Shown: piece by piece, positions 1 through 64,000 of the stretch
How the letters are laid out: each line of letters begins with the position of its first letter
Numbering within the stretch: the first letter of the stretch is position 1
Assembly: GCA_030770425.1 (NCBI GenBank)
Contig: JASJFT010000090.1
Location: forward strand, 62,001-126,000
DNA from: Darksidea phi
Taxonomy: Eukaryota; Ascomycota; Dothideomycetes; Pleosporales; Lentitheciaceae
DNA length: 64,000 nucleotides
Reading direction: 5' to 3'
Translations under genes and position numbers: made by a program
Notes under the pieces: model-generated
What the model was told of the DNA's origin: nothing
Databases searched by the model: none
Seen by the model: only the letters and a program-made list of their open reading frames with translations

Positions 1-242
1 AGAGAAACACGCCCAAAACGATGAAACAAGGCACAAACCTCGTGACTTAAGTTTCAGGAAAAGAACGTAATATAATGGACCTAAGAGATAGCCGTTTTTG
101 GCCAGTTTTCATGGTGGGGGCAGGGAGCCTTTCATCTCTTTTCGTTCCTCAAGGCATGGAACTGAGGCAACTCAGTTAGCGCCTGCTATGCAGTCTTGCT
201 GCTCATCAAGTCCACTCCATTATGTTCGGTGTTTGAATATTC

Positions 243-3200
243 CTAATGCACCCAAATAATGGCCTTTGTGTGGTACATGCCTGTCAGATCATACTGCCCG
301 GGAGATTTACAGCTTTTACAGTCTTCGTCTAGGCAGGTCGCGCATCGCCAGCACATAGAAGGTTGGCAGACCACCACACTATTACACCTTTGTTTCCAAT
401 TTTGAGAGGACTGACACAATTGTGCAAGCACTGCAGTTGCTGCGAGCCGGGCATTCCAGTTGTCGCTCGCGTTGACTACAAAGGATCTGTTAGGCGGATC
501 CAGAATCTCTTCCCAGGTCTGCGCGGATGTAAGGCCTCTGCCTGTTGGGTGGCATAATTGATGCGCATCTGGGTCGGTATCGGGCGCTATACGCTGCACG
601 TGCGGACTGTTCAAAGCCTTCAAGATATCAACGTCCGCTTGCCAAACTCCACCACTGTGTACCGAGATGAGAGATTCCAGGAACGTAATTTGCTTCTCGA
701 CAGAATGTAGAGATGCATCTCTGTTTGCAGTCAGAGGTACACCTGAACGTACGAACTCATGCTCAGTGAAGGATAAGTGGAGCGTAGTCCTGTTGAAGAA
801 GTCTCCAGCCCGTCCATCGAAAGGATTATGGTTGACGACCGTCCAGGAGCCAGGATCAAGCTTACGAATCATCGGATCCGATGGTGGGATTAGCATAGTG
901 ATGCCAGGACGCCCTACATTGCCAAGTATACGCTTCATCTGGTGTGGCTTAACAAAGTCAGAAGGATCCCGAAGCAACTGCAATTCGATTCAGCTGTGTC
1001 CAATTGAGAAATTAGTCATGTGCTCACTCACTTGCGCGTCAATGTAAAGTGAATCACTGGAAGAGATAGCGAAAACGTCGCGGAGCCATACGGGAGGAAT
1101 ATTGTAGCATCCTTCAAAATATGCTATGCATGAGAGAGAGGCTTCGCGAGTAAGGCTGCAGTCTTCGGCATCGCGTTGACGTGAGACCATGAGCTGCAAT
1201 TTGCTTGGTGCATTGGAGTTACTGATATCAGTCTGCAAGTATCGGTCCCATCCAAAGTTGCTATCTACCATCTGTTGGGCGATTACCTGTTCATCTGCGT
1301 CGGATGCGAGGTGATCAGGCTCAAAAGTCTTATTGTCGAGCGTCGTGTCAGGTGTAGACAGTCTAATAGCTGGAAGACTGATGTCTTTAAGATGAACGAA
1401 AGCGTCATCTGCGCCCACGCTGACGTTCTCATGAAGAGTCTCGGGTTCGGTCATTGTGTTCGTTTGTGGCGGACTCGAGCTTGCTGCCCAGTTAGCAACA
1501 TACAAAGGATGATTCAGAACTTCGACGGATATGGTTGCGCCACTGAGACTAGCGTATACTGAAGCTGCCTTTTCAAGACACTGAAATGTTCTGGATACCG
1601 CCGACGAACGACTTGACAGCTCAGAGATATGTGCTATGAGCTCACAAGTCATCAGCGACTCGCAACGCAAAGCCGACTCCAAAGAATCCAGCGAAGGCTG
1701 GGATACCAAAGGCTTCACCGTAAAAGGCCGACTGGCCCCACCATTGAGCATCCATACTCCGGCCCGGTCGGAGTCGCCAAAAAGAAAGCTGTAGTGGCGC
1801 ACCTTCTTGGCAGTGTCGGTGATCTTAAGCTGGCCTTGTTCTAAGGTGATCTCTTCGACGTCCCCTGGCTGCCAGGGATTGTCGGCTATAATGATCCCAT
1901 ATTGGCGAGAGCGAAGAGATGCCATGGACGAGATAGTGCTCTCTGGCGGTCGGCTATATACGCTGAGGTCGAATGGGTCATCAGGATTGGGGTCCGATTT
2001 GCGCTTGTTTGGCGTGATTGGTCGTGGGAAGACACTCACATAGTGGTGAGCGGCGCGCATGTCTGAGTTAACGTGTTCATGACGAATGATTAGATCTTCG
2101 CCGAGTAGTGCCCGTGCAGACACTTCGCGCATGTATCGCACCTTATCTTCTGAACTCATCAAAATCTCCAGTATCAGTTCATGACTTTGGAGCTCCCAGA
2201 ATGGAGCAAGGTCCACATTGGAAGGTCCGATATAAGCTCGACTTCTGCGTTGGCCAAGTTTCATGATGTGGTATACATTTTCTTGATTGGAATCTCCTTT
2301 CGCGACTAGTTCGGAAGCTGCATCGCCCAACAAGTTCATCCAGTGGTTGGGATCTCTGATACTCAGGAGGTATTCTGGAGATTGACTGCCGCATTTCGAG
2401 CTGCAATCACACCACAATGACCGGAGTCGCAGAATTATGTTTGCTCCTCTGACTAATTCTTCGCGCGTTGAGCAGCCCCATGTCTCAAGAACTGCACCCA
2501 AGGTGGCTTGCGCAAGCTGCGCAAAGCTGAGCCTAGTAGAAGCGCGACTAAACTCGCGCTTAGTTAGCACTGGAGGCCCGTAGTGCCGAAGATGAGCGAG
2601 GGATAGCGACCAAAAAATGCCAGTAGGGCTCGTTGCCTGCGTCTGCTCCAGACCGATGGTAAGGACTGCGCCTGGCACAGTAAATAGGGGATCGTTCATC
2701 GCCATTTCTGGTCTGTCGCTCTTAAGAATAACGAGGTTAGGATAGAGATGCCAGGCGGATAAGCCTATCACAATTGCTCCTTGTTGCGTAGCTTGAGGAG
2801 CACCAGTAAGCAGACGCTCCATTCCTGTCATTGCTGTCGTCCAAGCCTCGATAACGTCCTTATAGGTTCCGCGACCTTTGCCAACAGACAAAATTCCTTC
2901 GTCCAATACTAACATTAGCTTCTTCTGCTCCTTGCTTTTTACTTCATCGGCAATCCTCAACCACGCTCTCGCGCTTGCATCCCAATATGCGATCTCAGAC
3001 TTGGAAATTTCTAGCTGCCTGGCCGCAGACAGCGTTGGAAACGCAACTTCTTCACCTGCCTCAAATCGAGTCGCAATGTCCTTCCTGCGTTCCTTGGTGA
3101 TCTCGATCCAGAGCGACTGAGCCTCATCCGGAGGCCAGACCCGGGCTACCATGCATGCTAGCAATTGAACCTGAAGGGCCGCAGTAGACGAAGTCGCTGC

Positions 3201-3563
3201 AGCCCAGATAGAGGCACCGTCTGTACCAGAGAATGCAGAGAAGATGGAGTCTCTTTGCAACTTGCTTGTAGCATGCTGTACCGACTCTGCAATGGCAGAA
3301 ACGCGGGTGCCGTAAGCCTTGACTAAATGTGGTGTTGCTGGGCAAACTTCGTCGAATAGAGCGCCAAGCCGTTGCGCAGTGACATGCATTTTGCCGTGCT
3401 CAGCGTCTTCCTTCAGCCGTGAAGGCAGGTATTGGCCCAGGGGCAGGTATTCTTTAGGCGCTTCATACTTAATTAAAGTGAAGTCGAAGCGGAAATTGGC
3501 TGCAGCGGCCGTGAATTCATTATTAATTGAGGCGAGCGTGTTCTGAAGCTTGCTTAATGACAT
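243..3563 (-). CDS. Large uncharacterised fungal protein, two exons, 1088 aa
   Basis: I do not recognise the function. The model joins 1032-3563 and 243-977 across a 54-nt intron (978-1031, GTGAGT donor, TTGCAG acceptor) that keeps the frame. The start at 3563 (MSLSKLQNTL) is chosen because the 41 codons upstream are in a region with a direct repeat and no conserved look. The N-terminal half is helical and soluble, with no signal peptide or membrane segment. The C-terminus carries a cysteine cluster with CxxC spacing (CWRCATCLDEDCKSCK, about residues 1054-1069) that could bind zinc. The length and style match large orphan proteins common in filamentous ascomycetes. The gene appears intact and stands alone next to degenerate DNA. 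Confidence is good for the gene and nil for the function. Confidence 0.75.
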
Positions 3564-5346
3564 GATGGGGTAACGAGGAGGAGAGAGCACATAGCGTGCT
3601 TGAGGGTGCAGAGCGGTAAATATACGTGGCGGAGCTGCCGACGCCAGCTCAGCCGACCACACTTTTTCTAGCTCAGCCGACCACACGAAACCTCAAACCA
3701 CCAATAGAAATCTCAGACCACCCTTAGAAATCTTAGGCTACCAAATAAAAATCTTAGGCCTTATCGAATAAGTAGTAGCTATCGCGTCGTCAACCTCGCG
3801 GAATAACCCAAAAAGATGACGTAAAAAGGTATTTCGTCCCGAATATCATAAAACGCAAGAATTTAGTTGATTTATAGGGATAATAAGTTCAGACCACCAA
3901 CGTTGAGTTGCAACGACCAGTCCTAATTATGGTGGGCTGAGTTGCTCCCTCGCGGAGCTGCGCCACTACCAGTCTCACCCAACGGACGGCAATTGCCGTT
4001 CCCCGCGAAATATCAAGTTTCCCTTATTAGAGCGATGCGAATATAAGAAAAATTGTAGGGACCTGGCCTCCAGGAAAAACAAGAACCGTTTTCAGCGATA
4101 GCCAAGGCAATGAGAGAGGTTGTTCTGAAGGAAGGGCTCACGTGAGTGAGGGAATTTGACGCTTGATTGATACCTCAGTGATTTCAGACCGTCTTCGCCG
4201 AGGGTGCAGGTACTACTTGGCCCCCGACCCACCTCGGTAGGTCTACCAAGCTCAACGCAAAAACCAGGCCCCAACGCAAAAAAAGCCAAGAGCTTCACAA
4301 TTTTTGGTGCTGGCGCCTCAGTAAATAGGAATTTTATTACAATCTGCCTATGTCTCAGAATTGTTGCTCTATCCAAGTATACTGTTGCTCAGCTTGGTGG
4401 CGCTCTGAGGTGGTTAAGGCTGTGGGTGCTGAGTTTCCTGTCGTTGTTGTCTGCTTCTGTTGACGAGACCTGCCTTTGGAGGCGTTTTTTTCATCGCGTT
4501 TTGCAGCCGTGCGTCGTCTATGTAGACAGTGCCGCTAGTCTCTATTACACGTCTGTCAGAGCCACCAGCTATTGCGACAGCCGCCTTCGCAAGCTTCTCT
4601 ACACGACTAATAAGGTATACCTCCTCACCCGTATCAGGATCTATAGCCTCTAGAAAATTATTTGTAAAATTGAAGATTTCTCTAATAGTGATTGGCGTGG
4701 GTGGTGATAGCTTATAAGATGGAGGTGGAGGCAGCGGTGATGGCGTAACACGGTCGGCTACTGTTGGCAGCCCTACTTAATACCTGGTTTCATCAAGTAG
4801 CTAGATGCCTGATTTTTTAAAGCCGCTCTGGATCGTACTAGCCTTAAAGGCTTTATTACGGATTGAGCGATGTCCTCATCAACAGTCAACACATTGATTA
4901 GTCCACTTCCCACCCTAGTCCTTGGATATGACCCATTCCATGCCACGTCTGTATCCTCGTCCTTGCCGATAGCTACGAAGACAATGTTGCTTTCTGCTAC
5001 AAGGGTTCCTCTCGACCACGTATACGTAGCCCGCTTGTTTCCACCATAGCCCACGTCTGCTCTGGCTGTCTGGTATGTAACATACTTCTTGGTAGCTCGA
5101 GGAGCGGGTTTAGTCTTTAGTGGAAATGTATTGGTGTTGATTGGAAATGGTGAACGTGGCGAGAGAAACGGTTGGAGCGCGGAACTAAAGGACATTAGAG
5201 AGCGAAGCGAAACTAGATATCCTCTCTCGCTATCTACATCATTCCAGTAGCGGTATGTATTAGCAAAATTGAAGTGAAAGCTTCCGGGCGCATCTCGCGC
5301 AAGTAAATGTGATTTTGCAGCGTTGGCACTAGTGCCCCATGGTCTT
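3564..5346. other. Degenerate AT-leaning region with possible coding remnants
   Basis: No intact gene is visible. At 3647-3686 a 17-bp block (AGCTCAGCCGACCACAC) occurs twice, and 3690-3770 continues with imperfect copies of a TCAGACCACC-like motif. On the minus strand a 140-residue open stretch (4773-5195) and a second protein-like stretch in another frame (about 4450-4776, ending in a basic segment) look like pieces of one decayed gene. The basic, Lys/Arg-rich end is reminiscent of fungal pogo-type transposase tails, but that is only a guess. Confidence 0.35.
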
Positions 5347-6480
5347 TCACTTTGACCAGAAAATTACCGCCCTATCAAAATCCTCATCCTGAAGTTGTTC
5401 AATTGGCCTCGTATCATTTGGTCTAGCCTCTCTATAAAGCTTCAGTGCTTTAGAGAAGCATGGCTCTGCGCGCTTCGAGCCATGATGACGTTCTTCAAGC
5501 TTTGCTCTCCAGTAAAGAACCCTCCCACGCTCGGCACAATAACACGCTTGCTCATTGTATGTCTTTGTAGCGAGATCTAGATGCTTACTACCAGGTATAA
5601 GTCAAGGTTGGGCTGAATTGTATTGGAACTCACATTGCTTCATCCTTCTCGTCGAGCCTCACGAGGAGCTGGCCTACTTTGAAAATCATATCGGCGGTTC
5701 GATGATGATATAGGCCTACGGTCTCCAACATGTGATTCATAGCTTGGATTTGGTACTTGTGGCTTTCAACGAACTTTCCTTCCATTTCTTTTAGTAGACC
5801 TAGTCCATGGTATACGCGTCCGGTACTTCCCGTGTTAGCTCGAGAATTAGGTTCTTGGTGTGTGGCTCACATCATGGATACTCGATCGTTAGCGCCATAA
5901 ACTTCCTCTCTTTCCTTCAGTGTTTTGAGCAACAGTGCTTCAGCTTCGTTGAGACGGCCTGTCAACAAGTAAACATGCGCAAGGTTGATTTGAGGCAGAG
6001 ACAAAGTATATTTCGCTTTCAGGGGTTCGGTAAGCTTCTCGGCCTCTTCCAAAGCCGCTATATTGCACCTTTCGGCATCGACATACTTTTCTAGCAAGAT
6101 GTACGCAGTTCCTAGTTCCAGGTACGAGATTGCGAGGCGTGAGTCGTTATTCGGTCCTCTTTTCTGAAACTCTTCTTTCATTAGTTTGTTGTATTCAATG
6201 AAGTGGAACATTGCCTCATCAGGCTTGATGCATTCGATAGTTGAACAACCAAGATTCCGATGCGTTTCGGCTAGCAAGAACTTTGCTTTATCCTTCAGTG
6301 CCTAGGAAAGCGAAGACGAATCGTTCTCCAAGATTGTAGTCAGGTTCAATTGGGCCGTCTTGAAGGTTTCGCCCGCTTCTTCGGTCCTTGCTCGTTCCTG
6401 GAAATACCTTCGACCCGAATTAGCATACACGCAAATTGATGTGAAAAGAATAGACCAACCAGCCAAGCTCGTTCAATAGG
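5347..6480 (-). pseudogene. C-terminal remnant of a fungal TPR-repeat protein
   Basis: The minus strand encodes tetratricopeptide-like helices (ALEEAEKL.., INLAHVYLLTGRLNEAEALL) around 5867-6277. Further conserved segments lie downstream, ending in EDFDRAVIFWSK and a stop at 5347, which resembles the C-terminus of fungal NB-ARC/NACHT-TPR proteins (family knowledge). The gene is broken. An in-frame TAG near 6303 splits the sequence DSSSLS*ALKDKAK. Other stops lie between the TPR block and the C-terminal block; some may be introns and some cannot. The 5' side ends abruptly at about 6480, where the CorA-like gene on the other strand begins, so the nucleotide-binding half is absent. It is probably the relic of a STAND/NLR-type immune-receptor gene. 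Confidence 0.65.
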
Positions 6481-6547
6481 TCAGAAAATTAAATGTTGCT
6501 TCCCATTATCCTTAGGGGGATTGTTGTCGTCTGAGTGGCTTTCTACG

Positions 6548-7809
6548 ATGGGCTCAATGTTCCAACTCGATCCAGCCTTCTTCCAAACACACATGGAACT
6601 TCCATCGACCTTCGATCGTAAACCAACGTTCTCCCACCCTCCACTACCATCTGCGACGCAGAATATACTCCAGATTCGATACATCTCGATTGGGAAGAGG
6701 TCTTCTGGCATCAAGGGCAGTCAAGAGGATATTGACGCTCTACGACGAAAGGCGGAGAAAGATATGGAACAATACTACGTCGACCTAGGCATCCAGACGA
6801 AACGCAAGGCCGGTGATGCCATTGTGAGATTTTACAATATCCACGATGCGCAATACTTCTCGGTGGACCAGAAGATCTCAATGTGCAAGCTGGAAACCCC
6901 TTGGGGCTGGCTGAGTAAGTGAGATGTATGAGATGTTGGGGAGGAGACGTACTAACACGAGTAGATGTTGCTTGGCTTGACTCAGGGAACGATCTCTCCG
7001 AAGGACCCCCTGGACCCTGGCACGACTCCAATAGCCATTACAGCAAATGGAAGGAGACGTTTCTGCCGATAATCCAACAGCTCCCCGGCCTAGCCCTGAA
7101 CCGGAACTGGTACAGCACAATTATTCCAGCCGATCAGCATCTGAAAGGAAGATACAACCAAAGTGCCAATCTGCTGCTTCAGAGCTACGGGTTATCCCTT
7201 GACAAAGCCCTCGCAGCAACCGACCCGTTCCACGCCTTTTATGAGCTGTATTCGTTCTCCGCCCACTCAGCGTGCCAATTCCTTAACTTGATTCAGTCTA
7301 TCATCGCGGCGGAGACCGGATACAAATCTGTTCGCAACGAGCACTACAGCCAGCTGAATCTGTTGTACCACCAGGATATTCTTAGCCAGCTGGCCAGGGC
7401 CCTGCAAGACACGGTTCGCGGCATCCATTCCGAAGAGACGCTCACTGCGGAGAAGTACCGAGCCCTCCTCATGGCCGACTTCCAAGAGCTTCTAACGCGA
7501 ACGAATTATTTAATTCAACGCTGTGCGAGTGGAATGGAGGCGATAATGAACCGAGCAATGATCGCCGAGTCGAAGCGGGCGATCTCGCAAACACAGAAAA
7601 TCGAGCAACTGACGTGGCTCGCAACCTTCTACATTCCTTTATCTTTCATGACGTCGTTCTTTGGTATGAATCTTGGAATTGTCGCGCAGGGAACACTGCC
7701 CCTCTGGGTGTGGCCTGCGATTGCGATTCCCGTGACTGCGCTTTCCTTTATCGCAATTCGGTTGTTGGCATGGTTTATCAATCGAGGCCCCAGAGCAAAG
7801 GAGCCCTGA
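6548..7809 (+). CDS. CorA-like Mg2+ transporter-family membrane protein, possibly 5'-truncated
   Basis: Exons 6548-6914 and 6965-7809 are joined by a 50-nt intron (GTAAGT donor, ACTAAC branch site, GAGTAG acceptor), giving 403 aa. The C-terminus has two membrane helices, and the first ends in FFGMNLG, the GMN signature of CorA channels (family knowledge). The long N-terminal part before them is helical and soluble. Many fungal CorA-like proteins of this style have about 100 more N-terminal residues. Here the reading frame is open above the first ATG without another ATG, and the DNA changes to the TPR remnant at 6480. The gene may therefore have lost its first exon at that junction. Metal transport is not shown; several fungal members are orphan surface proteins. 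Confidence 0.75.
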
Positions 7810-8170
7810 TGAGCGACTATTAGTTCCCTGAGGAAATGGCGGTCAGAGTGCCTCTTCCGACCTCCATGTCTACGTATATTTCGTTGGGTAGCGCATAGCT
7901 GACTAACTGGAATTTTTGGTACCGGTGAATGCGCCGGGCTTATTGAGGACCATGCGAAATGGCTTCTGTACCCGATAACAAGGGCACGAATCGATAGTAA
8001 CAGGTCTGGAGATCCTGAAACCTTCACCGCGATGTAATCTGAATATGTAAGTGTTAAGTTATATAAATGTGCAATAATATCCTCAGCGTTGGTGTTAACC
8101 TTGTGAGTGGCGTGCGCATCAGCATCACTCCCAGGCACCTGCAGCAAACCTGCCAACTACACACATTTGA
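7810..8170. other. Intergenic region
   Basis: This is the 3' flank of the CorA-like gene and the 5' flank of the amidase pseudogene. I see no repeat, RNA gene or further coding segment. Confidence 0.5.
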
Positions 8171-10465
8171 ATGCGCTACACCCAATTCCCAGTCCGAGTC
8201 GCGGCCCTAGCGACGGTCGCGCTGCCCTTGGTCTTCATGAACTTCCTATTCCGTTTGAACCTCCCGTGGGCATCTACGGTAGCGCATGCCGCGGCCGCAG
8301 AACGCAGCCACTTTCATCGGCTCGCGTCAACGACCAGATCCTTCAACCTCGGGCAGAGAGGCTACATCATCCGACCCACAAATCATGTAGGAGACATCAC
8401 CTCCCGAGGTAGCTATTGCTGACCCTGGGTTGCAGACTCTGGCGGACCATGCCGCCAAAACGACGTCGTTCGCGACCGTTGTAACCATAAGCCCGGGCCA
8501 AAATGTCAACGGCGCGTGGCTCAAAGAGAGAATCGCGGATTACCTCAAGTCCGACGACGTATTCCACGATGCATTTCTCGAGGGAATTATTTTCCAAGGC
8601 GCCGAGAAATCTCAGGTCACAATTGATATGGAGGCTGCGGAAATGCTGCGAGCATGGTCTATTGAATGGACGTGCTTCCGGCCAGCTCCAGGAACGACAA
8701 CCTCTGCCCCGTTGCCATTGGGTCCATGTTTTGTGCAGGATGGAGATTTGTTTCAGATTTGGAGGATATACAGCGATGACAGACTGGCGTTCCTCCAGTC
8801 AGTTTGGCCAGCTATTGGGTCACCAGGGTGAGCTTCCCGCTTTGTTGTCTTTCAATATTGATTTTTTTTAGTGAGTATACGCATGTTCCCCTAGCTGGAA
8901 CCGGCTATCGTACCTTGGGAATTGCTACGCCTTCTCGACTGCAAGCGTCATGGCCGAAGCCCCTACCTCTTGAAGGAGTGCGCATCGGAGTCAAAGATCT
9001 TTACCACCTAAAGGGCATTAGAACATCACTCTGCAACTGAGCTTACAACGAATTATACCCACCGCAATCTGTGACCGCCGCTACTGTATCCCATCTCGTA
9101 TCCAAAGGTGCCAATGTTGTTGGCAAGAATCATCTGAGTTCTTTCGCTTTGGCAGAACATCCTACCCAAAGTATGGATTATGAATCGCCCTTCAATCCTC
9201 GCGCAGACGGCTATCAGATACCTGGAGGGAGCAGTAGCGGAGGCGCCTCTGCAGTAGCATCGTACGAGTGGCTAGACTTTGCTGTTGGAACAGACGGTAT
9301 ACATGGCGCAAATCTTTATTTATAAGACATCATAACTGATATTTTTTGAAGCTACGGGTAGCATACGAATACCTGCTCTCGCCAACGGATGCTTTGGGTT
9401 AAGGCCATCAACCAACACCATATCTACTGAGGGCGTTGTGTCCGTCTATCCAGGATTCGACACGCCAGGATTGCTCGGGCGGGACCTTGAGAAATTCCAT
9501 AACTTTGTGTGGAACTGGTATGGAGAGAACTTGCCGAAGAAACCTATCTCATCTCCTAAGGTTTTGGTTCCTACGGATTTCCTTGCAAATATTAACAGTA
9601 CCCAACTCCACCTCATCGATGCATTCGTTCGAGATTTAGAGCGCAGTCTCGATACAAAGGCACAACGACTGTCCATTGCCAAGGAATGGGGAAGGTCGGC
9701 ACCAGTGGAGGAGCGGGACCTTAATGTCTACCTTGAAAATGTTCGTACTCCTAGCTTCTAAAGCTCAAGCTACTGATATCAGCATAGTCAACATTGCATA
9801 ACTACTACTACGCAGCATACTACGCGTTTGAAGGGTTTGAAAAGACCTATAAGGAGATATTTAGGCGTAAGCCTTTCATTACTGAAGTGAATCGATGGCT
9901 GCGGCAAGTTTGTTCTAGGCCTACCTCCAACAAATTGGTATTAACTCGTTAAACAGGGGTGAAGGCGCAAAAGTGTCGGAGGAGCAATACAACGACATGA
10001 ACAAGCGAATAGCCAACTTCAAAGAGTGGTTTCTACATGAATATATGAAAACAGCCGAGCAAGACTCGATCCTAGTGCTTCCGATATCAGATGTGAAGCC
10101 TAACTACCGAGACGAATACCCGGGGTCACGGAATATAATTGCTACCGGACTTCGTACGACATATCTCAGTCCTTACCTTGGAGCACCAGAGCTTGCTATT
10201 CCGAGTGAGTAACTGCTTTCCCGCTGCGAATATGGATATTAATAACCTTGCTGTAGTTGGGCATTTGAATTTTGAATCAAGAATCTCAGGCAACATCGAG
10301 TCATTACCCGTGGCTGTCTCTCTGTTGGGCCCTCCTGGAAGTGATTTGGGACTTATTCAACTTGCAGTTGAATCGCTAAGGGCGGCAAACCGGCCTACAG
10401 CTGTAAATGTTGGAACAGCAAGAATGTGGGAGCACGACCCTCCCATGTCTTCCGCGGTTTTGTGA
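8171..10465 (+). pseudogene. Amidase-signature family enzyme, broken by frameshift and nonsense changes
   Basis: The gene starts with a secretion-type leader (8171, MRYTQFPVRV..). It continues through a fungal N-terminal module and an amidase core: VKDLY (Lys of the Ser-cisSer-Lys triad), IPGGSSSGGASA, and GTDATGSIRIPA after a 55-nt intron (9297-9351). The usual GTDTGGS motif is altered to GTDATGS. Introns at 8828-8871, 9297-9351, 9741-9787 and 10205-10256 splice cleanly. It is broken near 8400, where a missing base shifts the frame (GDITS then EVAIADP), and at about 9038, where CGA became TGA inside an otherwise conserved stretch (SLCN*AYNELYPP). The joint near 9920 also fails to splice in frame. 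The C-terminus (AVSLLGPPGSDLGLI..) is preserved to 10465. It is a recently dead amidase. Confidence 0.8.
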
Positions 10466-12310
10466 GAACACCTTGATCCGACGGCGTTATACTACCTAAA
10501 GGGTACCTGGACTGTTCGCACAATTTTCAGCTTCCAAGTTTAACTTCTGTACAGCAAACGCCTTTTCCTGCGTCCGGCAAAATAGTCAAATATAATTTCT
10601 GTCATAGCTTTTGGTTTATTATATGCGGATTGCGTCTTCAGATTATCTTCAGATCCTTCCGTCAGATGTGAAAAGGGCGCCGTATTCAAAAAGCGTGTCT
10701 TCAATTGTAACAAATCTTTTTTTTACCGTTAGCGTAACGTTCATATGTTTTCAAAACGCGTGTACTATCCTAAGTGACGGAATATTGCCTGTCTCACCAC
10801 ATCGTATGCAAGACGCATTGCTTGTGGTTTAGGTGTTTGATTCAGCGAATCAAACACAATCTGTAGTGCAACCCAAAAGCAGAAGCCTAGCGAAAGCGGC
10901 TTCCTAGGCCGCTCGGGTGGGTTGACGCTTCATCATAAAAAGCGCACGGATAGTGAGGCAAACAAGGCAACCGAATTGGAGCCACTCAACCATGCCCGGG
11001 TGAGACTGAGAACCTTGATGTGACAAGGCACCCAGAGACGTGGCACGGCCTTCCTACACACTCTACCGCTACCTCAGCCATCTTAGAATCCCATTTTCGG
11101 TTGACTATATAGTGCACACAGCTGTGCATCCCATACCCCTGAGACGAGGAATGCTCTTAGTATAGAGCGAGGTCGGCGGTAGTAACTTGGGCCGAGCTTG
11201 AGGTAGGGAGGGTTGCTCTATGATTTGGACTAGGTATAGCAGATTCCTAAGGTTTCCGGCCTTGAATTTTATATAGTTGCTTATTCCTAAACGAACTTGA
11301 CATGATAGGCATGATCACAGTAGCCGTGTAGCTGTGGAAGAGTTAGCGACACGATTCATTAGGTACCAGACGAACGCAGTCGTATTGAGCGCTACGCACA
11401 GGGGCTTTCCGGACTCACCCGTTAAGGCTAAGCGCGACACCTAAGGCCTCCAGAAACTTAAAATAGATTTCGACCTAGATTGCAGTGTCCGTTGTCCGTC
11501 GTCCGCGTCTGCCCTGAGCACCGAATGATGAGGCTATGCGATGTTTTGTTATGGGGCCAGGGTCGTGCCACTTAGCGCCAATTAGTGTCTACGGTTCCGG
11601 ATTGTCCATTTTCCAGCCGCTAGCGCACGTCCACGTCCCTACACCTCGACGATCGGTGTGCCGCACCCGGGCGCTTAAGCACTATCCCACCTATCGGAGC
11701 CCTTAGCGGACGCAGTTCTATATATAAACTACCGCGCTCCTTATGTCGTCCTCCGCTTCGAAACATGTGTAGCCGCCCCAACAGGGACCCCGCCAGGCTT
11801 CCGACATCTATTGGATATGGCGATCTAACGCATTGTTCAGAATGTGTTTGAGCGGGGAGATCATAGGAAATGCATGCTTTTAGGGCATTGTTGCGTGTTT
11901 GAGAAGTATCAGTACCTGGCTGATGGGGCTTGAAGGAAGTTAGGCAGTGGTTGATCTGTCACTTCTGTCATCGAATCCGGACTTTATGTCGCTCCACCGG
12001 ATGCTCCACCTAGGGCCCAATTGTTTCACACAGCGTCATCTGGGAGATACTTAGCGCCTAGAGTTATAGCCAGGATGCTGGGGTAAGGTATCGTTTGGTT
12101 TATAAACTTCTGTCCGTCTAGTTTATGGGTCAGAGGATCTGGATCCACTTGTCCTACACGCGTTCTTTTTTGTAGCTTTTGTCTTCTAATTCCAGGCTGT
12201 GCCTATTCTTTACTTACTACGTGCTGGCCACACTACTACACCTTTTACATCTTAAAACCCGGAAAATCGATTAAAACAACCAATCTACTTAATTTCCAAA
12301 CACCAACAAT
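10466..12310. other. Gene-free 1.8-kb region upstream of the repeat-precursor gene
   Basis: No protein-coding segment can be supported. It holds one perfect short hairpin (10833-10857). The last 60 bases before 12311 are A/C-rich, with CACCAACA just upstream of the start, as in highly expressed fungal genes. Confidence 0.5.
10833..10857. repeat. Perfect 11-bp stem, 3-nt loop hairpin
   Basis: GTGTTTGATTC at 10833-10843 and GAATCAAACAC at 10847-10857 are exact reverse complements around AGC. No T-run follows and no gene ends nearby on either strand, so a terminator role is not supported. It may be a scar of a mobile element. Confidence 0.5.
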
Positions 12311-12772
12311 ATGCACGCCCCAGTTCTCATGCTCGTCACCGCATTCGCGGCTTCCGTGGCTGCTGCTCCCCTCCCAGTCACCCCGATTGAATCTCCTGTG
12401 GAAGGGCTGGCGGTGCGAGATGCTGAGGCTGCACTTTCCCAAGCGCAGATGGATATGCTCAAGCGCTCAATTTTCGAAAAACTAGAGGAGATTGTTCCCG
12501 TAAAGCGCGACGAGATTCACCGCACGGGCGGAGAGTTTAATGACAAGCGGTGGAGGACGACAACAGAGTCTGACAAGCGTGCCTTCGCCGATGCCAACAA
12601 CGCAGCTGCGGACAAACGTGCCTTCGCCGACGCCAACAACGCAGCTGCGGACAAGCGTGCCTTCGCCGACGCCAACAACGCAGCTACGGACAAACGTGCC
12701 TTCGCCGACGCCAACAACGCAGCTGCAGACAAACGTGCCTTCGCCGACGCCAACAACGCAGCCGCTGACTAG
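12311..12772 (+). CDS. Secreted Kex2-processed repeat precursor (KEP/RiPP-like), 153 aa
   Basis: The protein opens with a clear signal peptide (hydrophobic to about residue 19, ASVAAAP). It is then cut into blocks by dibasic KR sites at residues 51-52, 65-66, 79-80, 89-90, 102-103, 115-116, 128-129 and 141-142. From residue 91 the 13-residue unit AFADANNAAADKR occurs four times in full (one copy with T for A) and a fifth time without the final KR, immediately before the stop. The underlying 39-bp repeats are nearly identical in DNA. This is the architecture of Kex2-processed repeat proteins, a class that includes dikaritin RiPP precursors and alpha-type pheromone precursors. The unit has no Cys, Trp or Tyr, which argues against both of those. 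No UstYa/DUF3328, tyrosinase or methyltransferase gene lies nearby. A secreted peptide signal is likely, with target unknown. Confidence 0.85.
   Translation: MHAPVLMLVTAFAASVAAAPLPVTPIESPVEGLAVRDAEAALSQAQMDMLKRSIFEKLEEIVPVKRDEIHRTGGEFNDKRWRTTTESDKRAFADANNAAADKRAFADANNAAADKRAFADANNAATDKRAFADANNAAADKRAFADANNAAAD
12581..12769 (+). repeat. 39-bp tandem coding repeat, five units
   Basis: These are the DNA units encoding AFADANNAAADKR: 12581-12619, 12620-12658, 12659-12697, 12698-12736 and a 33-bp fifth copy. Differences between copies are mostly third-position (CGC/CGT, GAC/GAT, GCA/GCC) plus one GCT-to-ACG region change giving A to T. Such high identity points to recent expansion or homogenisation. 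Confidence 0.9.
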
Positions 12773-13349
12773 CGTCAACAACTTCAGTTCGACCCTAATC
12801 AAACGTATAACGACAAGCGTAACGGCACACGGAAGTCAATACTGATCTCGAGTAGAGGACCATATGGGAAGGAAATCTCAAATCATGGTGGGACAAGTGT
12901 GACTCGTGAGAGCTCCAGGGATCCGAACACTTCAAGCAAAACGATCCCGCTCGAACGCAAACATTTCGTCAAATATGTAAATGGAAACCAGTAGATTGTT
13001 CACTAGATGCATATCAATACAGCTTCGTGCCCCTCCAAGCCCGCCATGCCCTCATGGCTCTGTGCGTTCTTGCCTTGTCCTACGAAAGTAGGATTTTCAT
13101 TGGTGATCACGATAGAAGTTTAGCGGTAACGAATAACACGAACTCAGATCGGCGTATCAACATCGTGAACCAATATCAAAAGGTTAGGCTCAAACATGTC
13201 AGACTACGGTCTACACTGAAACTTGGTCACAGGGGTGGAGACAGCAATGATCGCAATGTTGATATCTACGCGTGACGGTCATTTCTATCTCTATTTCTAC
13301 CTAATCTCGGTACATGTTTTCAGCTTCCTTCTACCAACTCACATGCTTG
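12773..13349. other. Intergenic region
   Basis: This stretch lies between two converging genes. I see no convincing coding region or repeat. Confidence 0.45.
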
Positions 13350-16049
13350 TTATATCCAGCCTGGTGGGGCTGCAGGCTTATGCGATTTGGCGCTCTGGTC
13401 ACCCGAGCCGGGAGCTTGGCAAGATTCGACAGTCTGGAAGACACGGGTTTCAACCTTGCTATCCCATTCATACTCATGCTTCTGCAGCTCCTCATCTGCT
13501 GCTGTGTCATGTTGTAATTGTTGATTTCTCGTCCTGTGGACGGACAATGCTGGGGAGAATAGCATTCCAGAGATGCGCCAATTTCGCATAGGCAACATCT
13601 TGACGTTGAGTTTTTGTGCTGCTGCTCGAGGCGTGCCCTCTGGTTGCATGGCGACGACTTGCTGCTGTATCTTTTCAGGGAGGCCGTAGAAGAGCGTTGC
13701 CACAGCTGATGTTTTCCAAACACCTACACCATCCTTATTCGCAGGCGTTCGTATTATGGTGGTTACCAGAAAAATGAACGTGAGGAGCAGCAGACCGACA
13801 GGAAGAGATAGCCAGGGCCAACGTACGTCAATGAAGGTCTCCTCACTAAATGATTTTCCAGACACATAGTCTTGACTCGTCATCCGGACGTCATTCGTCA
13901 TTGTTGTTGCGAGTCTTTCCATGTGGTATGTGATATTATTAGGTGCCAACCATGGGTTATTGTAATGGAGTCTGTGAAAAGGTACGGTCTCCCTTGTTTT
14001 ATACTTCATTTGTGGCAATGAGTCATTCGTCAAAATTGTCTCGAAGGCAGGCAGGTAATCGAAAAATAGATTGATGAGATCGTAAGCCGTATCGTTTGAA
14101 GCACCATAACTAGTTGTGTTCCCGTGCTTCCCATCAGGCGAGTGTGGGTCAACTGTGACATTTTGGAAGTAAAAGTAGCGAACAGCGTTTGGTACCTCTT
14201 TAGGCGGAGGTTCGACTTTGACCTGTGTCCAGGGGTAAGGTCCGGTGGTCTTATTGACAAATATTTCCTTGACAACTTCCGTGTACATGCCTTCAAAATA
14301 TGACGATTCGATCGTTTTAACACACCATGACACTGCACACTCAGACGCGCGTGGCTTCTCGTGCCGGAGGATACTCGCTTTGATATTGTCATAATCCAAC
14401 CCTTCCGAGGGCGAGACAACGACAAAATCCGCAAGGGGAAGGCGGTGATCTTTGAAGTGGATGGAGTTGCCAAACAATGAACGCATATTTATGTTCGTAG
14501 TGAGCGTCAACAGTCGTGTAGTCAATATCTGTCCGGAAGGTTCTAATGGTTGCAAAGTCGTAGGATCAGCTTGATAGCCCGACATAAGCATTGGCTTAGG
14601 GCCGGTGGCATTGAAGAACCAGCCACACATGGTTCCGTTCTCGTACGGGTCAAACGGGTTCGCTTCCCGGATCCAGTCTAATTGTGCTTGATGGCATCCG
14701 AAGCTCAGCATATCAGCCACATCAGCACATTCGCTGCAAAATCCTAGCGTCTCATAAGGCTCCCAGGTGCAATTAGTGGTTGGGCAGGAGACTGGTATCT
14801 CCGCACGGGCTCCGTTACCGGCTTGAACTTGCTGGGTACCATAATCAAAGAAAAAACTGTCGGCAATTGCATCCAGAGCCTTGTTAAGAGTAATAACCTC
14901 CAGTCCTTCCCCTTCTCCCTGGAACTCTAGTACCGGCGGAGGTGAATATCGAATGATCTTAGGAATAGAACTGTTGAGTGGTTGTAGCTGCCAGCTTTCG
15001 GTGTTGTGGACGATTTGTTGAAAGAATGGATCAAGTGCCATGGCGAAAATCGTGATTGCTGCACCAAGTGCCGCAAGTGTTGTACCTTTGGTACGAACAA
15101 GAAGAAGAAAAGAACCCCATGGCCCTCGAGATGCGTTGTCAAAGATCTCGAAATCCCATAATTTCTTCGACTTGCCTTGGAACCAATTCCATTTGAGTTG
15201 GCCGAGTGCCTCAGACGCTGGAAGGAGGAGGGATGCAGACGCGATTTTCGAAAGGACCGCGATGTAGGCATTCAGTGTAATACCCAGTGGCCAGCTTCTC
15301 GGAGCTGGTTTATTCCTCAGAATGAACAAGGGGACTATGATTGCTGCCATGCATATGGCACTTAGTGTCCAGCTAACAATCTCAATAAGCCAGCGTTTAG
15401 CGACATTGCCTGATGTGTTATAGTCCCAAAGTTTCTGTTCGATACGCTCAGCGATATTGGGAGAAGACTTCTTCGTAGATTCGCCTTTCTCTGCTCTTGC
15501 GAGCGTCTCTGAACCAGGTGACCGAATCGGGCTGGGGTCAGGCTTGAACTGAGCTTCCGGGATACCAAGACCCAGCTTGCTCTTCCTTATCCGGTTTATC
15601 TCGTCTTCCGGTGTATTCGGAATAGAAGAACCACTGGTATGAGCTTTACAAGTGAAATCAACGTCGTCGATCGTTGTACACGGCGAAAGCGGGGAAGCGG
15701 CTGATCGACGAAATCGTACTCGAGGCCGTCTTTCCAGATCGAACTTCAATGCTGGGCGAGCGGGGCGAGGCTGGAATACGCTACGCGAGGTCTCTAAGTT
15801 GAGGGTCGGAACAGATAGATTATTGGAAGGAGGTGCGACCGAGTGATATGAAGGAGGCGCGGGCGAGCAAGGTGTTCTCTGAACACAGTGGATCGGCTGT
15901 TGTCGTGAGTTGACGGCGCACTTTTGACAGATGTGCTCGGAATCGCGATTGTACGCTCCCGGCTCTGGTTGTTCTGTAATATCCAGATGGATTGGTATAC
16001 TCGAGCTTCGTGTCCAAAAGGGTGAAATGGGCAAAGGAGACTTAGACAT
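13350..16049 (-). CDS. DUF3176-family membrane protein, 899 aa
   Basis: This is a single uninterrupted exon. After a disordered Pro/Ser-rich N-terminus (about 1-200) comes a conserved block with several membrane helices (LIEIVSWTLSAICMAAIIVPL, and SFLLLVRTKGTTLAALGAAI) typical of DUF3176 (family knowledge). A long extracytoplasmic Cys-containing domain with many N-x-S/T sites follows, then a last hydrophobic segment near the C-terminus (WLSLPVGLLLLTFIFLVTTI). The start at 16049 (MSKSPLPISP) is preferred; 42 codons upstream are also open but look like leader sequence. Members are widespread orphan plasma-membrane proteins of ascomycetes and their function is unknown. Confidence 0.85.
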   Translation of the reverse strand: MSKSPLPISPFWTRSSSIPIHLDITEQPEPGAYNRDSEHICQKCAVNSRQQPIHCVQRTPCSPAPPSYHSVAPPSNNLSVPTLNLETSRSVFQPRPARPALKFDLERRPRVRFRRSAASPLSPCTTIDDVDFTCKAHTSGSSIPNTPEDEINRIRKSKLGLGIPEAQFKPDPSPIRSPGSETLARAEKGESTKKSSPNIAERIEQKLWDYNTSGNVAKRWLIEIVSWTLSAICMAAIIVPLFILRNKPAPRSWPLGITLNAYIAVLSKIASASLLLPASEALGQLKWNWFQGKSKKLWDFEIFDNASRGPWGSFLLLVRTKGTTLAALGAAITIFAMALDPFFQQIVHNTESWQLQPLNSSIPKIIRYSPPPVLEFQGEGEGLEVITLNKALDAIADSFFFDYGTQQVQAGNGARAEIPVSCPTTNCTWEPYETLGFCSECADVADMLSFGCHQAQLDWIREANPFDPYENGTMCGWFFNATGPKPMLMSGYQADPTTLQPLEPSGQILTTRLLTLTTNINMRSLFGNSIHFKDHRLPLADFVVVSPSEGLDYDNIKASILRHEKPRASECAVSWCVKTIESSYFEGMYTEVVKEIFVNKTTGPYPWTQVKVEPPPKEVPNAVRYFYFQNVTVDPHSPDGKHGNTTSYGASNDTAYDLINLFFDYLPAFETILTNDSLPQMKYKTRETVPFHRLHYNNPWLAPNNITYHMERLATTMTNDVRMTSQDYVSGKSFSEETFIDVRWPWLSLPVGLLLLTFIFLVTTIIRTPANKDGVGVWKTSAVATLFYGLPEKIQQQVVAMQPEGTPRAAAQKLNVKMLPMRNWRISGMLFSPALSVHRTRNQQLQHDTAADEELQKHEYEWDSKVETRVFQTVESCQAPGSGDQSAKSHKPAAPPGWI

Positions 16050-18272
16050 AATGAAAGCGCGACCTGCGCCAAAAGAGAAAGTGACAGCACTGCTGACCTG
16101 AAAGGATATCAATGAAACCTGAATATGAATAAAAAATGAAGTCTTTGACTGGACTGGTGGAGTAAGATCACCCAACGATAGATATACCAGCTACCGAGTC
16201 TGCACGATAGGCTCCGTTGTGGCGCGGCTTGTATTTCAAACATTCCTGTTACCTACAATTACTCTCACCGATCTCGACAACTTATAGCCGCTCCCAACGT
16301 CCACTCACGGCGCGGTCTATGAGGAGGCCGGAGATCCTGCCAACGATGTCGCGAACTGGGAAGGATACGCGTAGCGCTAAACAATGCCGTGAGAGCCCAT
16401 TAGTCCCCATAGTGTAAGCGCTTTGCTGAATCCTTCGGCTCGAAACCGGTACACAGCACGTTGGCGGCTACGATGAGGCTCTACATCCTTCTGCAAGCCA
16501 CGTGTAAGAAAGACTGTCGCACTGTCGTCGGAGGCTCCCGTCAGAGAAAGTATCAAACGTTGGGAAACGAGTGGCGATCGTCATCGGAAATTGCCTAGGC
16601 GGCTAGACTATTTTCGGATAGGCATCCTATTGGTCGCTCTTGCGCGACAACAACTGCCCGTCTTATTATCATGCTTCGTTTCTCTCCACGATCTGCAGGA
16701 ATGGCGATGCTCATCTCGATTCTCCGAGCTTCCACGGACCGGCCCAAAAGCTTGTCGTTGTTGGCTTCAGGCAAGCTTAGCCTGTCGCTCCCGACCATAC
16801 CTCTTTCGGTCGGAGATGCTCTGACCCAGGACGAGACCCTCTACTTCGATGGATCCAAGCACAAACGGCCAAGCAAAAGCGAAATCCAAAGCCAAAGTCA
16901 AAGCGAAAACCGAGACGGCAGAGTACAACCGTTCAGGAACCGGCTCCTCCAAAAATTGTAGAGAGTGGTTCGATATCGACCATCTCCCAATGCCAGGTTC
17001 CAATGCATCACACTCTCTTGATGCGGGAGTACCTACTCTATTCGGAGCTGCAGACACCGAAGCACGTCTCTACGGCCCTAGAGATTGCATTGCTTATGTA
17101 AGGAGCCGCTGGGCGTTTGACCGTACCACAGCTGTATTACCAAAACATGCAGGGCCTTTCCACCTTCATGTGCGCTTACAACGACGGTGTTGCGCCAGTG
17201 ACGCTCAACTCACTTGCCAAAGCGCAGGCTTCGATTTCCAGGGCCACCCGCATTCTACCTTATCCTGTACCTCTCCTATCTCATCGTATCCCCTTCAACG
17301 AGCCGAGACTAGATCTCGGCTGCTGCTTGGTCTAGAAACCAGCGCTGGTGGGCTCGAGAAGGGATGGGGACGTGGTGGGCTTGACCAGGTCTTTCGTTCG
17401 GCGATCAGTGGAGAGGACAATGGCGGATCCGCCCGTGCTGGTCCAACAAGCATGTTTCCATCTGAGAACGACTGTAGAGGTGCGAAGTGCGAGGTTCGAG
17501 GTCTTGCGAGGTGCAGATACGACGAGGGGGCGGTCTCTGAGGAGTTAGACGGTCTGATCACTTTAAGAGCGTCATCGGTGGAGTAAGAAATCTCCGAAAG
17601 ATTTAAGTGTCAAGGCTGTGAGGATGAAAAGGAAGTGGAGGATGGATAACCGGCTCGTCGCAGCGTTGGTGCCAAGCCGGGACTTCTGCGGCGTATCGCG
17701 TCGATCGGCTCGTTAACCCCGGGCCCCATTTTGGTTCCCGCAGTGGACCTGTTCCGACCCTCACTTCCGAAATCTGGTGATGGGAAGGCTGGGCACGCGC
17801 GATGCTATACCTCAAGCCCCTGCGTCCACCGGCCAAAATATTCAGCGCCTATTACACAAGCAAGAGAAGTTATGTTTTTCTAACATAAATGATATTTCAA
17901 AATGTTTGCGCTGTGCTGTCCGGAATTAGTTCCCACCATGGGGTCCGCTCCAGATCGCCGTCGTTTCTGAGATTTAACCTATTACGGTATAGCAAGGCAA
18001 CCACGCACACGCGCACCTACACTCCATTACAGTGTCATTCTTTAAAACGTCCAACGCCTTCCGCGCAAGGTCATGGCGGGTGCGGGTCGGCCGTCCTCCT
18101 TGATAGCGTGATCAATGCGTTCACCTGTCTCCACGGAGACATAGTAGTGGCAAATCTTCAAGCTCGCATGCTCTCTTACTCTTACTAGCTAGCGTCGATA
18201 CAACCCTCCGCTTGCCGGGGCGCGGGGGCAATTGTAAGTCGTATACTTAACATTATCTACTATAGCTCTAGG
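16050..18272. other. Long region without a reliable gene; possible coding remnant about 16317-17335 (+)
   Basis: Open stretches in shifting frames read like protein. One at 16344 starts MSRTGKDTRSAKQC. Another is basic and Ser-rich at about 16850-16970. A third, at about 16990-17100 and 17117-17335, reads MHHTLLMREYLLYSELQ.. and LYYQNMQGLSTFMCAYNDG... They would need several small introns or frameshifts to join. A Zn2Cys6-type regulator is conceivable from the overall style, but no six-cysteine motif is visible, so no product is called. From 17336 to 18272 I see nothing definite. Confidence 0.25.
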
Positions 18273-19076
18273 TCAAACTTCAAACGTCGAAAGTCCGCTC
18301 ACGCTTCCAGCCACATCAATATCCTTCAAATCCTTAAATAGAGCAACCGTCTCAATATTTCCATTATTACCGTCGTCACTATCATCCTCATCATCATCAT
18401 CGTCATCCTCATTTGCAGTCCCAAAAGCGCCCCTACACTCCGATCATCCTTCGTCTTGACCTTGTTCCTCCTGTGTTTCCAATATGTAAACTCTCGAATC
18501 CGATAAGCAAAGTCGCATTCCCCTTCAATCTTCAGCCCCGAAGCAGCTTTCTTGGAGCTACTATGCTGCGCCTCGGCCGTCGCCTCCGTCCCAGACCCTC
18601 CCGGAGGTGCAACTGGAACATATGGTCTTGCCGAGCCCTGTTGTGACGTTTCTTCATCAACGCTCAGTTTCTTCGCTGACGCAACGCCAATTATCATGAC
18701 AGCGTCTTCGAAAAGTCGCATTTCTTGACATATTCCTGAACTCCAGGAAGATCCACACTAGCATCCATATACTCTTTATCCGGCAAGAATATCTGCGCCT
18801 TGACATCCAAGGCATCGACAACTGTCTTCCTATCTTTAATAAGCTTCCCATCAACGCACAGGCCAGCGCCTAGAAGCGGTTGCTATCGTCGTTGGACGTA
18901 TCTGCTTGTATGGTACATTGAACGGCCGCGGATTCGTCAAGGATGTATTTTGGGTCGATTTCTTTTGCATCGTGCCGATTGAGTCGGGTTTCTGGTTCTT
19001 CAAGGTCAGAGAGGATGGCGCCGAGGGCGATGAGTTGGCCGGGAGCTTTGGGGTAGCAGGTAACAAGCCATTTCAT
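18273..19076 (-). pseudogene. Uncharacterised fungal family gene with apparent single-base frameshifts
   Basis: Starting at ATG 19076 (MKWLVTCYPKAPGQLIALGA) the conserved sequence runs through three frames. The first ends in DSNRF with a stop and resumes as GLCVDGKLIKDRKTV. The second shift lies between CDFSKTLS and MIIGVASAKKLSV (about 18697). The third lies at the TTTT run near 18435, after which an acidic tail (NEDDDD..) ends in STFEV at 18273. Each break is repaired by one extra base. The first could instead be a 46-nt intron (GTACCA..TTCTAG) that also restores the frame. The family is common in filamentous ascomycetes (remembered, with no known function). This copy is likely a pseudogene; sequencing error is less likely because the core genes of the window show no such shifts. 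Confidence 0.6.
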
Positions 19077-19400
19077 CTTCCCCACTAGTCTTCTTGAAGA
19101 TTGTGTGGTGATTGTAGTGAAGTTTCTGGAGGCGATTCTCTCTCCAGACAGGAACCCGACATCGAGAACAAGTTCTAAGCGGCACTGCCTCTGACCGGTA
19201 CTCTCTCGTGAAGAATTCTATTTATAACCAATTAGTTGCTATCCTGCGGCTACCATTGGGTACACTCACTTGCGCAATCAGCTTCCGGGTTTTGCGCGCT
19301 GTAAAACTTTTGCCCCGCATGCTCCCTGTAATGCTTAGCATAGCCTTTGCCTTATTTATTTCAGCTCCAAATAGGATGTGTCCGAGGCGAGCGCCCTAGG

Positions 19401-19559
19401 TGCGGATCATAGGCATGGGCCGTCGCGCGGGGTCTAAATGGGCGAGGAAGAGGGGGTGCAGCGCGCTTTTCGATTAGGGTGGACTAGGGAATTGAAGCCG
19501 CATCCCGCCTTGTCCTCTTCCATTTAGACCCGCGCGACGACCCGTGCCTATGATCCGCA
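19401..19559. repeat. Inverted repeat A, arms about 40 bp
   Basis: The arm 19401-19441 (begins TGCGGATCATAGGCA) pairs with 19520-19559 (ends TGCCTATGATCCGCA) with only two substitutions and one single-base indel, around a loop of about 78 bp. The two substitutions are C/T-type, as expected from deamination or RIP. Confidence 0.85.
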
Positions 19560-19562
19560 CCC

Positions 19563-19689
19563 AAGAAGTAAGCACAGAACACATGCAAATGGATTAGAAA
19601 GGTGTAAACTACTTGCCTAGCAAGAGGAACCGGGAGTTCTGCCCCGTTCTTGTCCCTCTGTAGTGCATGTGTTCTGTGCTTAACTTCTT
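19563..19689. repeat. Inverted repeat B, arms about 25 bp, directly next to repeat A
   Basis: The arm 19563-19587 (AAGAAGTAAGCACAGAACAC..) is the reverse complement of 19664-19689 apart from one extra base. The loop of about 76 bp contains a GC-rich stretch. It starts three bases after inverted repeat A ends, so the two hairpins form one compact element of about 290 bp. Confidence 0.85.
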
Positions 19690-19952
19690 CTTTGCTGCCT
19701 AATGCACCATAGAAGGCGGTGTACCATTACCGGCTCTTTCAGCTACTAGCTACCAAATGTATGTGTTGGCGTGGTCATAGAGTCTTCTAGTGAGACGAAG
19801 ACAGCATCATTCAGCTCGCCGACAGACCGCTAAAAGCCTTTGGCTAGGATACCCGGATCCACAGTGGACACAACAGTCAGTGCTTACCGTATATTAAAAT
19901 TAGGTAGGGCCAATCGCCTCTCACGCTGCTACCCTCTTCCGACCCCCTTGCG

Positions 19953-19972
19953 GTGTGTGTGTGTGTGTGTGT
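19953..19972. repeat. (GT)10 microsatellite
   Basis: A perfect GT dinucleotide run in the gene-free region before the small secreted protein gene. Confidence 0.9.
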
Positions 19973-20531
19973 ATTCTATTATGGCCATGCACCCTGCGGG
20001 TATGGGCCGTTACGATGCGCCAGCTATGTACATCCGGTCTTCGACACACTTGCTCCAGTTCAGAAGCCAACCATGAGACCTGCTTATCGCTTGTCTAACG
20101 CCATGCTCAACATAGGAAAACAGAAAATGATACGCTACCGTATGCTGTGAGTGAGAAGAAGTTGATAGGAGCCGGGTTGTTTTCCACGGTCCTCCATCCG
20201 CAGGGCCAAAACACAATATCTTGATAATAGCTAGGCCTACTACTCTAAGACATGAATTAGAGGCTTAAAATAGATATTAAAGCCTAAATATATAGTTTTA
20301 GAATTTAATTATTAAGCCGTTGTTAAAATTGCAGGTGGCCATTTTTCCGATTTTTTTTTTTTTGGTTTTTGGGCTGAGTTACTGACTGGTGTGAGTCACT
20401 GAGTGGTTGAACACGTTAGGTATTGGATGAGCGAAGACGGTGACTCAATGTGAACGCGGCTCCAGCTGAAGCTTCATCAACGATGACGCCGATCATTGAG
20501 TCTGACTGTCTCATGCGAGCCCAGGAACTTG

Positions 20532-20538
20532 TATAAAT
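20532..20538 (+). promoter_or_regulatory. Possible TATA box of the small secreted protein gene
   Basis: TATAAAT lies 131 bases upstream of the ATG at 20669. The intervening C/T/A-rich stretch looks like a fungal 5' leader. Confidence 0.4.
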
Positions 20539-20668
20539 GTCCACCAGGTTTTCTTCTCAATCTCTACCACTACAGCAGTTTCTCAACTCACATTCGGAAC
20601 CATTCACCTATTTCATTACCTCTCGTGCCAACAGCTTCAAAGCTCTTTCTACCATCACCACCGCAGCA

Positions 20669-21022
20669 ATGCAACTCACCACCACTCTCGCCACCCTCCT
20701 CCTCGCGGGTACCTCCACCGCCACCATCATCCTCGGCAACGCGGTGTATGACAGCGACAAACACCAAGACACCGCCGTGTGGATCGCCGGGTCAGACCCC
20801 TGCAACTACGTCTTTCTAGGCCACGGCGACCCTTGCGCCGCCGGCGTCTTTACCCTCGACAATGACTTTTCGTACCGTTTCGCCAACTGTAACAATGGCA
20901 TCATCCTCGAAAACGCCGACGGCTCCCTCAATCACGATGCCTCGTTCCAGAAGGTAGACGACATTGTGAACTGCCGCAACAACCAAGGCGGTTATCGCAT
21001 GAACCAAGTTTGGGTGTTTTAG
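20669..21022 (+). CDS. Small secreted cysteine protein, effector-like, 117 aa
   Basis: The start at 20669 (MQLTTTLATLLLAGTSTA) gives a clean signal peptide. An upstream in-frame ATG at 20537 would bury it, so the shorter start is preferred. The mature part of about 100 residues has four cysteines (GSDPCNY, GDPCAAG, FANCNNG, DIVNCRNN), enough for two disulfides, and no membrane segment. It is not recognised. Size, secretion signal and even Cys count fit the general definition of a candidate effector. It sits between repeat-rich blocks, a location typical of effectors in two-speed fungal genomes (inference). Confidence 0.7.
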   Translation: MQLTTTLATLLLAGTSTATIILGNAVYDSDKHQDTAVWIAGSDPCNYVFLGHGDPCAAGVFTLDNDFSYRFANCNNGIILENADGSLNHDASFQKVDDIVNCRNNQGGYRMNQVWVF

Positions 21023-21179
21023 ATGAGGATGTGAGGTTGAAAGTTGGATGGGTGGGTGATCTGGTAGGGAAGGAGACGGGAGAGTACGGGATTGGACGCT
21101 CGCTTTTTAATTGAATTGAATAGGTTATAGTTAGAATAAATCCCTTGATTAGGATATATCTTACTGAATATTCTTTATA

Positions 21180-21480
21180 GTATTCTAACACTATGGTACT
21201 ACCGTGCCCTAATCCAGGATGAGTGCGCCCGATCCTTGATGAGGCAAACCACTATCCCTAATAAGGGCGTCCTCATCCTTGATGAGTGTACCTAATCCTT
21301 GATAGGGCAAACCTATATCTTTGATAAGGGCGCCCCTATTCTTGATTAGGGCAGCCTTATTAAGAATCGGGGTATAGTATCAGGTACAGTATTAGGTACA
21401 GCATTAGGTATAGTATTAGGTATAGTATTAGGTACAGTATTAGGCTTAGCATTAGGCTCAGTATCAGGCTTAGTATGAGG
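21180..21480. repeat. Degenerate tandem repeats, including 12-bp AGGTACAGTATT units
   Basis: At 21210-21365 an imperfect CCTAATCCTTGATGAGGGC-like motif recurs in both orientations. From about 21370 to 21480 a 12-bp unit (AGGTACAGTATT and C/T variants) is repeated about nine times. The variation is almost all C/T. Confidence 0.8.
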
Positions 21481-21664
21481 CTCAGTAACTGGTTGATATC
21501 GAGCTCAGCAGCTGGCCTATATAGAGCTCAGGAGCTGGCTAATACAGAGCTGAGGAGCTGGCTGATGTAGAGCTTAGGAGCTAGCTAATATAGAGCTCAG
21601 CGGCTGGCCTATATCGAGCTTAGTAGCTGGCTACGACAGAGCTTAGTAGCTGGCTGAGGTCGTT
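21481..21664 (+). repeat. 23-bp minisatellite, forward cluster, eight units
   Basis: Eight 23-bp units share the core CAGCAGCTGGCCTATAT followed by a GAGCT joint. They are the reverse complement of the units at 21836-22092. Confidence 0.85.
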
Positions 21665-21835
21665 GGGTAGTATTAAGGGCGCGCGGGTATTCGCGGGTAT
21701 TTATATACTAGTACGTGAAACCTTCTACATTATATACTCAATAACCTTAATAATTTATACTTACCCTCTCGCTCCTCCTTAATAGTAATATAATAAGAAC
21801 TATATAGTTTATACGACTAAGTAAGGTACCCTCTT

Positions 21836-22092
21836 AAGCTCGATATAGGCTAGCTACTAAGTTCGATATAGGTCAGCCGCTGAGCTCAATATAGGCCAGC
21901 CGCTGAGCTCGATATAGGTCAGCCGCTGAGCTCGATATAGGTCAGCCGCTGAGCTCAATATAGGCCAGCCGCTGAGCTCGATATAGGCCAGCCGCTGAGC
22001 TCTGCATCAGCCAGCTACTGAGCTCGATATCAGCCAGCTACTGAGCTCGATATCAGCCAGCTACTAAGCTCGATATAGGCCAGCCGCTGAGC
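21836..22092 (-). repeat. 23-bp minisatellite, inverted cluster, eleven units
   Basis: Eleven 23-bp units share the core GATATAGGCCAGCCGCTG between AGCTC joints. The consensus is the exact reverse complement of the unit at 21481-21664, so the two clusters could fold on each other around a 171-bp AT-rich spacer. Confidence 0.85.
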
Positions 22093-22341
22093 TCATACGA
22101 TTAGTCGTTCAATCGCGAGGGCTATTGGTTTACTATACCTAGTAAGCCTCACGATTAGTCGACTAATTATAAGGGCTCTAGATAGTATATAAAGTAATAA
22201 AAGAAATTAATTTTTTTAAAAATATTTCTTAGAAAATCGTAAAAAAAATTAGAAATAAAATCGTTATTTTTTTTAGAATATTTTACCATCTTTGAATTTT
22301 TTTAATTTTTTTTCTTAATATTAGGGCCCCGCCGGGCCCCC
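22093..22341. other. AT-rich RIP-like block with G/C-palindromic edge
   Basis: Long A and T runs dominate. The block ends at 22323-22356 in GGGCCCCGCCGGGCCCC and a near-palindrome around CCCCCCTAATTTAGGGGGG. The DUF7580-like pseudogene is cut off exactly here. Confidence 0.5.
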
Positions 22342-23655
22342 CTAATTTAGGGGGGACTGGAACCGTAGTGTGCTCGTCCACGAATCTTGCAGCCATGGGG
22401 TAGAGTGGAGGCAGAGCATCGAGGCGGATAGGATAATGGTGAGTTTCAGCCGGTCTCGCTCGTAAAAGGGGAATCTCGTGTGCGGCTGTTACGTGCATAG
22501 GAGTTGATGTAGGCTTATTACCCTTTTACGCTCATCTTCGTTGGGTGCGACACTTAGGCAGTAGCATTTGTCCTCATTAGGAGGGTCAGCTGCTAAAAAG
22601 CCTAAACACTGCGGTGGGTTTTGTAAGTTTCGTTCACGGTGGAGATGGACACATAGGTTACTGATCTCCTTGCACAACCCCGCCGAGTGATGGGATCGCG
22701 GCTTTACTGCAGCCGCCGTCCATTCGTCCTCTGCGTGAAACATGATCTCGAACGCGTCATCTCGTCCCATTGAATCTGACGCATTCCTCAGACCAAGGAT
22801 AGCTGTATGCGGCTTGGTGCATGCACACTGGAAGCTCCTGTTGATGGCGTCGCAAAGATCACAGGCACTCTGGCGAAAGGTGCAGAATTTGGCTGGGAGC
22901 TCAAATTTCAGCATTTCCGTCTGCCGTATCTTGATACCGTCGACGAGATGTTGAAATCGGCCGACCAATTCACGCAAGGTCTGTATGGAGGCTTCCTTGT
23001 GGCTAAAGACGAAATTGAAACGTGCCAAGAAGGCGGAGAGTCGTGGAAGTAGCGGAGATGATCGCTGTTTAGGGATTGTCAGATTGGGTAATTATGCAAA
23101 GTCAATGGCGTATAGACACTCACTGGTATAGGGATATTCTTCTCCAATTCAGCGAGCAGGTGGCCCAACAAGTCTAGAATCTCCTCGAAGACGCCGGCAA
23201 AGATCTCCCACTGTTTTTTGCCAAGTCTCGCCCGGAACTTTTCCTCCATGGCTATGTCGGCCCAAATCTCCGCCATCTTATCACTGAAGAGTATTGCGGT
23301 CGTCGTCGCGTCATTTCCCAGTACGTCTTGGAACAGCTTATAGCAGGCATTCTGAATGACCTGTTCCTCCACAAGGATGCTTCGACGCAAGCTCTGTAAA
23401 GACCTTTTGTACTTGGTCCATTTCTTGATGAGATCTGGCAATTTTGTGAGGTCTGATTAGAGTTTGGAGTCCCGAAAATCCTACCGAGTCCTTGCCTGTA
23501 TTCGTCTATCAAGCAGACCACCAAAGGAAAGGCTGCCATTATCAGGCCCGCTTCCTCTATTCCGGTTCGTGCGTCGATGTTCACCGCTCGGGTCCCCGCG
23601 TCGGCGTATTCTTGGCGGCTACCGGACTTGCAAAATCTGGCCCGGTCTCGACCTG
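22342..23655 (-). pseudogene. DUF7580-like fungal protein, broken
   Basis: On the minus strand, segments in order match a fungal family seen near heterokaryon-incompatibility and lipase genes. An N-terminal GIEEAGLIMAAFPLVVCLIDE is followed after an intron by WTKYKRSLQSLRRSI..LEKNIPIP (23130-23440), then a long middle domain (22489-23020). After an in-frame TAA at 22489-22491 the same frame continues with YERDRLKLTIILSASMLCLH and STPWLQDSW, the conserved C-terminal signature. That stop and the loss of an initiator ATG upstream of GIEEAGL mark it as a pseudogene. The 3' end runs into the AT-rich block at 22341. The DUF7580 name is from memory of the family pattern. Confidence 0.6.
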
Positions 23656-23657
23656 TA

Positions 23658-23732
23658 CAAGGGGGGCTCATGTACGGGCTGCCCCCCCCTGTCGCCGCCA
23701 CCAAGCTTGGCAAAAAGACACCTGTTTTTTCA
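23658..23732 (+). repeat. Left terminal inverted repeat of the Tc1/mariner element
   Basis: Pairs with 24776-24851. The sequence CTTGGCAAAAAGACACCTG near its inner end is shared exactly with the right repeat. Confidence 0.85.
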
Positions 23733-24775
23733 ACTATCTACCACTTTGTAGGGCCGCCCTTATTGTCGGTTATAGCCTAGTAGCGCTCCCTTATATTTTA
23801 TATATACTTTAAGAAATTAGATAGCTTAATTTTAGCCTACTCCTTCTCTACGTAGCGCCGTACGTTCTCTACCGTCCTAAGAAACCGCCTACTAATTCGG
23901 TACTTAAGTAGTCGCTAAACGTTCTTAATAGGGTTTAAATTAGATAAGTTAGTAGATTAGATTATCTATAGGATTTTAAGCTACTCGTATAGAGCCTAAA
24001 TAACCTGGGCTATATAGACTAGAGAGCTATCTTCTATTAAGATTAGTAGCTAAATAAAGTTCTTAAAGGTATAGATAATAGAAATAATATACTATTAATA
24101 GACCTCTTTATTAACCTTCCCCTACTCCTTCTTAAAGATAACTATAGGGTCCTTCTACTAGCTAGTAATATAGCCCTAGATTATCTATACTAAGTATCCG
24201 CGGGACTTTAGTATATAGTAAGGTAGCTTATACTTCTTCTCTACGTACCGAGTAACGTATACCTACCTATAGTTATAGACTATTAAGTACTTATCTATCT
24301 ATAGACTAGACGATCGCGGCGGTATTACTCTATAAGAAGCGGCTTCTTAGTCGTTTTACGGTGGAAATATATCTCTTTCTTAAATACCTAATAAGCGTAC
24401 GCTTATAGGCTTATATCCCTTCTAGTTCTACGATATAGAGGAAGCTAAGCCGTTTATAGTAGCTATTAATAGTTACCTACTAGATCAGGCGCTAGTACTT
24501 AATAGTATTAAGAATAGGCGGCCTACCTTAAGGCTTCTTAGGCGTCTTAGGTAGGCTAAACATACGGCGAATAGTAGAGCGCGGGATCGTAAGGGCGCTG
24601 CTAATCTACGTGTAGGACCAGCCAGCGTAGTTACGCAGGGTAAGAATCCCGATTCGTTGGCGGTAGCTGAGCCTACTAGGGCCCTCAGAGCTCTCGGAGT
24701 GCTACTAGCTGTCGCGGGCTCGGATTCGGTGTAGAGAGGGCATTTTTTGATTGAGGGGACCTACCTCAGGCGAGC

Positions 24776-24851
24776 TGAGAAAACAGGTGTCTTTTTGCCA
24801 AGCTTGGTGGCGGCGAAAAGAGGGGGCAGCCCGTACATGAGCCCCCCCTGT
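24776..24851 (-). repeat. Right terminal inverted repeat of the Tc1/mariner element
   Basis: Reverse complement of 23658-23732 with a few changes in the C-rich part (CCCCCCCCTGT against CCCCTCTTTT). Confidence 0.85.
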
Positions 24852-24902
24852 TATAAATCGCAAGACGAACTGCCGTCGGCGCTGGAAGAGATTACCGATA
24901 TC

Positions 24903-26901
24903 ATGGAAAGCTTTATCAGCTTGGAGCCGACGCTGAGATCACCTGCACCACTCGACACCATCCCATCTGTGCCTATGCAAGCGCCCGCCGCCCAGAAGCT
25001 GGAGAATGGCGATGATCGCAACCTTGACAATACAGGCTACTGCCTCTTGTCTCTGGACGGCGGCGGTGTGCGGGGGCTTTCGACATTGTACATTCTGCAG
25101 AGCATCATGAAGCGGCTGAACTTCTTGCGCGAAGAAGCAGGACTGCGGCAGAGGAAACCGTGCGAAATATTCGACTTGATCGGCGGGACAAGCACAGGAG
25201 GGTAGGAACTCCCATTCTCTTAGAGAGGATCTCTGATTCCTTAATCTGGGGAACGCGCGCTGATGCATTACAGGCTCATCGCCATCATGCTCGGGCATCT
25301 GGAAATGTCTGTTGAGGAATGCTTGAAAGCCTATACCGAATTGATGAAGCATGTGTTCGAGAAGAAAGAAAACCGTTCCTTTATAAGCAAGCTCGGCCGT
25401 GTAAAGCCGCGATTTTCGTCGCAGGCGCTGGAGGACGCCATTGCAAAGGTAATCAAAGAGCGCGGATTATCAATCAACGAGAGGTTTGAGAACGGGAGTA
25501 AGCCACGGTGTAAAGTGTAAGGACCCATCCGTATCGTCACTAGCAGGTCAGAAGTGGGAATGGTGGCTAACAAGATCCTGTGGGCAGATTTGTCTGTACC
25601 AAGTTCCAGAAAACAAATACCATAACCCGCCTGCGCAACTACCGAATGCCCATCGGCTCTGACCACCACCCCACGATCCTGGAAGCCGCGCTCGCGACCT
25701 CCGCCGCTCCAACCTACTTCTCTGATGTTGCCATCGAAGGCAGCAAATTCGTCGATGGCGCCATCGGCGCCAACAACCCTGCCGTTCAAGTTGAAGAAGA
25801 AGCCGCTGACCTCTGGTGCGAGAATACCGGCTACCTCCAGCCGCTCGTCAAATGTTTCATTTCCGTCGGCACTGGGCATCCCGGCATACGTAGCGTGTCC
25901 GACAAGGGGTTCAAGAATTTCTTGGAGACGCTGCAGAAGGTAGCGACGGAGACAGAGGACACGAATCAGCAGTTTATGGGGAGATGGAGAGATCATGAGG
26001 CGAAGGGCAGGTGCTTTAGATTTAATGTGGACCATGGGCTGGCGGATGTGCGGTTGGCAGAGTTTGAGGAGCAGGGATTGATTAAAGATACAACGGCAGC
26101 TTATTTGGATAGGAGGGCGACGAAGGGGATGGTGAGCAAGTGCGTGGAGAATTTGAGGATGAAAGAGTGTGCGTAGTCCCTATACGAATGGTCTAGAGTG
26201 GCAGTGCTGATTCTTCTGGTTTATATGTAGATGAACCCAGCCCAGAGTTTCTCAGGAGGCTGAAAGAAGAAACGCTCGTACAAAGACCGTGTCAGAACCT
26301 AGCAAAAGCGACACCCTCGGAAATAGGTAAGTACCATGCCCAATCGCATCCCGGCATCAAGAAGAAACTAATACTCCGTCCAGCTGAGCTCATCGACCTC
26401 GGCAACCGACACCTCAAAATACCCCCAGACCGCATCACCACATATGACCTTCTGAAAGCACGCCAGCACTTCTCCCAAGCACTCCACTACCGCCGAAACG
26501 ACCGCTCCACCTCTCCCAAACAGGTCGCCCGCCTCTGCCAAAAGCTTATGGAGACCTCGCTCGGCCTGAGCATGCTTTCTCGCGACCCGACACAACGCAA
26601 AGACCACGCGAACCAAGCGCGGGACTATGGCGAGACAGCCCTAGAAAATGTAAGAATAAGCGGAGATGACTGTATGGTAGCGCAGGTGGAGTTCCTGCTG
26701 GCGTGTGTGAGTGTATGGAGGGTGTATTTGCAGGCGAGAAAGGATGGTGTGCAGCCGAGCGTCCATCCAAGCAGGGAGGGGGTGGAAGTATTGATGAAGG
26801 AGAGGTTAGAGGTGTTGAGGAGTTTTGGGAATTTGGATATGGAGGCGTATGAGGCGCAGGCGCAGAAGTATTTGGGATATTTGACGAAGCCGCTGAAGTA
26901 G
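24903..26901 (+). CDS. Patatin-like phospholipase, five exons, 578 aa
   Basis: Exons 24903-25201, 25274-25516, 25588-26168, 26231-26326 and 26384-26901 join in frame through consensus introns. The active site is complete: DGGGVRG (52-58, oxyanion hole), GTSTG (95-99, nucleophile Ser97) and DGA (Asp237-Ala239). This predicts a lipid acyl hydrolase. After the patatin domain comes a helical extension of about 190 residues (NRHLKIPPDRITTYDLLKAR.. to the end) with no NB-ARC or TPR motif visible. Fungal patatins often act in or next to NLR-type cell-death systems. Here the gene lies head to head with a dead DUF7580-like gene, with the transposon inserted about 50 bp upstream of the ATG, which may have changed the promoter. 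The coding frame continues open above 24903, so the true start could have been lost with the insertion. Confidence 0.85.
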
Positions 26902-27045
26902 AGGTGGAAATTCTAGTTTATCTAGATGGAATTGTTGACTGGAAGTAGAAACTTTCATCATATGGTACATATACAAAATGCTGCATTCCTTATCTCATTC
27001 ACGTAGAATTCCTGTTCCAAGCAAGCAAATAACGATCCAAACAGC

Positions 27046-27888
27046 TCACCTAATGCCAGATACCAGCGTAGGCGCAGGTCTTTCCAAAATCACCGACACG
27101 GAGTCCTTAGGCTCAAGTTCATCATCCGGACTAGACTGAGGAAACATCGGCGCTTGATAGTAACTTTGTGGATACTGCTGCGGGTAGACCGGCGGCTGCT
27201 GGATCAGAGGGTGCATTGACTGCGAGTACTGGTCCGGCTTCTTCCTTAGACACGAGCAATTTCTGAGCAAGATTTTGAGCACAATTGCTAGGAACGCGAG
27301 TGCTGCCAAACAGCCCACAACGATTCCGATGATTTGGGTAATGGAGAGGCCGTTCGATTTGGATGATGAACTCTCCGATGAGATCGAGGAAGTCGGTACG
27401 GCAATTCCTCCACCAGTCGTAGCCTTCGTAACACCTCCCGCCCCTGTTGGCTGCGCAGACACGGTCGCCGGTACCGCCGATGCCGTATACCCCTTCTCTG
27501 CACAATACTGCGAATATATACTCCCGGCGCTCGCGGCATCAATCGAGAAGTCTCCAACCGAGCAATAGTAACTGATACAGCTGGTCAAGGAGCTCTGCGC
27601 TGCGGTCTGCAAATCGGCTCGGCAGTAGCAGTCGTTTGTAGCCTGCCAACCCACGCGATCGCACCCGGTGTCGGTCGCGCACCCAATTTCGCTCCCGAGC
27701 ACGTCGTTGGGGCAGTCGCCGGTGCTGAGGAAGCAGGATTTGGCGCAGGCTTTTTGGAGGGGAAACGCAGAGATGGTGGTTATTTCTTGTGTTATGGTGC
27801 CTAATTGGGCAGTTGTTGCTTGTATGAGGAAGCAGAAAGCCAAGGTGAGGAGGACGTGAGCTCGATGGTGGGAATTTCGCCGTGCCAT
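27046..27888 (-). CDS. Secreted-type Cys-rich single-pass membrane protein, 280 aa
   Basis: The start at 27888 (MARRNSHHRAHVLLTLAFCF) gives a signal peptide ending near TTAQ. The ectodomain of about 100 residues has some ten cysteines (CAKSCF, GDCPND, GCATDTGCD, CYCRAD, CISYYC, YCAEKG), a pattern similar to CFEM-like surface domains. A Ser/Thr/Gly-rich linker follows, then one membrane helix (IIGIVVGCLAALAFLAIVL) and a basic, Pro/Gln/Tyr-rich cytosolic tail. No intron is needed. A receptor or adhesion role at the cell surface is plausible; CFEM assignment is not certain. Confidence 0.8.
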   Translation of the reverse strand: MARRNSHHRAHVLLTLAFCFLIQATTAQLGTITQEITTISAFPLQKACAKSCFLSTGDCPNDVLGSEIGCATDTGCDRVGWQATNDCYCRADLQTAAQSSLTSCISYYCSVGDFSIDAASAGSIYSQYCAEKGYTASAVPATVSAQPTGAGGVTKATTGGGIAVPTSSISSESSSSKSNGLSITQIIGIVVGCLAALAFLAIVLKILLRNCSCLRKKPDQYSQSMHPLIQQPPVYPQQYPQSYYQAPMFPQSSPDDELEPKDSVSVILERPAPTLVSGIR

Positions 27889-28635
27889 TATGATAGCTAA
27901 AAGATTGGGTAGGTATTGAGCAACAGCAGAAGCAGCGCAAAGCAGGCAGAAGGGCGACATAAGAGGGTTATCCTTCAGCTCGTATTCCTTCTACCAGAAT
28001 CATTAAGGGGCAACAGACTGCAAGACGCCTTTGCTGCTGCACCCCTGGAATACGTCGACGTTTCACTGGACAGTCTCTCGCTACACTGTATGAGACTATC
28101 AGCTCTGTGATATTTGTGGCGCTCATGGGCGCTTCCCTGCAGGTCTACTGCTTTTGGGGGCGATAGACGAGGCTTCCAGGCTTGTCCGCAAGCTGGAATA
28201 CGAGCGGAAACGAGTAATAACAAGCGAAAGTATCCCCTAAGGCTTGCATGTGGGAACTGCCACTATACCGAGGGTGGATGAATACATCGAATTACCGTAA
28301 AATCTCTCTTATACGCCCTAGGCGTATATATTAGAGAGTAGTCTTATAGAACTTTTAGCTTAAATATAATATAGCTATAATATACTAATCTCGCAACCGT
28401 ATAACTTCTACCCTTGCCGGTCTACATATAGGAATCGGATAGATTACTCGATAGAGATAGCGGGGTTGAATTCCTGTCCAGTCAACACTTTTAGGAGGCA
28501 CCTCCATAATTACACATGTTCCGAATTAGGCAACCACCTGATGGCTCATTCTGGTACATCCACAGTCTTTCACGGGGGAACCATATTTCCGAAGTAACAA
28601 AATTGCCGCGCCAACACCTTTACGCGCAAAGCGTA
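27889..28635. other. Intergenic region with AT-rich RIP-like patch
   Basis: The stretch 28290-28430 is TA-rich and looks mutated. No gene is supported here. Confidence 0.5.
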
Positions 28636-29519
28636 TTAAAGTGTGTTTGGCAATTTGTTCATATTCTGCTCATTTTTGCCACCCGACATTTGGCCTTGGA
28701 CCGCAACCATAACACCATGTCTGTTTTCGAATTTCATGTTCGAGTTGCTCTAGGTAGCATGTGTGAGTAGGGATTGCTGTCAAATCACGCCTCATTTTCG
28801 GGTTTTTTGCTTACTTTCTGGTTCAGGATGTTCTGCACCGCCGACCCAAGAGTCGGATCACGCTCCTTAACGGCATTCTCCAACTCTTGTATGACGTGAA
28901 CAAGCTTATCTAGCTCCTCTTTGCAGAGCTGGGCCTGTCTGTCCTCAGGCGGTGGGAAGATCTGGTAGAGGGTGTCGGTGAGGTCGTTGATGTCTTTGAT
29001 CAGGCCGTCTAGGTGTCTCTCGTCATAGATAGCGAACTTGGCCTTGCGCGCCGTCCGCAATTTGTTCTTGCGGCCCTCGATTATGTCTTGCATCGTCTCA
29101 TGGAGGTACCGGCGCATCGGGTTCCATGTTGACCCGAACGGCGCGATCTCGTTTTCCCGGACGCTGGGGTCGTCTTCCTCCTTGCCCTTCCTGTAGTTGT
29201 GGCAGATTTTTTGGCACTGGACGAACTTCTCTTCGATAACTCGGAAGGTCTTGGCGGCCTGGTCTTCCTGTTCCTGATTAAGCAAAAACTCGCCAGAGTT
29301 TTTGAGCGAATCTTCGTCGGTGATCCTGGCGCCGCTGAGGCCGACGGCCCTGCCCCAGCGCGTTAGCCTCAGCTGCGCATTGTCGAGTTTGAGAAGGTGC
29401 GTCTGTAGTCTCGGCCAGGTTTGCTTCGCGACATAGATGTAGTCAAACCATGTGACGGCATTGTTGAAAAGGCTCGCCACGCCCGCCACTGCACTGATTG
29501 CTACTTCTGGACCAGCCAT
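28636..29519 (-). CDS. HeLo-domain protein with C-terminal candidate amyloid motif, 272 aa
   Basis: Exon 1 (28815-29519) begins MAGPEVAISAVAGVASLFNN and encodes about 235 residues matching the HeLo (prion-inhibition-and-propagation) domain: a hydrophobic N-terminal helix, then LRLTRWGRAVGL, and helical blocks ending ELENAVKERDPTLGSAVQNI. Reading straight through gives a stop at 28785. However, a consensus intron at 28750-28814 (GTAAGC donor, CTACCTAG acceptor, phase 0) adds a 37-residue exon, 28636-28749. This tail is Asn/Gly/Gln-rich and contains FENRHGVMVAVQGQM (242-256). HeLo proteins of the HET-S type carry exactly such a C-terminal amyloid region, and the N-terminal helix forms a membrane pore when the tail is templated (family knowledge). 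The motif aligns without gaps to residues 6-20 of the divergent NLR. The gene appears intact. Confidence 0.8.
28750..28814 (-). other. Predicted 65-nt intron that reveals the HeLo C-terminal exon
   Basis: GTAAGC donor at 28814, CTAC-type branch region and CTAG acceptor at 28750. Both flanks are in phase 0 and the downstream exon stays open for 37 codons. Confidence 0.7.
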
Positions 29520-30564
29520 CTTTCTGCGTGTGTTTATGGGTGTTTTGGGAACCAAAGGAAATGATTGCGGCTGTCGTGGCGATATTGGGGGCTTTGTTGT
29601 CCTCATGGGCTGAAACCGGTGAATGATGGATTGGTTGGGTAAGCTGATAGGGTGCTTGTCCATTTTCTTCTCGTTTTAGCTCGTCCTCTCGTACTTTCCT
29701 GCGCCCCACTTGCTGCGGTTATCTTGTCCTCCAATTGAGATGAAGATGATACGTGGTAGGATGCAGATTCAATTCCCCGATCTACCTGGCCGCCCGGCCC
29801 AATCAATACACCAGCGTCCTGATCCCTGCGCTCCATTGGTGCCAGGACGGCAAGAATGTCAGAGTGACCAAAGCACGACCGGTGCATACAATGCACTTGA
29901 CATGGCATCTTGGCCGCAAGCTTCAACCATTCTTTCTTTTACCAAGGCATTGTCAACAAGTGTGCACGGTCGCTATGGACGGTTGGCAGCGATCTGGGCG
30001 ACGCCAAAACGTCTTTGCGTTCGGGATGTGCATACCCCGCACATTTGGACCCGCGCCATGATCCGCATCCGGCGTGGCTGCCTCGGACGTGCAGCTAGTC
30101 AACGAAGCTTGAGTACAATTTACCACAGTACTTATACAGAGTCCTTATTCAAGCGACCTGTTGCCGAACCAGCGGTATGTTAGATCGCAGGAAATGCGTT
30201 ATTATTTGAGCGAATCAAAGTCCGCCATACAGAGGGCTGCGCTTCACCGGTCCACAGGCAATGGACCCGCTCTCGCCAATAATGAGTGAGCCCTATTACG
30301 AGCTTGCAGCCATGATGCAGAAGTGGTCTGATATCGGCAATGTATTGTCCAATCCCATCATTCGGATACTTTGAGAGGTAACGCTAGTCAGCATCAGTTT
30401 CATGATATCAGCGCATGTTCCCGGTGCTGCCACGTAACCGCGAGCCCTACTAGCATTCGCCCCGCGTATCGTGGATACACTTAGATCTCTAGATAGTGCT
30501 CTCTTCCAACTACTCTAAGACGGCTACTCCAACGCATTATACGCTATGGGCCTAGGTGCCTAAC
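29520..30564. other. Shared promoter region between the divergent HeLo and NLR genes
   Basis: This is 1,045 bp between the two start codons. I see no stable repeat or coding segment. The head-to-head layout would allow co-regulation. Confidence 0.55.
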
Positions 30565-33500
30565 ATGACAAGCTACACCTATTACAATTATGCTGGAACT
30601 CAGATTGGAGCGCAGGGCAACGTTCAAAACTCGTACGCTTCTAACAGGAAAGGCCATGCAAAAGTGCTCACCTAACTTAGAGCCCGTAGTATATCTGAAC
30701 CCTCAGGCCGGTTACAAGATTGTTTAAGATCGCTGGCGTTTCCAGAAATGTACAATCGGTACAATGATATCGACACCATCACCAAGGGAACATGTGAATG
30801 GCTGTTTAGTAACGAGGCGTATAGGACCTGGGTCACTTGCGATCAGGGCTTGCTCCGGATCATGGGGAAGCCCGGCTCCGGAAAGTCAACCTTGCTACGC
30901 TACACTGTTGACAATATTGTGAAAGCACCCAACATTGGAGACAGTGTCTTCGTTCTATCGTTCTTCTTCCACGGCCGCGGCGATAAACTTCAAAGGACGC
31001 CGCTCGGCCTCTTTCGGTCGCTCCTTCATCAGGTCCTCAAGCAGATCCCCAGCGCACTGCCAGATCTCGTCGACACCTATGAACAAAGGCTCAACAACAT
31101 GGGCGAGCCGGACAAAAACTGGCGGTGGCATCAAAACGAGCTGTGGCACTTCTTCGAGTCGTCGCTTCCAAAGGTCATGGGGAGTCGCCCAGTCTGGTTA
31201 TTTGTCGATGCGCTGGACGAGTGTGGCGAAGAGGACGCGGTAGAGTTGGCTGCGAAGTTCACGTCCTTGATCCGGAGTCTTCCATCCACTGGCTTGGAGC
31301 GGCTTCACATCTGCTTCAGTTGTCGTCACTACCCGATTCTGGACCGGGAGCATGGGTTAGAAATATGCCTTGAGCGTGAAAATGAAAGGGATATTTCGAC
31401 CTACGTGCGAACCAAGCTTTCCCGGCACCATACCCGAGAAATAGAAATCATAACGGATCGGGCCTCAGGCGTTTTCCTATGGGCATATCTTATCGTGGGC
31501 CGCGTTCTGGAGCTTGACCGTAAAGGGGAAGCCCCGATAAAGATTCTGGCCGAAATCCAACGTATCCCTCAGGGCTTGGACGAACTCTATCAAGAACTTA
31601 CCCGGAATATGAAAGGAATATCGGGTTCCCTAAAACTGATACAATGGATCTGCTTTGCCACGAGGCCTCTGTTAATAGACGAGCTACGGTGGGCCATGGT
31701 CGTTGACGCCGATTGTCCCCACAAAAGTCTGCAACAGTGCCGGAGCACGGAAGATTACATTGACGATAATGGGAGGATGAAACGGAAGGTTAAAACGCTC
31801 AGCCATGGCCTAGTGGAGATAGTGCGGTCATCCGACGCATGGATTGTGCAGTTTATCCATCAGTCAGTCAAGGACTTCTTCGTCGAAAAGGGCTTCCCGG
31901 CTCTGGTTGCCGCCTTGAATTTACCAAATTTAGCAGTTAGGAGCCCGCAGTACCGCCTATCCAGATCGTGTGTCAACTACCTGGCAATGGAGGAGATCGC
32001 GCAATCGGTAAACGTCGATCGGCAGAACTTAAGATTAAAGTTTCCCTTACTAAACTATGCGACGACCTCCTGGCTAATACATACGAAGCAAAGCGAAGCA
32101 GAAAATGCTCCCTATTTTGATCTTCTAGACTATTTCGCTTTCCCATCGGAACGCCTTGTACAAGTATGGGTCCGCATTTACAACCAAATAGACAAGTACT
32201 CGGCCGACCGCCCACCTGTAGGAACTAGACTACTACATATTGCGTCGAGATATGGACTATTACAAACTCTGAGGGTCATTTCGCAGAATATAGATCGATT
32301 TGGAGTCGAGATTGACTGCCGAGATGCTAAGGGTCGAACGCCTTTTTCATGGGCAGCATGGAGTGGACACGAGGCTATCGTCAAGCTTCTGCTCGATACA
32401 GGAAAGGTCGATATTGATTCGAAGGATAAGTACGGGCGGTCGCCTCTTTCGTGGGCAGCAGGGAATGGGCACGAGGCTATCGCCAAGCTTCTGCTCGACA
32501 CAGGAAAGGTGGATGTTGATTCGAAGGATACTGAGTGGGGGCGGTCGCCTTTTTCATGGGCAGCAGAGAATGGGCACGAGGCTATCGTCAAGCTTCTGCT
32601 CGACACAGGAAAGGTCGATGTTGATTCGAAGGATACTTTATACGGGCAGTCACCTCTTTCGTGGGCAGCAGAGAATGGGCACGAGGCTATCATCAAGCTT
32701 CTGCTCGACACAGGAAAGGTCGATATTGATTCGAAGGATACTGTATACGGGCGGTCGCCTCTTTCGTGGGTAGCAGAGAATGGGCACGAGGCTATCGTTA
32801 AGCTTCTGCTCGACACAGGAAAGGTCGATGTTGATTCGAAGGATACTAAGTACGGGCGGTCGCCTCTTTTATGGGCAGCATGGAATGGACACGAGGCTAT
32901 CGTCAAGCTTCTGCTCGACACAGGAAAGGTCGATGTTAATTCGAAGGATACTGTGTACGGGTGGTCGCCTCTTTCGTGGGTAGCAGAGAATGGGCACGAG
33001 GCTATCGTTAAGCTTCTGCTCGACACAGGAAAGGTCGATATTAATTCGAAGGATACTGAGTACGGGCGGTCGCCTTTTTCATGGGCAGCATGGAGGGGAC
33101 ACGAGGCTATCATCAAGCTTCTACTCAACACAGGAAAGGTTGATATTGATTCGAAGGATAAGTACGGGCGGTCGCCTCTTTCGTGGGTAGCAGAGAATGG
33201 GCAAGAGGCTGTCGTCAAGCTTCTGCTCGACACAGGAAAGGTCGATGTTGATTCGAAGGATACTGAGTCCGGGCGGTCGCCTCTTTTATGGGCAGCAGAG
33301 AATGGACACGAGGCTATCGTCAAGCTTCTGCTCGACACAGGAAAGGTCGATGTTAATTCGAAGGATACTGTGTATGGGCAGTCGCCTCTTTCGTGGGCAG
33401 CAGAGAATAGGCACGAGGCTATCGTCAAGCTTTTGCTCGACACCGGAAAGGTCGATGCTGATTCGAAGGATGAGTACGGGCGGTCGCCTCTTTCACGGGT

Positions 33501-33807
33501 AGTAGAAAATGGGCACGAGGCTATCGTTAAGCTTCTGCTCGACACAGGAAAGGTCGATGTTGATTCGAAGGATACTGAGTACGGGCAGTCGCCTCTTTCG
33601 TGGGCAGCAGAGAAGGGGCACGAGGCTATCGTTAAGCTTCTGCTCGACACAGGAAAGGTCGATGCTGATTCGAAGGATGAGTACGGGCGGTCGCCTCTTT
33701 CACGGGCAGCAGAGAAGGGGCACGAGGCTATCGTCAAGCTTTTGCTCGACACAGGAAAGGTCGATACTGATTCGAAGAATAAGTACGGGGGGTCGCCTCT
33801 TTTATAG
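30565..33807 (+). CDS. NACHT-ankyrin NLR (STAND) with N-terminal candidate amyloid motif, 1064 aa
   Basis: Exon 1 (30565-30632) encodes MTSYTYYNYAGTQIGAQGNV and two more residues. A 48-nt intron (30633-30680, GTACGC donor, CTAACTTAG end) leads to a long exon opening with GRLQDCLRSLAFPEMYNRYN, which fits the segment before fungal NACHT domains. The NACHT has a P-loop GKPGSGKST (85-93) and Walker B LFVDALDEC (about 196-204), and the winged-helix end FIHQSVKDFF is present. From about residue 565, fourteen 34-35-residue ankyrin repeats follow, nearly identical in DNA. A fifteenth is cut by TAG at 33805-33807. Sensors of this class switch on by nucleotide exchange and seed amyloid in a partner. 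The first 20 residues match the tail of the divergent HeLo protein. Confidence 0.85.
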
Positions 33808-33850
33808 GTAGTAGAGAATAGATACAAGGCTATCGTTAAGCTATTATAAA
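32305..33850 (+). repeat. 102/105-bp coding ankyrin repeat array, 14 full units and a decayed fifteenth
   Basis: The unit reads YGRSPLSWAAENGHEAIVK then LLLDTGKVDVDSKD(TE). Copies are almost identical over HEAIVKLLLDTGKVD. They vary mainly at positions just before and within the first helix (SP[LF][SL][WR][AV][AV][EWG][NKRS]). After the stop at 33807 a recognisable repeat continues to about 33850 with several C-to-T and G-to-A changes. Confidence 0.9.
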
Positions 33851-34967
33851 CCTAGTATATCCATAAGCTAGTTCTTACTTTTCTAATTAAGTAACCTATA
33901 GCTCAATAAAGTATATTTGATTTGGATTTGTATAGTGGGAGTCTCTTTAGAAGGTCCGCACGAAATACAGTAGGAGTTTGTACACAGTAGAGGGACTATA
34001 CCCACACCTTATACACGATAATAGAGCTGTAGAGCTGTACACAGTACTGTCAATCGTGAGCGATGAGGTGATGTTTCGAACATTGAGGCGACGAGAAATG
34101 ACTTGTAATGCCGAACCACAGAGCCTAGTTGGGAGACCAACAGCGGTAGCGATGAGTTAGCGCACCCACACTGTACTAAACTACTATAATAAATTTTAAT
34201 ATTTTAGAATACTACTATCTATATACTAATAATTAGTTCTAGAAAGTTTATATAGAATATTATCTAGTATTAGAGTAGTTATAATTTTTATTACCGTTAG
34301 ACATCTCTCGTATGTATGCTAAATGTCTGAGAGACTAGTGTAAATGTGGACCGATTGAGCTGCGTAAGCCATTTAGCTCATTTGAGGACAAGATCAGGTG
34401 TTTTGTGCTAACGATCACATTTTCTCTCCCCTCTCGGTTCTTTCCAGCTAACTGCACCTCATACCTTGGCGGAATATTCCGAAGGTATCTCTAAATTAAA
34501 GGAGGTAAAAAGCAAACTCCAGCCATGCCAAGTAGAAGCTCGGGATCCTCTGGTGATAGCTACAACAGCTGACTTTGTTCAGCTATGCGTGTATTCTATG
34601 TGGATGCCATACCAAAAGCTTCAAAATCGCCAGTTCGCGCCAATCATTGGCGTCACCTCACATTCCTCATAACCACGGTAGACTCTTGTTTATTTTTTTG
34701 TATGTAACACTGTAACACCGAAATTCAGGTTAGACTCAGCTCAGTGACTGCCCCAAGCCACCAACTCAGCTCAATAACCGCCCCAAGCCACCAACTCAGC
34801 TTCGGGTTCAAAGGCGTCTCATAATCTAAGGTTACTTTATGCTGCACCTCCCTTCCCTTTCGCGTTTTGGTGCAAGTATTCAAATCATTTTCACACATCG
34901 CGCGTCGAGCAAGAAGTCTGTATAGAGGAGCTTCCTCATAACTTGTTTACTCTTTTAGACGTCAGCC
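33808..34967. other. RIP-like AT-rich flank containing a SINE-like copy
   Basis: The stretch 34160-34310 is very AT-rich. A 30-bp unit (ACTCAGCTCAGTGACTGCCC..) is duplicated at 34734-34793. A SINE-like copy lies at 33915-34145. The stretch 34440-34670 is unremarkable. Confidence 0.5.
33915..34145 (-). mobile_element. SINE-like element, copy A
   Basis: About 231 bp, inverted relative to copy B at 35359-35577 and about 90 percent alike by eye. Read on the minus strand it starts with a tRNA-like head: TACCGCTGTTGGT resembles a pol III A box and GGTTCGGCATTAC a B box. It ends in an A-rich CAAATCCAAATCAAAT tail. It is longer than copy B by an internal stretch near ATCGCTCACGATTGAC. No clear target duplication is seen for this copy. 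Confidence 0.6.
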
Positions 34968-35341
34968 ATGTTTACTTTTCTCCGTCTTTGTGGACTTCTC
35001 ATCCTTGTTATATTCTAATAGCCCACGCGCAGACACCTTCAGCGTCTTTCACTCCAGCGAGTAGCCCGGCACCCAGAAGTGGCTCTTTGACAAACACTTC
35101 TTCCTTGTGCAACTTTACAGATCGTGCCGATTTGGTAGAACAGATATCGAAGAGCCATTTGAATGTATCAGCATTAGTCCAGAATTGCGAAGAGATGTGC
35201 ATTTTAGCATTCGGAACAGGAAACCCGGATATATCTGGTGTCGGGGTAAGCTTATTCCCTTGTTAAGATATAATGATGAATGAATGCAAGGCTAACAATG
35301 TATGCTCCCATTCTTTGGTGTAGGTCATGCTGTCTTTGGTT

Positions 35342-35358
35342 ATCATGACAGGCCTCAC
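35342..35358. repeat. 17-bp target-site duplication, first copy
   Basis: ATCATGACAGGCCTCAC, identical to 35578-35594. The joined sequence reads VIMTGLTYLFG in the host gene. Confidence 0.85.
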
Positions 35359-35577
35359 CGCTGTTGGTCTCCCAACCAGGCTCTGTGGTTCGGCATCACA
35401 TGTCATTTCTCGTCCAGCGCCTCAATGTTCGAAACATCACCTCGTCGTACTGTGTACAGCTCTACAGCTCTATTATCGTGTATAAGGTGTGGGTATAGCA
35501 CCTTTACTGTGTACAAACTCCTACTGTGTTTCGTGCGGACCTTCTGAAGAGACTCCCACTATGCAAATCCAAATCAA
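35359..35577 (+). mobile_element. SINE-like element, copy B, with 17-bp target duplication
   Basis: The insert is flanked by exact copies of ATCATGACAGGCCTCAC (35342-35358 and 35578-35594). It starts CGCTGTTGGTCTCCC, has a B-box-like GGTTCGGCATC and ends CAAATCCAAATCAA. It lacks a few bases at its 5' end and an internal 14-16 bp relative to copy A. Length, tail and duplication fit a non-autonomous retroposon mobilised by a LINE. No open reading frame is expected. Confidence 0.75.
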
Positions 35578-36547
35578 ATCATGACAGGCCTCACATATTT
35601 ATTCGGGCCCCTCTTGGCGGTTTTTGACATTCTCGTCAACAAACCTGGCTCTTCCGCACTGTTTCGTAGCCTAAAGAGCATCCAGGTCGTTATTACCGAA
35701 GCCGACGCTTTCCTCGTCCTCTCCATCCAAGTTGCCGCCATTATGCGCATATCACAGAATCCGCCCATCTTTGAAGCAACGTTCCTAAAGTTTCTTAACG
35801 CCCTCCTCCTCTTCTTAATCCTGACAACCGTGGTTTCGCAAATCGCAATGAATCTAGAGAAAACACCAAGGCGGGCCACAATCTTATGTTATGCGGCAGC
35901 TACGCTGTCTCTCTCATCGGTTACCCTCACCATTGCTGGTATCCCTCCGGGAACATTCGATATATACCAAGATGTTACAGAAGAATGCCACAGATCGCGA
36001 GGTTACGAAAACGTCAGCGGATACTACAATTCCAATCTTGAATACCTTTACAACGACAAAATGATCAAATACATAGGGATCATAACGGCCGCATTGTGTG
36101 TCCCATTCGTTCTCGTTGTTTGTGGATTGCCCCGATTGCGTGGGGCGGTGACCGGGGACAGTCGCAAAAAGTTGTCCAAATTGTCTAAATGGGGTCAACT
36201 ACGTACTTGGCAGAAAGCAATGGTGGCCGCTGCCTTTTTTTTCTCAATATTTTTGGGACTTGGCTTTTACAAATTGTGGATTGCGCGGTTGCTGCTAGCC
36301 AAATCGAGTGGGGGCTTGTACCAGGACAATGAATGGGGCTTCGGACAGATTACTGCAGCGCTACTTCCAGCACCAGTAATCATAACTGCTGCGCATGAAG
36401 TACACGGTAAGTTTGATTGATACGCATTTTATTAATAGAAACATGGCTAATTCCTTCATAGGTGCTGTATTCAGGAGGCCAGAACGCAAGGACATGGGAG
36501 AAGATAGAGAGCTTTTACAGCCTCATGATCGCCATTATCCTGGTTGA

Positions 36548-36965
36548 GGTATGCACAATGTCTCGACTAGTAATTTATCCATAAATCAGAGACTGATATC
36601 AAGTCAGTTTCGTTGCGTCCTAGTTGTAAGATTTATAAAGATGAGAATGGAGCTGTAGATGAACGCGCATTGTGAATGGACTGTTCACAGTACTTTCCTG
36701 CGTGTACCAAAGTTCACATTTTCAGACAACGCGATTCTTTCACCCATGGTTGAACCAATTGCTCACGACCACAGGCGCACCTACCTTCAAATATAAAATA
36801 ACACAGTAGCACCTCCCCAAACAGCAACATCACCTCACAACCCAGCTCAGTCCAATTCAGTCTCCCTCTACCACACACACACTCTCTCTCTCTATAGCAA
36901 AAGCACCGTCCACAAAAAAGTACAACAAACCCCAACCACACCTCAGCCTCAACACCACACCCAAA
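36548..36965. other. Intergenic region with CA/CT-rich leader
   Basis: An ACACACACACTCTCTCTCTCT run at about 36870-36896 precedes the next possible gene. Nothing else is visible. Confidence 0.5.
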
Positions 36966-37400
36966 ATGTCAACCTCCCCACAACAACAACCCACCCGCCA
37001 CGGCCTAACAGCCTTCCTCCGCCTAACCCCCGAGCCGAATCTCACCTCCACCTCTCGCACCTCACCCATTCCATCCGCCCCAAAAACCTGCAGCAGCTCA
37101 ATCTGCTCATGCACACCCACCGCACACACAACCTGGTGCCCGAAAAACCCCTACTTGCCGCTTACACCGATGCCCACAACCACAACCACAGCCGTAACCC
37201 CAACCCCAACCAACCAGTCATATACTCGCGCCTACCACCCTACTACTACAACGACTACCGCCACCACCACCTCACTACACATCACAGAGGGCACGCATGA
37301 CACAGGAAGAACCCTACGTAAATCCGCTACCGAAGAGAGTGAATTGAGATTAGCTGCTGTGCTAGCGAGGACTGTGGAAGGGACTGGCGTTGAGGAGTGA
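36966..37400 (+). CDS. Hypothetical low-complexity Thr/Pro-rich protein, 144 aa
   Basis: An uninterrupted frame starts MSTSPQQQPTRHGLTAFLRL after an A/C-rich leader (CACACCCAAAATG). It contains a short Cys group (CSSSICSC), Thr-rich runs and a charged C-terminus (ATEESELRLAAVLARTVEGT). No signal peptide is seen. Nothing homologous is recognised; it might be a chance frame in C-rich DNA, but the leader and start context are good. Confidence 0.4.
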   Translation: MSTSPQQQPTRHGLTAFLRLTPEPNLTSTSRTSPIPSAPKTCSSSICSCTPTAHTTWCPKNPYLPLTPMPTTTTTAVTPTPTNQSYTRAYHPTTTTTTATTTSLHITEGTHDTGRTLRKSATEESELRLAAVLARTVEGTGVEE

Positions 37401-38309
37401 GGAAGTGAAGGAGGTGAAGGGGGCGGGTTATGGGGATACGAGTAGAGCGTCGTAGTCCTCTGAGTTTGGACGGCCGGGATGGGTAGATGGCGGGAAGGGA
37501 ACGTGGAAGTATAGGAAGGGAGAAGGATATACCGCATGGCGGTCTCACCATGGATTCCTCTTAGCTTGCAGTTTTAGCACGGATGGCGTGTGCATGGGAC
37601 GCCTCTAGGAAAACATGGTATCTCTTCCTTGACATAAGCACTAGCCCCTCTCTCCTATACCTAGTCCATCGAAAATCGGTCAAAACCATCACATGCGTAA
37701 TATACCTACCCTAACTCACACACGCCCTTGCGGAACAGCCCCACAAAAGTGCTATAAGGGGGGAAGAATTGTATACTACTATACCAATATCTACTACACA
37801 CAATATACTCGTCTTACAAGCCATTCCAGCCCTGCTTCAGGTGCGTTCGTCTAACGAGACGCGTTCCGCTAGGTACACGTTCTATGCAACCACGGTCGCC
37901 ACCATAAACAACGTCCATTCGCCACACGACTTGTCCAACACTAATACTGCATAAGGTTTGCGTCGTCACAGAACCCCTCACCCCCGCCCACCTCTTTACA
38001 AGTAGAAGGACCACAAAAAAGAGCACACGAGACCACGAACGGTGCCCCATGCGAACAAGCAAAAAACCATACATCGTCACCATGCGAAGCCGAATGCAAA
38101 CCAGAAAGCATTTCAACGAACACTAACAGGTGATTTCGTCAGCGACCAGACTCCGAATAGAAGATAGATGGTATGTGATGGAGGGAGGAAGCCGTCTGCC
38201 GCCGTCGCCGTGGAAATGCAAGATGAGAATAAATCCAGATGAACGCGTCATGAGCCATTGAGTGTGCCTGCCCTACGCCGGCGAATGCTAGAAGAAAGAC
38301 CGAGAGAGC
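37401..38309. other. Intergenic / 3' untranslated region
   Basis: Between a rightward hypothetical gene and the leftward WD40 gene. No further coding region is supported. Confidence 0.5.
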
Positions 38310-40367
38310 TTATCGTCCGTAGCCGTTCGAGCTACTACCTGCCGTAGTCATCGTAGTAGCGATAGCAGCGGAAGCCGGCTTCCAGATCCTGACTTTGGAA
38401 TCATCACCGGCGGACGCGAAGACGCGAGGGTCGGTGGGGTGCCATGCGACGGCGTTGACGCACCCCCGGTGGGCGTCCAGGGTTTCAACCAGCGGACCGT
38501 TACTCCGCCAGATGTATATCCGTGAATCTAATGTCTTGTCAGTGCTGCAACATGAATGATTGGGCTACCCACCTTCACTACCGCTAACAACAAAATTCTC
38601 ATCCGCACCACCAAACGATGACCGAATGATGTACTGCTGCTGCACCTGTCCCTCAAACCTGTGAACGAGCTCGCCGGTGTCAATCTCCATGAGCTTGATC
38701 ATGTCCTTGTTCATGCTTATCAGCATGAACAAGGAATCCTGGCTGATTGTAACGCTGGTAAGCTTAACATCATCAAGGTGCCATTCGCAAAGCTTCTCAT
38801 ACGAAGTGAAGTCGTAGACAAGAATTCGGCTTTCGAGAATCACGACAAGGCGCGACCCGTCGGGAGATACCGCAAGGTCGTTAACCCGCAGAGTGTCTTC
38901 TCGGAAAGCATGCACTAGCTGACCGTCGAGGTCCCATACGCAGCAGCCGTAATTCGTATCTTGTGAGCCGATGACGACATGTTTTCCGGACGGTGTCCAC
39001 GCGGCTGTTGTGCAGGGGTAGGTGAATTCACTAATACACCTTATGCATACGCCGGTCTGCAAAAGTCAGCTCCAATCTAGCCCCAGCCGCATAGGCGCTT
39101 ACTTTTACATCCCATATTCGGGCCGAATTTTCTTGCTGTGCGCAACATGTAATGATTTTGGTGTCATCAGGACTCCAGGCGAGATGCGTCACGCCCGCAT
39201 CGTGCTCGTCAAGATGGTTCAGAACCTCGTACGTTGTAGTATCGTAGATGACGACTGTCTTGTCTTTGCTGGTCGATGCAAGCTTGGTACCGTCGTTTGA
39301 AAACTTCAGATACCACACCTCGTCCGTGTGGTGTCGAAGCTCCAATACGGGTCTCCTCGGGAACTCCTCTGGGTCACACATATGGTCGACGTAGAGCGAT
39401 GGAGAGACGGCAGTGTTGTGATAAAGGCAATTCGTAACCCAGTTGTCTTTAACCTCATCTAATAGCTTAGGTAGCCTGTGTTCGGGGATCATCACACTAG
39501 GAGAGATGGATTCTGCAAAGAGTGAGAGCTGAAGGGGACGCGGGGCGGGCAGTGGCTTACTGGAAAGTTCCGAGAGGAGCAGCGAGCGCGATTCGCCAGC
39601 TGCCCCATCCCATGATGCTTGGTATCGCAAATCCTCAGCAGAGGGACACATCATAAGACTGCAAGCGATTAGCGCCACTCCATAGGATCGTGCTGAAGTT
39701 GGTAGACAAACCTTGACAGGTTATGTAATCGAGCCACGTCGTGGTGGAGAGGGGTCAGTTCCTGCCGAAGCACCATCAGACCCTTGCCCAAGTCTCTTCT
39801 CTCAAGCAACTCAAGATATTTCTGCTGCTTGAGCCGGAAGAGCAGTTCATTCCGATTCGCGCCTTCGCTGAGCGGCAGCCCGCCAGAATGATGCGAGCTC
39901 GCTGTTGACCTCGATTTGGCCCAAGATTTGCCGTATCCACCAGTCCTATCGAGATCGATGCCACCTCCGCTGTCATAGGAAGTCGTTCCAAACAACAGCT
40001 CCTCTGCTTCCGCCCAATCCCCGTTCAGCACAGAGCTGCGGAACGCCGCCACAGTCGGGCCTTCGAGTGTGTAACCGCTTTCCTTGACTAATGCGTCCGC
40101 TGCACGTTGATACCCCAAATCCGTCAGACTCTGTATTATTATGCGCGTGACTTCTTCCGTATCGTGGCCAAAGTAAGTAGAAGGGGTCGGCCCTCCATTT
40201 GCTACCGAGCTCCCATTCGCGTATGAACCGTTGCTCTCAGGCTTGTGCGAGTCTCCGTTCGCGATCTTGCCCCGGGACGACCTAGGGTCGGGGGACCGGG
40301 TAGAGCCATTCGTGTAGCTCCTTGCGGGCGACTGGGACCGTTTGGAAGCATCGCTGTCAAGGCGCAT
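38310..40367 (-). CDS. gid7: Gid7/WDR26-like LisH-CTLH-WD40 protein, five exons
   Basis: Exons 39712-40367, 39561-39658, 39103-39512, 38573-39056 and 38310-38527 join in frame through four introns of 45-53 nt. The model has 621 aa from ATG 40367. A disordered Ser/Arg N-terminus is followed by a LisH helix pair (EEVTRIIIQSLTDLGY, about 71-100) and a CTLH/CRA block (LLFRLKQQKYLELLERRDLG..). Then come WD40 blades (VWYLKFSNDGTKLASTSKDK, ARIWDVK, CCVWDL, KVRIWKP). This order matches yeast Gid7 and human WDR26, a subunit of the GID/CTLH ubiquitin ligase that degrades gluconeogenic enzymes (family knowledge). The frame stays open for about 110 codons above 40367 without an ATG (..SASESDALSEGSESHV), so a further N-terminal exon is likely. 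Confidence 0.85.
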
Positions 40368-41944
40368 GGTCCCGTCGGTTCTGCGCCTTCGCTTGTTGGT
40401 GTGGCGGGAGGACCGGCCTCGGGGCACGTGCGATTCGGAACCCTCTGAGAGGGCGTCACTCTCGGAGGCGCTGTGCCGGCGCTTTCGTCGTGTTGCTGGG
40501 AGGGTGGTGGTCGCGGTGGCAGTGGCTGCCTGCTCAGAGGCGCTGGCTGGGAGCTCGGAGGTGGGTTCGGGGGCAGAGAATACTGGGGAAGGAGAAACTT
40601 GGGGATTCGGGAGGGCTGGGTGGTCGGAGGTGACTGGGGAAGGGGCGCTTGGGGAGGTTTCGTCTGCCAGGACGAATGATAGGGAAAGTTACCCGCAATG
40701 ATGCGGGTACTCGTTGCGAGGCAGTCGCACCTTCAGATGGCTCCGTCTCTGGTTGTCGCAAGACTCATCGGGCGTTCAGACGCGGAGAAGCTGGGGTCAG
40801 CCGTGGACCACGGCTGGCGAGCGTTTGGGAAGGTTGGAGACGTGGGCGAGCGCGGTGGAGGTGGTGAGCATCGAGCGAGGTCACCAGCGGTGGTGACAGT
40901 GGCGGCGGGATAGTAGCGGCGGGATAGTAGCGGCGAGCTGGCTCGGCTTGGCGACGTGCAAGTCTCCACGCTGCCACGAAGAGGGAAGTGCCCGACGGAG
41001 AGGGCTTGAGGGTGATTGCTGGAGTGGTGGAGAAGCTCGGGGAGAGTAGGTGGCGGGCTGGATAGATGCGAGATCCTTGATCCAACCTTAATCCGGGCAC
41101 CAAATGGCAGGCAGCGGTTTCGACAGGGCAGCCCTGGCACAGCACCTTTACAGTCAGCGGAAAGTCTATGCAACTACTTCGGTCAAAAAGCGTGCATTCC
41201 TTGCGATCACAAGTGTCCCGCGCGAGGTACAGATGCTTGCGGGAGCTCGGCCCCCATCATGTCATGGGAAGGGTGTGTAATCCCTGATCAGGAACACCAG
41301 CGGAATATCGTCATCCCCGCTGCAATCACCATGGTACCAACACCTCGGGGCCGGAAAATGTCTGCACATGGGCACTTGCTTACACCACAAGCACACGCGG
41401 GTTCCTGCTTGCCTATCGGTGAGCCATTTACGGGCCGCATACGTCACATGAAACAAGGCGATGCGCTGGCGCCCCTGGTCGACCAACATCTCCCTTGTTC
41501 GACGACGAATGGCACGCTCGCAGCTCATATTGTTCTCCATTCTCGCTGTGTGATCAGTTAACCTGTCATGACTTCCGGTGTTTCAGCGGTTGGAAATGAA
41601 GAATTACGACGCCCAGCTCGTTTACAACATCCACATATTGGATGATTTAATACATTTCCTTTTGTCCCGATACCCTTTGAAAGAAATTAGAATAATCAAT
41701 CCATAGGTCCAGCTATTCCTTCGGACGCGCTTACGCTATATACGTCATCCCCTACTTTAGTCATTTTCATCTACATCCTCATGGTCTCATTACTCCCCGC
41801 CTCATGCCTCCTAAACCAGTCCAGAAACTGAAACATATATTGGTCATGCGACTCAGCGACCTCGCCGGAATAGGCATGCAGAGGTTTCTTTGTCTACATG
41901 TCTATACATACAGGTAGAGTAGGTAGGATAGGAATGTATCTCAT
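40368..41944. other. 5' flank of the WD40 gene and intergenic DNA
   Basis: The stretch 40368-40690 probably contains N-terminal coding or leader sequence of the Gid7-like gene (open frame on the minus strand). From 40700 to 41944 no gene is supported; GGCGGGATAGTAGC is duplicated at about 40904-40931. Confidence 0.45.
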
Positions 41945-43779
41945 CTATTCAACAACATACTCGCCTTAGGCCTCCTCCCCAAACTAGTATAATTAACATA
42001 CTACAATCCGAACCGAACCTGACTTCCCTGCCTCCACTCGAAATTATCAAAAATGGCCCATCCCCACGCCCCACTAACATTAATTTTATTCTCAGTGATA
42101 CTGAGCAAGATCTGGTCGAGGTAATGCTAGAAGTAATCTACTCTGCGCAGATCCCAGAGTGCGGGGGCGACCTTGGTCCATTGCCCCTCGAAGGGCTCGC
42201 TGAAGCCGAATTCCGACACGATGTCCGGGATCGAGGGGAAGAGGACGCTGGTAATGTGCCTGAGGTATTTGCGCACGCCTGAGGGCGCGCTATAGAGCCA
42301 GTCCATTGTTGGATCTGCGGCCGGTCCTAGGGGAATCCAATGGGGGATAGAGAGTTTTGAGCCTGCGCATTCGGGGAAGTCAGGATGCGAACTGTTTGAT
42401 ACACAGGCTTCGAGGCCACCTGTCACTTCAAAAGCCAAGAAGGAGGAGTATGGGTCAGTAGCGTAGAAGCCGCAGGAGCCCTTGATAAGATCTTTTTCCT
42501 CCTGCGTGAACTCGGGGAGAAGATCTCCGAGTGTGTCTTTGAGAGATTGCGGGTAGTCGCCGTCGGCCCAGGGTCCACCAAACCAGCCAATGCTGAAGTC
42601 GAAGTTGCGCTGACGAGCTACTTCGTTCTCAGGCTTAGTTCTGTTTACTTTAAAATATGCCAGAATTTTTGAACGTAATGCGGCCCTTGCCCTTGAAGAC
42701 ATTGTGGTACCACTTTGCGACCTTCGCATGCGCAAGCAACGTATAATGTCCACACAGAAACCTCGCTTCAAGGCCGCCCGTCACGCCGTCCGGCGCGGGA
42801 TAGTATTCTCCAGCAGGGTAATTAGAATATTGCCAGTTGCAATATTGAGGCTCGTTGATGGTGAACTACTCATCGACGTACACGTCATACCTTGAGATGA
42901 CGAACTTGGCGCACTGGAAAAAGTAGTCGACGATACGGCGGTCCGTCCAGGCGCCGTACTCGTTGAAGAGGGTGAGAGGCGTGTCCCAGTGGAAGAGCGT
43001 CACTGCGGGACGAATGTTGTTGGCATGCATTGAGGAGATGGCATCGTCAAAGTGGGCTACGGCTTCTTTATTGACGAGGCCCTTCCCAAAGGGAAAGAAT
43101 TGAGGTCAGGAGAAGCTAGGGCTGAATGCTATTGAATCGTCAGTAATCTGTACTAGATAGTACACCGTCGTCAACCTATGGTGGAACAGCTTTCAGGATG
43201 CACCCTCCAATACTACGAGAATACGCGGTCACGGAATAAATCAAAATCTAAGCTGGCCCCTGGCGTGAATCACGGCAGCTAGCTTACCTGGAATACCCAA
43301 ATTCGCCAGCCTAGCAAAGTCCTGCTTATACAGCCAATAATGACTAGCAACCACATCACCCGTCGAATTATCCAGCACCTGGTTCAGCACGCAATAGGCC
43401 AGCAAGTCCCAAATACTAGGGCCCTTCCCCTCATCTTTCGCCGCACCCTCGATCTGATAAGAGCTACTGCTCAACCCCCACTTGAAGCCCTTTGGCAGCT
43501 TGACGTTATCAAGTTCTGGGTAGTTGGAGCCGACGAGCGCATGGAATCTGTTACCGTCCGGCTGGGAGTACCCTGTAGGCTCGGGAGTGGGCGACACAGT
43601 TCCAGAGCTCGCTGAGGGCGTTCTCGGAGAAGTCGGTCCGAGTGAAAGCTCTGGATTGGGCGGAGGCGTTGAAGCCTGCGATGCTGTAGCCGGATGGTAG
43701 GATGGAGGCATTGCTGAGCTGTGCAGAGACGGGAGAGAAGACGGAAAGAAAAAGGAAGGACAGATATCAAGTGTGCCAT
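41945..43779 (-). pseudogene. Dead GH1 beta-glucosidase
   Basis: On the minus strand a signal peptide (43779, MAHLISVLPFSFRLLSRLCTA) is followed, in another frame, by a GH1 catalytic domain. It contains LPKGFKWGLSSSSYQIEGAA, then a degraded patch, FFPFGKGLVNKEAVAHFDDA, NNIRPAVTLFHWDTPLTLFN, FTINEPQYCNWQYSNYPAGE (acid/base Glu), SEFGFSEPFEG (nucleophile Glu) and GWAIFDNFEW. At least four stops break it: one before PQFFPFG, one replacing the expected Trp before FTINEP (TGG to TAG), one after RRVDYF, and one replacing Gln in RFGL*YVNYTS (CAG to TAG). The signal peptide is also out of frame. C-to-T/G-to-A nonsense changes dominate, as RIP would give, although the copy is single here. Confidence 0.8.
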
Positions 43780-44724
43780 CTTGAACGCCATGCATATTGG
43801 TGACAAAGGTATAGTTGTAGAAGAAAGATACGGAAAGACAGGCCCTTACGAGCTCTATCAACAGATTACCCCATAGCTCTAGCCCTAGCTCTGCCTACCG
43901 TCTCCACGTTACCCAAGCCGGCATCAAGCACTTGCATTTCCTAAGCCTGGATCTGAATATCCGAATAACCAGAGCTGCGTCGAAAACATTTACCCCTCGT
44001 CTTCCCGTAAGCTGCTTTCCCAGAGCAGATATCGGGCTCGGCCAGACGCACAACGACAAATGAAACCAGGATTGGCATAGGCCGGCAAAGCAGGAACTAA
44101 GATGATCTTTCTCTTGGACCGGGGCTTGAGGGTATGAAAACGTCATGGAGAAGCTGTTAGCTGCGAGAGATTTCCTAGTGGTCGGATGTTAATGCATTAT
44201 TGAGCTAGGCGGAGAAACGCAGGTCTTGTTCCGTGGTCAGAGAGGTTTGGCGTGAGGGGTCGCGACATGATTGGTAGATGTCGGATTTCTGGAAGCTTTG
44301 CGAAGGTGGGAACATGGCGTGGAAAACGTTAGAATATGACTGTGGAAGTTCTTTAGGGACTGGGGGGCCTAGTTCCGCAAGAGGATCTCGATAGAGCTGG
44401 GTGGGAAGAGGAAGGATGTGAAAGCAGTGAAAAGACTTGAAGACGGGGTGTTGAACGAGCGGGTAGATTCTCGCTTGTAACGAGAACTATGGTTTCGATT
44501 GCAATAACTTTTACACATTACCCTTTCCCGATGACATGTATACAGTTCGTCAAAGTGGAACGCTAGATCATCCAAACATACCATTAGATGGAAGCACAGC
44601 AGCCGCGACGATGAGCCTCATGCTATAGACCACAGACACTCCATCAAGCCTAGGAAGCTTCAGAAGTGAAGTTTTCGAGGGATGATCCGTCATGCAGTGA
44701 CGTCGTGAGGTGAGCAGACGTGAA
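43780..44724. other. Intergenic region
   Basis: Promoter side of the dead GH1 gene and 3' flank of the histone-chaperone gene. No coding segment stands out. Confidence 0.5.
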
Positions 44725-45845
44725 TTAAGCCTTGCGCTGCTTCTTTGACGGAGGCGACCCGCTTGACTTTTGTCCCTTGCCCACAAGCCCACGGATGTCA
44801 ATCTCGTCGCCTGAGTCGTCTTCATCCATACCGTCTATATCGCTAACTTCAATGTCGGAGAGCTCTTCGTCATCAGCCTCATGGGAGTGCTCTGAGAATG
44901 ATTAGCTTTGCTTCTTAGCAGTGCCAAGTAACGTACTGTAGTATTTGATCGCAGAGGGCCATAGATCCTCGGCGATGAGGGTAGCGATCTCATCGCCTTG
45001 TGGAAAGACCTCGGTCGCCTGATGGTCTACGTTGTCGTCGTCATTGTCATCGTCGGCTTCTTCGTCTAGTTTCTCTCCACGCTTGAGCTTCTCTAACCGT
45101 GCAGCGTCCTCCTTCTCCGCTTGCTCTGATTCCTCCGCGCTTATCCATCTGTAACTCGACACGAATGCGAACCAGGCGAAAAAGCTGAGTGATGCCTCGG
45201 TGCTCTGTGCAGTCTTCTCGGCCAATGCCTTGTACTCGGGCAGCTCGGTGTCCTTCTTTGACTTTGCCTTGCCATTGGACTCCTTTGCGAGCTTCTTCCT
45301 CGCTTGTGCAAGCTCGTATGCAGCGTCGGTGAGGCCCCCTGTCAAGTCTTTGCCCTTCTTCCAATCGATCTTGACAGGTTCAGAAACCAGACCCGCCCAG
45401 TCCTTGGACTTGCGGAACCAAAACTTCTTCTCAATCTCCTTGTTTGTGAAGTATTCGTTGTCGCCAAAGCCGAATTTGATAGAGACGCTGCGGGGTGAGC
45501 CTTTGGGGTCGTCGATCTCGAAGCGCGATACCTCGAAGGTCTGGAGGCAGTCCGCGAAGACTTGGGAATCAGAGGGCTGGATGAAGTTGTCGAGCTCAGG
45601 CGGGGTCTGTTCAAAGACGAGCGTCCAGAAGTGAGGGATCTTTGCAATGATCTCGGCGCGCTTCTTCCAAAGCGGTACATTCAGGGCGTTCGATTTGCGG
45701 ACTGCGCGAATTAGTTTCCATGACCAGAGTGCGCAGGTTGCCGGCACGTCTCACTGAGTTCTAGCTCAACATCTTCGAATTCTGCCTCGAGAATGCTGAG
45801 CTCCTCAAATCTCGCCATAACTTCTTCTGGGTTGGTTTCGGCCAT
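44725..45845 (-). CDS. SET/Vps75-type NAP-family histone chaperone, three exons, 340 aa
   Basis: Exons 45755-45845, 44937-45701 and 44725-44891 join through introns of 53 and 45 nt. The protein has a short N-terminal helix (MAETNPEEVMARFEELSILE) and then the NAP fold: PLWKKRAEIIAKIPHFWTLV, then SDSQVFADCLQTFEVSRFEI, and the conserved FGFGDNEYFTNKEIEKKFWF. An acidic and lysine-rich C-terminus follows. It should bind histones H2A-H2B/H3-H4 and act in chromatin assembly, in the nucleus and cytosol. The final tail DIRGLVGKGQKSSG..KKQRKA is basic and may be a nuclear localisation signal. An in-frame ATG at 45908 would add 21 residues; the shorter start is chosen because MAET.. fits the family better. 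Confidence 0.85.
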
Positions 45846-46575
45846 CTCGCGTTTGCGGCAGACAAGCCGGTCAGTGACGGAGCTTTCTAGAAGAGGCATG
45901 TTCAGCATTGTTTCAAATTTAAGTATGAATGTGTTTGGGGCGCACCTGTGTCCAGGATATTCCTATTTTAGATGGAGCTTTTATCGCGTTGGATGCGCAA
46001 TGGATGTTGTTGGGAGTTCGAGATTCCCTCATCCAAGATTTCCGGCTATGGCCCGAGCTTCGTGGCTTCCCATGAAATGACGCCACAGCGGACCCCCGAG
46101 CGACACACCAATCCACATCACTACATTATACATCCTGAATACCCTCACTCTACAATGACTATACGGCCACTCTCTAGTTGCAGATTTGATTCTGGCTCTC
46201 CTTACAATATCCCGCCAGTGACATAGGATCGCCCAGAATGTGCGCCGTGGAATCACCTACAGTACCAAGTGGTGGATCTAGGAATTGCAACACTTGGTTT
46301 CTGTAACTCACAAGGAAATCATCCACTGAAATGCAATCGGGAGCCTCGCCTGCAGCAGCCGTGATTCGCTGCGCCTCCTTCACCCGCCTGAAGGAGTCAT
46401 CCTCAATGAATCATGCCACATGGTGAAAACAAACCTCCGTAACAAAATCTAGTAATCGTCTGTCTGCTTCTTCACACTGGCCTATCCTATCACAGTACAA
46501 AATCACTCCAGCTCGCTATTCCTAACGATATTGGCACGCCCGATTCATCCAGAGGTCCTTTGTTGCAGCGAAATC
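45846..46575. other. Divergent promoter region
   Basis: About 730 bp between the starts of the histone-chaperone gene and the nucleotidyltransferase-like gene. No repeats are seen. Confidence 0.5.
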
Positions 46576-47730
46576 ATGGGTGGCCAAGCTTTCGTCGACG
46601 TCAAATCCGACACTCCAATCAGAATTCCACGCATGCCGCCAGCTGTCTATCAGAAAATCGCAGAGGACACCAGAGCCAAACTTGAGACGTTATTCAACCA
46701 CGTCACAATCCCACGAGAGGCGCCCGGAAAGCTAGACTACGGCGACATCGACTTCCTTGTCGAGGGGATACGCAGTTCCAACGATCGGGACATCTGGAGT
46801 ACGGTCAAATCTCTACTCGGGGCAAAACTTTACGTCTCACGTGGCGGCTCGCATTCGTTTGCCGTCCCACATCCAGACATATCTGATGCATATGTGCAGG
46901 TCGATGTGGAACTGGCGCCTGGTAACGGTACTCCTGAGAGTGCTGAGCTCTTCGAATGGACGAGGTGGATGAAAGGAGATTCTGATCTACTACAAATCAT
47001 CGGAATCTGTCATCGGCCGCTAGGTCTCACGTGCAATGACCGAGGTCTCCACGTCCGTGTCGAAGAAATTGAACCGTACAACAAAAAAAAGGCCTTGCTA
47101 TTTCTGACGCACGACCCGGATCAAGCAATGGAGCTCTACGGGCTGGATAAATCCAAATACTGGGCAGGATTCCAGGACGAAGCCGATTTGTTCGAGTGGG
47201 TATCTGGGGGCCGGTTCTTCGCACGAGAGATCTTCAATGGCCGTACGGAGAAGTCAAACGACCGTTCTCGTCAGAATAAACGTCCCATGTACCGCCGGTT
47301 TGTCGAGGAGTATATACCGGCGCATTCCAAAGCCGGTAACGGCAAATCATGGACCCGTAAGGAGGTTCTAGATGAGGCTCTCAACATGTTTGGCAAGCAC
47401 GAACAGTATCAGGCTATGTTAGCAGAGCACAATGCAAAAGAGGCGGAAGAGGCGCTCTGGATGCAGATACGAGAACGACTACCGGTGGACGGCAACTCCT
47501 TGGGGGTAGCGCTGAAGGGACTGAGGCGTTGGGTAGGCTTCACCGATGGTCGGCCTTGCATCGTGGCTCAGCCACTCGAGAGGACTCCTGTGTGGACAGC
47601 TTTGATCGCTCCCGAGTCGACAGCGGAAGTTTTGGATTGGGTCGCGAAGAACTGGCAAGAGGTTAAAGCGCTAGAAAAGAAGCGCGCAAAGGACGCGAAG
47701 GAGGCAGCGAAGAGCAACACGAGCGCGTGA
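46576..47730 (+). CDS. Nucleotidyltransferase-like fungal protein, 384 aa
   Basis: A single exon starts at ATG 46576 (MGGQAFVDVKSDTPIRIPRM). The segment PGKLDYGDIDFLVEG (about 52-66) has the G-D-x-D-hydrophobic pattern of the DNA-polymerase-beta-type nucleotidyltransferase fold, and AYVQVDVEL further on could supply a third acidic residue. The rest is soluble, ending in a Lys-rich helix (VKALEKKRAKDAKEAAK). Members are common in ascomycetes but have no known substrate. No antitoxin-like partner or operon logic is visible. The gene is intact and the fold call is an inference from the motif. Confidence 0.75.
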   Translation: MGGQAFVDVKSDTPIRIPRMPPAVYQKIAEDTRAKLETLFNHVTIPREAPGKLDYGDIDFLVEGIRSSNDRDIWSTVKSLLGAKLYVSRGGSHSFAVPHPDISDAYVQVDVELAPGNGTPESAELFEWTRWMKGDSDLLQIIGICHRPLGLTCNDRGLHVRVEEIEPYNKKKALLFLTHDPDQAMELYGLDKSKYWAGFQDEADLFEWVSGGRFFAREIFNGRTEKSNDRSRQNKRPMYRRFVEEYIPAHSKAGNGKSWTRKEVLDEALNMFGKHEQYQAMLAEHNAKEAEEALWMQIRERLPVDGNSLGVALKGLRRWVGFTDGRPCIVAQPLERTPVWTALIAPESTAEVLDWVAKNWQEVKALEKKRAKDAKEAAKSNTSA

Positions 47731-48735
47731 CATGCGCACTCGGACGAAGAAAAGATTAGACCGCGCACCAGAGTATAGCGAGTTCCGGTAGACACCTATC
47801 AGTTGAGACGAAAAAGAGCCAGCATTACCGCAGAGAGAGAGATATCCTTGGATATTACGTATTCGAAGCATAGTCTCGTATCCATAGCACAATCACACAA
47901 TAATACACTCACACCAACACCGCTGCTCATCCAAACCAAAACCGTCCGCAAAAAAAACCACCACCACCACCACACTACACACTACACACTACACACTAGC
48001 TCCGCCCTCCCCCTCGCACCAAAACTAATCTCACACGTGCTTACCTCACATGACGCACACCCCTCCCCTTTCCCCATCTCCTTCTCCTTCCCCATCCCCT
48101 TCCCTCCACCAAAGCCAAGGTCAAAGCCAAAGCCAAGGCCAAAGCCAAAGCCAAAGCCAAAGCCGACAATACCCTCTCTCGGACCCTACAAGGCAAGAAT
48201 TTCCCCGGTCCCTTCGGACGTGCAAAAAAAATTCAGTTTCGAAGGGGTAATGGTAATGTGGTAGTTTTGAAGGGGTAACAGGAATGCGGTATGACGCGTG
48301 CTTATTCGTTGAGAGGGGGGGTGCGCATGGGACTAAGAGGAAAAGGACCGGGCCGATATCTGGTGGTAGTGGATGGGTCTAGGGTTTTCCGTGGTTGGGT
48401 TAGGGTGGGAAAAATTGAGGGTTGGCCGTGCATGTTGTGCGCGGCGAGAGAGGGAAAAGTTGGAATGATGGGAGGGATATAAACAGGGAGGGGGAGCTAT
48501 TGGTTTGGTATGATTTTGAATTTTGTTTTTCTTTTCGGTTTTCGGGAGGTCAGATTCTGCATTTAGTTTTTGGATTCTTTGTGCCGGCTGGTACCGAATT
48601 GGGCGGTGACGAAATCTCGAAGAAGCGACTAGGAACCGCGACCACCCGATATTGACCGAGCCGGCGTGAACGGCGGACACCACCACCTTTTCTATCAGCG
48701 GCAAGAAGGCATTCCGGATGCCTCTTCTAAGGGAG
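47731..48735. other. Intergenic region with CAC and AAAGCC repeats
   Basis: Short CAC and ACACTAC runs lie at 47965-48000, and an (AAAGCC)n hexamer run at about 48110-48165. The rest, up to the asparaginase start, is unremarkable. Confidence 0.55.
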
Positions 48736-50716
48736 ATGGACGGCACGTTCCCAGAACTCCAGCTGCCCGAATCACGAGTCCTCATCATCATCACAGGTGC
48801 GAGAAGCGGACATGCGCCGTTGCACTAAGGCCAAAAGCTCACGTTTTCACAGGCGGCACGATATGTATGCAAAGATCTGAGGATGGGCTGGTGCCCGCAA
48901 GAGGGTTTTTGAAAGCAGGGCTCGCGCCACGGCCGTGCTTCAATGACGGTTCTTACCCTGAGCCGTTGGAGATAGCCATCGATGACAAGGGTACGCGGAA
49001 AGCTGTGCAGAGCTTGAGGACCCCTATCAGCGCCTACGACCGCCGCGTTCGATACTCTGTGCTCGAGTTTGAAAAATTGCTCGACAGCAGTTCGATCGAC
49101 GCGGCCGGATGGGACCAAATTGCCAACACCATCTATCGAAACTACCAGCTATTCGACGCGTTCGTGGTACTCCATGGCACCGACTCTCTGGCCTACACGT
49201 GCTCGGCGCTGAGCTTCATGCTCCACAACCTGGGCAAGCCCGTCATCGTCACTGGATCACAGGCGCCGATGATGCAGCTGCAGACGGATGCCGAAGACAA
49301 CCTGCTGGGAGCCTTGATCATCGCCGGACACTTCATGATCCCAGAGGTGTGTCTCTTCTTCAACTTTAAACTGTTTCGCGGCAACCGCGCGACGAAAATC
49401 TCGGCAGACGACTTTCAGGCGTTTGCAAGTCCCAATCTCCCTCCTCTGGCGGCAATCACTTCGCTCCGGACGAACGTCTCGTGGAACAATGTGTACCGGC
49501 CGACAAGCATGCATCCGTTCAGCATCCAAACAAAACTGGACACCGCACATGTGGCTTGCCTCCGGATTTTCCCGGGCATGAAGCCAGAAATGGTGGATGC
49601 CGTTCTGCATCTGGAAGGCATCAAGGGACTGGTGCTGGAAACTTTCGGAGCGGGGAACACGCCTGGAGGCCCCGATAGTGCGATGACACGTATCCTGGCA
49701 GACGCAGTCAAGAGGGGGATCGTTATCGTCAATGTGACCCAGTGCCTGAGCGGCAGCGTGAGTCCGCTTTATGCACCCGCAACCATCTTGGGCCGAGCGG
49801 GCGTGGTGTTTGGAATGGACATGACGTCGGAAGCGGCGCTGACGAAGATGGCCTATCTGCTGGCGCTCCCGGACGCGACGCCCGAAGAAGTGGCCAGGCG
49901 GATGTCGATCTCCATCCGTGGAGAGCTGACGGAAGCGACACGCACACACTTTGAGCATCCCAAGACAAGCGGCGCTCTTACGCCCGAGCTGTCGAGTCTG
50001 ACGGCGCTTGGGTATGCTATCCAGAAGGGCAATCTGCAAGATGCAAGGGACATCATTCGGGGCGAGCCCCGGTGGCTGCTGAACGATGCCGACTACAATC
50101 TAAATACTCCCGTGGTAAGTGCAACCCTTGGATCCACGCGTCCGGTCTTATCGCTGGCTGTCGTCGGGGCGGCCAGCGGAGGAACCAAGTCGCACCGACG
50201 GTGCTGGATGAGCGGCGAGCCTTGTTGCCAGAGCCGGCATCGGAAGCAGCGATATTGCGGGTGAGAGGGTGCGACGACACTATCTCTGATGATGAGGTGA
50301 GAGGCCGTCGGCGCGATCAGGCACGAAGCCATACAGAGGGCAGAACCGGCTCGGCGGGAGCACGAGCGCGCTCTTATCTCTCGCCTCATCCAGCACGGAA
50401 GGGGACAACTATTCTCCGGACGATGCACAGATTGCGCTGGGGCATGCGATGCTGACGATGCTTGCAGCACCTCGCGGCCGCTGGGCCGAACGTCGAAATC
50501 CTGCGCGAGTTCCTCGAGCAGGGCGCGTCGGTGCACCTCCGCAACCGCAGCGGGAACACGCCGCTCTTCCTGGCGGCGTCGGCGGGGCTGAGGGAGCATG
50601 TGGAGATGCTAAAGGCTGCCGGGGCCCATATACACTCTGATGAAATAGCCACGGCGCGGATGCACGCGGCGGCGGGCGACGGCAACGCGGCGGTCTGGGA
50701 GCTGGTGATTGGCTGA
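48736..50716 (+). CDS. L-asparaginase (type I-like) with C-terminal ankyrin repeats, 523 aa
   Basis: Exons 48736-48796, 48853-50114 and 50468-50716. The first exon ends in ESRVLIIITG and the second opens with GTICMQRSEDG, restoring the TGGTI active-site motif across the intron. The second Thr motif is LHGTDSLAYT, and VTGSQAPM, QTDAEDNLLGAL and ETFGAGNTPG follow, all typical of cytosolic asparaginases that release ammonia from asparagine. The last about 120 residues (GYAIQKGNLQDARDII.., NTPVHLAAAGPNVEILREFL, SVHLRNRSGNTPLFLAAS) form ankyrin repeats, as in fungal and animal 60-kDa asparaginases. The second intron is 353 nt, long for this window, but its ends (GTAAGT, GCTTGCAG) join NTPV to HLAAAG perfectly. 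Confidence 0.9.
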
Positions 50717-52339
50717 GGCGACGGGCGGTCCTGGATGTGCTGGAACGACGGGTAATTGTGGTCCTGGGTGCGGCTGCTGGGCTGCATGATGGCATTTGTT
50801 AGTCAAGATGATGAATGCCTGGGCCGACGGGATGCCGCCATGGCGGGTCTGGTGACGGGCCGGGGTGGCTGCGGAGGAGCCTGACTGCGGGGGGTGGGCA
50901 AATGGCATGGGCAGGGGAGGGCTGGGCTGGGCCGGGCTGGACACGGGAGCTCCATGTGTGCTCGGCTGGCTGCGATTTGACGAGTGGGCTATATACGTCA
51001 CGAATAGAGTGTGCTGTGTAGAGGTGGTTTTCGGTTACTTGAGAGAAATGCTGCATGCCAAGCGGGTGCTCAACGGTGGTCCAGCTCTCCGGCGGGCGCA
51101 GGGCCATCCGTCGGTCATGGTCCCGTAGTCGTCCTGCCCTCTGTCCTGCCTGTCCTGCTCGATGCAACCCTGCCCGACTCGTCGTCGCAGTGCAAAGCTG
51201 GAGGCGGGAAGCCATGTCTGGAGAGGGTGTTGGCAGCCCGCCGGAATGCCCCGCGCCCCGGTAGTAGTCGGTATACACGCGTAGTACGAGGTGCTCTACT
51301 GTGTAGGGCTAGCGTACGCTTCGACTACCGACTGGGGTATGGCCAGGCTCCACCACCATCACCACCACCACTACCACCACTACCACCACTACCACCACTA
51401 CCTCCACCACCACCACCGCCGCCGCCGCCATGGCGTCTGCGCCCGCACCACCGCAGCGGGCGGTATGAGCAAATGGCGCGGCTTGGGGGCCCGCTGGCGT
51501 GTGGGCGGCATCACCCTCGGTCTGCCAGAGCGTTTCGTCGGCGTGCTAGTTTGCACGTTCTGCCCCGGCCGAGATCCAATTCGTCCCTGGCGCTGTGCTA
51601 TTAGGTAATTTGCTCCCCCAGCGCCGTCATGTCGAAGTAAGAGACGGCGGACGGGGCGGACAGGTCGTACAGCATGGCCGGTCCTGTGTCGAGCATCTCC
51701 TGCTTCTCCGCCACTCCTGTCGTTGCCGTCGTTCGTGTCCTTGCTGTCGTCCCGCCAGGCGGCGCGGTGCCCGCTGGCTGCTATAAGTTCAAATGGTTTG
51801 CTACGCGCCTCTAGGCGGCCCTCTACCGCAGCCGACAGCAGTCCCGTCTCCTCGTCCGCCCTGCCCTGCATACAGCCGCGCTCACGTGTCTGGTGCCTGG
51901 CTGCCCCCGGCGCAGCATCACAGTGCTCGGTACGCTACGCTGCGCTGCGCTGCGCTGCGCTGCGCTAATTGTCGAGAAGTCTCTTTGTGCCCTCCCCCAG
52001 CACGTGCGGCCTGCGTAGACCCACACTCCGAATCCGCTGGCATACCACTACCGCCGCAGCCACAACCACCACCACAACTGTCCCCGGCCCGCACTCGCAC
52101 TCGCACTCCCGCTCCCATTGATTTGCCCATCGCCCGGCATCCAGCTCTGCCACTGCGCCCCGTACCTGCTGCGAGCCCGGCGGCGCGGTTCGGTCGCCTC
52201 GGTCGAGTCTGCTGGTTACTAGTCACTATATCAACTGCGACCCTCGGCGCTGCATGCACAGTCCCAACGGCCCACCCCATCGCTCTCCCCGCGCCAGAGC
52301 CGCTTCTTTTTCTGCTCCTCCTCCCCCTCGAGCCTCCGC
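50717..52339. other. Long intergenic region with simple repeats
   Basis: A (CCA/ACC)n run spans about 51350-51428 and a (GCTGC)n run about 51938-51966. GC-rich frames here are long by composition only. It probably contains the promoter and leader of the NmrA-like gene. Confidence 0.55.
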
Positions 52340-53598
52340 ATGTTGACCGAGCCACGCATGCAGAGGACCGTCGTCACCATCAACAGCAATGGCCGCCAGT
52401 CGGCGAGCTTCATTCGCGTGGCTTCCGCTTTGGGATGGCAGGTGCGCGCCCAGATGCGCGACATGAACGGCATCGTCGCAGAGGAGCTCTCGGGCCTGCC
52501 CCACGTCACCGTCTACGTCGGCCGCCTCGAGGACCGCAAATTCCTCGACGACCTGTTCAAGAGCGCTCAATGCGCCTTCATCAACACCACCCATTGGGGC
52601 GACGAGGTCGCCGTCGGCAAGTTGCTCGCCGATGCCGCAAAAAAGGCCGGCATCCAGCACTACATCTACTCGAGCATGCCCGACCATTCCGTTTTCGGCA
52701 AGCCCTGGAGGGCCCTCCCACTCTGGGCCCCCAAGTTCACCATCGAGCAGTACATCCGCCAGATCGGCCTCCCCTCGACCTTTGTCTACTGCGGCATCTA
52801 CCACAACAACTTCACCGGCCTGGACTTTCCTCTCTTCCGCATACAGTACCAGCCCGACGGCAGCTTCGTCTGGCAGGCGCCCTTCCACCCCGACCAAAAA
52901 CTCCCGTGGCTGGATTCGGAGCACGACATCGGCCCTGCCGTCTACCAGCTGTTCAAGGAAGGCCCGCGCAAGTGGAACGGCAAACGGTAAGCGCAGTGCA
53001 TATTGGTCTCCCCACATGCACCTCTCTTTTCCCACAAGCGCCACGATTTCGTGGCGCCATGTCCTCCTCTACCTTGCGCTGGTCGCCGAAATTCATGCCA
53101 GCCACGTGCCACCTCGTGATTGCCTACTGACTGAGTCGTTAGCATTCCGCTGGCATACGAAGTCTTGACGCCCAGGGAAGTTTGCAAGGCCTTCAGCCGC
53201 GGCCTAGGACGGTCGGTTCACTACAGGCGAGGACCTATTGTGATCAACGTGCCCACGCCCATTGGATACCGCGAGCACCTGTCCGCCCTCGAGGAGACGC
53301 TAGCCGAGAAGGGTGCTCCGTACTTTGGCCCGGACCTCGAGAAGGACTGTCCCGGTGTTGCGCTCGAGCTGTGGGAGGGCAACCGCAGCATGCAAGAGTA
53401 CGCGCAGGAGGTCTTTCCGGTCGAGGAGGCTGCCAACGGCCTGACGTGGATGGAGGAGGTAGAGACACCTCGCCGCGAAGTCGAATTGGATTTCCAGGTC
53501 AACTGCTGACTCGCTTCTTCTTCTCGCAGGCTAAAGTCCTCCAGCATTTCAACGGCGTTCTGCGCTTGACCGAGCAGCTCAATCAAGCCCGGCTCTAG
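52340..53598 (+). CDS. NmrA-like NAD(P)-binding protein, three exons, 343 aa
   Basis: Exons 52340-52986, 53143-53458 and 53530-53598 join in frame (introns 156 and 71 nt). The N-terminus TVVTINSNGRQSASFIRVAS is a Rossmann dinucleotide-binding turn in the degenerate NmrA form. VRAQMRDMNG, YIYSSMPD, YCGIYHNNF and the C-terminal PLAYEVLTPREVCKAF follow the NmrA/HSCARG order. Such proteins are redox sensors or regulators rather than enzymes, as the catalytic Tyr-Lys pair is usually lost (family knowledge). The end TWMEEAKVLQHFNGVLRLTE is helical. ATG 52340 is used; ATG 52358 (MQRTVVTI) is equally possible. Confidence 0.85.
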
Positions 53599-54137
53599 CG
53601 TCTCTTCGTTATCTCCTTCCATTTTCCGGCGTCTGGCGGCACACTTGGTCCGCATCTCATCTATTTTGAAGCACAACGGAAGGAAAGGCATGTGCATGCA
53701 TGGTGCGGGAGCCACGGGTAACTCGGATTGGGTGTTCTGCATCTAGTTGCGCTCGAGTGCTGCGTGCAAGCATGGTGTTTTGGGCTGCTACTATTAGCAT
53801 GAGCGTATTGCATAGGGCCGGACATCTGCATCAAAAGTCTTTGTAGTTTTTCTCTTCGACAAATCTCTATTCGATGACGCTGCAACGAGGTTATGATGGG
53901 CAGCTTGCGGTGGCATGGTCTAGAAGACCGCTTTGACGGTAGCTGGCGAACAAATATTGAAAGTCTTCTCCATCGCTTGAACCATTCCTCTTGTGCAGAT
54001 GCCTTCTCACACTACATAAACTACGACCGAAACAGCGGCCAAGTCAGTGAGATCTGCTTAGTCATCTCCTCGCACGGACCCTGCGATTTTCCAACTCGAT
54101 GCTTCGCCCGCACCTGCACCTCCCGAACACCACCGAA
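53599..54137. other. Intergenic region
   Basis: Between two same-direction genes. Nothing further is seen. Confidence 0.5.
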
Positions 54138-55087
54138 ATGGCGACAGCACTGCGGACAGGCGCGTCGCGCGCCAGCGCAGTCCTGTCTCGGCCAGCCAAG
54201 TCGCCAGCCCGCAGAAGGCCGGCAGCCAGGATCCCGCACCAGTCGAAGAAGCTCATGCTGGACATGCACAGGGGACTCTACCCAGACATGTATGATGCGG
54301 CTGGGAAGCCTACGCGGCCAATTGAGATGCCGAGGCCGGTGATACGGAATGGGCGCGCGGCCGGATTGAATCAGACGGCTGAGATGCTGCTGAGGAGGCA
54401 TCGCGAGGAGAAGTTTTATCAGTTTTATCGGAAGAAGTTGAGACGTAGGTATTCCTTCTCAATTTCTCCCCGTAAAGAGTCGGCACGGCCAATTGGACCA
54501 TTTATGCCGTATTTGGAACGTTGGGAAGACGCAGCTGGTCTAATGGGCGCACAGAGAAAAACATCCCCTACCGCAGACCCACGGGCGGCATCACGAGAAC
54601 CTGCCCGGACCCCGTCTCCGCCGTAACAGCCTCCCAAATAGCACTCCTCGACCCAACAGGCGCCCGCACGCGCCTCTTCGCAAAAGACAACCCCGAATGC
54701 GCCCGCGTAGGCGACATCATCCTCGTCCGCCAACGCACAGGCGACCCCTTCGCCGGCGTATGCATAAACATCCGCCGCCAGGGCATCGACACGGCCATCC
54801 TGCTCCGCGGCCAGCTCACGCGCGTCGGCGTCGAGATGTGGTATAAGGTGTACAGTCCGCTGGTGGAAGGCATCGAGGTGGTGCAGAGGCGGGTTAAGAG
54901 GGCTAGGAGAGCGAGATTGACGTATATGCGCAAGCCTAAGCATGATAGGGGGAGCGTGGAGAATGTGGTTCGAGTGTATTTGAGGCAGAAGGCGGCGTTG
55001 GGCACGGCGGATGGCGCCAAGAAGAAGGGTGCTGGTGCGGCGGCGCTGGGTGGGAAGAAGGGCGGGAAGAGGGGGAAGAAGAGGTAA
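54138..55087 (+). CDS. img1: Mitochondrial large-subunit ribosomal protein bL19m, two exons, 279 aa
   Basis: Exons 54138-54444 and 54555-55087 join by a 110-nt intron. The N-terminus (MATALRTGASRASAVLSRPA) is Arg/Ser/Ala-rich and free of acidic residues, a mitochondrial presequence. The second exon carries the bL19 fold: ECARVGDIILVRQRTGDPFA, GVCINIRRQGIDTAILLRGQ, then VGVEMWYKVYSPLVEGIEVV and QRRVKRARRARLTYMRKPKH. It ends in a Lys/Gly-rich tail. It belongs to the mitochondrial 54S subunit, near the intersubunit bridge. An in-frame ATG at 54099 is possible; 54138 has the better start context (GAAATGG). Confidence 0.9.
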
Positions 55088-55595
55088 GGCTTTGAGGAGA
55101 CTGGAGGGTGTATTATAGTGTGCTTGGGATGGGATGATTGTACTATATGTACTGGTAAAGGACTGTATAAAGATCCTTACGCTCGAAGATGTGGAAGGTT
55201 GACTCATGCCTACCGTGACGTGTCTCATTTGATGAAATAGTCTCTATAGAGGCAGCTAGCACACGATGCCCGCAACCCAGGTGCCGTCAATCATACACGG
55301 CATATGGTACCAAGCTCAAAGGCCGGCTACTCGTACGCTCCAGTCACGCGCCAAAGCTCATCAACCCCACAGATATATTATTCCAACAAGCGCCCTCGAA
55401 CAGATAACAGTCTCTTTGTGTCTCACATTTCTCCAACCTACATACACTTTGCAATCTGCTTGCGGAATGCGACTGCGTTTGTTGTGTGGTTTGTGGTTTA
55501 GGACGACTCCTGTTGTTGAGGTTTGAGATTAAGTGGGGTTGTTGGAGCGGTTGGATGGGATTATTGGTCTGGTCTGGGGGTTGTTGGGTAGATGG

Positions 55596-55685
55596 GGATG
55601 GGGATGGAAATGGAAATGGAAATGGAAATGGAAATGGAAATGGAAATGGAAATGGAAATGGAAATGGAAATGGAAATGGAGATGG
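55596..55685 (+). repeat. (GGAAAT)n hexanucleotide array
   Basis: About 14 copies of GGAAAT in perfect register, followed by GGAGAT variants. Confidence 0.9.
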
Positions 55686-55799
55686 AGAGGAGATGGAGAT
55701 GGAGGGTTGATGGAGATGGAGGGTAGATGGAAATGGAAATAAGACGGCAAAAGGGCGGGCCTACCCATGAAATTCCCAGTGCGTCTGTAGTAAAGTATA

Positions 55800-55868
55800 A
55801 GTCAGGTCACGTCACGTCAAGGAAAGTCAAGTCAAGTCAAGTAAAGTCAAGACAAGTCAAGTCAAGTA
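55800..55868 (+). repeat. (GTCAA)n pentanucleotide array
   Basis: Imperfect GTCAA/GTCAC/GTAAA units. Confidence 0.8.
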
Positions 55869-55996
55869 AGAAAAAGAAAAAGTAAGAAAAAGTAAGAAAA
55901 AGTAAGAAAAAGTAAGAAAAGGTAAGAAAAGGTAAGAAAAGGTAAGAAAAGGTAAGAAAAGGTAAGAAAAGGTAAGAAAAGGTAAGAAAAAGTAGT
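55866..55996 (+). repeat. (GTAAGAAAAG)n decanucleotide array
   Basis: About 12 units of GTAAGAAAAA then GTAAGAAAAG; the change from A to G at the last position splits the array into two blocks. Confidence 0.9.
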
Positions 55997-56957
55997 TTTC
56001 CAAACACCCGAACAACCCTCCCTAACTATATAAACGCCATCATAAATTTCTTTTAGATTTACACAGTAGGCGTCTCCTTTGGTAAGATCCTGTCAATGCA
56101 ATGGTGAGAGATGGAAAGGAAATGTTATGCAGTGTTGGATTAAGTTGGATTGGATTGGTTGGATAAGGGGGTGGAGAGAGAGTGTGTGTGTGTGTATGTG
56201 GTGCTGGGATTGCACAAAACGGAACAAAACGGAACGGAACGGAACGAAATACCTAGTTGCGTTGAAATGTGATATCCAAAGGAAAACACTAAGTGTGCGT
56301 GAGGTTGTAGCAGTTTCCACTTCTAATTCTACTTCCGCTTCTAATTTCAATTTCCCAATCTAACTGCATACCGTATCCTATTCACAAGCACGGCGCAAAC
56401 TTCCCCCCACGCAATCTAATCCGTATGTAAACACATCCCGCCTCATCCTCGTACTATTCTGAGCCTAAACGCTATCAACGTATTTATTTTGATATTTATC
56501 TTGAGACATTTCGTTGGTTGGTGTGTTTGTCGATTGCGTGTTTTAGCGTCCAACGCTGAGATGAGAGTGAGTCGAATCAGGTGAGTAAAAATTAATGAGT
56601 CGTTGCGATGTTGAATGAGGGTAGAGGGGAGATTAGAACTGGATGGTAGAATGGTTTTAGAAAGGTAGAGGGTGGGAGGGCGGTGAGCGTAACGGGGGAA
56701 GGAATAGTAAGGGTGGAGTTCAGTTGCTCAGAAGTAGGGGAGGGCGAGGGGGGGCTAATAGGAACGGTTTGGAGACGTGTTTGTGGCAGCAGGGTATATA
56801 TTAGATAATTGGGCCCGAGAATAGAATATGCTTCGTAGTAACTATACTGTTGGGCATGGAAAGCCAACGCATGTATAACCGCGAGGATCTTGAAAACAAA
56901 CATGTGCAACGAAAGATAATTATATGTGAATCAAGCCATACCTCCCACCCTGCCGTC

Positions 56958-58362
56958 CTAATCTATCCACTTTTGCATTCCGTGAATGAAGCAATGCCCG
57001 CTTCGCACCGCATCCATCTTCCATTTTCGTGCCTTCATATCATCCTCATTTACCCACAGGTTCGAATGTCGCGCCGCACATCCAATGTTATGCGTCTGCT
57101 TCACCTTCTCCGTTTCTGAATATGTACCGTTTTCTCGTACGCCATCATCCACATTCGCAATCTCGCTTGGTGCCTCGATATGGTGGAAAAGCTCAGGCGT
57201 GACAGTGTAGCACGACCAATTGTGGTCTCGGCATGCCTCCAAGAGGGCTACGTCGTAGGCAGATGCAACTCCGCTGCCGTACGTGGACAGAATGCGCTGG
57301 GCCGAGGCGCGGGTTACGGCGTAGGCAAATGTGCAGAGGGGCCAGAAGGAGCGATGTACGATCCGTGATTGTTCCGGAACATGAAGGGTGTGGAGAAAGG
57401 TGGAGGTCATGTCTTCTAGGTGTGAGTGAGGGGGAACTGTAGGGTCGTTGTAGATCAAGTGCGAGTGCGATGTTATATGTCCAGGAGATGCCTTGTCGCC
57501 ACAGTGGCCGAGCCAAAGGAGTTCCCAGTTTCGCGAAGGGCTCCAGCAATCGGGGTCGCTGTTTTGGACCGGGGATGGCGAGGCAGGCGAAGAGACCACG
57601 GTGCGGAATGCGGCTTCCGCAAGGCGGATCTGAGAAGTTCGGAGGGCTATGTTCCAGTCCACGTCATCTTCAATGATGAGGGCTGTTTGGTGGGAGGTCG
57701 ATAGGAACCTGTAGAATACCAAGTTTAGCATGAACCTGAACCAATGGCAGGTGCAGAGCGTCTATTGCCGCAGTTGGGCAGCTAAACAGCCACATCGTAG
57801 AGCACCGTGGTAGCCATTCCCGTGGAAGCTATGCACGAGCGATGGAATTCGCCGCCAGCTGCGAATGGGCCCGTCTGATGACATACCATTTCAATGCATT
57901 GAGATGGCCCATCCAAGCCATTGCACTCCCTTTCGTGATCTGGCTCCTATTCCCAGCTTTGAACTTCCTAACATCTGCTCCTGTCCACACAGGCTGCTCG
58001 GGAATGGTGATGTCAATACCTGTCAGGTTGGCTGCCCATAGTAGCCCCTTTACCCTTGGGGACTGGGCGCGGGAGACGGCTGCGATGGCACCAAACTGGT
58101 TGCCGGAAGTCAGCCGATATCTTCTTACGACCGAGGGTGGCGTCCATACACCAAGTGTGGCATTTGCAGCTTCAGACTCAGCAGGTGCCGAGGAAGGTGT
58201 CGAAGCCGCAGACTGTAGTTCTTTTATTGGAGCCGTAGGTGGCGACTTGAAGTGGGAGGCACTTTGGAGACCATTGCGGAACTTGTGGACATGGGAAAGG
58301 TAGAATAACGAGACTAAGAACAGGGCGATGAGCGGAAAGAGAGATCTTTGTCGGTCCAGCAT
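56958..58362 (-). CDS. GT25-like type II membrane glycosyltransferase, two exons, 408 aa
   Basis: Exons 57887-58362 and 56958-57708 join across a 178-nt intron (GTATGT..CTACAG), restoring HLNALKW-FLSTSHQTALIIEDDVDW. A short cytosolic N-terminus (MLDRQRSLFP) and one membrane anchor (LIALFLVSLFYLSHV) place the enzyme in the Golgi. A Pro/Ser stem follows. The catalytic part has GSAMAWMGHLNAL, the acidic EDDVDW motif of GT25 (LPS/collagen beta-glycosyltransferases), SYDVALLEACRDHN-like sequence and a late HNIGCAARHSN. It probably transfers a hexose in cell-wall or glycoprotein synthesis; the sugar is not predictable. Confidence 0.8.
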
Positions 58363-59294
58363 CTGCGGCAGAGATTCGCGTTGCTTCGTGAGATGTGGCG
58401 ATCTGTCCTAGAAGTTGAGTGACAGGTTGAGGAGTGGTGATGCGGATTGAATTGTGCACTTTCTCGTGTGACCGGGTGTGGCCTCCCTAAGAGGCATCTA
58501 CGTATACAGCCGCAACGCAGGTGGCCGCTTCCAAACCTGTGTCCCCCTCCTTTTGGACTGCACATTCCAGCACTGGCTCCAAGCATCGTGACCAGCTGAC
58601 TTCTTTGTGCTCGTTCTTTGTCCCCTTGTCTCCCGGGACGGAAGCGGTCGGCGTAGTACTCTCGATTCCGCAACAACCATTGGCTCTTCGGCACCATGGT
58701 GGTGATGTTTAAGCCCTCTCAGCTCACGGGCGAGGACCTTGGGGGATTTGGTCGAACGGAAATGCCGGAATAGCCACCGCGGAGGGCATGGCTCAACCGT
58801 AGTGACATCCTGAAAGGGAAACGCCAAAGCTAACGAGACGAAACAGCATGCGTGAAGCGGAACAGAGAGTTAGCCGCGCGACAGGATCAGGCGCAATATT
58901 GACAGAGCATGTAAGAAGCATGCCAGCACTGAGACGAGGAAACGATGCATGCATCGATGATCGTGTTGATCGGACGTTGGCCCGCACGGGGCAGCCAGCG
59001 TTATGGCGTTTTCCCTGCAGGCACGAGGGAAGTCGGCAGCGAGGCGTATTTTTAGAGGCACCAACCACCTGCGACAGCGCAGGGCATCGCGTCAATTAAT
59101 CTCCAGCTAGATCCATACCAGGCGCTTGGGCGACACCGTCTTAATTCCAATCTACCCCAAGACAATCGCAGGAGCTTCCTTTGGTCCTGGGCCTCCTAGC
59201 CCCTTCTTCACTCAACAACCCCAATGGTGGTGCGACCAAGATCCCCCCCCTTACTTGAAGACGCGCCGGCACGCAGCGCACAGCATTGCTGCAG
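58363..59294. other. Divergent promoter region
   Basis: About 930 bp between the glycosyltransferase and RA-PH genes. A C-rich run lies at 59243-59252. Nothing coding is supported. Confidence 0.5.
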
Positions 59295-62151
59295 ATGCAA
59301 TCGCACAACATGGACGAGCCGCCGCCGTCGGAGCCGCTTCCACGATTCTCCAGGTACCGCAGTGTACGTCGAGCCCAGGCGCAACAGGCCCACGTAGAGT
59401 CGCAACCTCCAGCAGTGCCAGCACTCCCAGCGCTTCCTCCCATGCCTACCCTGCCGTCCCAGAAAGAACATGAGGCTCCGGTCAGCAGGAGCATGTCGCG
59501 CTACCATCGCCGGCCCACAACATCCCATGCGACCGCCACGAAAGCCCCGCCGCTGCGCTCAGCGACGGTCGACAATGGCCCTCCGCTCCCAAGCGCACAA
59601 GCTCTCACTGCCACGCGTAATCGCGCCCTGAGTTCGCCACAGGCACACGTCGCAAGCAATGTCCAGCCTCGAGTGCCGAACACCTCGCGCGCCCGAGAGG
59701 CAACGCCCCCCAGTGCAGCGGGAAGCCGACCGCGTCCTAGGACTGCGCGCAATGAAGCCAAGCAGCTGATGCAGGATGAAAATGAACGACAGCGATGTCT
59801 GCGAGAGAAGCTTGAGGCCGAAAAACGCGAGCAAATCAAGGCCGAGCAGGCTAGGCAGGCGGAACAAGAGCGCCAGGAGCTAGAGCGCCAGGAGCTACAG
59901 CGCATCCAGGCGGAGGCGGAGCGTCTGAGAGCACAGAAAGAGGCGGAAGAGGCAGAACAACTACGGCGACAGCAGCAACAGGAAGAGAAAGAGCGTGGAA
60001 AGAGGCTGCAAAAGCTAGAGTCCGTCAAGCGGTTGCAGGAAAGGGAAGAGGCGGAGCGTCGAGCCCGGGCCGAAGAAGCAATGCGCAGGGTACAAGCATC
60101 TCCACCCGTTTCCCCTCCAAGGCACGGAGGCTTCCATCTCTTCAAGCGGCGGAAAGATGGCGTGCACTCGCCACCGAATGGCTCGCCCAATTCCAAATCG
60201 CCCCAGACGAGCCAAGGTCCCCGTGAAATGGACACTATCAGGCCGGGCGGAGGCGGCGCGGTGCTCGGAATTGATGCTCCCGTGTCTGCGGTGAACGCTG
60301 GTGACCGTGTAAGTTGGACCAGGGACACTGTATTCACACTGCTCACATTTCTTATAGCGCGTAACTGTCGTCTGCAACAAGAAGGCATTCATGCTTCCCG
60401 TCACACCCGAAACGACAGCCCAAGATCTGCTCAAATCTGCAGCCCTCTGCATGACCGAGTCCATTGATGTGGAGTCCGATATCCTGGTGGAGAGCTTCCG
60501 GAAAGTGGGCTTGAGGCGCCCTCTGCGACTTTACGAACACGTGCGCGACGTTTTGAATTCATGGGACAACGACTCTCAGAACGATCTTGAGGTTTCTAGC
60601 GTCGAGGTGAAAAACTGGCAGCGCAACACCTTAATTGCGTCCAGAGTGCCCGATGCCAGGCCTGAAGGCATGAGTTGCTTCATCCAGTACTCCTCCAGGC
60701 CCGGAAAGTGGAGCAAGAGATACGTCACTCTGCGCCCCGACGGCCAACTTGTCATGGCACGGAACGAATCATCCAAAGACCAGGAGAATATTTGTCATCT
60801 TTCAGACTTTGATATTTACAGACCTACCGAGAGGAAGATGTTGAAAATAAAGCCTCCGAAGAAGTTCTGCTGGGCGGTAAAAAGCCAGCAAAAGTCCAAC
60901 ATCTTTTCCGACGAGTCCCGTTATGTGCACTTCTTCAACACAAACGATGTGTCCACTGCGGACAATTTTTACGAAGCTGTCCAAGTGTGGAGAAGTTGGC
61001 ACCTTAAACACGTAATGGGTGAAGGTCAGAAGAAGAAGGCTCAAGAATCAAAAGCTGCGACCGGGTCTTTCACGAACGCCGATACATTAGGGAGCGTCGA
61101 GAAGGGTGGCTCTGCATCTCATACGCGCAACGCGTCCGAGAGCTCGTACTATCAACTTGGTTCGTTCAAACCGCTCTTCGACCTTGATTCGTTCAGCAAA
61201 GACCTAGACGCTGCAACGTCTCCTCGCGATGAGCCAATGCTGGCAAGAACAAATACACACGCGATGCATGCTAGGAAGATGTCCTTAAGAGCGAAAAATC
61301 CGCCGCCCGCGGCGTTCAGCAGGAGTGGCCTGGTGAATGAGGTCCCACTGCCGACTGCAGACAGGACAGATTCAATCACGCAAGGCACAGGTTTCGCGTC
61401 CACCAGTCTGCTTGGGGACGTGTACTCCCAACGGCAAAAGGCATTGCAGGAGCGCGACAAGCCGCCGTCTGGTCCCTTCACGGAAGGGCCTTCGCTCATA
61501 AACAACATAGACCACATGGCACAAGCTGCTGCCAACGATGGCGGTCTTACTCGCAGGTCCTCGGTGCGTAGTCACCATGGGCGGTCTTCGAGCGATATCC
61601 AGCGGAATGCTTCAATGAGGATGAAGCCGAGACCTTTGGTCGATCTGACGCCCCAGTATCGAGAGCCACCCCAACATAGAAACAAGGGCAAGGGGTTCGC
61701 ACCTGAAGCAGGAGCAGGGCCCCTGATCGAGAACGCGACATCTATTGAGGAGGCGATCAAGATCCCGCCCTCCACTGACTGGCGTACGAGACCCACAGCG
61801 GGACGGACGCACGGCACCTACGGCACCGGTGGACACGAGCGCACGCGGTCGTTGAAGGGACGAGGCGAGGGTCTGGCGGCATACACGGTGAACAATCACG
61901 CTGGCGCTCCCAACGACGAGAGCAATGCCTTTACTGGTGGCGGTCTTCTCGCTCGCGCAGGCTTCAGCCGGGGACAGCAGCCCGTCGGTCGTGGAGTTAT
62001 GGATGGGTCGAAGGCGCGGGGTCCGATGCTCGACATGAGGGACAACGCGCGGTTTGCCTCGGGCAGTTTGCTCGCGGGTGTTGAGCAGAGGCAGGATACC
62101 GCGAGACCCGTCATTGATCGAGATAAGCGCCAGAGTGTGGATCTTGGATGA
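59295..62151 (+). CDS. RA-PH domain protein with coiled coil, two exons, 935 aa
   Basis: Exons 59295-60308 and 60358-62151 join by a 49-nt intron (GTAAGT..TTATAG). The N-terminus is disordered and basic (PRFSRYRSVRRAQAQQAHVE). A long charged coiled coil follows (about 155-275, QEEKERGKRLQKLESVKRLQ). After the intron, VTVVCNKKAFMLPVTPETTA starts a Ras-associating/ubiquitin-like fold, followed by a PH domain (ARPEGMSCFIQYSSRPGKWS, KRYVTLRPDGQLVMARNE, YVHFFNTNDVSTADNFYEAV, QVWRSWHLK). The last 350 residues are disordered and Ser/Pro-rich. RA followed by PH suggests a Ras/Rap-family effector at membranes, in the style of MRL/Grb7 adaptors, with a likely role in polarity or septation (inference). 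ATG 59310 is an alternative start. Confidence 0.85.
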
Positions 62152-63134
62152 TTCTGACAACACGGCATGGTGCAGCTGGGCATTTGGGCAGTGTTTGTAT
62201 CCACAGTGGTGGAGTTCAGCGTCTCAAGATTTTGTGTTTCTGGGTTTGGTGGGTTTCAACATTTTACGCTTTATATCCATGCTATTCCTGCATCAAGTTG
62301 GAGGTATGGGGGTCAGGGCATCGGGAAGGTTTCTCGGAGCATCCACAGTCTTGTTTTCGGGGTGGCTTTATTGCTGTGCATGGCTACCTCATCCAACATG
62401 CTGCAAGTGCCGCTCTAGTGTATTAACTCGATGCATCCTGGCGGTCGCCTCGCTCCTCACGTGCTCATGGTGTTCATCTGACCCCACAGCTCCAAGGCCC
62501 GTCTCCGCCAGGCCCACAAGTCTCGCGGAGAAGGGCAAGTCGCTGTCAATCACCACTGCAACCCCGCATCCACGCCCACATATGACGGAAGCCATGCAGC
62601 CCCGAGAGTGCGATGGCGCTGGTCGTGTGAACATGGCAGCGTTGCAATGCAGAGAAATGCCTGCAACGGCCAGGCCAGGCTTGATTGGGCAATTGCATTC
62701 GCAGGCGACCGAGGCCGCTATCGCTCTAGTGTGACGTAATTTGCAGGGTTTCGAGCTCTCAACGGCGCATTGAAGCGGCCTAGCTCTCCAGCCTCCATCA
62801 TCTTTCTGCGCGCTCGTGCCTCGAACAAAAGGCACCCTGTGCTCATTTTCCTCGCCCTCGTCTCCTCTCTGCCTCCTGTCGCTCGAAAGGACATCCCGCT
62901 GCATCTCCACAGCTTGTCCGGAGCCAATTGCGGCGTCACGCTATTCGTTTGCCCACCCAACGCCGTCTGATCCCAACCGATACCAGCTCTTCTTAGCGGC
63001 CCTTGGACGCGGTAGCTGCTAAAGCTTCACGCTTGTTTTGCCCCGTCTCGCCCAGATTTTCCACCGGGACAGTTGTCTTGCTCTGCTTCATACTACGAAC
63101 CCTTTGTTCCGCGGGAGCGTCGTGGCGCTGCACC
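62152..63134. other. Intergenic region before glycogen synthase
   Basis: No gene is supported; the C/T-rich stretch just before 63135 looks like the 5' leader of the next gene. Confidence 0.5.
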
Positions 63135-64000
63135 ATGACTGAGCAACGCGACGTGAACAACCACCTTCTCTTTGAGGTCGCAACGGAGGTTGCGAATCGA
63201 GGTATGACCGACCCCATCACGCTTCGGGAGCTTCATACTGACTGCTGCAGTTGGTGGTATCTACTCTGTCCTGAAGTCGAAAGCTCAGGTGACAACGGCC
63301 GAATATGGCTCGGCATACACACTGTTGGGACCGCTCAACAGAAACTCGGTATGCAGGCAGCGGCAATAGGCTCTAGCCCTTGCTAATAGAGGCAACAGGT
63401 CGCGGTCGAGGTCGAGGAGCTAGAACCCAAGGACCAGGCCATGACGGCCACCATCAAGTCTATGAATGACCGGGGCATCAAGACAGTGTACGGACGATGG
63501 CTGATTGATGGCGCTCCGCGGGTGCTTTTGTTCGACACAAGCACCGGCTACGGATACCTGGATGAGTGGAAGGGCGATTTGTGGTCGAGTGCTGGCATTC
63601 CTTCGCCGCCCGGCGACTCGGAGACCAACGAGGCCATTGTATTTGGCTACTTGATTGCGTGGTTCCTAGGCGAGGTATGCAGAGATTTTACTTCTTTTTG
63701 GATGTGCCGTAGTTGACCTTACCAGTACGTATACCACGAGAAGAAGCGCGCCGTCATTGTCCAGTTCCACGAGTGGCTCGCCGGAGTCGCTCTCCCGCTC
63801 TGCAAGAAGCGCCGGATAGACGTAACCACCATCTTTACCACGCATGCAACTCTCCTCGGCCGCTACCTGTGTGCAGGCTCCGTCGACTTCTACAACAACC
63901 TACAATACTTCGATGTGGATGCTGAAGCTGGAAAGCGTGGAATCTACCACCGCTACTGCATAGAACGCGCAGCTACACACGCCGCCGATGTATTCACCAC
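63135..64000 (+). CDS. gsy1: Glycogen synthase, 5' part, runs off the window
   Basis: Exons 63135-63201, 63251-63348, 63399-63674 and 63726 onward. The start [20 protein letters not shown] leads across the first intron into [18 protein letters not shown], the UDP-glucose-binding loop of eukaryotic GT3 glycogen synthases. [38 protein letters not shown], then [37 protein letters not shown], and [20 protein letters not shown] follow in the usual order. The enzyme extends alpha-1,4-glucan from UDP-glucose in the cytosol. About 240 of some 700 residues are present. Intron positions are all in frame and the copy looks intact as far as it goes. Confidence 0.93.

Follow-up and report, generated by a model that had tools for sequence, protein, structure and literature searches.

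A linked HeLo effector and NACHT-ankyrin NLR in Darksidea phi form a candidate cell-death pair with a RHIM-like receptor tip

A stretch of 64,000 nucleotides from Darksidea phi (contig JASJFT010000090.1, positions 62,001 to 126,000; hereafter the window) carries a divergent pair of genes encoding a HeLo-domain protein with a spliced C-terminal tail exon and a NACHT-ankyrin NLR, whose linkage is conserved in relatives and whose NLR has an N-terminal tip similar to the RHIM of human RIPK1. We hold with about even confidence that this is a conserved NLR-controlled cell-death pair of the general HET-S/NWD2 design, in which the RHIM-like NLR tip would template the tail of the adjacent HeLo protein. 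The NLR would sense a ligand and oligomerise, its short uncharged N-terminal exon would stack as an amyloid seed, this seed would convert the disordered tail of the neighbouring HeLo protein, and the HeLo domain of the converted protein would attack the membrane. That an amyloid forms, that it templates this HeLo tail and that the cell dies is thus the predicted part of the reading; if templating operates, the pairing is a diverged or heterotypic one.

Organization of the gene pair

An earlier note on this DNA had proposed that the two proteins carry the same short amyloid motif, at the C-terminus of the HeLo protein and the N-terminus of the NLR. Its gene models, motif residues and HeLo intron hold, but the NLR intron is plausible rather than proven and the shared motif stands hardly above chance. 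The gene positions, exon split and residue numbers of both genes were all reproduced from the sequence, and the checked coordinates and translations yield a HeLo protein of 272 residues and an NLR of 1,064 residues:

29519-28815 and 28749-28636, minus strand: HeLo gene, 272 aa, the second exon encoding residues 236-272
28815..29519, minus strand: HeLo exon 1, residues 1-235, HeLo domain (PF14479 and structure matches)
28750..28814, minus strand: HeLo intron, GTAAGC...CTACCTAG, 65 bp, junction visible in 40/43 homologues
28636..28749, minus strand: HeLo exon 2, the tail, residues 236-272, with homologous tails in P0002, P0003 and P0011
28687..28731, minus strand: effector-side motif of the earlier note, FENRHGVMVAVQGQM, HeLo residues 242-256, sequence present
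29520..30564, no strand: region upstream of both divergent genes, separating their start codons by 1,045 bp (gene coordinates)
30565-30632 and 30681-33807, plus strand: NLR gene, 1,064 aa, exon 1 being 22 codons and 2 nt
30565..30632, plus strand: NLR exon 1, N-terminal amyloid-like tip, residues 1-24 devoid of D, E, K and R
30574..30612, plus strand: RHIM-like core YTYYNYAGTQIGA, NLR residues 4-16 (RIPK1 RHIM match)
30633..30680, plus strand: putative NLR intron, GTACGC...CTTAG, 48 bp, with another acceptor at 30689
30681..33807, plus strand: NLR exon 2, NACHT (NPHP3_N) and ankyrin repeats (PF24883, several Ank families)
32339..33842, plus strand: array of 14.5 tandem copies of a 105-bp ankyrin repeat unit, extending beyond the stop codon at 33805-33807

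Domain matches and gene coordinates bear out the HeLo fold, the NACHT-ankyrin NLR and their divergent arrangement. Pfam analysis of the NLR reports PF24883 (E 1.7e-31, positions 30787-31326) together with several Ank families, and the protein is devoid of any large N-terminal effector domain, the spliced model placing only 36 residues ahead of the conserved CLRSL. The adjacent-gene pairing likewise stands, as HeLo orthologues are linked with related NLRs in three other sources: P0001/P0044 (from a metagenome, both on a contig of length 28,154), P0003/P0141 (both from Dactylonectria macrodidyma and both on a contig of length 228,741) and P0015/P0144 (Ilyonectria robusta, consecutive locus tags AUP68_16922/16923). 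This census covers 120 of the 1,572 NLR homologues, and other HeLo relatives may have further partner NLRs.

The HeLo effector and its tail

The HeLo domain is identified by PF14479 over residues 7-214 (E 9.9e-34; 117.4 bits for a curated cut-off of 23.2), and phmmer matches the protein with the HET-S/HET-s HeLo chains 2wvo, 2wvn and 2wvq. Foldseek analysis of the AlphaFold model returns the same entries (E 9e-9 to 6e-8), all four matches at E <= 0.001 being HET-s/HET-S HeLo structures, and residues 237-272 are predicted to be disordered (pLDDT < 50).

The claim that splicing adds a C-terminal exon is borne out, and the tail exon is to be regarded as real and its intron as well supported. Among 43 homologues, tallied by eye, 11 join a tail at the same point, while V follows the junction in 20 and A in nine, the residues that a GT or GC donor would encode if left unspliced; the remaining three are uninformative. 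The 29 homologues that seemingly lack a tail therefore appear to do so owing to unspliced gene calls, which lose exactly the exons carrying such motifs. The same tail is found in the Hirsutella and Dactylonectria proteins, and those of P0002 and P0003 match the window tail at p 0.001 in shuffles. No Pfam model matches the window tail at E <= 10, and the Q-hydrophobic-G core is absent from it.

The window tail scores 32-39 on one internal stretch of other NLRs, to which 12 of the 14 top-listed matches belong. A search of 41 candidate NLR-sized proteins for HeLo tails returned none at E <= 10. A match of the Dactylonectria tail with Gaeumannomyces NLR linkers (score 35) was dropped, unrelated matches reaching 33.

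The RHIM-like tip of the NLR

The only PDB sequence match of the NLR tip at E <= 10 is the RHIM of human RIPK1 (9hr9_A, E 0.41), 9 of 13 residues being identical between YTYYNYAGTQIGA and the RIPK1 segment YTIYNSTGIQIGA, over YTxYNxxGxQIGA. The score of this match, 46, is reached by none of 8,642 background pieces, and the next best among 4,140 translated window pieces is 31. A G-x-Q-[ILVMF]-G core occurs in only 3 of 4,356 background 28-mers and in 0.36% of the tip's own shuffles, and only 8 of 15,152 homologue 24-mers are both uncharged and at least as polar. By sequence, the tip thus closely resembles the amyloid motif of this human cell-death kinase, and the proposal of an amyloid-like NLR N-terminus with a Q-I-G core is upheld. 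The resemblance is incomplete: with the RHIM tetrad defined as (V/I)-Q-(V/I/L/C)-G (PMC9444067), T-Q-I-G fits three of the four positions, T standing in place of V/I at the first. The N-terminus returns no Pfam family at E <= 10, neither RHIM (PF12721) nor Ses_B (PF17046) included.

Across the whole genome, the Pfam RHIM model gave two weak matches, both away from NLR exon 1. The Y-N-x-x-G-x-Q-[IV]-G pattern has two DNA matches in the genome for about 1.5 expected, and the second, within a 761-aa coiled-coil-looking frame, was judged to be chance. Among HeLo proteins, the tail of the distant P0013 leans toward RHIM likeness, as the NLR tip does, scoring 26 with RIPK1 (p 0.053) and 29 with the tip of the PP-type NLR found at C54 in this genome (p 0.034), both values without multiple-test correction.

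Comparison of the two termini

The segments put forward as the shared motif, FENRHGVMVAVQGQM (HeLo 242-256) and YYNYAGTQIGAQGNV (NLR 6-20), do align without gaps and with 4 identities out of 15. The ungapped BLOSUM62 score of tail and tip is 24, with p ranging from 0.01 to 0.12 depending on the null: shuffles give 0.06-0.12, the score is attained by 2.9% of 4,000 real 28-mers and by 1.1% of 3,846 translated window chunks, and such a match is present in 40% of 60 random 1,229-bp stretches. The internal NLR stretch mentioned above exceeds it, and the two clear pairs of the same genome (HRAM and PP) score 41 and 57; Pfam detects 3 of the 4 termini of these pairs over its cut-off, versus neither of the two termini here. 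The tails of seven HeLo relatives (out of 11 tailed homologues) do not match the NLR tip in shuffles (p 0.44-0.98), the tip ranks among its own shuffles against a profile built from the 11 homologue tails and the window tail, and in a first, separate profile comparison the best local match is the dipeptide QG alone (p 0.75). The shared motif as first claimed is therefore not established by shuffles, real-protein and translated backgrounds, profiles or own-genome pairs, and tail and tip are not demonstrably one motif, their match being hardly above chance. An initial genome search by words, of limited sensitivity, turned up no second copy of either terminus.

As to co-variation of the termini in relatives, the data lean against it: the linked Dactylonectria pair, as annotated, has unmatched termini (p 0.62), its NLR differing at the annotated N-terminus from that of the window, possibly through a mis-annotated 5' exon. 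This leaning is tempered by the remaining two linked NLRs, whose records do not include the 5' exon. A conserved HeLo tail that is unlike the NLR tip and unclassified in Pfam could instead be a docking or regulatory peptide bound directly by the NLR, the two proteins forming a functional pair without amyloid templating. We consider this unlikely, since the tip is RHIM-like and has the position and composition seen in known amyloid systems.

Relation to known amyloid signalling systems

Like HET-S/NWD2-type (HRAM) systems, the window pair comprises a divergent HeLo effector and NACHT NLR, each with a short terminal extension, and its HeLo fold is matched to HET-S structures. It lacks, however, the two-repeat HET-s motif: neither two 21-residue HET-s-type repeats nor a match to Pfam HET-s_218-289 was found; the 37-residue HeLo tail could not accommodate two repeats with a loop, and PF11558 matches in this genome only at C120. 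The HET-S/NWD2-type reading is thus retained for its domains, pairing, tail exon, linkage and amyloid-like NLR tip, but not for a common motif. The NLR N-terminus is also without a match to PF17106, which we take to be the Pfam model for NACHT-sigma.

With the PP systems (HELLP/PNT1), the NLR tip shares a G-x-Q-x-G segment, which is common to PP and RHIM (PMC5485727). The PP core, NxGxQxGxN (PMC9815663), is represented by GxQxG alone in the tip and is absent from the HeLo tail; PF17046 finds both termini of the C54 PP pair and neither window terminus. An NLR with a RHIM/PP-class tip might be cross-wired to such a PP-type effector elsewhere, for instance the C54 HeLo, the neighbouring HeLo tail answering otherwise. 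The C54 HeLo tail is indeed similar to the RIPK1 RHIM (score 30, p 0.0024), a likeness undetectable in the window tail (p 0.42), and non-adjacent partners are suspected among fungi (PMC9815663). We nevertheless rate this as quite improbable: the window tip fits the C54 HeLo tail (p 0.28) and the C54 NLR tip (p 0.24) no better than the adjacent HeLo tail, and the HeLo/NLR linkage is retained in relatives. The C54 NLR of this control pair is itself an inferred unit, its tip and its TPR-repeat frame being in separate reading frames.

The 5' exon of the NLR

A spliced 5' exon is required, because the conserved DCLRSLAFPE precedes the first in-frame Met yet follows an in-frame TAA at 30673. That part of the claimed N-terminal exon stands; the 30633-30680 intron itself is plausible but unproven, being one of 36 single-intron models that preserve the reading frame when the ATG is placed at 29900 or beyond and the intron spans 40-400 bp. 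The exon may end at acceptor 30680 or 30689, the motif being unaffected; the donor could also delimit an intron of 50 bp in a transcript whose ATG, at 30590, is in a different frame. A search for a better-matching upstream exon yielded none that stood out. That the true exon lies elsewhere upstream and the amyloid-like, RHIM-like look is coincidental has little probability, given that, for all the 36 models and the different annotated N-terminus of the Dactylonectria NLR, the chosen exon yields the shortest intron (48 bp) and stands apart in RHIM score from the other translated window pieces. A motif concealed by an overlooked 5' intron has a precedent in het-eN (PMC3321046).

Implications

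To return to templating of the HeLo tail by the NLR tip, its most specific form is an asymmetric heterotypic relay, in which a near-mammalian RHIM 5' exon, nearer to human RIPK1 than the C54 PP motifs are, would convert a HeLo protein whose conserved tail belongs to a separate, unclassified motif family. This form is speculative and less likely than not. RIPK1 is a kinase, whereas the bearer of the RHIM-like segment here is a fungal NLR. To our knowledge, the fungal relays known so far are matched motif to motif; if true, an asymmetric heterotypic amyloid relay would replace the usual matched-motif pair at this locus. A RHIM-like receptor tip paired with an unlike effector tail would probe the tolerance of amyloid templating, and would bear on whether a single ancient family or repeated convergence gave rise to the PP/RHIM class.

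Architecture and linkage of the HeLo/NLR pair

The pair consists of two divergent genes:

28636-28749 and 28815-29519, minus strand: HeLo effector gene, two exons
30565-30632 and 30681-33807, plus strand: NLR gene, two exons

The splicing proposed in the earlier note yields a 272-residue HeLo protein and a 1,064-residue NLR with the termini it had described, in a genome of 51.35 Mb and 477 contigs; the genes of the window are of fungal character. Pfam assigns the HeLo family to the former (E 9.9e-34) and NPHP3_N/NACHT plus ankyrins to the latter. By sequence, the HeLo protein matches the HET-S and HET-s HeLo domains of known structure, and a fold search with its predicted model (mean pLDDT 74.6; residues 1-11 and 237-272 below 50) returns 95 matches, of which the four at E <= 0.001 are all HET-S/HET-s HeLo entries already matched by sequence (TM-score 0.56-0.59 on the query). 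Its Gln 33 aligns with His 33 of the 2wvo chain, at the position that decides HET-s versus HET-S behaviour (PMC3321046), and differs from the proline that the title of 2wvq (P33H) names for HET-s. The NLR C-terminus is probably truncated, because the stop codon lies within an ankyrin unit and a degraded repeat continues beyond it in the same frame (33805-33860).

HeLo and NLR homologues stay together in other genomes. The closest HeLo homologue (P0001, 81% identity) and the closest NLR among the matches listed (P0044, 72%) share a JGI source, each on a 28,154-bp contig, while P0003 and P0141 are both from Dactylonectria macrodidyma, each on a 228,741-bp contig; from the equal contig sizes we infer that the members of each of these pairs share one contig. 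In Ilyonectria robusta, P0015 and P0144 carry consecutive locus tags (16922 and 16923).

Terminal exons

The C-terminal HeLo exon (residues 236-272) proves real, as claimed, being supported by the junctions in the 43 homologues found and by matching tails. By-eye counts of the C-termini indicate that a tail is joined at the same point in 11 of the 43, that Val (20/43) or Ala (9/43) occupies the junction in others, as expected if a GT or GC donor is read through unspliced, and that three end before the junction or differ. The tails of Hirsutella minnesotensis and D. macrodidyma match the window tail well above chance level (p 0.001, the lowest value that 1,000 shuffles can give), and QGxM is common to all three. 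Remoter tails align over the same stretch with weak pairwise support (gapped shuffle p 0.04 for P0024 and P0029, 0.29-0.84 for P0013, P0014 and P0020).

As to the NLR, the exon 2 frame is interrupted by a TAA at 30673, and DCLRSLAFPE, a sequence found across the family, lies between this codon and the first Met; this requires a spliced 5' exon. This part of the earlier proposal stands; the particular exon 1, followed by an intron of 48 or 57 bp, is one of 36 single-intron solutions that keep the frame, and is the most natural, not the only, one. Exon 1 is absent from the P0044 and P0144 records because they begin at a Met inside exon 2, and the annotated N-terminus of P0141 differs. None of the first 24 residues of the NLR is D, E, K or R and 18 are G, N, Q, S, T or Y, a composition (uncharged and at least as polar) found in 8 of 15,152 24-mers among homologues. 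Terminal motifs of such systems are charge-poor, with conserved G, N/Q and aromatics (PMC3321046), and those on the NLR side carry fewer charged residues (PMC4518210).

Comparison of the two termini

The claim that both termini carry the same motif is not established. Their ungapped score is 24 (p 0.06-0.12 with both sides shuffled), a value attained by 2.9% of 4,000 real 28-mers and by 1.1% of 3,846 translated window chunks (41, the tail's own coding sequence included); a match of this kind occurs in 40% of 60 random stretches of 1,229 bp. The tails of seven HeLo homologues, aligned ungapped, give p 0.44-0.98 against the NLR tip. Profiles of the tails place the tip at background level: -0.6 bits with 12 tails (equalled by 434/5,500 background pieces and 790/2,000 shuffles) and -1.7 bits with the four closest (1,443/5,500 and 1,151/2,000). 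One internal stretch of other NLRs accounts for 12 of the 14 best listed places for the window tail, with scores of 32-39. Two HeLo/NLR pairs of the same genome, an HRAM pair on contig C120 (41, p 0.0013) and a PP pair on contig C54 (57, p 0.0005, reached by 0/2,000 shuffles), stand out clearly in the same sequence comparison, unlike the window pair. Identity among PP motifs in known clusters is 32-48% (PMC7885112), against 4/15 (27%) here.

Motif families in the genome

Neither the window tail nor the NLR tip is matched by any Pfam family at E <= 10. Both C54 termini match Ses_B (E 1.8e-9 and 4.3e-10) and contain the published PP core NxGxQxGxN; the C120 tail matches HET-s_218-289 (E 2.4e-22), which the C120 NLR tip matches below cut-off only (E 0.0049; model HET-S, E 0.0022). 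Genome-wide profile searches find Ses_B in six places, three above cut-off (C54, C223, C8), HET-s_218-289 in two (C120) and RHIM in two, both below cut-off (C379, C49), none within the window.

The C120 HeLo has a two-repeat tail and adjoins a NACHT NLR; the C54 HeLo, with its PP tail, adjoins both a PP tip and a reading frame with TPR repeats. Two further HeLo genes (L009 and L014) have long G-rich repeat tails, HRAM-like by eye, which are not among the genome-wide HET-s_218-289 matches. Further Ses_B places lie at C8:21955-22032 and C223:598599-600473; on C223, three motifs less than 2 kb apart and next to a NACHT match suggest another PP cluster. Four Gaeumannomyces NLRs (P0080, P0115, P0140, P0150), listed with the PNP_UDP family (PF01048), possess an N/S/H/T-rich linker just before NACHT, ending NR-[ND]-G-[VL]-VAVVRDVGG, that weakly resembles the Dactylonectria HeLo tail. 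Published fungal classes comprise HRAM, PP, sigma and PUASM, plus further unassigned NLR-side motifs and one rare PNP_UDP motif; the window HeLo-tail family is not named among them in the passages covered (PMC9815663, PMC4518210).

Likeness of the NLR tip to the RIPK1 RHIM

A search of the NLR tip against 177,635 distinct PDB sequences retrieves a single match at E <= 10, to the human RIPK1 RHIM peptide in entry 9hr9, aligning YTYYNYAGTQIGA against YTIYNSTGIQIGA. Since the search itself picked this yardstick, the fair measure of that step is its PDB-wide E of 0.41. The direct score of 46 is reached by 1/5,000 and 1/20,000 shuffles and by 0/8,642 background 28-mers; the same peptide scores 30 with the C54 HeLo tail (p 0.0024), 23 with the C54 NLR tip (p 0.037), 26 with the P0013 tail (p 0.053) and 15 with the window HeLo tail (p 0.42). 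No PDB match at E <= 10 is obtained with the window HeLo tail, with a P0013 tail or with a Hirsutella tail, and the PP NLR tip of this genome retrieves two LytE chains and no RHIM. The tip falls outside the strict RHIM definition because Thr occupies the first tetrad place, defined as Val or Ile (PMC9444067), and the resemblance, which spans 13 residues, could be convergent. A literature search, mostly at the level of titles and abstract openings, found no report of a RIPK1-like NLR tip.

Surroundings of the pair

The following features flank the two genes:

24747-26901: gene for a patatin-like phospholipase, spread over several frames (PF01734; one piece above and one just below cut-off)
27046-27960, minus strand: small cysteine-rich protein, probably secreted and membrane-anchored (ORF judged by eye)
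28280-28420 and 33801-34400: AT-rich patches on both sides of the pair, whose dinucleotide ratios bear the signature of repeat-induced point mutation
33915-34147 and 35357-35579: three-block inverted repeat shortly downstream of the NLR, with 95-97% complementarity

In the AT-rich patches TA/AT is 1.47-1.79 and (CA+TG)/(AC+GT) 0.23-0.71; the inner arms of the inverted repeat are ~1.2 kb apart. The patatin-like gene ends 1.7 kb past the 3' end of the HeLo gene and displays, by eye, no terminal motif resembling the window HeLo tail or NLR tip; patatin is listed among NLR effector domains (PMC9815663).

Proposed mechanism

The likeliest scheme, of which the parts are present and we infer every step, is drawn from this anatomy and from published HET-S/NWD2 and HELLP/PNT1 work (PMC5485727, PMC7885112). 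A ligand would drive oligomerisation of the NLR, its N-terminal exon would stack as amyloid, the HeLo tail would be converted, and the HeLo domain would then attack the membrane. Human RHIMs and fungal PP prions partially cross-seed (PMC7885112), so imperfect matching of the two termini is compatible with signalling from the NLR to its HeLo neighbour, or to the PP effector of C54.
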